Source of the DNA: Lachnospiraceae bacterium
GTDB taxonomy: Bacteria > Bacillota > Clostridia > Lachnospirales > Lachnospiraceae
Direction of reading: 5' to 3'
DNA: 37,335 nucleotides
NCBI GenBank assembly: GCA_021769135.1
Contig: JAETTM010000041.1
Location: 1 to 37,335, forward strand
How positions within the stretch are numbered: the first letter of the stretch is position 1; each line of letters opens with the position of its first letter. The notes beneath the pieces were generated by a model. It saw only the letters and a list, made by a program, of their open reading frames with translations, was not told where the DNA came from and did not search any database. This document shows positions 1 through 37,335 of the stretch, one piece after another. The translations under genes and the position numbers were made by a program.

Positions 1-16
1 GTATATGTTCACTCAT
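1..16 (-). CDS. 5' end of a gene running off the left edge
   Basis: Only five codons (Met-Ser-Glu-His-Ile) are inside the window. The start is supported by an AAGGAG ribosome binding site at about 26-31, at normal spacing, and by a TATAAT-type -10 box at 40-45 on the minus strand. Nothing can be said about the product. It would be transcribed away from the transposon debris to its right. Confidence 0.35.
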
Positions 17-39
17 CTACACATCTCCTTTCCACTTAT

Positions 40-45
40 ATTATA
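40..45 (-). promoter_or_regulatory. -10 box of the left-edge gene
   Basis: The minus strand reads TATAAT here, 24 nt upstream of the ATG at 16. I see no convincing -35 box at 16-18 nt spacing, so this is only a half-supported promoter. Confidence 0.3.
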
Positions 46-76
46 TCACTGTATAAATATTGGGAAAAGTTTGTTA

Positions 77-90
77 CGCCCCGAGGGGCG
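77..90. repeat. GC-rich perfect hairpin
   Basis: CGCCCC, a 2-nt loop, then GGGGCG, flanked by AT-rich sequence. It overlaps the end of a 38-codon minus-strand open frame (74-190) that has no good ribosome binding site. Such short GC hairpins occur at ends of transposons and in REP-like repeats; the context of mobile debris fits that, but no copy elsewhere in the window was seen. Confidence 0.4.
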
Positions 91-251
91 GGGAATTATA
101 CCCACTCTCATTAAAACAGATGCGTTCACGGCGGATTCCTTTTACTTCTTCCAGAAAACCAATGTAGATGTTAAGTGAGGTATAGACCATCAAATTCCCA
201 TCCCCCAAATTCCCTTTTTCCCGTCAAGTAAATATATCCCTTGGATAAGTT

Positions 252-276
252 AATCTGATGCATTCCGCGTCAGATT
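252..276 (+). terminator. possible terminator hairpin
   Basis: A 10-bp stem (252-261 with 267-276, one G-T pair) with a 5-nt loop, followed on the plus strand by a T-rich run (GTTTTGTTTAT). No plus-strand gene inside the window ends just before it, so if real it belongs to mobile-element debris. Confidence 0.35.
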
Positions 277-332
277 GTTTTGTTTATGGCTCTGTCTGTG
301 CTATCATACTATAGTCACTCATGAGCAACAGA

Positions 333-373
333 AAAGGCAGGAGCCCACCTACCACAGTCTGCTTCCTGCCTTT
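333..373. repeat. 10-bp inverted repeat before the DUF6431 gene
   Basis: AAAGGCAGGA at 333-342 pairs perfectly with TCCTGCCTTT at 364-373 across a 21-nt loop. It lies just ahead of the first insertion-sequence gene, so it may be part of the element's left end or a transcription block against read-in. Both are inference. Confidence 0.4.
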
Positions 374-420
374 CCATTACACCGTGGGCATCCATAAAAA
401 TGAATGCCGCCAGCAAGACT

Positions 421-942
421 ATGATAACCGTATTTGTCAGTGAAAACAACCCCATTTCCCAAAAATCTTATGATGACACCGTGAATCAGATCGATCTTTT
501 CTGCCTGCCCTGTACCTGCGGCTGCCAAGGCTCCCTTATCCGTTATGGTTTCTACCGCCGCCATGTCAAAGCAGACGGCACAAAGTCCCCGCTTATCATC
601 CAGCGTGTCCTGTGCCAGAGCTGCGGCCGCTCCCATGCCCTCATTCCCTCAGGTCTGGTTCCCTATTCCCAGATTCCCCTGGAAGACCAGGTTTCCCTGA
701 TTGAAGCCTTTGAAGAGGGCAACGGCCCGGAGGCTGTACTTGATGCGAACCCTGAGATCGATGACCGCACGCCGCCCCGTCTCATCCGGGTGTACCTGGC
801 CTGTTGGCGGGAACGCCTTCTCTCCGAACGGATCATCCTAAGACCACTTATCCGGCTGACACGGCAGTGCCTGTCACTTTTCGGGAAACAATTCATGCAG
901 ATAAAAAATACACCAAATATTTTTTACCCGCCACCAACATAA
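421..942 (+). CDS. DUF6431-type zinc-binding protein of an insertion sequence
   Basis: 173 residues from the ATG at 421; an in-frame ATG at 400 would add seven. Neither start has a clear ribosome binding site. The N-terminal half carries paired cysteines (CLPCTCGC, then a CQSCGR knuckle about 40 residues later), which fits a small zinc ribbon. The rest is a helical region followed by a tail ending near NIFYPPPT. From memory this matches the DUF6431 family, found directly upstream of DDE transposases in Clostridia, probably as a DNA-binding helper. The next gene, 70 bp on, is a truncated transposase, which supports that reading. The frame looks complete, but its partner is broken, so it is probably non-functional for transposition. 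Family name from recall, not from a search. Confidence 0.65.
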   Translation: MITVFVSENNPISQKSYDDTVNQIDLFCLPCTCGCQGSLIRYGFYRRHVKADGTKSPLIIQRVLCQSCGRSHALIPSGLVPYSQIPLEDQVSLIEAFEEGNGPEAVLDANPEIDDRTPPRLIRVYLACWRERLLSERIILRPLIRLTRQCLSLFGKQFMQIKNTPNIFYPPPT

Positions 943-1011
943 CCTGCCGTGCATTCCTGTGTTATCTTCTTTATACTCCTCTTATCATCGAAAAAAGGAG
1001 GAACCATACCT

Positions 1012-1494
1012 ATGGAACAGCAAAAGAAACATGATATCGCACTCATGAAATACTCTGCCATTGCCCCTGTCATCTCCGGCCTTCCGGCACAGTACAAAAG
1101 CTTCAGCGAATATTTCCGCGAGGTCTCGGAACGGGGCATCCTGCACCCGGACGGAGGCCTGCGCCACTATGCCGTCTCCACCATTGCCAAATGGTACGAA
1201 CTCTATGTCAAAGACGGTTTTGACGCCTTAAAGCCCTCCGGCCGCTCTGATGAGGGAAAGACGCGCAAACTTGACAGCGCTGTGCAGGAGCAGATCATTT
1301 ATCTTAAGGAACATTACCCAAGGATGAGCGCCGCCGCCATCTATAAACAGCTGCAGCATGACGGCTCCATCCGCCGGGGAGAGTTCTCCGAATCAACGCT
1401 CCTGCGCTTCATCAACCGCCTTTGTGTGGAAAAGAAGCTGACAGGACATCAGGACATCATCTACATGCTTTCAATACCGGCAATCCCTTTATAG
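1012..1494 (+). pseudogene. Transposase, truncated after its DNA-binding region
   Basis: Starts at the ATG at 1012 with a strong AAGGAGG at 995-1001. About 148 residues look genuine: helix-turn-helix segments (TIAKWYELYVKDGFDALKP, then LREHYP-like and YKQLQHDGS segments) as in the N-terminal half of Mu/IS481-like integrases. A full protein would continue into a DDE catalytic core of several hundred residues; here the frame ends 12 or so residues after GHQD. Those last residues are antisense to another transposase fragment (1461-1619), so the truncation point is about 1456-1463. It forms a two-gene element with the upstream DUF6431 protein. Certain: there is no DDE core. Inferred: the family. 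Confidence 0.75.
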
Positions 1495-1619
1495 AACATA
1501 GTTCCTAGTAATTCATCGTTAGAATACTCTGTATAGCTCAGATTTCTCGGGTCTTTTGTATCTGCAAAATCATGGAACAGGTCAGGGCAATACCTATTCC
1601 TAATCTTATCACATTCCAT
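1461..1619 (-). pseudogene. 5' fragment of a second, unrelated transposase
   Basis: A 52-codon minus-strand frame from the ATG at 1619 to a stop at 1461. It contains FHDFADTKDPRNLSYTEYSN and ends GIAGIESM. The pattern 'D-F-x-D-x-(K/R)-D-P-R' followed by 'Y-x-x-(D/E)-E-L-L' is the usual start of ISAs1/ISNCY-like DDE transposases, where it is followed by 300 or more residues that are missing here. The stop arises right at the junction with the plus-strand transposase. Expression is unlikely. Confidence 0.6.
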
Positions 1620-1815
1620 GACTCTTGTTCCCTGCTCATATGGCTCCTCTACGAAAAAATTTTTTCTTCTATTTTACTACTTTTTCTCAAAAAAAGCCTA
1701 TCCTCAACAGAATTAGTGCGAATTATTTTTCCTTTCAAAGCTGTTTCAGCACTTGATTTTGTAAACAACAATATAATTACAATATCCGACCACTAAATTC
1801 AGTATACCGTTCCTG
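1620..1815. other. AT-rich non-coding stretch
   Basis: Between the transposase fragment and the membrane-protein gene. It contains an A6T6 palindrome near 1666 and no reading frame I would defend. A 74-codon plus-strand frame (1572-1796) lies antisense to the transposase fragment, has no ribosome binding site and looks spurious. Confidence 0.5.
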
Positions 1816-3585
1816 CTAAAAAAGCACCTTCCTAGAGCACCCCAGCATTTCCCCTTCCATATTATAAATAATCAACACTATTTCATATTTTCTCCCTGCC
1901 TTTTCCATCTTATTGATGGGAATATAGCCCCTTAATTCCACGGATTCTCTGGTATCCTCATTGGGCTTGGGGTAGGTGGAAAGGACGTAGTACCCTTCGT
2001 TATTTTTTACAGCTATTTTGGCATTAAGGTATAAAGAATGCCCTTTACCATTCACCCAATTGTCATAAGCAAATATACAGTCATCATCCTTGGCATAAAG
2101 GGAAATCTGCAGGTATCCGTTTTTTTCTACAACCGAAACATTTTGTATCCGCGCGCTGTCGCGTTCCGGTATTTTGTCCAAGAAAATTATTTTATTCTGA
2201 TTCATAATCTCAAACAAGAAAATAAATCCAATGCAACCGACCGCCGCTATCCCCATGGCTACCGCTGCCCACAAATCCGCAAGGAAACACCTAGCGCTGC
2301 TTCGGAAACCCTGGTACACCAAAATGATATCCAGCGCATATACCAACAATTGATAAATATAAAATATCCGAATGCCCGATGCATAAATCGTTGGCGAAAA
2401 GCCAAGAACAGCACAGCTGGAAACCGCAGCCAGATAAAGGAATGCAGTAATCAGAGCCAATTGTCTGAAGCGCTCGCTGAATGTGCAGTACAACAGCCAT
2501 CCGTTATAAAACGGTGTAATAAACAAAATGAGTAGCCAGCACACATACAGATACCATTGCGGATTGATATACCATTCGCTGAATGCAACACTGGAAAGAA
2601 CTGATAGAATACCGTTCATGGCAAATCCCAGCAATACAAACAGCTCATTTTTCCTATTTTTGTGATTCAATATAAAGAGCATCACATACATTATGATAAC
2701 AAACAGCACAGCATCCATCCTGTACATATGCCCCACATAGTGCTGCATTCCCAATATCAGCTTATCCGTAAAGCCGAACATGGGATAAGATGGTAACCAA
2801 GAAACCTCCATTTGGGCACGAACCTGATTTCCCGGCGCGAAAATCGAAATCAATGTCATAATGTCAATCAGAATGCAAAGCAGAAAAATGGAAAGGGAAA
2901 TCCTCCTCTTCTTATATACATGCCATAAAAGTAGGATGGCGGAATAAACCATAAATACCGCGCCCGTCTGTTCGCTTGAACCCGTAAGGATTCCTGCCAG
3001 TATTCCCAGCAGAATATCCTTTAAATGTATCGGAGTATCATTTACATATGAAAGCACTGGATACAGGGATATCAATAAGCAGCAACCTGGAAACAAATAA
3101 TTGGCCGTTCCCGTACACCATGTGAAAACCCAATCATTAAACATCGGCCTGAAATAACAGAACAGCAAAAACGGTAATCCGAATTTCAGTCCTTTTCCTA
3201 TTATATATCGTTTGTTTTCACTATTGCTACACGTTCCAGAATGCGCATACCCCCGACAATCAGAAAGCAGCTCCGCAATCTTAACGATATAATAAACCGT
3301 CAGCAAAATAGAGATGGATACAAGCGCTCTCCAAACATTAACAGGAAGGTTAAGCAAGGTAACCAATAATGTATCAATGGCGATACGCCCGCACCAGCTA
3401 TTGTAATAGACGGCCACCCACTGCACCCAATTCTCATAATGAAGAAATGTATCCTTATATACAGCGTCATCCGAATGATTTTGAAAAGCATAATTCTGCA
3501 TATATATCATCAGCATACAAGCCATAACTATGTAGATGATTTTTTTAAGTATTTTATAATCTTTCGTATCCAAACTCATTTTCAT
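1816..3585 (-). CDS. Multi-pass membrane protein, DUF6056-like
   Basis: 589 residues, starting at the ATG at 3585 behind GGGAG; a second ATG two codons later is possible. It has about a dozen hydrophobic segments from residue 15 to about 475, then a soluble C-terminal domain of about 110 residues rich in beta-strand-like sequence. An acidic pair and tryptophans in the first outside loop (SDDAVYKDTF then YYNSWCGR) and an EQ pair further on resemble DUF6056 proteins, which look like GT-C glycosyltransferases or polymer-handling proteins. Function is not established. It follows rsgA by 46 bp on the same strand, but its sequence is clearly more AT-rich than the operon before it and it sits beside transposon debris. 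I infer an acquired gene at the end of the operon, in the place where rpe and thiN often sit in related genomes. Confidence 0.6.
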   Translation of the reverse strand: MKMSLDTKDYKILKKIIYIVMACMLMIYMQNYAFQNHSDDAVYKDTFLHYENWVQWVAVYYNSWCGRIAIDTLLVTLLNLPVNVWRALVSISILLTVYYIVKIAELLSDCRGYAHSGTCSNSENKRYIIGKGLKFGLPFLLFCYFRPMFNDWVFTWCTGTANYLFPGCCLLISLYPVLSYVNDTPIHLKDILLGILAGILTGSSEQTGAVFMVYSAILLLWHVYKKRRISLSIFLLCILIDIMTLISIFAPGNQVRAQMEVSWLPSYPMFGFTDKLILGMQHYVGHMYRMDAVLFVIIMYVMLFILNHKNRKNELFVLLGFAMNGILSVLSSVAFSEWYINPQWYLYVCWLLILFITPFYNGWLLYCTFSERFRQLALITAFLYLAAVSSCAVLGFSPTIYASGIRIFYIYQLLVYALDIILVYQGFRSSARCFLADLWAAVAMGIAAVGCIGFIFLFEIMNQNKIIFLDKIPERDSARIQNVSVVEKNGYLQISLYAKDDDCIFAYDNWVNGKGHSLYLNAKIAVKNNEGYYVLSTYPKPNEDTRESVELRGYIPINKMEKAGRKYEIVLIIYNMEGEMLGCSRKVLF

Positions 3586-3631
3586 ACTTCACTTCTCCCA
3601 CTGCGTTGCACTATTCAATTGCATCGCCTTC

Positions 3632-4627
3632 TCATTTGTTTTTGATTATTTCTAATGTCATATTACATTTACTCATATATTTCTTTTTCATTTCCTGCAA
3701 TTCCCTATACAAAACCTTATAATTTTCATAACGTATCCTGCTTATCTTTCCTTTCTCCAAAGCCTCCTTCACCCCGCAGTCAGGCTCGTTTATATGAGCG
3801 CAGCCGGAAAAACGGCATTGCTTTTCATAATAAGCGAATTCCGGATAATACTTCGGCAGTTCTTCCTTTTCCATATGGAAAAGCCTTAAAGACGTAAATC
3901 CAGGCGTATCCATAATATAAGTATCTTCCTGCAGGGCTATAATTTCCGAATGTCTGGTAGTATGCTTACCCCGGTCAATCTTTTTGCTGATTTCACCGGT
4001 CTTCATCCCCGCTTCCGGGTTCAGGAAATTAATAATGGAAGATTTTCCCACTCCGCTGGGCCCTGCTACAGCCGTGGTTTTGCCGTGCAGCAGCTTTTTC
4101 AGTTCTTCCATGCCATCCCCCCTTTTGGCGCTGACAAACAATACCCGATAACCGCAGGAACCATAAGCCTTTTCCAGGGCTTCCTCTTCTTCCCTGGTGG
4201 CAATGTCCTGTTTATTAAAGCAGATGATGCTGGAAAGCCCCTGCTGCTCCATCATAATAAGAAACCGGTCCAAAAGGTTAAAATTTGGTTCCGGTTTCAC
4301 TATCGCAAATATAACAAGCGCCTGGTCAATATTGGCCACCGCCGGGCGTATCAGTTCATTTTTTCTCGGAAGAAGCTCCACAATATTCCCTGTCAGGGTA
4401 TCCCCGTCCAATATTTCCATGCGTACATCATCCCCTACCAGAGGCTTCTTATTCTCCTTGCGAAAAATGCCTTTGGCCTTGCACTCGTATATCCTGCCGC
4501 CTCTTTTTGTAGTATCCTCCCCATATACATAGTAAAATCCGGCAATCCCCTTCACGATTTTACCATGTATATACCTATCCCCTTCTTTGTATTTTCCGGT
4601 TTCTGCAATATTCCCGTTATCTTCCAT
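3632..4627 (-). CDS. rsgA: Ribosome small subunit GTPase RsgA
   Basis: 331 residues, normal length. RsgA hydrolyses GTP while checking late 30S maturation. The order is the circularly permuted one typical of the family: N-terminal OB fold (about 20-90), then NKQD (138-141), SAKRGDG (166-172), the P-loop GPSGVGKSS (189-197) and DTPG (240-243). A C-terminal zinc site follows, made of C271, C276, H278 and C284. The ATG at 4627 has GGAGG nine bases upstream, and the gene starts 30 bp after prkC, so the two are cotranscribed. In Bacillus, RsgA (YloQ/CpgA) is a reported PrkC substrate, and the operon arrangement fits that link. Nothing essential is missing. Confidence 0.96.
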   Translation of the reverse strand: MEDNGNIAETGKYKEGDRYIHGKIVKGIAGFYYVYGEDTTKRGGRIYECKAKGIFRKENKKPLVGDDVRMEILDGDTLTGNIVELLPRKNELIRPAVANIDQALVIFAIVKPEPNFNLLDRFLIMMEQQGLSSIICFNKQDIATREEEEALEKAYGSCGYRVLFVSAKRGDGMEELKKLLHGKTTAVAGPSGVGKSSIINFLNPEAGMKTGEISKKIDRGKHTTRHSEIIALQEDTYIMDTPGFTSLRLFHMEKEELPKYYPEFAYYEKQCRFSGCAHINEPDCGVKEALEKGKISRIRYENYKVLYRELQEMKKKYMSKCNMTLEIIKNK

Positions 4628-4657
4628 ATCCCTATGCCTCCTGGCATTTTCCCCCGA

Positions 4658-6826
4658 TTATGATTCCGGGGTAAACTGCACTTCCCTGGATACCGTCTTT
4701 TGGACCGCGGTCCCTTCCGTTGTAGTCACTTCCCCCGTTTCAGGATTCGTCTGGGTTGTGGCATCCGTAGTTACCATATAAGTGAAAGTAACAGTTCCCG
4801 TAGCCGACCGAATGCCCGTATAATTCACGGAAATCGGGAAAGACGCTGTGCTTGTGTTCAACAGCTGTATCCCATCCGCCGTATCTATCGTAACCGTTAC
4901 ATTTAATCCATCCCTATATTCCGGGTCTTCCGCTGCGGAAGGCGCCTCAATGCTTCCTACAAAGCTATAAGTTCCCTGCTTGGGACCAATGCTTACCTGA
5001 AGGTCAATCGCCGTTCCCGGATCCACGTAAGAACCTACCGAATAGCTCTGATAACAGACCAGCCCCTTCAAAGATTCATCCTCATGATTGACTTCTCTCA
5101 CGCTGCCTACGTCCAGCCCGCTTTCTTTAATGGTTGCCATAGCGTCCATTTCCGACAGCTTTATCAAATCTGGTACCCTGACCTTATTATCCTCCGCCCC
5201 CTGGCTAATCCGTATGGTAACCGCCGAACCGCTGGGGGCTTTCGTTCCCCCTTCCGGAGACTGGGAAATGACATTCCCCTTTTCCACCGCAGCGTCATAG
5301 CTCTCCGTCCGGTTTACCACGAAGCCTTTCTGCTCCAGATTGGAGACGGCCTGCGCCGTTGACATCCCTGCCACATCCGGCACTTCCACTCCGCTGGCCC
5401 CTGCGCTTACCGTAAGTATAATCTCTGTTTTGGAATCCACCATCTGGCCGATACCGATGTTGCACTCCAATACAAGCCCCGCTTCGTATTCGTCCGTTTC
5501 CCTGTAAGTGATTTCCGGCGTCAAGCCCAGCCCCAGCAGCTCCGTCTTCACCTCTTCTACCTGACGGCCCACGACCTTGGGCATTTCCACTTTTCCCGCA
5601 TCTTCCGTTCCGGCATCCTCTTCCTTTTTGGAGCCCAATCCTTCAAAAGGCAGGATTCCCAAAGTTTTTCCTACCAGGAACAACACGATACAACCTATGA
5701 GAAGGGCGGCCACTACAGCCAGAATCGTCGTTACCTTTTCCATTTTGGAATCGTATTCCTCTTCCTCTTCATCATCCATATCCTCTTCCAGGTCATCCTC
5801 ATCTTCGTCCTCGCTCAGCATATCCTCTTCGTCTTCATCGTCCTCTTCATCATAATATTTGCGGCGGACGTCCTTTTTCAGGCGGAGGGCTTCGTCCATG
5901 GAATCCCTTCTGTCGCTCTGGCGTTTTATCTGCATCATATCCTTATCGGTAATCATCCGGGTAGATCCCTCTTCATCCGGGTTGACCATTTTTACAAAAT
6001 CTTCATCCGGATTTATCAGCGACTGCTTTAAATCCGTCACCAGGTCGGCCATCGTCTGGTATCTGCGGTCCGGGCTTTTCTGGCAGCATTTAAAGACAAT
6101 CTGCTCCACGCTGAGAGGGATTTCCGGTATATAATCCCTGGGAGAAGGGAGCGGCTCCTGTATATGCTTAATAGCAATGGCCACCGTCGTTTCCCCATTA
6201 AACGGCACCCTCCCCGTCAGCATTTCAAACATGGTGATACCTAATGAATATATATCGCTCTTTTCGTCGCTGTACCCTCCCCTCGCCTGCTCCGGCGAAG
6301 TATAATGAACGGAGCCCATGACATTGCTTGTAATGGTATTGCTGGTAGCTGCTTTAGCTATGCCAAAATCCGTAACCTTTACCTTTCCTTCTTTCGATAT
6401 AATTATGTTCTGAGGCTTAATATCCCTGTGTATAATATGATTGTTATGTGCCGCCTCAATCCCCATGGAAACCTGGATGGCGATGCTGACCGCCTCTTTC
6501 ACCGACAGCCTCGCCTTTTTCTCGATATATTTTTTCAGGGTAATGCCTTCCACAAGCTCCATCACGATAAAATAGATGCCGTTTTCCTCGCCCACATCGT
6601 AAACATTTACAATATTTGGATGCATCAGCCCTGCGGCTGCCTGCGCCTCCACCCTGAATTTGGAAACAAAATTCGCATTTTCCGAAAATTCCTGCTTCAG
6701 GACTTTCATCGCCACATACCTGTTCAGCTTATGGTCTTTCGCTTTATATACATCCGACATGCCCCCGGTGCCAATCTTTTCCAATACTTCATACCGGTCT
6801 CCAATTATCATTCCTATTTTAATCAT
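4658..6826 (-). CDS. prkC: PASTA-domain Ser/Thr kinase PrkC
   Basis: 722 residues. The cytoplasmic Hanks-type kinase domain spans about 11-270, with the glycine loop at 19-24, catalytic K41, HRD at 133-135, DFG at 153-155 and the SPEQA motif at 177-181. A juxtamembrane linker follows with an extreme acidic stretch at 326-359 (28 of 34 residues Asp or Glu). One transmembrane helix (about 365-386) leads to three PASTA repeats (about 414-478, 481-545, 550-615) and a final extracellular beta-rich domain. PASTA domains bind muropeptides or lipid II; the kinase controls wall synthesis, growth arrest and spore germination. It lies 31 bp after the PP2C phosphatase that normally reverses it. The ATG at 6826 follows AAAGGAG by 12 bases; an internal ATG at codon 6 is an alternative start. 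Confidence 0.95.
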   Translation of the reverse strand: MIKIGMIIGDRYEVLEKIGTGGMSDVYKAKDHKLNRYVAMKVLKQEFSENANFVSKFRVEAQAAAGLMHPNIVNVYDVGEENGIYFIVMELVEGITLKKYIEKKARLSVKEAVSIAIQVSMGIEAAHNNHIIHRDIKPQNIIISKEGKVKVTDFGIAKAATSNTITSNVMGSVHYTSPEQARGGYSDEKSDIYSLGITMFEMLTGRVPFNGETTVAIAIKHIQEPLPSPRDYIPEIPLSVEQIVFKCCQKSPDRRYQTMADLVTDLKQSLINPDEDFVKMVNPDEEGSTRMITDKDMMQIKRQSDRRDSMDEALRLKKDVRRKYYDEEDDEDEEDMLSEDEDEDDLEEDMDDEEEEEYDSKMEKVTTILAVVAALLIGCIVLFLVGKTLGILPFEGLGSKKEEDAGTEDAGKVEMPKVVGRQVEEVKTELLGLGLTPEITYRETDEYEAGLVLECNIGIGQMVDSKTEIILTVSAGASGVEVPDVAGMSTAQAVSNLEQKGFVVNRTESYDAAVEKGNVISQSPEGGTKAPSGSAVTIRISQGAEDNKVRVPDLIKLSEMDAMATIKESGLDVGSVREVNHEDESLKGLVCYQSYSVGSYVDPGTAIDLQVSIGPKQGTYSFVGSIEAPSAAEDPEYRDGLNVTVTIDTADGIQLLNTSTASFPISVNYTGIRSATGTVTFTYMVTTDATTQTNPETGEVTTTEGTAVQKTVSREVQFTPES

Positions 6827-6857
6827 CTTATAACTTTGCTCCTTTCAAAGCCGGGTG

Positions 6858-7601
6858 TTATTCCTCATCGGCAAAGGGTTCCATTAGAATTACCGCAATA
6901 TTATCCCTTCCCCCGTTGTCATTGGCCGCTTTCACCAATTCTTCCCCCTTCTTTTCCACACTTTCCTGGCTGCTCAATATCATATGGATTTCTTCGTCTT
7001 CCAGCATATTTGTCAAACCGTCAGAGCACATGAGCACAATATCCCCCGGTTTCAGCTCCACATCAAAAAAGTCGGCCAGTATCGTATCTTCCGCGCCCAC
7101 CGCCCGGGTTATGATATTTTTATCCGGATGGCTCCTGGCCTCTTTCCTGTCAATGCCTCCCCGGCGCACCATTTCCTCCACAAGGGAATGGTCCCTGGTA
7201 ATCTGCCTGATTTCTCTGTCGTTTGCCACATAAAGCCTGCTGTCGCCCACATTGGCCACTTCCAGGTACTTATCCTTCAAGCAGGTGGCCATTACTACCG
7301 TCGTTCCCATGCCCCGGAGCCTTTCCTCTTCCATGGCCTTTTTCCTGATATGGCTGTTGGCGGACTCTATGGCCTTTCCCAATATTTTCACCGGATTTTT
7401 TTCAAAAGAATCCTCTATTTCCTTCTTTATTGTTTCCACCGCATATTTCGATGCATAATCCCCCGCATTATGGCCCCCCATGCCGTCTGCAACAATAAAT
7501 ATATTCGGAAGATTCCCCAAAGGTTTTTCCGATGCGAACACATAATCCTGATTCAGTTTTCTCCTTTTTCCAATATCCGTAATGGAAAATGTCCTTAACA
7601 C
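6858..7601 (-). CDS. stp: PP2C-type protein phosphatase
   Basis: 247 residues, a full single-domain PPM phosphatase without membrane segment. Metal-binding motifs are in place: RKLNQD near residue 14, ADGMGGHNAGDYAS near 39-52, VGDSRLY in the middle, SDGL and DNIAVI near the end. It removes phosphate from Ser/Thr sites set by PrkC, encoded immediately downstream. The start is GTG at 7601, with AGGAGG seven bases before it; no ATG of comparable quality exists nearby. The gene begins only 16 bases after rlmN, so translation is tightly linked in the operon. Also named prpC in Bacillus. Confidence 0.94.
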   Translation of the reverse strand: MLRTFSITDIGKRRKLNQDYVFASEKPLGNLPNIFIVADGMGGHNAGDYASKYAVETIKKEIEDSFEKNPVKILGKAIESANSHIRKKAMEEERLRGMGTTVVMATCLKDKYLEVANVGDSRLYVANDREIRQITRDHSLVEEMVRRGGIDRKEARSHPDKNIITRAVGAEDTILADFFDVELKPGDIVLMCSDGLTNMLEDEEIHMILSSQESVEKKGEELVKAANDNGGRDNIAVILMEPFADEE

Positions 7602-7617
7602 GACGAAACCTCCTGCA

Positions 7618-8658
7618 TTACTGATGCAGCTGTCTGCGCCTTAACTGGCCGCACGCCCCATCAATATCTCTTCCCATTTCCCTTCTTATAGTAACATTTA
7701 TTCCATATTTTTCAAGTTTATTTTTAAATGCAAGCACTTTTTCGGAAGAACTTGATACAAAATCCCGCTCTTTTACAGGGTTCACTGGTATCAGGTTCAC
7801 ATGGCAGTTCAGGCGTCCGATGAGTCTGGCCAGTTCCCTTGCATCCTTTTCCCCGTCGTTTTCCCCGCTTATCAGGCTGTATTCGAAGGTGATGCGCCTG
7901 CCCGTTTTATCGAAATAATAAGCGCAGGCGTCCATCAGCTCAGCCAGCGTATACTTTCTGGCCACCGGCATCAGCTCCCGTCTCTTTTCATCGTCGGCGG
8001 CATGCAAAGACAGGGCCAGGGTAATCTGCAGCCCTTCATCCGCCAGCTTTCTCATCTGGGGTACAAGCCCGCAGGTGGAAACCGTCACATTCCTCTGGCT
8101 GATATGGAGGCCGTTTTCGTCGGTAAGAAGCTTGATAAACTTTATCAAATTATCATAGTTGTCCAACGGTTCCCCCATTCCCATCACCACCACATTGGAT
8201 ACCCGCTCCCCGGTAAGCAATGTAATGGCATAGACTTGTTCCAGCATTTCGGAAGGGGCAAGGGGCCTTACCAGCCCGTCAATAGCGGAAGCGCAAAAGC
8301 GGCAGCCCATCCGGCAGCCTACCTGGGAAGAAATACAGACCGAATTCCCGTGCTTATATTTCATCCATACGCTCTCCACCGTATTGCCGTCCGGCAGTTC
8401 AAACAAAAATTTCTTCGTTCCGTCCAGCGAAGACTCCTGCACCTTCACAGCTTTCAAGACAGTGAACAAATAAGCTTCCCTGCACCTTTCCCGCAAATTT
8501 TTCGAAAGGTTGGTCATTTCGTCGAAATCCCTGGCAAGCTTCCCGTGCATCCATTCGTATATCTGATTCGCCCGGAAAGATTTCTCACCTGCCTCTTCCA
8601 TCTCCTTCTTCAATTCTTCCAAATCCATGGATTTAATGTCCGCCTTTGTATCCTTCAT
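7618..8658 (-). CDS. rlmN: Dual-specificity 23S rRNA/tRNA adenine C2 methyltransferase RlmN
   Basis: 346 residues from the ATG at 8658; an in-frame ATG at 8670 has GGAG only two bases away, too close, so I prefer the inner start. This radical SAM enzyme methylates A2503 of 23S rRNA and A37 of some tRNAs. The iron-sulfur CxxxCxxC is seen in CRMGCRFCAS. GMGEPLDNYDN supplies the SAM-contacting GEP motif, and the catalytic cysteine that forms the methyl adduct lies near the C-terminus in DIDGACGQL. It sits between rsmB and stp, the usual place in clostridia. Confidence 0.95.
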   Translation of the reverse strand: MKDTKADIKSMDLEELKKEMEEAGEKSFRANQIYEWMHGKLARDFDEMTNLSKNLRERCREAYLFTVLKAVKVQESSLDGTKKFLFELPDGNTVESVWMKYKHGNSVCISSQVGCRMGCRFCASAIDGLVRPLAPSEMLEQVYAITLLTGERVSNVVVMGMGEPLDNYDNLIKFIKLLTDENGLHISQRNVTVSTCGLVPQMRKLADEGLQITLALSLHAADDEKRRELMPVARKYTLAELMDACAYYFDKTGRRITFEYSLISGENDGEKDARELARLIGRLNCHVNLIPVNPVKERDFVSSSSEKVLAFKNKLEKYGINVTIRREMGRDIDGACGQLRRRQLHQ

Positions 8659-8685
8659 ACTAAACCCCATTTCTCCGCGTTTTTC

Positions 8686-10056
8686 TTATTTTCTCCTGAA
8701 CACCCCGATAAAGAACCCATCCGTCTCATGGATGCCCGGCAGAAGCTGCAAATATCCTTCCGCCGCCGTTCCCGTCTCGGGGATATGCCCTACTTTCCCG
8801 CTGATATCCTCCGGGATAAAAGGGAAATGCTCCAAAAACCACTTGACATTGTCCTCATTTTCCTCTTTACGCACCGTACACGTGCTGTATACCAGGATTC
8901 CCCCCCGCTTTACATACCGCCATACCGTGCCCAATATATCCCTTTGCACGGCGGGAAGTTCCGAAAGCATTTCCCGGGTCACATTATACTTAATGTCCCG
9001 TTTCCTGCCGAGTATCCCTAACCCTGAGCAGGGAACGTCCGCCAACACCACATCGGCTTTTTCCTCCAACGCGGCATCATATTGCAGCGCATCGAAAACC
9101 TCTGTTTTTATATTTCCAATCCCCTGCCGCCTGGCATTTTCCTCAATCAGAGCCACCTTATCCGGAGAAATATCCCGGGCCAGCACATGCCCCGCCGTAC
9201 CGGCTTTCTCCGCCCCGTGGAGGCTTTTCCCCCCTGGCGCGGCGCATACGTCCACCACAAAGCTGCCTTCCTCTATTCCCGCGCATTCCACGCAAAGCAT
9301 GGAGCTTACGTCCTGTACGGCGAACAGGCCCCTGTCAAATCCGGGGATATTTCTTACCCCGTCCACATGGGTCAGCCGGTACGCATAAGGCAGATAAGGA
9401 TGGGAATCCGCTTTTATCCCCTTCTTTTCCATTTCCCCGAGCAAAGCTTCCTTCTCTTCCATGGATAAAGACTCTTTCAGCCGGACGGTTACCGGATGGA
9501 TTTCCAGCATAGCCCGGAGCATCTTCTCAGTCCGTTCCATCCCGTAATCCTTCACCCAATCCTTGACAAAACATTCCGGCATGGAATAGGCCACCGACAA
9601 ATATTCCAAAGGATGTTCCTTTTTATCCGGATAAAAAAACGTCTTAGGTACTTCATCGGTTTGTGCCTCCTTCCAGCGGGCAATATTGCGCAGCACCCCG
9701 TTTACAAAGCCTTTCAGCGACTGGAATTTCCTCTTCGCCGCCAGCTTTACGGCCTCATTGCACACTGCCGCATCGGGAACCGAATCCATAAAAAGAAACT
9801 GATACACGCTCATCCGAAGCAGATTGCGGATGAGGGGCTTCATCTTTTCCACAGGGATTTTGGAAAAGGCATCAATAATATAATCTATCTGTATCCGGCG
9901 TTCCAGAACGCCCTCCGTCACACGTTTCACAAAAGCCTTATCCTTTGACGGAAGATAATCATATTTATCCAGAACATTTCTTATCAAAATATTGCTGTAG
10001 ATGTTCTCCTTTTCCATTTCCATCAACATATCCAGAATCAATTCCCGTATATTCAT
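8686..10056 (-). CDS. rsmB: 16S rRNA m5C967 methyltransferase RsmB
   Basis: 456 residues. An N-terminal NusB-like RNA-binding domain (about 1-140) precedes a Rossmann methyltransferase domain. The SAM-binding loop is APGGKSLHG, and the two catalytic cysteines appear as DVPCSGLG and STCTVRKEEN. The enzyme makes 5-methylcytosine at 16S position 967. The ATG at 10056 follows GGGAGGATAA, and the gap to rlmN is under 30 bases, so the genes are cotranscribed. Length and motif order are normal. Confidence 0.95.
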   Translation of the reverse strand: MNIRELILDMLMEMEKENIYSNILIRNVLDKYDYLPSKDKAFVKRVTEGVLERRIQIDYIIDAFSKIPVEKMKPLIRNLLRMSVYQFLFMDSVPDAAVCNEAVKLAAKRKFQSLKGFVNGVLRNIARWKEAQTDEVPKTFFYPDKKEHPLEYLSVAYSMPECFVKDWVKDYGMERTEKMLRAMLEIHPVTVRLKESLSMEEKEALLGEMEKKGIKADSHPYLPYAYRLTHVDGVRNIPGFDRGLFAVQDVSSMLCVECAGIEEGSFVVDVCAAPGGKSLHGAEKAGTAGHVLARDISPDKVALIEENARRQGIGNIKTEVFDALQYDAALEEKADVVLADVPCSGLGILGRKRDIKYNVTREMLSELPAVQRDILGTVWRYVKRGGILVYSTCTVRKEENEDNVKWFLEHFPFIPEDISGKVGHIPETGTAAEGYLQLLPGIHETDGFFIGVFRRK

Positions 10057-10101
10057 TTATCCTCCCTGCCCCAGCTATAACTGCGGCCCGAACCGTTTCT
10101 C

Positions 10102-10800
10102 CTAGTCGTCCCTTCTCCTGCCCCCGGTTAGAAGTACCAGGCGGAGCAGCTGCAAAATGGAAGAGGCCGCGCCCGCCACGTAGGTCAGTGCCGCCGCCCG
10201 TAACACCTTACGGCAATAACCAGTCTCCTGCCCTCCGGTAATCCCGTAGTCCTGCAGCATTGCCAAAGCCCTGGAAGAGGCATTAAACTCCACCGGCAGC
10301 GTCACGATTTGGAACAGCACCGACAGGGAAAATATCCATATTCCAACCTGTATAAAAGCAGGGCTGAGCCCAAGCACTATCCCCAGCAGCACAAGGGGAA
10401 GCCCAATCCGTGAGCCTATATTGGCCGCCGGTACTAAAGCACTTCTTATCTTTAAAGGGGCATATCCTTTCTGGTGCTGCACAGCATGTCCGCATTCGTG
10501 GGCAGCCACGCCGATAGCAGCCACCGAACGGGCCTGGTATGTGGTATCCGACAGCCGCAGCACTTTATTCTTCGGGTCATAATGGTCCGTCAGGTTTCCG
10601 CTTATATGCTCTATCCTAACATCATGAATCCCCGATTGGCTCAAAATCCGTGCGGCCGCTTCCGCCCCTGTCATTCCGCTCATACAGCGCACCTTTGCAT
10701 ATTTGCTGTAGGTGCTGTTCAGGCTGCTGCTGGCCGCCATGCACAATACCGCCCCAATCAGTACAAGAATATATGTGGGGTCAAAATAATAACCATACAT
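10102..10800 (-). CDS. Zinc-dependent membrane peptidase, YugP family
   Basis: 232 residues. A membrane helix at about 8-25 is followed by a soluble part with the metallopeptidase motif HECGH (H101, E102, H105), then two or three further hydrophobic segments (about 125-180 and near the C-terminus). This is the peptidase_M_neutral / Zn_peptidase_2 family represented by Bacillus YugP. The substrate is unknown; membrane-protein quality control is a guess by analogy with HtpX. The ATG at 10800 has GGAGG nine bases upstream. Its place between fmt and rsmB is conserved in clostridia as I recall it. Confidence 0.85.
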   Translation of the reverse strand: MYGYYFDPTYILVLIGAVLCMAASSSLNSTYSKYAKVRCMSGMTGAEAAARILSQSGIHDVRIEHISGNLTDHYDPKNKVLRLSDTTYQARSVAAIGVAAHECGHAVQHQKGYAPLKIRSALVPAANIGSRIGLPLVLLGIVLGLSPAFIQVGIWIFSLSVLFQIVTLPVEFNASSRALAMLQDYGITGGQETGYCRKVLRAAALTYVAGAASSILQLLRLVLLTGGRRRDD

Positions 10801-10836
10801 ATCCGTTTACCTCCTAACTCAAATATGCGCAAACCT

Positions 10837-11796
10837 TCACGCCTTTTCCTGCCCTCCCAGTATAGCCCCCGCTTCCAGGGGATACCCCAGCAGGAAATCC
10901 TTTACATCCATCCTTTTCTTTCCTTCCAGCTGCACCTGCACCACTTTCAAAAGCCCTTTTCCGGTCCTCACATAGAAAGCGTCCTTCTCCACTCTCTCTA
11001 CCACTCCCGCCATGCCCTCTGTCTCCACACGGCCATTTTCTTCCAAAATTGCCTCGCATTCCCATATTTTCAAGCTTTTCTTACGGTAATAAGTATACGC
11101 GCTTGGCCAGGAATTTAGTCCTCGTACCAACCGGTCGATAGATGCCGCATCCTTTTCCCAGTGGATAAGCCCCATGGATTTTTTCAGCATCCCCACATAG
11201 GTGGCCTCTTCTTCGTTCTGCTTTTGCGCCTTTAACTCCCCTTTTTCAATTTTAGGCAGTGCCTCCGCAATAAGCTCCGCCCCTGCCCTGGACAATTTGT
11301 CATATAAAGACTCCCCCGTTTCCCTTTCCCCGATAGGAACTACGCGCTTCATCAATATATCCCCTGTATCCAGGCCCTTATCCATCTGCATAATCGTTAT
11401 CCCCGTTTCCGTTTCACCGTTCAGAATCGCCCATTGGATAGGCGCTGCCCCCCGGTATTTAGGGAGCAGGGAAGCATGGATATTCACGCACCCGAATTTG
11501 GGCAGCTTCAATATTTCTTCCGGCAGCAGTTGGCCAAAAGCGGCCACTACAAAGATATCCGCCCCAAAGGAAGCTAATTTGGCCACTTCTTCCGGCTCCC
11601 TGACTTTTGCCGGCTGAAGTACCGGAATCCCATACTTCAATGCGCAGGCTTTCACCGGCGGCATCTGCATTTCTTTTCCCCTTCCTTTCGGCTTATCCGG
11701 CTGCGTCACCACCGCCGCCACCTCATGGCCGGCCTCAATAATCGCTTCCAAAGCCCCTGAAGCAAAATCCGGCGTTCCCATAAATATAACTTTCAT
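10837..11796 (-). CDS. fmt: Methionyl-tRNA formyltransferase
   Basis: 319 residues, normal length. It formylates Met on initiator tRNA using 10-formyltetrahydrofolate. Catalytic residues match the E. coli enzyme: N105 and H107 in NIHASLLPKYRGAAPIQW, and D144 in DKGLDTGD. The C-terminal OB-like tRNA-binding domain starts at about 205. The ATG at 11796 has GGAGG seven bases before it. It follows def, the enzyme that removes the formyl group, by 38 bp. Confidence 0.97.
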   Translation of the reverse strand: MKVIFMGTPDFASGALEAIIEAGHEVAAVVTQPDKPKGRGKEMQMPPVKACALKYGIPVLQPAKVREPEEVAKLASFGADIFVVAAFGQLLPEEILKLPKFGCVNIHASLLPKYRGAAPIQWAILNGETETGITIMQMDKGLDTGDILMKRVVPIGERETGESLYDKLSRAGAELIAEALPKIEKGELKAQKQNEEEATYVGMLKKSMGLIHWEKDAASIDRLVRGLNSWPSAYTYYRKKSLKIWECEAILEENGRVETEGMAGVVERVEKDAFYVRTGKGLLKVVQVQLEGKKRMDVKDFLLGYPLEAGAILGGQEKA

Positions 11797-11834
11797 CCTA
11801 TTCCTCCATGTCAGAGCACTATTCCTCTGGCGGT

Positions 11835-12317
11835 TTATCCTTCCTCGTCTTCCAAATCTTCCACATTCATCAAGGGGCCTTCCACCATGTCCACATACAG
11901 CTTTCCTTCCAAATGATCCAATTCATGGCAAATCGCCCTGGCTAACAGCTCGGTGCCTTCCAATTCATATAATTCCATATTTTCATCGTAAGCCACCGCT
12001 TTCACATAATTAGGCCTGGTAACCGTTCCCGTTTTCCCAGGCACGCTTAAGCAGCCCTCGTTGCCGGTCTGTTCCCCGCTCGTTTCCAGGATTCTGGGGT
12101 TCACCATCACATAAGGGTCTTCCCCCGTCACATCGATGACAACGATACGTTTCAGCACACCCACCTGGGGAGCCGCCAACCCAACCCCGTTGGCTTCGTA
12201 CATAGTCTCCAGCATATCCTCAATCAGCTCTTTTGTACGGGGGGTCATTTCCTTTACTTCCTTACACTTCTTATTTAATACTCCGTCTCCAATTTCTCTT
12301 ATGTTTCTAAGCGCCAT
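11835..12317 (-). CDS. def: Peptide deformylase
   Basis: 160 residues from the ATG at 12317, which has AAAGGA ten bases before it; a TTG two codons earlier is in frame but less likely. It removes the N-formyl group from new proteins. All three motifs are present: GVGLAAPQVG (44-53), EGCLSVPG (87-94, metal ligand C89) and HELDH (131-135, ligands H131 and H135, catalytic E132). It lies between priA and fmt, the common bacterial arrangement. The compact form with the EGCLS motif suggests the type 1 class. Confidence 0.97.
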   Translation of the reverse strand: MALRNIREIGDGVLNKKCKEVKEMTPRTKELIEDMLETMYEANGVGLAAPQVGVLKRIVVIDVTGEDPYVMVNPRILETSGEQTGNEGCLSVPGKTGTVTRPNYVKAVAYDENMELYELEGTELLARAICHELDHLEGKLYVDMVEGPLMNVEDLEDEEG

Positions 12318-12338
12318 ATCCAATCCATCCTTTCTATG

Positions 12339-14594
12339 CTAATAGGCCCCCATGGGGTCAAAATCAAACTGCACGGCTTCTTTCCCTGCCCTGCCGGTTT
12401 CCTCCCTTTCATCCAAAAAGGACTCCACTGCATTTTTCGCCTCTATCAGCTGCCCGTAATCTTTATGCTTTACATAAATCATGAAGCGGTAAATATCCTG
12501 GATTTTTCCCACCGAAGCGGGGGCAGGCCCTATTACCGGCCAATTTCCTTTTAACAGGATGCCGATTTCCTTCGCAAGCTTGCTGCCTTCCTCTTCTTTC
12601 GGCGAGGCCACCAGCACCGCCAGCATATGGGCCGCAGGCGGATACAGGAGCATTTCCCGGTACATCATTTCCTCTTCGTAAAACCCTTTATAATCCTGGC
12701 TGGCCGCATGGACGATGCTGTAATGCTCCGGGTCATAGGTCTGGATAACCACTTCTCCGGCCCGCCTGCCCCTTCCTGCCCGCCCTGCCGCCTGGGTCAG
12801 CAGCTGAAAAGTCCGCTCCCCGGCCCGGTAATCGTTAATGTGAAGGGATAAATCCGCCGCAAGAATCCCCACCAGCGTCACATTGGGGAAATCATGCCCT
12901 TTTACTATCATCTGTGTCCCTAAAAGGATATCCGCCTCTTCATTGGCAAAAGCGTTTAGGATTTCCTCATAGCTGTCTTTCGTCCGGGTGCTGTCCGCAT
13001 CCATCCGCAAAACCCTTGCCTCAGGGAATTCCTTATGGAGCGCCTCTTCTATCTGCTGCGTTCCGGCGCGGAATCCGAGAATATATTTGGAACCGCATTC
13101 CGGGCAGTTCTTCACTGCCGGATGCTCATAACCGCAATAATGGCAAACCAATTTTCCCCCCATATGCTCCGAAAGGGACACATCGCAATGGGGGCACTTC
13201 ATCACATGGCCGCAGGCACGGCAGGAGACGAAGCCTGCATATCCCCGTCTGTTCAAAAACAAAATGCTCTGCTCCTTCTTTTCCAGGCGGTCCTTTAGAA
13301 GCCCATGGAGCTTCCTGCTGAATATGGAGCGGTTCCCCTGCTTTAATTCTTCCCGCAAATCCACAGTATAAACAGCCGGCAATTCTCCTCCGCCCTGCCT
13401 TTTTTGCAGCTCATACAACCGGTATTGACCGCTTTTTGCCCGGTAATAGGCCTCCAAAGAAGGGGTGGCCGAGCCCAGGACTACCACGGCCTGATGCATG
13501 GATGCTATCTTTTCCGCCGTTTCCCTGGCATGGTACTTGGGCATGGATTCGCTTTTATATGTATTTTCGTGCTCCTCATCTATTATAATCGCCCCTAAAC
13601 GGGGAAACGGGGTAAACAGCGCGGAACGCGGGCCAATCATCACATCGATTTCCCCTTTTTTTGCCCGCTCCCACTGGTCGTATTTTTCCCCTTGAGATAA
13701 TGTGGAATTCATCACCGATACCCGGTCTCCAAAACGGGCGTAGAACCGCAGCAGCGTCTGATAGGTCAAGGCTATCTCCGGGATTAGGAAGATGGCCTGC
13801 CTTCCCCGCTTTACCATCTCTTCTATAATGGCGAGATAAACTTCCGTCTTTCCGCTTCCTGTAATACCGTGAATCAGGCAGGTATCCCTTTTCCCATAGT
13901 CAAAATCCTCCAAAATACGGGATGCAATCTCCTGCTGCCCATGGCTTAACGCTTTCTTCGCCCCATAGGACTCCATCCTGGCATCATCCGTTTTCTTCGA
14001 TATTTTCACCGGATTGCGGTAGCTGTTTTCGGAAAGGACAGCTAAAACGCCTTGCTTTTCCAAGCTTTTTACCGTCTGGGCGGATACATGCAGCTTCCCT
14101 GTAATCAACGGCATCGGAAGTTCCCCCATCCTTATCAGTTCCGCCAGCAGCCTTGCCCTTGCCGTCTGTTTCTTATTGGTGCATTTTTCCAGCAAAAGCC
14201 TCGCCTCTTGTACTGGAATCAAAAGCTTACAGCTTTTCTTTTCTATCCCTTTTATTTTCCGCCTTACCGGAAGTACTGTTTTCAATGCGGTTATCATGGT
14301 GGAGCCATACTGCTCCCTCATCCATGCGGCCAGGGCAATGCAGCCCGCCTCCGCATCGATGCCGTTTTCTTCCACGCCCGCTATGCCCTTTAGTTTTTCC
14401 GGGGCGTATTTGGCCTTGCTGCCGATACCTGTCACATATCCTTTTCGAAGGCGGTTCCCTTTCCCAAAAGGGATGTTTACGCAGGAGCCTATTTTTATCT
14501 TCCCTTCCAGTCCTTCCGGTATAATATATTGAAATGTCCTATCCAGCTTTTCGTGGGATATATCTACGATAATGTCTGCAAATCTTTCTTCCAT
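12339..14594 (-). CDS. priA: Primosomal helicase PriA
   Basis: 751 residues. PriA restarts stalled replication forks by binding fork DNA, unwinding 3'-5' and loading DnaB through the primosome. The N-terminal 3'BD and winged-helix parts (about 1-190) are followed by the helicase core with Walker A GITGSGKTEVY and a DEEH box (IIDEEHENTYK). A zinc region carries eight cysteines (CRACGH, CPHC, CHYCG, CPECG), and lobe 2 and the C-terminal domain follow. The ATG at 14594 has AAAGGAG eight bases before it and lies inside murE, a 31-base overlap, so translation is coupled. Confidence 0.97.
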   Translation of the reverse strand: MEERFADIIVDISHEKLDRTFQYIIPEGLEGKIKIGSCVNIPFGKGNRLRKGYVTGIGSKAKYAPEKLKGIAGVEENGIDAEAGCIALAAWMREQYGSTMITALKTVLPVRRKIKGIEKKSCKLLIPVQEARLLLEKCTNKKQTARARLLAELIRMGELPMPLITGKLHVSAQTVKSLEKQGVLAVLSENSYRNPVKISKKTDDARMESYGAKKALSHGQQEIASRILEDFDYGKRDTCLIHGITGSGKTEVYLAIIEEMVKRGRQAIFLIPEIALTYQTLLRFYARFGDRVSVMNSTLSQGEKYDQWERAKKGEIDVMIGPRSALFTPFPRLGAIIIDEEHENTYKSESMPKYHARETAEKIASMHQAVVVLGSATPSLEAYYRAKSGQYRLYELQKRQGGGELPAVYTVDLREELKQGNRSIFSRKLHGLLKDRLEKKEQSILFLNRRGYAGFVSCRACGHVMKCPHCDVSLSEHMGGKLVCHYCGYEHPAVKNCPECGSKYILGFRAGTQQIEEALHKEFPEARVLRMDADSTRTKDSYEEILNAFANEEADILLGTQMIVKGHDFPNVTLVGILAADLSLHINDYRAGERTFQLLTQAAGRAGRGRRAGEVVIQTYDPEHYSIVHAASQDYKGFYEEEMMYREMLLYPPAAHMLAVLVASPKEEEGSKLAKEIGILLKGNWPVIGPAPASVGKIQDIYRFMIYVKHKDYGQLIEAKNAVESFLDEREETGRAGKEAVQFDFDPMGAY

Positions 14595-16060
14595 CCCCGC
14601 TCCTTTAATATATCACGGATTAGGTCTCTTTCATCCATTGGATATTTCACGCCTTTGATTTCCTGATAATCCTCATGCCCTTTCCCCGCCAGGACAATAA
14701 TATCCCCCGGTTCGCCATGGTCTATGGCATAGGCAATGGCCTCTTTCCTGTCACAGATTTCTACATATTTCCCCCCGGTTCTCCCAATGCCCGTTTTAAT
14801 GTCCTCAATAATATCCTGGGGTTCTTCAAACCTGGGATTATCCGAAGTAATAATGGTCAAATCCGCCAGCTTCCCGCTCGCTTCCCCCATTTCATACCGC
14901 CTCAGCTTGGAACGGTTGCCCCCGCAGCCGAACAGGCAGACCAAACGGTGGGGTTCATATTCCTTCAATGTGGTAAGCAGGCTTTCCAGGCTCATGGCAT
15001 TATGGGCATAATCTATCATCAAGGTAAAATCATCGGATACTTTTATCATTTCAATCCTTCCTTTGACCTTCGCTTCCAAAAACGCCTTCCTAATCATATC
15101 CTCATCCACGGAAAAATGCCTGCAAATGGCAATAGCCGTCAGCCCATTGTACACGCTGAACCTGCCGGGCGTCGTTACTTCCGCCGTGAAATCCATCAGT
15201 CCCTTTACATCAAAACGGACTCCCAATTCCCCCGGTGCTTTTACTAAATGAAGGTTTTCCGCCCGCAAATCGGCTTCCCTGTCGAAGCCGTAGGTCTCTA
15301 TTTCACAAGTATGCCCTTCTATTACTTTTTCATAATGGGCATCATCCCTATTGACAATCCCCACCCTGCACTGCCTGAACAGTAGCCCCTTGCACATCAG
15401 GTATTCCTCAAAATTTTCGTGCTCGTTAGGCCCGATATGGTCGGGTTCAATATTGGTGAAAATTCCGATATCGAACAAAAAGCCCTGCGTCCTATGCAGC
15501 TTAAGCCCTTGGGAAGAAACCTCCATCACCACCGCATCGCAGCCTTCCTCCGCCATCCGCCATAAATATTCCTGCAAAAGGTAGGATTCCGGTGTCGTAT
15601 TCACCGCATGGATCCTCTTTTCCCCGATAATCACTTCTATTGTTCCAATCAGCCCCACCTTATAGCCGGCCTTTTCCAGGACGGACTTCACCAGATACGT
15701 CGTCGTCGTCTTTCCTTTGGTTCCCGTCACGCCGATAACCTTCATGCGTTCCGCCGGATGGCCAAACCAGGCCGCAGCAATATATGCCAGGGCATAACGG
15801 GTACTTTCCACCCGAACGACCGTCACGCCCTCCAGCCCCTCCATCGGGAGGGCTTTTTCCGTCACCAGCGCTCTGGCGCCCTTCGCTGCCGCCTCCGCCG
15901 CAAAATCATGCCCATCTGCATTTGCCCCCGCAATGCAGACGAACAGGCATCCCTCCGAAACTTTCCGGGAATCGTATACCACCGCATCTATGGACACGTC
16001 CAGTTCCCCCGCCACACGCTCATATTCTATTTTTTCCAGCAATTGGCTTAATTCTTTCAT
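14564..16060 (-). CDS. murE: UDP-MurNAc-tripeptide synthetase MurE, meso-DAP type
   Basis: 498 residues from the ATG at 16060. An ATG seven codons upstream has no ribosome binding site, whereas AAAGGA precedes 16060, and MKELSQLLE is the usual MurE start. It adds the third amino acid to UDP-MurNAc-L-Ala-D-Glu. The ATP loop is GTKGKTT (113-119). The specificity motif DNPR (in TSDNPRFEEP, roughly residue 405) predicts meso-diaminopimelate rather than lysine. First gene of the long minus-strand operon. A possible promoter lies at 16092-16120. Confidence 0.96.
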   Translation of the reverse strand: MKELSQLLEKIEYERVAGELDVSIDAVVYDSRKVSEGCLFVCIAGANADGHDFAAEAAAKGARALVTEKALPMEGLEGVTVVRVESTRYALAYIAAAWFGHPAERMKVIGVTGTKGKTTTTYLVKSVLEKAGYKVGLIGTIEVIIGEKRIHAVNTTPESYLLQEYLWRMAEEGCDAVVMEVSSQGLKLHRTQGFLFDIGIFTNIEPDHIGPNEHENFEEYLMCKGLLFRQCRVGIVNRDDAHYEKVIEGHTCEIETYGFDREADLRAENLHLVKAPGELGVRFDVKGLMDFTAEVTTPGRFSVYNGLTAIAICRHFSVDEDMIRKAFLEAKVKGRIEMIKVSDDFTLMIDYAHNAMSLESLLTTLKEYEPHRLVCLFGCGGNRSKLRRYEMGEASGKLADLTIITSDNPRFEEPQDIIEDIKTGIGRTGGKYVEICDRKEAIAYAIDHGEPGDIIVLAGKGHEDYQEIKGVKYPMDERDLIRDILKERGWKKDLQTLS

Positions 16061-16091
16061 GTTAATACCATGTCCTTTCATAACTTAATAA

Positions 16092-16120
16092 AGGATATCA
16101 CGTATCCTGGCTTTTTTCAA
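16092..16120 (-). promoter_or_regulatory. candidate promoter of the murE operon
   Basis: On the minus strand TTGAAA (16115-16120), 17 bases, then TATCCT (16092-16097). The -35 is good and the -10 matches four of six. An inverted repeat, GGATA/TATCC, overlaps the -10. The leader would be about 25 nt. Confidence 0.4.
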
Positions 16121-16281
16121 CTTTTCTTCTTTAAGTATTCCATATTTAGGAAAGCTTTAATTTTTTTTAATCATTTTTATAATTTTTACATAATTTAAAC
16201 ACATTTTGAACATATTTAAGCTTTATAGTATACACAAGATAGTTGAGAAACTCACTATCTCCCCCCTCATAAGAATATAGG
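16121..16281. other. Very AT-rich spacer with a hairpin
   Basis: About 100 bp (16125-16235) are mostly A and T, followed by a hairpin at 16237-16260 (AGATAGT-T-GAG, AAA loop, CTCACTATCT, one bulge). No defensible gene. A 78-codon minus-strand frame across 16167-16403 has no ribosome binding site and spans the terminator, so I leave it out. The AT tract could help the murE promoter or be a protein-binding site. Confidence 0.45.
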
Positions 16282-16306
16282 AAAAGTCCGGTTAAGCCGG
16301 GCTTTT
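16282..16306 (-). terminator. terminator after the sugar-phosphate kinase
   Basis: AAAAGCCCGG, a 5-nt loop, CCGGACTTTT, then TCCTAT on the minus strand: a 10-bp stem with one G-T pair and a modest T tract. It separates the kinase unit from murE. A second hairpin at 16345-16376 (GCCAAAAGC/GCTTTTGGC, 14-nt loop) lies closer to the kinase stop. Confidence 0.6.
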
Positions 16307-16399
16307 CTGCTGTATTCCTTTCTATTCCTTTATGAAATTCGGGCGCCAAAAGCTTCCCATGGGCAAGGCTTTTGGCATCTGAATCTTTACCGGAATTCG

Positions 16400-17326
16400 T
16401 CATACATTTTCAATCTGTACTTTTTCCAGCAGTTCTTCCGCAAGCTCCAGTAAAATATCCCCGCTTTCCAAAGTTGCCGTATGGGCCGCCGATATTGCCG
16501 CCGCCCTTTTTAGCGCCGTATAGCCGTCTTCCCCTTTTAGCAGCGACATGGCATAGGATGCCACCACGCTGTCCCCGCTCCCTACCGTATTTACCGTCTT
16601 TACCGCCGGCGCTTTCGCCCACAAAGCCGCCTTTTCCGTCACCGACAGCAGACCCTTCTTCCCCAATGAAACAAGCACATGTTCGATGCCCCTCCGACGC
16701 AGCTTTTCCGCCGCATCCCTTATTTCCCCTATATCCTTTAATCTATGCCCCACCAGGTATTCCAGTTCCTTCTGGTTGGGCTTAATAAGGAAAGGCGACG
16801 CTTTCATCCCATGAATCAGCGCTTCGCCGCTGGTATCCAGAATACAGCGCGTTCCCGCTTTTTTCCCTATAGCCACAAGCTGCTGGTAAATATCCGCCGA
16901 TATTCCCTTTGCCACGCTTCCCGACATTATCACCAGCTCACATCCCGCTGCCGCCCTTTCATATTCCTCCATAAACCGCTCCAGTTCCTTGGCTGACACC
17001 GCAGGCCCCGGCTCCAATATTTCCGTCACATATCCGTCTTCCGCAATCACATTGATGCTGCTCCTTGTTTCCCCTGCCACATGGGTAAACCGGCATTCCG
17101 CATGGATGCCCTTCATATACTCTTCAATAAACTGCCCCGTATAGCCGCCCAGGAAACCCATTACCATCACTTCGTAGCCATACTGGCGCAGAATCTTTGC
17201 CACATTAATCCCTTTCCCTCCGGCAATATTATGCGCCGTCCGCATCCGGTTCACCTGCCCAAGCATCAGCGCCCCGGTCGTATACGTCTTATCCACCGCC
17301 GGATTCAATGTTACCGTCAAAATCAT
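16400..17326 (-). CDS. PfkB-family kinase, probably 1-phosphofructokinase
   Basis: 308 residues, the full length of the FruK/LacC group of PfkB kinases. The N-terminal signature GGKGINVA begins at 36 and the C-terminal anion-hole motif NTVGSGDSVVA lies near 250-258, with the catalytic Asp in GSGDS. The start MILTVTLNPAVDKTY is characteristic of 1-phosphofructokinase and tagatose-6-phosphate kinase. No fructose phosphotransferase permease or FruR-type regulator is next to it, so the substrate is uncertain. It starts 18 bases after the Rpn nuclease gene and is probably cotranscribed with it, an unusual partner. Confidence 0.85.
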   Translation of the reverse strand: MILTVTLNPAVDKTYTTGALMLGQVNRMRTAHNIAGGKGINVAKILRQYGYEVMVMGFLGGYTGQFIEEYMKGIHAECRFTHVAGETRSSINVIAEDGYVTEILEPGPAVSAKELERFMEEYERAAAGCELVIMSGSVAKGISADIYQQLVAIGKKAGTRCILDTSGEALIHGMKASPFLIKPNQKELEYLVGHRLKDIGEIRDAAEKLRRRGIEHVLVSLGKKGLLSVTEKAALWAKAPAVKTVNTVGSGDSVVASYAMSLLKGEDGYTALKRAAAISAAHTATLESGDILLELAEELLEKVQIENV

Positions 17327-17344
17327 ATCCTTTTGCCCCCAATC

Positions 17345-18376
17345 CTACAATTTATATTCCTTCAACAGCTGTTTCTGCAGCTTCATATCCTGAAATGACC
17401 TCAGCAAATCATCCGTCCGCCCGTCCTGGATTAACTTCAGATTCAGTCGGTTAATTCTGTTTTGCCCCCTTTTTATACCCTTTTTCAGGCCCTTTTCCAT
17501 ACCTTTTTCTATTCCTTTTTCTATTCCTTTTTCCAATCCTTCTTTTTTTCCATCTTCAATCATTTCCTTCAAAGCTTGGCACATATTTATTTTTCCTTTC
17601 TGTCTGCAATTCCTTTTCACGTTCATCAACTCTTTCGCGTTCGCATATATCGCTATCATGTCAAAGGCATCTTCATCCATCCCCCCATAGGCAGCATCCC
17701 CCATTACCAATTCCTCTAGTTTTTCTTTATTTTTTGAATAACGGATAAAGTCAAAGACCTGTTTTAAATCCGTCCGGAACACTTCCGTATTTTCCAGATT
17801 CCCCACATCCAGCAAATGCAATTGATAATTGTTCACCAGCCCCTTTAACCTTTCGGGGATATCCGTAAAATCTATAATTCCATGCAAATCAAGGCTTCCA
17901 TCCCATTCTCCGCCAAAATATAACACTAGTGTAACACAGGGGCACAACCGGCTGTCCTTTCGGAAACCGGATAAAAATTCTGCACTGCTTATCCCTTCCG
18001 ATGCCTGGACCTCTTTTCTGATTATGGCGGCCTGGCGTTCATATTCCGCCGCATCATACCCCATAGCCCGTAAAGGCATCAGGTAATGCACTTCCTCCTG
18101 CTTTTCAATCCCGATTACGGCAAAATTAATGCCGATGGCCGCTTTCCTCACCAAGTCGCGGCCGCCCTTCCCCCTGTTCCTGCGCCCCCTGGCCATGACA
18201 TCTTCCCTGTTTTCCCCCGCATATCCGCTTTTCTTCCATATCCCGGACTGGGAATCCATATCCGTCAAGGCATCCGGATGGATGGCCTGCTCCCCATGAA
18301 ATACAAATCCATTAATTAAGTCCGCATAACGCCTATTATCGGACAGATATCTTCTGTTGACGGTATCCTTATCCAT
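17345..18376 (-). CDS. Rpn-family PD-(D/E)XK nuclease
   Basis: 343 residues. The central part (GIEKQEEVHYLMPLRAMGYDA, then the FLSGFRKDSRLCPCVTLVLYFGGEWDG region) matches the Rpn / 'recombination-promoting nuclease or putative transposase' family common in Lachnospiraceae. Rpn proteins cut DNA and stimulate recA-independent recombination. After about residue 270 the protein turns into repeated G-(I/L/M)-E-K-G units, made by 12-bp repeats near 17470-17545; such tails vary in copy number between strains. The ATG at 18376 follows AGGAGG and AGAGGA. A good promoter lies at 18522-18550 and an 8-bp hairpin just before the ribosome binding site. Exact catalytic residues are uncertain. Confidence 0.75.
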   Translation of the reverse strand: MDKDTVNRRYLSDNRRYADLINGFVFHGEQAIHPDALTDMDSQSGIWKKSGYAGENREDVMARGRRNRGKGGRDLVRKAAIGINFAVIGIEKQEEVHYLMPLRAMGYDAAEYERQAAIIRKEVQASEGISSAEFLSGFRKDSRLCPCVTLVLYFGGEWDGSLDLHGIIDFTDIPERLKGLVNNYQLHLLDVGNLENTEVFRTDLKQVFDFIRYSKNKEKLEELVMGDAAYGGMDEDAFDMIAIYANAKELMNVKRNCRQKGKINMCQALKEMIEDGKKEGLEKGIEKGIEKGMEKGLKKGIKRGQNRINRLNLKLIQDGRTDDLLRSFQDMKLQKQLLKEYKL

Positions 18377-18394
18377 ATCCTCTTTCCTCCTCTG

Positions 18395-18421
18395 GCAGGA
18401 GACATTCTGGAAATCTCCTGC
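18395..18421 (-). promoter_or_regulatory. hairpin in the Rpn leader
   Basis: GCAGGAGA/TCTCCTGC, 8 bp with an 11-nt loop, ends a few bases before the AGGAGG used by the nuclease gene. One arm contains AGGAGA, so the hairpin could hide an anti-Shine-Dalgarno-like region or stabilise the mRNA. Structure seen; role inferred. Confidence 0.4.
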
Positions 18422-18521
18422 TTATACTGTTTTTCTGGATTGTAAAGCATTTATTTCCTGAAATGTTCAAAGAGTACTAGAATTCTTCTGAAATGATTAT
18501 TTAGAAATATGCTTCATAGAA

Positions 18522-18550
18522 AGTATACCATAGCGTCCATGGAATGACAA
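18522..18550 (-). promoter_or_regulatory. promoter of the Rpn / kinase unit
   Basis: Minus strand TTGTCA (18545-18550), 17-base spacer, TATACT (18522-18527). Both boxes match the vegetative consensus at five of six positions. The leader to the ATG at 18376 would be about 140 nt. Confidence 0.7.
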
Positions 18551-18633
18551 CAATAATCTCAGCCACTTCCCCCCTGCCTGGACAGGATTCTCTCAGCAGC
18601 CGCCACACCTAACCCTCCCGCCCCAGGAAGCCA

Positions 18634-18865
18634 GGAAGGCCGGTCATGGGCAGAAGGTTTTTCTGCGTTGTTTCCGACGGTGCTTTTCCTTAGCAGAATG
18701 CCCGATACCCAAGGGAAATTGCGGCACGGATGCCGCAATTAGTCTGCACGTGCCATGGATGGCACTTGCAGACGCCCCGGCCGCCCTCCACAGCCTACCC
18801 ATTCTGCTTAGGAAACCCCCGCCGGAAACCCAGCAAAAAAACCTTCTGCCCATGACCGGCCTTCC
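18634..18865. repeat. 232-bp branched palindrome
   Basis: The outer arms, 18634-18662 and 18837-18865, are perfect 29-bp inverted repeats. The inner 38 or so bases of each arm continue pairing at about 80%, ending at CAGAATG/CATTCTG. Inside are two more hairpins: AATTGCGGCA/TGCCGCAATT (18717-18740) and a 14-bp stem with one mismatch (GTCTGCAcGTGCCA/TGGCACtTGCAGAC, 18742-18773). The whole would fold into a long stem with a branched head. It lies 11 bp after the recJ stop. A 70-codon frame inside it is a by-product of the symmetry. It could be a miniature transposon, a structured RNA or an extreme terminator. Confidence 0.85.
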
Positions 18866-18875
18866 GTCCTCCTGC

Positions 18876-20660
18876 CTACCTATAACCTTTCATCACAATC
18901 TGCAAGCTTTCCCTCCCTTTATACCTATTTATATCCGGATAGTAAATCACGCTCAAAGGGATATCCACCCGCTCCCCGCTATAAAGCCGGTTTACCATAT
19001 ATTCTCCCGCCTTTTCCACAAGGAATTCATGGAAAGCATCCAAATCGCCAAAATACACCATATCGAAATAATTCCCGCTGCCGTCCGCCACTCCATATTT
19101 TCCCACATTCCTGTTCTTGCCCATCACCCTCCCGTTCAGGATATGTACATCCTTCTGGGCAAAAACCGGTTTCCTGTTTCCTTCCCCGAAGGGCTCCAGC
19201 AGCCTTAACTGCCCAACCAGTTCCTTCGTAATATAGGACAACGGCATTGCCACATCAATATGTATTTTTTCCTCCAAATCATCCTGGGTCAGGCGGCAGT
19301 TTCCGTTTATTTTTTTACGGAATGCTTCCACATCCTCTTCCCGCATGGAAAGCCCTGCCGCCATTTTATGGCCGCCATATTTTGTAAAGAATTCCTTGCA
19401 GGCGCTCATTTCTTCATACATATGATAGGCCTCTATCGAGCGCCCGGAACCTTTCACCCCTTCTTCCCCTTTGGTAAGCACAAATGCCGGTTTCCCATAC
19501 TTTTCCCGTATTCTCCCGGCAATAATACCGGCCAGGCTTTCGTGGACTTCGGGCAGATAAGCCACCAGAACCTTATCCTCCCACAGCCCCTCCTTTTCAA
19601 TATGGGCGATAGCCTCTTCCGTACCCTTTGCCGTCATTTCCTTGCGGATATCGTTCAGATTCTTTAGCTCTGCCGCAATCGTTACGGCCTCCGCCCAGTC
19701 TTTGCTCTGCAAAAGCTCCAATGCCCGTTTCGCAGTATCCAGCCGTCCTGTGGCATTCATGCATGGGCCCAGGATGAAACCGATGTGGTAGGAGGAAAGC
19801 TGCATCGGCTCTACCCCGCAGACTTCTATCAACGCCTTTAGCCCCAGGTTTCTGGATTGCCTCATATTTTCCAGCCCGCATTTTACGATGATGCGGTTTT
19901 CGTCCTTTAACTCCATCAAGTCACAGACCGTGGCAAAAGCTGCGATTTCCAGCAATTCCTCCAACACCTCGTTTTTCTCATCCTTAAGGTTCCCATTTTC
20001 CCCGCATTCTTCCAAAAGCTGCTGCACCAGCTTATAGGCCACCACGGCGCCGCATATATTCCTGAAGGGATAGGTGCAGTCCTCCCTTTTCGGGTCTACC
20101 ACAGCCGCAGCATCCGGAAGCTGATAGGCCCGTTCCCCGTCTTCCCTTTCTTCATAAGGAACTTCATGATGATCCGTCACCACAACGGTAAGCCCTAGTT
20201 CTTTTCCATAAGCAATCTGGGGGGCCGCCGCTATCCCGTTATCGCAGGTCACTACCGTATCCACCCCATCCCCCGCAGCTTCTTCAAGCAAGGCTTCATT
20301 CAATCCATATCCGTCCTTCACCCGGTGGGGAATCACCGTATCCGCTTTTGCCCCGCAAATTGTCAGCCCTTTCAGCAAAATGTATGAGGCACAAATGCCG
20401 TCCGCGTCATAATCCCCGATAATCCGAATCCTGGCCCCGGAACCAATCTTTCCCTTTAAAACCTCCACCGCCTTATCCATGTCTTTTAAAAGGGAAGGGG
20501 CATATAAATCTCCCCGCCCGCCGTTCAGATATTTATCGATTTCATCATCCCCTACCACATCCCGATTGCGAATCAATCGGGCAATTACCGGATCAATATG
20601 ATATTTGGCCGCAATTTTCCCGAAATCCGCCCTCTTTGCCATTATAAACCACTGTGCCAT
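18876..20660 (-). CDS. recJ: Single-stranded-DNA exonuclease RecJ
   Basis: 594 residues from the ATG at 20660; an upstream GTG/ATG frame would add 17 residues, but MAQWFIMAKRADF is where homologues begin, and a GAGGAAAGGA precedes it. RecJ degrades single-stranded DNA 5'-3' in recombination and repair. Seen: DYDADG in IGDYDADGICASYIL, the DHH motif in VVTDHHEVPYEE, the DHHA1 region with GSGRSIE and GGHKMAAGLSM, and a C-terminal OB-like domain. It follows secDF on the same strand after 228 bp, as in many clostridia; the usual next genes (apt, relA) are not here, and a large palindrome follows instead. Confidence 0.95.
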   Translation of the reverse strand: MAQWFIMAKRADFGKIAAKYHIDPVIARLIRNRDVVGDDEIDKYLNGGRGDLYAPSLLKDMDKAVEVLKGKIGSGARIRIIGDYDADGICASYILLKGLTICGAKADTVIPHRVKDGYGLNEALLEEAAGDGVDTVVTCDNGIAAAPQIAYGKELGLTVVVTDHHEVPYEEREDGERAYQLPDAAAVVDPKREDCTYPFRNICGAVVAYKLVQQLLEECGENGNLKDEKNEVLEELLEIAAFATVCDLMELKDENRIIVKCGLENMRQSRNLGLKALIEVCGVEPMQLSSYHIGFILGPCMNATGRLDTAKRALELLQSKDWAEAVTIAAELKNLNDIRKEMTAKGTEEAIAHIEKEGLWEDKVLVAYLPEVHESLAGIIAGRIREKYGKPAFVLTKGEEGVKGSGRSIEAYHMYEEMSACKEFFTKYGGHKMAAGLSMREEDVEAFRKKINGNCRLTQDDLEEKIHIDVAMPLSYITKELVGQLRLLEPFGEGNRKPVFAQKDVHILNGRVMGKNRNVGKYGVADGSGNYFDMVYFGDLDAFHEFLVEKAGEYMVNRLYSGERVDIPLSVIYYPDINRYKGRESLQIVMKGYR

Positions 20661-20726
20661 GAATTCCCAAATCCTTTCCTCAAAGCAAAAGCATACTTCA
20701 CGCATTCCCACATTCTTCTAAACGCT

Positions 20727-20774
20727 ATCCCCCGCCGGAAGCTCTTTATCTGTTTTCTGCTTCCGGCGGGGGAT
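20727..20774. repeat. 16-bp perfect inverted repeat between secDF and recJ
   Basis: ATCCCCCGCCGGAAGC at 20727-20742 and its exact complement at 20759-20774, with a 16-nt loop. No T tract follows on either strand, so it is a poor intrinsic terminator. The right arm carries the motif shared with 18810-18829 and 30729-30749. The rest of 20661-20888 shows no gene. Confidence 0.75.
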
Positions 20775-20888
20775 TCCTCTTCACTATTGCCTCTGCCCGC
20801 ACGCTTCTTTGGCTTTCCCTGCATGCGTTCTTCGCCTCCTGCCCATTTCATCCTTCCTCACACAAAGCTGAAGGCTGTATAATCGCAT

Positions 20889-23141
20889 TTATTTTTCCTT
20901 TTTCACAATTTTCGTCCTGAACACATACCACAAAGCGCCGGTAATACATACGGAAGAGTATGTGCCGCATACGATGCCTACCATAAGGGGCAGTGCGAAT
21001 TCCCGGATACTGGTTACTCCGAAGATGAACAGCGATACCACCATAAAGAAGGTCGTCAGCGAGGTAAAAATACTTCTCGACAGAGTCTGGCTGATACTTC
21101 TGTTAACCATTTCCTGCAAATCCCCCTTTTTGCCCAGCAGTGCAAGGTTTTCACGGATTCTATCGAAGATAACGATTGTGGCATTGATGGAATAACCTAC
21201 AATCGTCAACATGCATGCAATGAACGTGTTCCCCACCGATACCCTTGCCGCCGCATAAAACGCCAGAACCACCAGAACGTCATGTATCAGGGCCAGCACT
21301 GCGCTTGTTCCAAACCGGATATCCTTAAACCGGAACCATATATATACGAGCATACATGCAGTAGCAATTAAAATAGCCAGAACCGCATCCGACTGCATTT
21401 CGCTGCTAATGGTAGAGCTAATCGTTTCCGCCGTAATTTTCTCCGCATCTGCCGAGAAGTTTTCCACCATGGCATCCTTGAACCGCTCCCTCTCTTCCAC
21501 GGTCAATGTCCTTGTTTTAAAGATTACTTCATTGGTGCCAGCGACCTTCTGCGTCTGCACGTTCCCGTCGCTGGTAATCGCTTCGATAAGTGGCACTATA
21601 TTGCTGTCAATATCTTCTATCGTCCTGTCTTCATTGAAAGTTACGTTCGTGGAAGTACCCCCCACAAATTCAAGGCTGTAATTCAAAGCGCTCCCCTTGG
21701 AAGCCTGGTTCACGCCCATCAACACAAACCCGGACAGAATCACTATGACGGAAATGGCAAAGAACAGATTCTTTTTGGACAGGAAAGAAATCGTCTTCCT
21801 CTCTTTCCCCACTCCGTAAAGGCTTTCCTTCTTCAGCCCTATCCCATACAGGGCTTTCATCAGCTGCCTTGTAACCACAAGGGCCGTAAACATGGACACG
21901 ATAATACCCAGAGCCAATGTCTGCGCAAAGCCTTTTACCGTTCCGGAACCCATAAAGCCCAATACTACCGCAGCGATCAAGGTCGTCACATTGCCGTCCA
22001 GAATAGCGGAAAAAGCTTTGGAAAAACCCATTTTAATGGATGACTGCACTGTCTTCCCCGTTGCCAGTTCTTCCCTTATCCTTGCAAAAATAATCACATT
22101 GGCATCCACAGCCATACCGATGGAAAGGATAATACCGGCAATGCCCGGCAAAGTAAGCGTAATTTCAAATAAATTCAATAACACAACAATCACAGCGGTA
22201 TAAATTCCCAATGCCAAAGATGCCGCTACGCCCATCACCCAATAAACCGCAATCATAAAGATAACCACGAGCCCAAAGCCCACTGCCGCCGCTTTCAGGC
22301 TGGTATTTATGGCCGCGCTCCCCAGCTGTGCACCTACCACGTTGGAACGGAGTTCCTCCAGCTCCAGCTTCAACCCGCCGATACGGATGGTGGAAGCGAG
22401 CCTGTCCGCCTCTTCATAGGTAAAGCCACCTGTAATCTGGGCGTTTCCATCACTGATTACCGCATTTACCTGAGGGGCGCTTATAATTTCATCATCATAA
22501 TAGATGGCAATCGTTTCCCCATTCTGGTAAGCCTTTGCCGTGGCATCTGCAAATTTCTTCGTTCCCTCCGAGGTCATAGTCAGCCCTACCACAAACTGGC
22601 TGTTTTGCATATCATCGCTCATGCTGCCGGCCTGGGCATCTTGCACATCCGTTCCCGCCAGGAGAACGGAGCCGTCCGCCTCCAATTCTTCGATATCCCT
22701 CAGCATGATATAAACTATTTCCCCATTTTCATCCATGGTCATAGTGTAGTTCAGTTCCCCATCCGCGCCTTTTTCCGCAAGGAAATACAAAGAACCCGGT
22801 TTGCCCAGTTCCTCCAGAATCGCATTGGCATCGGATACGCCGGGTATCTCGATGTTAATCCGGTCGCTTCCCTCCTGATATACCTGCGCTTCCGTGCTGT
22901 AGCCTTCCACACGCTTCTGCAGCTTGTAAATGGTGTCCGCCATATCTTCCCTGGAAGGTTCTTCCTCCCCCACTACCTGATAGGTAATGCTTACGCCCCC
23001 GGCCAAATCAAGGCCTAACTTGATGCCGGACGCCGCCCCTGCTTTTTCCGTTCCGATACCTTCCACTGCGGTATAAGAAAGCCCGCATAAGGCCAGAACC
23101 ATCACAAGCAGGATAATAATCGCCTTGTTCTTTTTCATCAT
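20889..23141 (-). CDS. secDF: Fused protein translocase SecDF
   Basis: 750 residues joining SecD (about 1-425) and SecF (about 440-750). It uses the proton gradient to pull proteins out through SecYEG. Each half has one N-terminal helix, a large outside domain and five more helices. Signature motifs are GLDLAGGVSITYQ (SecD head), GMAVDANVIIFARIREE (SecD helix 4), LEFVGGTSTNV (SecF head) and GYSINATIVIFDRIREN (SecF helix 4). The two ATG codons at 23141 and 23138 share a GGAG. It begins 139 bp after the SCIFF maturase, which fits the known neighbourhood of that peptide system. Confidence 0.96.
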   Translation of the reverse strand: MMKKNKAIIILLVMVLALCGLSYTAVEGIGTEKAGAASGIKLGLDLAGGVSITYQVVGEEEPSREDMADTIYKLQKRVEGYSTEAQVYQEGSDRINIEIPGVSDANAILEELGKPGSLYFLAEKGADGELNYTMTMDENGEIVYIMLRDIEELEADGSVLLAGTDVQDAQAGSMSDDMQNSQFVVGLTMTSEGTKKFADATAKAYQNGETIAIYYDDEIISAPQVNAVISDGNAQITGGFTYEEADRLASTIRIGGLKLELEELRSNVVGAQLGSAAINTSLKAAAVGFGLVVIFMIAVYWVMGVAASLALGIYTAVIVVLLNLFEITLTLPGIAGIILSIGMAVDANVIIFARIREELATGKTVQSSIKMGFSKAFSAILDGNVTTLIAAVVLGFMGSGTVKGFAQTLALGIIVSMFTALVVTRQLMKALYGIGLKKESLYGVGKERKTISFLSKKNLFFAISVIVILSGFVLMGVNQASKGSALNYSLEFVGGTSTNVTFNEDRTIEDIDSNIVPLIEAITSDGNVQTQKVAGTNEVIFKTRTLTVEERERFKDAMVENFSADAEKITAETISSTISSEMQSDAVLAILIATACMLVYIWFRFKDIRFGTSAVLALIHDVLVVLAFYAAARVSVGNTFIACMLTIVGYSINATIVIFDRIRENLALLGKKGDLQEMVNRSISQTLSRSIFTSLTTFFMVVSLFIFGVTSIREFALPLMVGIVCGTYSSVCITGALWYVFRTKIVKKEK

Positions 23142-23280
23142 CCATTTCTCCTATTCCTGTTTTTTTAATTCCAGTTCCGCACTTTCCCTTCCAGTACCTA
23201 AGCCTTTTCATCTGCAGAAAATTCCCGGCCGCTTATGCGTCCGTAAATTTTCTGAGATACTGTCCGGGCAAGTGCTGTTT

Positions 23281-24663
23281 TTATTCAGACAAGGCCGCTT
23301 TTATCATAATGGCGCATTCGATGCGCTTCCTTTGCAGCTCACAGCCCAAATCATATACATCATTAATGTTTTGATGGAAATTATAGGAATTGGCCGCACA
23401 TCCGCCGCTGCAATAAAACTTGGCAAAACAGTTCCTGCATTTTTCTTTCGCATACACATTGCAACACTTGAATTCATCCCTGATATCGGTGCGCAGCAGC
23501 CCTTCTTCCACATTTCCCATCAAAAACTCTTCTTTCCCCACAAATTGGTGACAAGGGTACAAATCCCCCCATGGCGTCACCGCCAAATATTCCGTTCCGG
23601 AACCGCAGCCCGACAGCCGTTTAGCCACACATGGACCCCCTTCCAGGTCTATCATGAAGTGGAAAAAGTTTACCGGCTTTCCCGCTTTCCTTCTCTCCAG
23701 CAAGTCCACCGCCAGCTTATCGTATTGATCCAGCAAAACCTGCAAATCCTCTTCCCGCAGCGCATAATCGTCGGACGGCTCCGCCACTACCGGCTCCACG
23801 GAAATCTGCTCGAACCCCAAATCCGCCAAATGCGCCACATCTTCGGAAAAGTCCAGATTATTTCTCGTAAAAGTTCCCCTCACGTAATAATCCTTCTGCC
23901 CCCTGCTTTTTGCAAGCTTCTGGAATTTGGGAACAATTTCTTCGTAGCTGCCTTGTCCTCCCCTGTGCGGGCGCATCCTGTCGTTCACTTCTTTCCTTCC
24001 GTCAATGCTCAAAACTACATTGCTCATCTCTTTATTGACAAAATCCATCACTTCATCGTTCAAAAGCACGCCGTTAGTCGTCAGCGTAAAACGGAATTTT
24101 TTATGAAAAGGCTCTTCCAGGCTCCTTCCATAGGCTACCAGTTCCTTTACCACCTGCCAGTTCATCAAAGGCTCCCCGCCAAAGAAATCCACTTCCAGGT
24201 TTACCCTCTTCCCCGAGTTTGCAACAAGGAAATCCAGTGCTTTCTTTCCGGTTTCCAGGCTCATCAGCGCCCTTCTACCATGGTATTCCCCTTCCTCAGC
24301 AAAACAGTATTTGCAGGCCAGGTTGCAATCATGGGCCACATGCAGGCAAAGGGCCTTTACCACGGTCTCCCTTTTCTTGAAATCGCCAATATAATCTTCA
24401 TAAATATCCGGCGCATAAAGCATTCCCGCTTCTTTCAGTTCCAGAATCTCCTTTACCGCCTCTCCCATTTCTTCCTTATCATAAGGCAGTTCCAGTTCTC
24501 CCAGCCTCTCCATCAGCACGCCGTATTCCGCGCTTCCCTCCCGATCCAGCAGTTCCTCTACCGCCCCGGCCAAATCATAGACAATGTCATCCACTACATG
24601 CACTGAACCGCTGTTCACATCCAGTACAATATTATAGCCATTATTTTTATACCGATGTATCAC
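23281..24663 (-). CDS. scfB: SCIFF radical SAM maturase (SPASM)
   Basis: 460 residues with a GTG start at 24663, preceded by AGGAGAAAGG. It installs thioether bonds from peptide cysteines to a neighbouring residue (Thr in the characterised clostridial pair CteA/CteB). A precursor-binding RRE-like region occupies about 1-95. The radical SAM motif CNLACKYC gives C113, C117 and C120. GGEPLMNW follows, then a SPASM domain with cysteines in CGSG, YPCHQF, KCCN, KCRNC, FYCSGGC and GCEL for two auxiliary clusters. The cognate peptide is encoded just upstream, beyond a hairpin-rich spacer. Confidence 0.93.
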   Translation of the reverse strand: MIHRYKNNGYNIVLDVNSGSVHVVDDIVYDLAGAVEELLDREGSAEYGVLMERLGELELPYDKEEMGEAVKEILELKEAGMLYAPDIYEDYIGDFKKRETVVKALCLHVAHDCNLACKYCFAEEGEYHGRRALMSLETGKKALDFLVANSGKRVNLEVDFFGGEPLMNWQVVKELVAYGRSLEEPFHKKFRFTLTTNGVLLNDEVMDFVNKEMSNVVLSIDGRKEVNDRMRPHRGGQGSYEEIVPKFQKLAKSRGQKDYYVRGTFTRNNLDFSEDVAHLADLGFEQISVEPVVAEPSDDYALREEDLQVLLDQYDKLAVDLLERRKAGKPVNFFHFMIDLEGGPCVAKRLSGCGSGTEYLAVTPWGDLYPCHQFVGKEEFLMGNVEEGLLRTDIRDEFKCCNVYAKEKCRNCFAKFYCSGGCAANSYNFHQNINDVYDLGCELQRKRIECAIMIKAALSE

Positions 24664-24690
24664 TTCACCAATCCCTTTCTCCTAATTCGG

Positions 24691-24878
24691 GCAGGCGCCT
24701 TTTCCTGCACGGCGCACCCCATGCGCCGCCTTAGCGGCATATTTCCTCTCCATGGGGCTGCAATCAAGTAGGGGAATGTTCTTCTCCCCTACTTGCCGCG
24801 CGGCCCGCAGTTGCTTCAACAACAAATTCCATATGCGGGCCTGCGCATATAATAAGCAGCGACGCCAATCGCTGCTTA
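24691..24878 (-). repeat. hairpin array between SCIFF peptide and maturase
   Basis: In the order of transcription: a 10-bp perfect stem at 24853-24878; a 12-bp stem with one bulge bounded by 24798-24846 (core GGCCCGCA/TGCGGGCC, 24802-24841); an 11-bp perfect stem at 24765-24795; overlapping short stems at 24725-24738 and 24710-24728; and 24691-24708. No frame here looks coding. I infer processing or partial termination that keeps the peptide more abundant than its enzyme. Confidence 0.7.
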
Positions 24879-24946
24879 CGAAGTCCTTATTTTCTCAGTC
24901 GGTTATTCCGTTGCAGTCCATTCCCGCCTTTTCAGGAACTACGAAA

Positions 24947-25090
24947 CTATTTCACTTTCTCGCAGCTCTGGTTGCCCACAGTACAGGATGTCTTACAAGC
25001 TGACTGGCAGGAAGTCTGGCATTCGCCGCATCCGCCTTTTTTCATAGACTCTTTATAATCTCTTGTGGTTAACGTCTTTATGTGTTTCAT
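24947..25090 (-). CDS. scfA: SCIFF ranthipeptide precursor
   Basis: 47 residues, six cysteines in the second half (C21, C24, C28, C32, C36, C43): the 'six cysteines in forty-five' pattern. The leader MKHIKTLTTRDYKESMKKGG is recognised by the maturase. Thr and Ser residues lie between the cysteines, including T26, T34 and T37, and are possible cross-link partners. The ATG at 25090 has AAGGAGG at 25098-25104, excellent spacing; a frame extending to 25144 is not needed. SCIFF is nearly universal in Clostridia; its function is debated, with quorum-sensing roles proposed for some ranthipeptides. Neighbours (TIGR04086 protein upstream, maturase and secDF downstream) are the family's standard context. 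Confidence 0.93.
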   Translation of the reverse strand: MKHIKTLTTRDYKESMKKGGCGECQTSCQSACKTSCTVGNQSCEKVK

Positions 25091-25134
25091 CACAAAGCCT
25101 CCTTGTTTAGATGTACTTATTACGAACTTATAGT

Positions 25135-25140
25135 AGTATA
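25135..25140 (-). promoter_or_regulatory. possible -10 box of the SCIFF gene
   Basis: TATACT on the minus strand, about 45 nt ahead of the ATG at 25090. No good -35 is seen 17 bases upstream (TTTTCC), so this is tentative. Confidence 0.3.
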
Positions 25141-25238
25141 GCACAGTTTTTCTCCAAGGAAAAGCACTTTTTCATATTTTTTCGCAACAAATATATTCGG
25201 AAAAATGCCGTTTGCGGCTGCCCCGGTATGAATTGCGG

Positions 25239-25661
25239 TTAATTGGACAGCATCCCTCCCATCATTCCGCTCCCGCCGCACAGGCAGAATACGGTGACGA
25301 AATTCGCGGCCACATCCTCTACGCTCCGGTTCACCGCCAGAGAAACGAGCGCCAGTACGACAAAATACAGGACCCCCATCAGCAGCCCCCATACAAATTT
25401 CCTGCTTCCGGCCCGTTTCCCCGCCAGCAGCCCGGCAAAAAAAGTCACGGCTATGTAAATGACAATAATCCCGATATTCACTATCTTCTCCTGCAGGCTG
25501 AACCGGTACAGCAGTACAGCCAGCAGCAATAGAAGCCCTGCGGTGAGCACATAAGATAAAAGCAGGCACTTCATCATAAAAAGTACACCCTCCCCGCTTA
25601 CCATACTGCCCATCTGGGGTTTTTCGTGGCTTCTCCTCCTCATTTTCCCCATTTTTTCCAT
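25239..25661 (-). CDS. TIGR04086-type membrane protein
   Basis: 140 residues. A short basic N-terminus is followed by four hydrophobic segments (about 27-50, 60-80, 88-106 and 117-135). Size, topology and position directly upstream of the SCIFF peptide match the TIGR04086 family of unknown function. The ATG at 25661 has AAGGAG at 25668-25673, seven bases away. A longer frame on the same strand in another register (to 25695) is a shadow. A role in exporting or sensing the SCIFF product is guesswork. Confidence 0.75.
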   Translation of the reverse strand: MEKMGKMRRRSHEKPQMGSMVSGEGVLFMMKCLLLSYVLTAGLLLLLAVLLYRFSLQEKIVNIGIIVIYIAVTFFAGLLAGKRAGSRKFVWGLLMGVLYFVVLALVSLAVNRSVEDVAANFVTVFCLCGGSGMMGGMLSN

Positions 25662-25759
25662 TCCAATCTCCTTCCGGTCTTTCTCTCTTCTTCATGTATA
25701 TTCCGCTTCATGCCGCAAATTGACTGAATTGTAAAATATTTTGCTTTTTTGCAAACACC

Positions 25760-25788
25760 TTGACACCTATCATCCAATATTGTAATAT
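25760..25788 (+). promoter_or_regulatory. promoter of the CNNM gene
   Basis: TTGACA at 25760-25765 (perfect -35), 17-base spacer, TAATAT at 25783-25788. A small GCCG/CGGC hairpin lies in the leader at about 25799-25814. Confidence 0.8.
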
Positions 25789-25840
25789 TTCATATAAGCC
25801 GCCATAAGACGGCAAATAGTACATAAGGAGTGATTAAATT

Positions 25841-27184
25841 TTGGATACCACTGGTGTCATACAGCTTATTGTCATTTTTGTCTTGATAGGGCTATCCGCC
25901 TTTTTTTCTTCTGCGGAAACCGCTCTTACCACAGTGAACAGGGTGCGCATGAAAACGCTGGCCGACGAAGGTAGTTCACGGGCTGCGGCTGTCCTGGCCG
26001 TATTAGACCATTACAGCAAAATGCTCAGCACCATTCTTATCGGTAATAATATCGTCAATCTGACCGCCTCTTCCCTCACCACGATTCTTGCTACAAAGGC
26101 GTTTGGAAGCTATGCGGTAGGTATTGCTACCGGTATCTTGACTCTTGTCATTCTCATTTTCGGAGAAATCATCCCGAAAAACACCGCTATGATTTATTCG
26201 GAGAAAATTTCCCTGATTTATGCTAAAATAATACTTTTTTTAATGAAAATATTTACCCCGGTCGTGTTCATTATCGACAAAATGAGCGCGGGCATTTCCA
26301 GGCTTCTCCATATCGATATGAGCAAAAAGGAAAGCCTTATGACGGAAAACGAATTGAAGACCTATGTGGATGTCAGCCACGAAGACGGGGTCATCGAATC
26401 CGAAGAAAGGGAAATGATTTACAATGTGTTTGATTTCAGCGACGCGGTGGCAAAGGACATTATGATTCCCCGCATTGATATGGTCAGCGTCAGCCTGGAT
26501 GCCGGGTACGATGACGTTCTGAATGTTTTCAAACAATATATGTACACCCGCCTTCCCGTATATGATGAGGATAAAGACAATGTGGTAGGCTTGATTAATA
26601 TCAAAGACTTTATCCTGCTGTCCAGCAAAGAGGATTTTCAGGTGAAAAACATATTGCGGGAAGCTTACTACACTTATGAATATAAAAAGACCGCCGATTT
26701 AATGATTGAGATGCGGGAAATTACAGCCAATGTGGCTTTTGTATTAAACGAATACGGCGCTACGGCCGGAATGATTACTTTGGAGGATCTTCTGGAGGAA
26801 ATCGTGGGCGAAATCCGTGATGAATATGACGCGGATGAAGAAGAGCTGATTCAGCAGATAGACGAATACTCTTATCTGGTGGAAGGCGGCATGAAACTGG
26901 ATGACATCAACGATGCTTTAAATATCTCCCTTGTTTCCGAAGACTATGACTCTATCGGCGGCCTTATCATCGAGCATTTGGACCGCCTCCCCGAAGAAGG
27001 CGAAACCATTTCCACGGAAAACGGCATTTCCTTGCAGGTAAAAGAAATCAGCCAAAACCGTATCATTAAAGTATTGATGACTCTGCCTAAGGATACCTCG
27101 GAAGAAACTGAGGAACAAGTTATTCCCGAAGAAAACGCGGCTGAAAACAGCAATGCCCCTTCTTCCGAATCTTCTTTATACTAA
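25841..27184 (+). CDS. CNNM/HlyC-CorC membrane protein with CBS pair
   Basis: 447 residues with a TTG start at 25841, fixed by AAGGAG at 25825-25830. A DUF21 membrane domain (about 1-185) has three or four helices and the SSAETALT motif near residue 23. Two CBS domains follow (about 205-325) that bind nucleotides, then a CorC/HlyC C-terminal domain (about 340-420) and an acidic tail. The family includes magnesium and other divalent-cation transporters; the old 'hemolysin' label is misleading. It has its own strong promoter and faces the HAD gene, whose coding end it overlaps by nine bases. Confidence 0.9.
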   Translation: MDTTGVIQLIVIFVLIGLSAFFSSAETALTTVNRVRMKTLADEGSSRAAAVLAVLDHYSKMLSTILIGNNIVNLTASSLTTILATKAFGSYAVGIATGILTLVILIFGEIIPKNTAMIYSEKISLIYAKIILFLMKIFTPVVFIIDKMSAGISRLLHIDMSKKESLMTENELKTYVDVSHEDGVIESEEREMIYNVFDFSDAVAKDIMIPRIDMVSVSLDAGYDDVLNVFKQYMYTRLPVYDEDKDNVVGLINIKDFILLSSKEDFQVKNILREAYYTYEYKKTADLMIEMREITANVAFVLNEYGATAGMITLEDLLEEIVGEIRDEYDADEEELIQQIDEYSYLVEGGMKLDDINDALNISLVSEDYDSIGGLIIEHLDRLPEEGETISTENGISLQVKEISQNRIIKVLMTLPKDTSEETEEQVIPEENAAENSNAPSSESSLY

Positions 27185-27823
27185 TTCAAGAATATCCAAT
27201 GGGTCATCGGCAAACACTTTGCCGCCGGCCCTTTCTTGTTCTTCCTTTGTTCGGAACCCCCATGTGACGGAAATGCAGTCCATCCCCATATTGGCTGCCG
27301 TAGCAATGTCTACCTCCGAATCTCCCACATATACCGCATTTTCCTTGCTGCTTCCCAGTTCCCGCAAAGCCTCCATCACCGTATCCGGAGCCGGCTTCTT
27401 ACGAATCCCCTCCTTTTCCCCGATGGCTACTTCAATATATTCATGGAAATACAGCTTTTTCAGTTCCTGTACCGCATCATAAAATTTATTGGAAACAATG
27501 GCCATTTTATATCCCCTTCTGCTTAATTCCGCCAGAAGTATAAGCACATGGGCGTAGGGCTTTGTTTTATCATTGCAGTGCTGTGCATAATGATCTTTAT
27601 AATCCGCGCTTACCCTGTCAAAAGCCGGGTTGGCCTCCCCGCCCGGTATTACCAGCTCCATAAGGCGTTTCGCACCATTCCCCACGGACTGCCTGACTTC
27701 ATCCAGGGAACGCTCCGGCAGCCCTGCTTTCCCAAGGGCATAATTTACGCTGTCCTTCAAATCTTCCAGCGTATCCAATAAAGTTCCGTCTAAATCAAAA
27801 ACTATGGTCTCATATTTTTTCAT
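27176..27823 (-). CDS. HAD-superfamily phosphatase, Gph-like
   Basis: 215 residues from the ATG at 27823, which has AAGGGAAG at better spacing than the ATG two codons upstream. HAD motif I is FDLDGTLLDT, motif II is VSNK, motif III lysine lies in RKKPAPD, and motif IV is VGDSEVDIATA. A helical cap of about 70 residues follows motif I. The sequence resembles phosphoglycolate phosphatase Gph and the pyrophosphatase PpaX; the substrate cannot be assigned. It follows the MATE gene by 30 bp. Confidence 0.88.
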   Translation of the reverse strand: MKKYETIVFDLDGTLLDTLEDLKDSVNYALGKAGLPERSLDEVRQSVGNGAKRLMELVIPGGEANPAFDRVSADYKDHYAQHCNDKTKPYAHVLILLAELSRRGYKMAIVSNKFYDAVQELKKLYFHEYIEVAIGEKEGIRKKPAPDTVMEALRELGSSKENAVYVGDSEVDIATAANMGMDCISVTWGFRTKEEQERAGGKVFADDPLDILELV

Positions 27824-27853
27824 CGTCATCTTCCCTTACATATTCAATAGCCG

Positions 27854-29218
27854 CTACCCATACACTTTTTTCATCCGCTTCCTTACCGCCGCATAGCACA
27901 CGGCATGCGCCAAAAAGGTAATTGCCCAGGAAACAGGATAAGAAATATACAGGCATAATAATGTACGTTCCCACTGGAATACCGTCATAATCCAAAGCAC
28001 ACGCAAGCCGCAGGCTCCTATCAGAGATACCACCATGGGCATGACCGAATAGCCCAGCCCCCGGATAGCGCCCACCATTGTATCCATCATGCCGCAAAGG
28101 CAGTAAAAAGTACAGATAATACTCAGCCTAATCATCCCATATTCAATCACTTCCCCATCGGAAGAATAGAGCCTTAAAATATGCCGCCCAAAATAGGCTG
28201 CCCCGTTTCCGAACACCAGCCCCACCACCGCTACGATAATCAGGCACTGGAAAAGCACTTTATTGATCCGATCAAACTGCTTGCCTCCCAAGTTCTGCCC
28301 TGTAAAGCTGACTGCCGTCTGGTGCATGGCATTCATCGCCGTATAGACGAAGCCTTCTATATTGGAAGCCGCCGTATTCCCAGCCATCACCAAAGAGCCG
28401 AAGGAATTCACCGAAGACTGAATCAATACATTGGAAACCGAAAAAATCGCCCCCTGCATTCCCGCAGGCAGCCCTATCCTCATAATGCGAAGCAGCTTAC
28501 CCTTATGTATCCGAAGCTGCCTGGGAATCAGCTGGAAACTGCCCCCTGTTTTCATCAGGCACATGACAATGCAGCCTGCCGAGATGCACTGGGATAAAAT
28601 AGTAGCCAATGCCACCCCAGCCACATCCATCTGCATGGTGATTACGAAAAATAAATTCAGCACTACATTTACCACTCCCGCTGCCGTCAAATAATACAAC
28701 GGTCTTTTCGTATCCCCTATTGCCCTTAAGATGGAACTCCCGAAATTATATAAAAGCATTACTGGCATCCCTATAAAATAAATCCTCATATATAAAGCCG
28801 CCTTATCCAGTACATCCTCCGGCGTGCCCATCAATTCCAGCAGCGGCTTTGCCAGCCCCACGCCCATCACCGTCAGTATAATACCGCAGACAACGCTAAG
28901 CAGCACGGAGGTATGCACCGTATCGCTTACTTCCTTTTCCTGCCCTGCCCCGTAATAATGGGCAATCAGTACGTTGGTACCCACCGACAGGCCGATAAAA
29001 ATATTGGTCAGCATATTAATCAGTGAGCTGGTAGAGCCCACCGCGGCAAGAGACCGGCTGCCGGCAAATCTGCCTACTACCACCACGTCCGCCGCATTAA
29101 ACAAAAGCTGCAATATACCAGACAGCATTAGCGGCACGGAAAACAACAGGATTTTCCCGAACAACGGCCCATGGCACATATCGATTTCATAATTTTTTTT
29201 CTTTTGCCCGCCCTTCAT
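27854..29218 (-). CDS. MATE-family efflux transporter
   Basis: 454 residues, 12 predicted helices in two related halves (about 15-225 and 235-440), the standard MATE layout. MATE proteins export drugs or metabolites with sodium or proton exchange. Typical patterns are LMLSGILQLLFNAADVVVVG in the first helix region and GMQGAIFSVSNVLIQ at the start of the second half. The ATG at 29218 has GAGGAG very close, so the true start might be a few codons in. Its promoter is at 29270-29298. Confidence 0.92.
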   Translation of the reverse strand: MKGGQKKKNYEIDMCHGPLFGKILLFSVPLMLSGILQLLFNAADVVVVGRFAGSRSLAAVGSTSSLINMLTNIFIGLSVGTNVLIAHYYGAGQEKEVSDTVHTSVLLSVVCGIILTVMGVGLAKPLLELMGTPEDVLDKAALYMRIYFIGMPVMLLYNFGSSILRAIGDTKRPLYYLTAAGVVNVVLNLFFVITMQMDVAGVALATILSQCISAGCIVMCLMKTGGSFQLIPRQLRIHKGKLLRIMRIGLPAGMQGAIFSVSNVLIQSSVNSFGSLVMAGNTAASNIEGFVYTAMNAMHQTAVSFTGQNLGGKQFDRINKVLFQCLIIVAVVGLVFGNGAAYFGRHILRLYSSDGEVIEYGMIRLSIICTFYCLCGMMDTMVGAIRGLGYSVMPMVVSLIGACGLRVLWIMTVFQWERTLLCLYISYPVSWAITFLAHAVCYAAVRKRMKKVYG

Positions 29219-29269
29219 TTCTCCTCATTTCTGCGCTTTTTTCGCGCTGCGTTTCCTCTATCTCTAACG

Positions 29270-29298
29270 ATTATATTCCACTCCTTATTTTTTGTAAA
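29270..29298 (-). promoter_or_regulatory. promoter of the MATE / HAD unit
   Basis: Minus strand TTTACA (29293-29298), 17 bases, TATAAT (29270-29275): five and six matches of six. Confidence 0.8.
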
Positions 29299-29344
29299 GT
29301 ATGGCATGAAAATTGATTTTCACCGGAAAGTATCGCATTCTTGA

Positions 29345-29373
29345 TTGAAAAATCCATCCAATAATGTTAAAAT
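29345..29373 (+). promoter_or_regulatory. promoter of the Ada-like protein gene
   Basis: TTGAAA at 29345-29350, 17 bases, TAAAAT at 29368-29373. It diverges from the MATE promoter about 50 bp away. Confidence 0.75.
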
Positions 29374-29407
29374 ATTAAACAAAAAAATATTACTAAGGAA
29401 AGCAGCA

Positions 29408-30052
29408 ATGAAAATATTAAAGAAAATCTTCTATACGATATTTGGACTTTTAATGGCAACTACCCTGGCTCTTATAGGGGTAATCCTTTATGCGGAATAT
29501 ACCGGCCACCGTTTTTCTGCGGGCAACCATGCCGCCGACGGGGCTTCTTCTGACGTGGAATCCCGTCTTGCCTATGATGAAAACGGCAATCTGGCGGAAT
29601 TGCCCGGTTCTACAGCTGCTTCTTCTGAACAGATGCCGCAGGATTCCTCCGGAAACGAAAGCCCGGCTGATTCTTCAGCTTCTACTCCGGATGGCCTTGT
29701 AAATACTTCCCCAGGAACAGAAAATCCCGATGGCGGCGCAGCGGGCACAGACGTTTCCGGCAGCCCGGAAAGCACTTCCGCCCCTGCCGATTCCACAGCC
29801 CCTGCTGATTCTGCCGTTCCTGCCGATTCCACTGCGGGTGAACCAGCCAACGCAAATAACGGGGCTTCTTCCACTAACCCGGAAGATGAAACCGAACGCC
29901 TTTACATTATGGATACCGGCTCCGGCCTGTTCCATACGGACACTTGCGCCGATGCTGCCGCTATCGCCGTAGACCAGCGGTCGGAGCGCACCACGACAAG
30001 AACGAAAGTTCTCGATGCAGGCTACCAGCCCTGCCCTAACTGTAACCCGTAA
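29408..30052 (+). CDS. Membrane-anchored protein with Ada-like zinc domain
   Basis: 214 residues from the ATG at 29408, with AAGGAA eight bases before it; the frame extends upstream to 29345 but that is the promoter. One N-terminal helix (about 8-28, basic before it) anchors the protein or acts as a signal. Residues of roughly 40-150 are low-complexity, rich in Ser, Pro, Ala, Thr, Asp, with repeated PADST units, typical of a wall-spanning linker. The last 50 residues read LYIMDTGSGLFHTDTC and end CPNCNP, like the Ada-type metal-binding module (H, C, CxxC) also found fused to nucleases. The amidase gene follows 100 bp on. I infer an extracellular zinc or redox module; function unknown. Confidence 0.7.
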   Translation: MKILKKIFYTIFGLLMATTLALIGVILYAEYTGHRFSAGNHAADGASSDVESRLAYDENGNLAELPGSTAASSEQMPQDSSGNESPADSSASTPDGLVNTSPGTENPDGGAAGTDVSGSPESTSAPADSTAPADSAVPADSTAGEPANANNGASSTNPEDETERLYIMDTGSGLFHTDTCADAAAIAVDQRSERTTTRTKVLDAGYQPCPNCNP

Positions 30053-30153
30053 TATTTCAGGGAGCCAAATATTGTCATTATCTGCCCAAACATGCACCGA
30101 TTTCTTATTTTTTCATAGAGTAGAATAAAACAAAGAAATCCAAGGTGACATTT

Positions 30154-30684
30154 ATGCCATATACTGTTGTTTTAGATGCAGGGCACGGCGGCGCCAATCC
30201 TGGCGCCACCTATAATGGGCGGCAGGAAAAAACAGATGCCCTCAACCTTACCCTTGCTGTCGGCCAGCTGTTGGAAAATGCCGGGGTCAATGTAATCTAT
30301 ACAAGGACATCCGACATATATGACAGCCCTGCACGCAAAGCAGAAAAGGCTAACGAAGCCGGAGCCGACTACTTCATATCCATCCATCGCAATTCCAGCG
30401 TTTACCCAAACCAATACACCGGAATCGAATCCCTCGTATACAACCGATACGGCGAAGCCGCCCGCATGGCAGAAGCAATCAATAAAAACCTGCAGGCCAT
30501 CGGCTTTATTAATCATGGCGTTAACGAACGTACCAATCTGGTAGTCCTCAACCGCACTCAAATGCCCGCCATATTAATAGAAGCGGGATTCATAAACAAT
30601 GACAGCGACAATGCCCTGTTCGACAACCATTTCCAGGAAATCGCCCAGGCCATTGCAGACGGGATACTGGACAGCTTACCGTGA
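30154..30684 (+). CDS. N-acetylmuramoyl-L-alanine amidase (Amidase_3)
   Basis: 176 residues from the ATG at 30154 (AAGG eight bases before); a GTG three codons earlier is possible. It cleaves the bond between MurNAc and the stem peptide in peptidoglycan. Zinc ligands are seen as H11 in DAGHGG, E25 in RQEK and the His of FISIHRN; the catalytic Glu is in LIEAGFINND. There is no signal peptide or wall-binding domain, so this is a bare catalytic domain. Export must be by another route, or it acts after lysis or inside the mother cell (CwlD-like). It is probably cotranscribed with the anchored zinc protein before it. Confidence 0.92.
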   Translation: MPYTVVLDAGHGGANPGATYNGRQEKTDALNLTLAVGQLLENAGVNVIYTRTSDIYDSPARKAEKANEAGADYFISIHRNSSVYPNQYTGIESLVYNRYGEAARMAEAINKNLQAIGFINHGVNERTNLVVLNRTQMPAILIEAGFINNDSDNALFDNHFQEIAQAIADGILDSLP

Positions 30685-30694
30685 AGCCGCTCTC

Positions 30695-30769
30695 CCTCTT
30701 TGTGTGTTTGCCCTGTTCCCTTCTGCTTAGGAAATCCCCCCTCCGGAACAACGCCGGCACACAAAGAGG
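30695..30769. repeat. nested inverted repeats downstream of the amidase
   Basis: CCTCTTTGTGTG (30695-30706) pairs perfectly with 30758-30769. Inside, TGTTCC (about 30714-30719) pairs with GGAACA (30745-30750). The loop contains TTCTGCTTAGGAAA, also present in the palindrome near 18803. The right arm overlaps the following terminator stem, so the two structures exclude each other. Confidence 0.7.
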
Positions 30770-30795
30770 CTATCCTGCCGCCGGATAGCCTCTTT
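30763..30795. terminator. bidirectional terminator
   Basis: 13-bp perfect stem AAAGAGGCTATCC/GGATAGCCTCTTT with a 7-nt loop and T or A tracts at both ends. It lies between the converging amidase and orphan genes and would serve both. Confidence 0.9.
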
Positions 30796-30801
30796 TACCC
30801 T

Positions 30802-31569
30802 TCACCCTTTGGCCCGAAACTTCCCCTCCAGGCTCCTGTCTTTAGCCAGCGTGCTATATTCCCCCATCCTGTTATAAGAATCCATTAGAAAACTGCTGTC
30901 TCCCTGGTTCAAATCCGTATTATTCTCCGAAAGCTGTACTTTTTCCCTCTTTTTCCTTCCTAAAAAGCGCCCCGCCTCGGCCGCTGCTTCCCCAAATTTC
31001 TGCAGGAACTTCCGGATTCCGCCCTGGCCTTTTTCCAGCCCGCCATTTTTGGAGCTTTCCACCTGGTTAACCCTTCTTCTGGCCGTTTCCGGAATTTCCG
31101 TTCTTTTATTTTCCGGTTTTACCATTGCCGTGCCCAATACGGCGGCGGATAATTTCCCTTCCGCTTCAATGGAAAAGTCATTTTCCTCCTTGCTCCCCTC
31201 TTTGACTGTCAAAACGGCTTTCCCCGCCTCTGCCAAAGGCTTGCTTTCCCGCAAAGCCATATCCTGCCCGTCTTCTTCGCCCAATCTTCTCCAAAAACCG
31301 GAAAACCGGGCAGCCAGGCTACGAAATCCGCCAGCAAAAAAATCCCTCAGCGAAAACCCTTCCTCCTTCAACCCTGGCTGTATCCGGGCCTGCTGTATAC
31401 CCCCTGAAGCTGCCCCTGCGCTTCCCTCCGGCTGTCTCATCGAAGTTTCATGAAGGCATTTCGTAATTTTATGCTCATGACTATGAATTTGTTCATGACT
31501 ATAAATTTGTTCATGCATATTGGTTTGAGTGCGATATCCGCCGGAAGATATATCTCGGTTTCCTATCAT
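30802..31569 (-). CDS. Unrecognised 255-residue basic protein
   Basis: No family recognised. The N-terminus has a short repeat around HEQIYSHEQIHSHEHK. Two amphipathic, aromatic-rich segments stand out: FSLRDFFAGGFRSLAARFSG followed by FWRRLG (about 72-97), and GIRKFLQKFGEAAAEAGRFL followed by GRKKREK (about 184-210). The C-terminus, SYNRMGEYSTLAKDRSLEGK, is polar. There is no signal peptide or membrane helix. The start overlaps the stop of the upstream gene by four bases (ATGA), so translation is coupled to it. The frame is long, in a tight pair and ends at a terminator, which argues that it is real. Function unknown. Confidence 0.7.
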   Translation of the reverse strand: MIGNRDISSGGYRTQTNMHEQIYSHEQIHSHEHKITKCLHETSMRQPEGSAGAASGGIQQARIQPGLKEEGFSLRDFFAGGFRSLAARFSGFWRRLGEEDGQDMALRESKPLAEAGKAVLTVKEGSKEENDFSIEAEGKLSAAVLGTAMVKPENKRTEIPETARRRVNQVESSKNGGLEKGQGGIRKFLQKFGEAAAEAGRFLGRKKREKVQLSENNTDLNQGDSSFLMDSYNRMGEYSTLAKDRSLEGKFRAKG

Positions 31570-31955
31570 AAGTAAATCTCCTCTTTATCCTTGGCATATC
31601 CGATATCAATATACCCGCCGCTGTAGTCCTTTAACATCGACAACCCTGTTGCCGCGTTTTTCTCATCCCCTACAGGCACACCCAGCTTCCTCTTATCCTT
31701 TGTCACCAGCATCATGAAATGTATCTGCATGCCGCTTCCATTCCCCCATCTGCCTTTGATTTCTTCCAGCCACCGATATGCCCAAACAATATCCTCATAG
31801 GCTATGTACATCCATTTACGGAGTCCGGGATAGAATAAATAGTATTTGCCGTACCGTACATTTCCTACCTTTTTTGCCATATTAAAATCTCTTCGGATAG
31901 CCCGCTCTTCCCGCTGAAAACCGAGCACATTCTCAAACCCATGAATACCCTTCAT
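31566..31955 (-). CDS. Unrecognised 129-residue protein
   Basis: No confident family. A compact, tryptophan- and tyrosine-rich protein (YGKYYLFYPGLRKWMYIAYE, then DIVWAYRW) with alternating beta-like segments, recalling small PH-like or DUF6709-type proteins; that comparison is weak. The ATG at 31955 has no ribosome binding site. An in-frame ATG at 31880 (MAKKVGNVRYG) follows GAAGAGA and may be the true start. A 22-codon frame in another register (from the ATG at about 32002) overlaps the upstream end. Its last bases overlap the next gene. Confidence 0.65.
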   Translation of the reverse strand: MKGIHGFENVLGFQREERAIRRDFNMAKKVGNVRYGKYYLFYPGLRKWMYIAYEDIVWAYRWLEEIKGRWGNGSGMQIHFMMLVTKDKRKLGVPVGDEKNAATGLSMLKDYSGGYIDIGYAKDKEEIYL

Positions 31956-32017
31956 ATTTTACTTTAATTACCATGCCCTTTCCATCGTCCAAAACTTCCA
32001 TGCCGCTTTAAGACCGC

Positions 32018-32770
32018 TTATATATGGATTTCCTTTCTTTGTATATCGTCCATTTTTCCATAACTGCACACCGATATGCTATATTTATTTTCCTGATCGA
32101 TTTCTTCATAGCTTCTAAAATATGCGCCGCTGTCCGCCTCTTCCCTTTTCCTGATTCTGCCCCAGCCAAGAATACCTGCTTCCCTCTCTGCCAAGGAGGC
32201 TTCTTCCCTTTCCTCATGGGATATTTCTATCACCGACGCATCCAGGCCCTGCCGCATCCCTTCGCCGGTCAGCTTCATATAGGATTCCTTCACCGTCCAC
32301 ATACAGTAAAAAGCTTCGTCCGAACCCATGCCGCCTTCCGCCATCTTTTCCAGCAATTCCTTGTCTTCTCTGGAAAAAAAGCGGCGTACAATATCCCCCT
32401 GCCTTTTCCGATGCATCTGTATGTCGATTCCTATCTCTTCATCCGAAAAAGCGCAGACTATACAGTTCCCCGAGTGGGAAAGGTTGAAATGCAAATCCAT
32501 TCCCCCCCGCAGATAAGGCTTCCCATACTCCGAAAACCCATATGACAAAGAAAGCGGCGCAGATTCCTTCTGCAAACCGCTCTCCTCCCACATCCAATCC
32601 TTTGCCCCTTCCTGAATCAAAAATCCTGCCAAAAGGCTTCTTCTTTTATCTCCCAGATTCCTGCATTGGTTTACTTTCCTTTTACGCGTCTCATCCAGGA
32701 AAACCATATTTCTTTCCACTGCCTCTTCATCTGGCAGTTGGGCGATATCCGCCCTATAAATTCTTATCAT
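32018..32770 (-). CDS. 4'-phosphopantetheinyl transferase, Sfp type
   Basis: 250 residues, the size of Sfp-type enzymes, which move phosphopantetheine from CoA to acyl- or peptidyl-carrier proteins. Seen: HFNLSHS (94-100), IGIDIQ with D116, and WTVKESYMKLTGEG with E162 and K166, the magnesium and CoA binding set. The ATG at 32770 lies 15 bases after the aspS stop, so it is in the hisS-aspS transcript. No nonribosomal peptide or polyketide genes are in the window, so the carrier protein is unknown; AcpS is expected elsewhere in the genome. Confidence 0.9.
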   Translation of the reverse strand: MIRIYRADIAQLPDEEAVERNMVFLDETRKRKVNQCRNLGDKRRSLLAGFLIQEGAKDWMWEESGLQKESAPLSLSYGFSEYGKPYLRGGMDLHFNLSHSGNCIVCAFSDEEIGIDIQMHRKRQGDIVRRFFSREDKELLEKMAEGGMGSDEAFYCMWTVKESYMKLTGEGMRQGLDASVIEISHEEREEASLAEREAGILGWGRIRKREEADSGAYFRSYEEIDQENKYSISVCSYGKMDDIQRKEIHI

Positions 32771-32785
32771 TATTTTCCCATGTCC

Positions 32786-34576
32786 TTATTCGGGCCTCTC
32801 TAAAATTCCAATTCCCAACTCCTTCAGCTGCACCTCGTCCACCACATCAGGCGCATTGGTAAGCAGACAGGAGGCATCTTTTATTTTAGGGAATGCCATT
32901 ACGTCGCGGATGCTTTCCCCATGAACCAGCAGCATAACCAGCCGATCCAGGCCATAAGCCAGCCCTGCGTGAGGGGGAACCCCGTATTTAAATGCATTCA
33001 GCAAAAAGCCGAAGCGGTTATAAGCGTCTTCCTTTTCAAATCCCAATACTTCAAACATTTTTTCCTGTACATCATTCTGGAAAATACGGACGGAACCGCC
33101 TCCCAGCTCCACGCCGTTGAGCACAATATCGTATGCCTTCGCACGCACTCTTCCCGGGTCGGAATCCAGATATTCCAAATCCTCATCCATAGGCATGGTA
33201 AAAGGATGGTGCATGGCCACGAAACGGTTTTCCTCTTCGCTCCACTCCAACAAAGGGAATTCCGTTACCCATAAGAATTGGAACCTATTATCGTCAATCA
33301 AGCCCATCTGCCTGCCCAGTTCCAGGCGCAGCGCCCCTAGCACGCTCCATACGATGGAATTCTTGTCCGCGGCAAACAGCAGCAAATCGCCCTTTTCCCC
33401 ATCCATGGCCTGCACAAGCCCATTCAGTTGTTCCTCTGTCATAAATTTCGCAAAGGAAGATTTATAACTTCCATCCTCATTGATGCTAAGATAAGCCAGC
33501 CCTTTAGCTCCATAGCCTTTGGCCATATCCACCAAAGCATCGATTTTCTTTCTCGGCATAGCGCCCTGGCCTTTGGCATTAATTCCCCTTACGGAGCCGC
33601 CGTTTTCCAAAGCGGAGGTAAATACGCCGAAACCGCATCCCTTTACCGTTTCCGATACATCGGTCAATTCCATGCCGAAACGGGTATCCGGCTTATCGGA
33701 ACCGTAACGGTTCATAGCGTCAATCCATTGGATGCGGGGCAGGGGAAGTTCTACTTCCAATCCGATGGCTTCCCTGCACACGAACTGTATCAGCCGTTCG
33801 TTCACATCAATGACGTCTTCCACATCCACAAAAGAAAGTTCCATATCCACCTGGGTAAATTCCGGCTGCCTGTCCGCCCTCAAGTCTTCGTCTCTAAAGC
33901 ACTTGGCTATCTGGAAATAACGGTCATAACCGGAGCACATGAGCAGCTGCTTAAACAGCTGGGGAGACTGGGGCAGTCCATAAAAAGTCCCAGGGTGCAC
34001 ACGGCTGGGCACAAGATAATCCCTGGCCCCTTCCGGCGTGGATTTCCCCAGTATAGGGGTTTCTATCTCCAAAAAACCTTCTTCCGTCAAAAATTTGCGG
34101 ATATTTGCCGTAATAGCGCTGCGCAGCATAAGATTCCTTTGCAAATCCGGCCTGCGCAAATCCAGATAACGGTACTTCAGCCGCAATTCCTCCTTTGTCT
34201 TGGAATCCGCTTCAATAGGGAATGGGGGAGTCTCCGCTTCCGACAGAATCCTTGTTTCCTTCGCCCGGATTTCAATATCGCCGGTAGCAAGGTTCTCATT
34301 CACCGCCCCTGCCCTTTTTTCCACTTTTCCCACTACCGCTATAACAAATTCGCTTCTCATTTTTTCCGCTTTTTCAAAATTGCCGCTGCCGCAGTCGCTT
34401 TCCTCAAAAATAATCTGAAGCAATCCCGAACGGTCCCTCAAATCCACAAAGATAATACCGCCCTTATTCCTCTGCTTCTGCACCCATCCCATTACGGTCA
34501 CTATCTCGCCCACATTGGCCGCAGACAGTTCCCCGCATCGGTGCGTCCTCTTTAAGCCTTTCATCGCTTCTGCCAT
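32786..34576 (-). CDS. aspS: Aspartyl-tRNA synthetase
   Basis: 596 residues from the ATG at 34576, with AGGAAG ten bases before it; a TTG two codons upstream is less likely. Bacterial-type class II enzyme: N-terminal OB anticodon domain (about 1-115), catalytic core with motif 2 (CFRDEDLRADRQPEFTQVD), an inserted GAD domain (about 290-420) and motif 3 (GLAYGLDRLVML). It may be discriminating or non-discriminating depending on whether the genome has AsnRS and GatCAB; this cannot be told here. It follows hisS after 177 bp. Confidence 0.97.
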   Translation of the reverse strand: MAEAMKGLKRTHRCGELSAANVGEIVTVMGWVQKQRNKGGIIFVDLRDRSGLLQIIFEESDCGSGNFEKAEKMRSEFVIAVVGKVEKRAGAVNENLATGDIEIRAKETRILSEAETPPFPIEADSKTKEELRLKYRYLDLRRPDLQRNLMLRSAITANIRKFLTEEGFLEIETPILGKSTPEGARDYLVPSRVHPGTFYGLPQSPQLFKQLLMCSGYDRYFQIAKCFRDEDLRADRQPEFTQVDMELSFVDVEDVIDVNERLIQFVCREAIGLEVELPLPRIQWIDAMNRYGSDKPDTRFGMELTDVSETVKGCGFGVFTSALENGGSVRGINAKGQGAMPRKKIDALVDMAKGYGAKGLAYLSINEDGSYKSSFAKFMTEEQLNGLVQAMDGEKGDLLLFAADKNSIVWSVLGALRLELGRQMGLIDDNRFQFLWVTEFPLLEWSEEENRFVAMHHPFTMPMDEDLEYLDSDPGRVRAKAYDIVLNGVELGGGSVRIFQNDVQEKMFEVLGFEKEDAYNRFGFLLNAFKYGVPPHAGLAYGLDRLVMLLVHGESIRDVMAFPKIKDASCLLTNAPDVVDEVQLKELGIGILERPE

Positions 34577-34608
34577 AATCAACTCTTCCTCACAATCTCT
34601 TTATTTTC

Positions 34609-34749
34609 CTATTGATTTTTCGCTTTCCTATTGTTTTCCACTTTCCAATATCGCTTGCATTTATGCCCTTTGTTCAGCGTCATCTCCATTGATTCCGCCG
34701 TTCCCCTTACTCCGCCAATCCTCTGACGGATTTTATTTTTTTCTATCAT
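34609..34749 (-). CDS. possible 46-residue basic protein
   Basis: An open frame filling most of the gap between hisS and aspS, starting four bases after the hisS stop codon. It is highly basic (14 Lys or Arg). GAGG stands only two bases before the ATG, which is poor, and no family is recognised. It may be chance; the alternative is that the 177-bp gap holds only leader sequence for aspS. Confidence 0.2.
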   Translation of the reverse strand: MIEKNKIRQRIGGVRGTAESMEMTLNKGHKCKRYWKVENNRKAKNQ

Positions 34750-34753
34750 TTCC

Positions 34754-36016
34754 TCACTGCTTTAACGGATTCTTATAAAATTCCCGGAATTCCATATAGC
34801 CTTCCCCGTTCAGCTGTTCCTTTTGGAATTTCTTGTTCTTGTTCATCCGCGCCACGAGCACCTGCGTGCCTTCTCCCCGCTCTTCCTGGGCTTGGGCGAT
34901 GATTTTGCAAAGTTCTTCCGTAGCCACTCCCTTTTCAATCAGGTAGGCCACTTTTTTATTCTGTCCCGGAATCCGGAACCCGTTCTCCATCATAATCAGG
35001 ATGATTCTTTCAAATCCGATGGAAAAACCGCAGGCCGGCACATCCTTGCCGGTAAACCTTCCTACCATCTTATCATACCGCCCGCCGCCGCCGCAGCTGC
35101 CGCCGAACTCCGGCATGGCGATTTCAAAAATCGTTCCGGTATAATAGGACATCCCCCGCACCAGGGTCGCATCGAACACAATTTCAAATTCAGAAGCTTT
35201 CGTAGCTTTCACGCTGGCAATAATCTCTTCCAGGCTCTGGACTACTTCCGTTTCCAACACATCGCCCAACGCGTCCGCCAGATAAGCCAGCCCGTTTTCC
35301 GCCCTTTCCATCTCCCGGAACAGTGTCAGATATTTTTCGATGCTCTCCGGCTCAAAGCCGCTTTCCTTCAACTCCGCAGCCACGCCGTCCAAACCGATTT
35401 TATCCATTTTATCCAGAATAATAAATACATTATCGTAAGATTCTTCCGGAAAGCCGCTGTAAGCGGCCATCGCCTTCAAAATCCTTCTTTCGTTAATACG
35501 TATCTGGAAATTTTTAAATCCCAGCTTGCCCAACGTAGTGGTGGTGGCCAGAATCAGCTCTATTTCCGCCAGGTTGGTTGGCTCGCCCAGAATATCAATA
35601 TCGCATTGCATAAACTGGCGGTAGCGCCCTTTCTGCGGCCTGTCCGCCCGCCACACATTCCCTATCTGCAATGCTTTAAAAGGGGATGGCAGCTCATTGG
35701 AATGGTTGGAATAATAACGCACCAACGGCACCGTCAAATCGTACCGCAGCCCGCCGTCCACCAGGTCTTCCTCTCCTTTGGCATCCTTCAGGTTCAGCTT
35801 TTCGCCCCGTTTCAATATTTTAAAAATCAGTTTTTCATTCTCACCGCCCTGCTTGCTGCTCAGATTGGCTATATTTTCCACACAGGGCGTCTCTATGGAA
35901 GTAAAGCCGAATTTCCCATAGGTTTCTTTAATCACCCCGATTACATAATCCCGCAGCTGCATCTCCGCAGGCAAAATATCTTTCATGCCGGTTACCGGCT
36001 TCTTGCTAAGCGCCAT
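34754..36016 (-). CDS. hisS: Histidyl-tRNA synthetase
   Basis: 420 residues, normal length. Class II motif 2 is in YRQFMQCDIDILG; the histidine motifs appear around VRGMSYYTGTIFEIAMPEFG and CGGGGRYD; motif 3 is CGFSIGFERI. The C-terminal anticodon domain begins near residue 330. The ATG at 36016 follows AGGAGAAAG. It has its own promoter (36172-36200) and a roughly 150-nt structured leader, and heads a transcript with aspS and the phosphopantetheinyl transferase. Confidence 0.97.
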   Translation of the reverse strand: MALSKKPVTGMKDILPAEMQLRDYVIGVIKETYGKFGFTSIETPCVENIANLSSKQGGENEKLIFKILKRGEKLNLKDAKGEEDLVDGGLRYDLTVPLVRYYSNHSNELPSPFKALQIGNVWRADRPQKGRYRQFMQCDIDILGEPTNLAEIELILATTTTLGKLGFKNFQIRINERRILKAMAAYSGFPEESYDNVFIILDKMDKIGLDGVAAELKESGFEPESIEKYLTLFREMERAENGLAYLADALGDVLETEVVQSLEEIIASVKATKASEFEIVFDATLVRGMSYYTGTIFEIAMPEFGGSCGGGGRYDKMVGRFTGKDVPACGFSIGFERIILIMMENGFRIPGQNKKVAYLIEKGVATEELCKIIAQAQEERGEGTQVLVARMNKNKKFQKEQLNGEGYMEFREFYKNPLKQ

Positions 36017-36037
36017 ACTTCTTTCTCCTATTCCAGT

Positions 36038-36151
36038 ACCGCAATTCTCCTGCCAATATCCCGTTCCCGCAGAGCAATTTCCGTCCTAACGTCCTGAAAT
36101 TCTCTGGGGGATATCGTCCGGGGAATTGCTGCTTTCCAGTACCATTGCGGT
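36038..36151 (-). promoter_or_regulatory. structured leader of hisS
   Basis: Outer stem: ACCGCAAT (36144-36151) with ATTGCGGT (36038-36045), both perfect. Inner stem: AGCAATT (36124-36130) with AATTGCT (36073-36079), extendable by a G-T pair and a bulge to GCAGCAATT/AATTGCTcTGC. The 3' arm of the outer stem lies just before the hisS ribosome binding site. GGTACTGGAA occurs twice, next to each outer arm. There is no T-box AGGGTGGNACCGCG sequence. I infer translation or attenuation control. Confidence 0.55.
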
Positions 36152-36171
36152 TTTCTCACCTATTAGTCGAT

Positions 36172-36200
36172 TTTACACCGTTTCTTTTGGTTTTTCAACT
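36172..36200 (-). promoter_or_regulatory. promoter of hisS
   Basis: Minus strand TTGAAA (36195-36200), 17-base spacer, TAAAAT (36172-36177); both boxes match five of six. Confidence 0.75.
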
Positions 36201-36319
36201 CTTTTCCCATTTCATTAGTGAAATATGCCTTTTGGCTTAGCCGCAAAACCGAATCCCGCACCGGCCAAACGCCCGGCCTGCTACACCGCCCATGAAAATT
36301 GATTTCCGTGTTTTAGAAG

Positions 36320-37335
36320 TTATTCCCCTTCATGAAGCCTTGCATAAATTCTATTGCAATCGTAATCCGGTGCCTCTTTTTGCGCAGCAAGGCAGATTTT
36401 CTCCACCAGTTCCAGGCTTTCTTCCACCTCGTCCGCTATTTGTTCCAATCTTTTCCCTTTGCCCAATTTTTTGCATATTTGGTTTATCAACTGCTTCTCT
36501 CCACCTTCTGCCAAACCCTGGATATGCCCCTGTTCCAATCCCTGTTCCAGCCCCTGGCCTAATCCTTGAGTATGGCCTTCCTCATAGCCCTCTTCCTGTA
36601 TATATGCCTTTTCTTCCCATAGCTGCATATATTTCACCCCCATTTTCTCCGACAGCTTGATTCTTTTCACCTGTTCATGTATCCGTTTTATCCTCTGGCT
36701 CTCCGTCTTTTCCGCCATTTCATCCGTTGTATTGGTAATATAATGAATTGCGCTGATGCGCAAGCAGGTCATCAATTTCCTAACGGAAATTGGTGACATA
36801 TAATATATTCCATAAAGTCCAAAAATTCCTGCGGGAAATCCCCTTTGTTTTTCCCTTTAGTATTGATGAATACCCTCAAGGCCCCATCATCCAGCCTTAA
36901 GTCCGGGCATTCCTTGCAGGCCCCTTCAAAGGTATAACGGTACAGCCCCCGGCCAAAGATGTCGAAAGGGGCCATCAGCACCAGGCAGCTGTCATTCAGA
37001 AGGTTGAAGTCCTTGCTCCCCGGTTCCAGCAGGGATACATCCAGCTGCGCCTGGTAGTACCGGCTCCTCCGCCTTAAGTTCTTCGTGTCCTTCTGCTGCA
37101 TCTCCGTATAGTACAGCTTCCCGCCCTTGTCCATGCCGATGACATCCAGCCTGATTTCACGCAGCTCCGGCGATACCCGGAACTCCTTTTCCGTCTCCGG
37201 TTCGGTCAATAGCCGGATGTCCTCCCCCAGCAGGATGCTCACCGCCGCCTGGTAGGACTCCCTGTCCTCCATCACCTCGTCGAACAGGAACCGGTTTATC
37301 AGGTTTAAGTCCTTTAACTTTGTGGCTACGTTATT
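36320..37335 (-). pseudogene. Rpn-family nuclease split by a 65-bp insertion
   Basis: The gene enters from the right edge without its start. The visible frame begins NNVATKLKDLNLINRFLFDE, runs through the PD-(D/E)XK core (IRLDVIGMDK, YYTEMQQKDTKNL, RRSRYYQAQLD) and reaches DFMEYI, then stops at about 36772. After the insertion (36737-36801), another frame continues TNTTDEMAEKTESQ through a coiled region and a G-x-x-Q-G repeat tail to 36320. Deleting exactly 65 bases joins both into one normal Rpn protein. The downstream part has no stops or other damage, so the break is recent or is somehow tolerated. A paralogue lies at 17345-18376. Confidence 0.8.
36737..36801. mobile_element. 65-bp hairpin element inside the Rpn gene
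   Basis: The insert is flanked by AATATA at 36737-36742 and 36802-36807, which looks like a 6-bp target duplication. Inside are two hairpins: TTGCGC/GCGCAA with a 4-nt loop (36748-36763) and a 13-bp stem with one G-T pair and a TAAC loop (36768-36797). It encodes nothing. It shifts the frame (65 is not a multiple of three). Confidence 0.75.

Follow-up and report, generated by a model that had tools for sequence, protein, structure and literature searches.

The window, which is the whole 37,335-nucleotide stretch of contig JAETTM010000041.1 (assembly GCA_021769135.1) from a Lachnospiraceae bacterium, ends in a gene of the Rpn family that is read on the minus strand and is interrupted by an insert. 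The N-terminal part of this gene was matched by NCBIfam TIGR01784 (Rpn family; E 9.1e-12, 45.3 bits, under the cut-off of 52.1) and by Pfam PDDEXK_2 (21.9 bits, under the cut-off of 27.4). The plus strand at positions 36737-36809 reads AATATAAT, a 57-nt element, and AATATATT. The features of this region are listed below, each with what it is based on.

36737..36744, plus strand: left copy of the probable 8-bp target duplication (AATATAAT); sequence, and the empty site in paralogue C119
36745..36801, plus strand: 57-nt element, very probably mobile, in its own (promoter-ward) orientation and antisense to the Rpn gene; identical 57-mers at C136 and C114
36748..36763, plus strand: short hairpin with a 6-bp stem, TTGCGC/GCGCAA; fold, with 4 of 6 pairs changed on both sides among related copies
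36768..36797, plus strand: long hairpin with a 13-bp stem that contains one conserved T-G (U-G) pair; fold, with 7 of 13 pairs changed on both sides and the U-G pair kept in 86 of 88 sequences
36802..36809, plus strand: right copy of the probable 8-bp target duplication (AATATATT); sequence
36772..37335, minus strand: N-terminal part of the interrupted Rpn gene, running off the contig end and stopping inside the element after 187 amino acids; open reading frame, with TIGR01784 and PDDEXK_2 both below cut-off
36320..36799, minus strand: C-terminal part of the Rpn gene, an open frame of 159 amino acids from an ATG inside the element; open reading frame, matching the C-terminus of the 312-amino acid frame of C119

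The original prediction had been that 65 bases interrupt a single Rpn frame which continues intact beyond them. Both statements were confirmed. The closest paralogue in the same genome, on contig C119, is 98% identical over 179 amino acids; it has no insert, and its frame stays open for 312 amino acids to the end of its contig. By comparison with it, the net gain at the Rpn site is 65 bases (57 + 8). The frame beyond the insert is open to a stop codon. TATATT, which had been noted on both sides, is indeed present but constitutes only the inner 6 bp of a complete repeat of 8 bp with one mismatch, the two flanking 8-mers being identical at 7 of 8 positions (AATATATT and ATTATATT on the gene strand). 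Similarly, the two predicted hairpins are both real, but the 13-bp stem is complete on the plus strand only: it includes a T-G pair, whose gene-strand counterpart is a C-A mismatch. When the gene strand was folded as DNA, a free energy of -16.4 kcal/mol was obtained (z = -5.95), and none of 200 shuffled sequences folded as well. The insert stops the full-length Rpn frame, and we infer that the full-length product is lost; the interrupted gene is likely to be a pseudogene.

The insertion site was compared in the less distant Rpn homologues, namely C119, C114, and five others. An empty site, the presence of which had been proposed as a check, was found in six of these genes (C119, C17, C36, G001 C60, G001 C43, and G002 C34). 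The seventh, paralogue C114, is filled and carries the identical 57-mer at the same codon as the window copy (C16). The flanks of the C16 and C114 copies agree at only 179 of 247 and 194 of 238 positions (72-82%), and going outward from the element they first differ at base 3 on one side and at base 7 on the other. The right side of the C114 copy reads CAG ATT, so that of the matched TAT ATT only ATT is kept; its downstream frame is open, in the same arrangement as the C-terminal frame of the window. Because identical 57-mers are found in paralogues with diverged flanks, the comparison suggests that the element either inserted twice, and recently, at this codon or was transferred in a very short tract of gene conversion. 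The same 57-mer is present at a third place in this genome, C136, which, judging from the comparison of loci, lies outside the Rpn genes.

The element was found to be a dispersed repeat. In the 4.43 Mb draft genome to which the window belongs, 35 matches were obtained at E <= 0.001, the window copy included, and 36 were obtained with another copy as the query. Across the genus, the element was detected in 7 of 16 genomes, and outside the genus in 0 of 45. A degenerate pattern run against a collection with one genome per species returned 106 stretches, every one of them labelled Lachnospiraceae, Schaedlerella, Clostridium, Dorea, Blautia, Eubacterium, or Hungatella; labels such as Blautia, Hungatella, and Eubacterium are the submitters' names, and the taxonomic placement is therefore as submitted. 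The same pattern gave no matches in viral contigs. The loci examined yielded 194 distinct copies, of which 152 are full length; copies identical in sequence and flanks were counted once, and some genomes are present twice under different names. Neither a solitary copy nor the same 65 bp in all orthologues was found, an outcome that favors mobility. Head-to-tail arrays of three to five units that hold single -10 boxes in common were observed at L093 1503-1820, L096 2136-2327, and L210 6954-7141, as if copies had inserted into the end box of each other.

The two stems are paired in 97.5% of the cells of an alignment of 88 element sequences, which were hand-picked from 138 unique sequences with near-duplicates and the most divergent sequences left out. 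Changes on both sides were found in 11 of 19 pairs, and on each of five measures of covariation none of 500 shuffles scored as high. Part of this signal could come from correction of the palindromes during replication. One pair of the long stem, however, is U-G in 86 of the 88 sequences, and such an uncorrected pair argues that palindrome correction is not the whole cause. This pair also identifies the strand that pairs fully as the one running towards the downstream gene. The length of the element in the 88 sequences ranges from 51 to 59 nt, and multiples of three are not kept. An Rfam search of the window stretch gave no match, and a further Rfam search gave a single below-threshold match, which lay outside the element.

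A long form of about 123 nt was observed in two metagenome-assembled genomes (CAMWYM and CAMWYJ); its ends are unchanged, and its long hairpin is enlarged by some 66 bases of RNA-like appearance. It occupies at least 13 loci, including L254 2172-2294, and in 12 of the 13 listed the extra bases are nearly identical; paired changes are found in L201. An Rfam search of one long-form locus returned two below-threshold matches (E 3 and 4.2), neither of them close to the threshold of a family. Since the interior of the long hairpin varies while the ends stay the same, this form suggests that the ends of the element and the feet of its stems may matter for movement.

The usual landing site of the element is a promoter. 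The consensus upstream of the left box is TRTGN, which is the extended -10 motif, and the overall pattern is TRTGNTATAAT with a -35-like hexamer 17 bp upstream, as in a promoter of the sigma-A type. Agreement with TTGACA peaks at the 17-bp spacing, with a mean of 2.36 of 6 (86 copies), all other spacings between 10 and 25 giving means of 1.2-1.9. The summed agreement at 17 bp was 205 (87 copies) compared with 141 for shuffled sequences, for which the maximum was 174 (0 of 2000 as high). Neighboring genes were assigned by a mechanical census of open reading frames, in which 105 of the 152 full copies were classified after exclusion of 22 copies too near an end, both Rpn copies among them, and 25 inner members of tandem arrays. 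Eighty of the 105 lie between reading frames with the next downstream frame in the direction of the element, at a median distance of 65 bp. The remainder comprise 10 for which the next frame is on the other strand, 13 inside called reading frames, and 2 between abutting frames; the next frame is thus co-directional for 80 of 90 intergenic copies. Among the 13 copies inside reading frames, those in three AAA-ATPase genes and in a HEPN frame are regarded as real, the other frames being short or doubtful. At the Rpn site of the window, the insertion point is a -10-like word (AATATATT) inside coding sequence, and no -35 box was seen by eye. A further small palindrome (AAGCGAAGCTT or GGGCAGTGCCC) was noticed directly before the ATGATATAAT box at L156, L157, L221, L243 (JAIDHZ), L218, and L224 (JAIDOW).

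The uninterrupted state of the box can be seen in relatives. At one locus (L130), the genome of the window reads TGTGCTACAAT, element, GCTATAATAGAACAATTTG, and the box is uninterrupted in 5 of 11 relatives examined. Two of these align on both sides, G006 (TTGTGCTAAAATAAGATAATTTGG) and G001 (TATGCTAAAATGAGATG), the comparison with G001 being not perfectly clean because it also lacks some 17 bases further downstream; G008, G009, and G011 were matched through the downstream gene. G002 has a shortened element at this locus, and no clear counterpart of the box was found in G003, G004, G007, G012, or G015. Three relatives were aligned at a second locus (L127). In G002 and G001, two boxes are separated by GAAT and AT(G), respectively, which looks like loss of the element with both copies of the repeat left behind, or alternatively like two neighboring boxes from the start; the alignment of G015 covers the gene only. 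Judged from the sequences, most copies interrupt and duplicate a promoter -10 box; for an element of this size, such a choice of target is unusual.

The flanks of the element are GNTATAAT at most loci and TATAATAG at some. In the 51 copies with TATAAT on both sides, the preceding variable base agrees in 41 cases, for an expected value of 19.1 (0 of 2000 shuffles). Agreement between the flanks was also determined for 114 copies, after 43 partial or edge copies, 27 tandem copies, and 10 copies with no clear end had been dropped. It exceeds the expectation at positions -8, -7, -4, and -1 in both subsets, the agreement at -1 partly reflecting the two target types, and is weak at -6 in one subset and at -3 in the other. 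The target duplication is most likely 8 bp in length. Position -2 is A in 74 of 76 left flanks versus 49 of 76 right flanks (copies with no second copy after them); since conservation here is confined to the left flank, the terminal AT on that side could be part of the element itself, which would reduce the duplication to as little as 6 bp. The duplication is often imperfect, and in 60 of 132 copies the exact repeat that ends at the left boundary is 3 bp or less.

Copies were also found inside other protein-coding genes. Three paralogues of an AAA-ATPase_like/PDDEXK_9 gene (C33, C130, and C14) contain an in-frame 63-bp version of 21 codons at the same codon (L145 2374-2436 and the equivalent place in L149 and L150). 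Uninterrupted frames of 584 and 590 amino acids are present in two of these genes, and the third is apparently broken elsewhere. The three inserts agree at 61-62 of 63 positions, the 250-bp flanks agree at 69-75%, and all three have the same differences between their two flanking repeats, which suggests a single event. Five other copies of this gene have no insert (L135; L086, which is the same as L230; L174; and two in L196). In JAMPGS010000021, a HEPN-domain reading frame contains an in-frame copy in the other orientation. By the look of these frames, the element can become protein. An element found mostly at promoters can thus add 21 codons to a protein or disrupt a defense nuclease.

Taken together, the insert in the Rpn gene is very probably a recent copy of a 57-nt, two-hairpin mobile element that lacks terminal inverted repeats and usually occupies a -10 box of the sigma-A type. 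A tiny mobile element with target duplication and an interrupted Rpn gene was the simple reading of the original prediction, and it is borne out by the dispersed copies, the empty paralogous site, the identical 57-mers, the duplications, and the box that is uninterrupted in relatives. A putative enzyme acting in trans would recognize the hairpins or the ends of the element and make a staggered cut around the -10 box, and the 5' leader of the gene downstream would then begin with the inserted element. In the Rpn gene, the element stands in a -10-like word, and the 65 net bases broke the frame. Separate translation of the C-terminal domain being known for Rpn genes, this domain may still be made alone from internal starts, and the C-terminal frame with its ATG in the element might be expressed. 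A more specific version, which we offer tentatively and consider rather unlikely, is a new class of mobile element that inserts into a promoter whose -10 box has been melted in the open complex. Such an element would move as a folded single strand or as RNA and would duplicate the 8-bp box on entry; the promoter would stay usable, and the element would be carried along as the 5' leader of active genes. Most descriptions of small mobile elements place them in AT-rich intergenic spacers; here the landing is on the -10 box itself. By landing on and duplicating this box, the element could give many genes new leaders and still leave them active, and such insertions would offer a natural test of whether open complexes of RNA polymerase serve as targets for transposition.

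The strongest competitor is a single insertion into an Rpn gene that was then inherited or spread between paralogues by gene conversion, which we regard as a real possibility but not the expected one. The shared codon of C16 and C114 and the mosaic appearance of the Rpn paralogues are in its favor, as is the apparent single event in the AAA-ATPase genes. The inserts of C16 and C114 are nevertheless identical within flanks that differ from the third and seventh bases onward, and the same 57-mer recurs at C136, apparently outside any Rpn gene. It is also conceivable, though unlikely in our estimate from the reading frames, that the Rpn gene now operates as two overlapping genes, a nuclease part and a C-terminal, antitoxin-like part translated from the ATG of the element or from an internal start of its own. 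The C-terminal frame of the window does begin at an ATG within the element, C114 is arranged likewise, and separately translated C-terminal domains of Rpn proteins block the full-length protein, according to the portion of PMC10327210 that deals with them. By eye, however, any ribosome site in front of this ATG is weak at best, and since both copies look recent, their open frames prove little.

Two further explanations are less probable still. The element could be a structured 5' leader, that is, a regulatory RNA copied by ordinary recombination, the position after the -10 box resulting from selection for function and not from targeting. Covariation, the U-G pair fitting an RNA of the element strand, the co-orientation with genes, and the tandem copies all agree with this, but the variable base of the flanking repeats follows the locus, the junctions are sharp, copies inside genes occur in both orientations, and selection alone does not create a duplication. 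We consider it improbable as a replacement for mobility; a function as leader could be added to mobility. Translational bypassing, which had been put forward as the less likely reading, would have ribosomes leave at TAT-ATT and land on TAT-ATT past the insert to produce one full-length Rpn protein. The window does contain in-frame, matched TAT ATT on both sides with hairpins between them, and the downstream frame is open in C114 too. Most classified copies, however, lie between genes ahead of a co-directional frame, where bypassing would be meaningless, and C114 retains ATT only. In addition, insertions with identical 57-mers look too young for an intact frame to reveal selection, and the copies in the AAA-ATPase and HEPN frames can simply be translated. 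Bypassing at TAT-ATT is thus not supported, and we give it almost no weight.

The mobile element shares properties with several known systems. Bypass elements, such as those of T4 gene 60 and the mitochondrial byps, have hairpins between matched codons, as does the window; the present family differs in being mostly outside genes and in that the matched codons are not both kept in C114. REP/REPIN sequences moved by Y1 (RAYT) transposases and the ends of IS200/IS605 elements have hairpins close to both ends, tiny non-autonomous units, and tandem arrays, all of which are found here. IS200/IS605-type elements insert without target duplication, in contrast to the element described here. The foot of a REP/REPIN palindrome carries a GTAG or CGTC tag, as given in the relevant part of PMC3733652, and by eye this tag is absent from both strands of the 57-mer of the window. 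The element further differs from REP/REPIN sequences in its target duplication and in having a carrier genome, G001, with 12 copies and no Y1 match, and the REP-like label of the original prediction therefore fails on the features tested.

Bacterial MITEs (Correia, ERIC, RUP, QMITE, and MITEAba12) are described in part of PMC10969869 as short, multicopy, mostly intergenic sequences with target duplication and stable stem-loops, several of which affect neighboring genes. The element shares these five properties, the flanking target duplication being often imperfect. It is distinguished from MITEs by its length of 57 nt, two unlike hairpins, landing on the -10 box, and the absence by eye of terminal inverted repeats, the ends GAATTGCG... 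and ...GTGACATAT not being inverted repeats of each other. No parent insertion sequence was found among the Y1, IS256-type, and ISL3-type families searched. The Rickettsia palindromic elements, which the same part of PMC10969869 describes as short mobile sequences of about 150 bp that encode a conserved peptide and occur in frame within protein-coding genes, share in-frame insertion, here limited to a minority of copies (the AAA-ATPase genes and the HEPN frame). The present element is shorter (51-59 nt), promoters hold the majority of its classified copies, and interrupted genes are few. No description of the element, or of a MITE targeting a promoter box, was found in the listed titles and abstract beginnings of open-licence articles in PubMed Central. 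The element is likely to represent a new family of small mobile elements.

Searches of the Y1, IS256-type, and ISL3-type families found neither a mobilizing enzyme nor an autonomous relative, and because no mobilizing gene was found, the element is presumed to have moved in trans. In the five genomes searched for Y1 transposases, matches were obtained in four (G000, 2; G002, 7; G003, 1, weak; and G015, 4) and none in G001 with its 12 element copies, which argues against this enzyme. Twelve of the 14 Y1 loci have no element match in the stretch examined; one Y1 gene of G002 is about 1.4 kb from a copy (L071), and another has a weak partial match (L078). IS256-type genes were rejected because their presence in 13 of 16 genomes includes 6 of 9 non-carriers as well as all 7 carriers. 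Three of 14 IS256-type loci (L317-L319) have long inverted repeats (TGTAAAAAAT...) that are unlike the ends of the element, and the other 11 have no clear ends, only short and doubtful inverted repeats. The ISL3-type was set aside since the 3 of 16 genomes with a match include two carriers (one match below cut-off), so that 5 of 7 carriers have none. A scan for a left end with no nearby right end and a right end up to 6 kb away revealed no gene-bearing element among the best 25 end pairs. Where the flanks match at 7-8 of 8 bases, the pairs span 100-124 nt and include some tandem copies; one pair 671 bp apart matches at 6 of 8 flank bases with other ends inside.

Two minor observations concern the Rpn genes themselves. 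At about 36525-36560 of the window, the C-terminal part of the Rpn gene has one GLEQ unit (12 bp) more than C119; four-residue repeats of this kind are said in part of PMC10327210 to tune the specificity of Rpn proteins. A common sequence follows an element copy at L131, L133, and L141, and in two loci (C36 and C8) this sequence lies upstream of an Rpn gene, so that some Rpn leaders also appear to carry the element.
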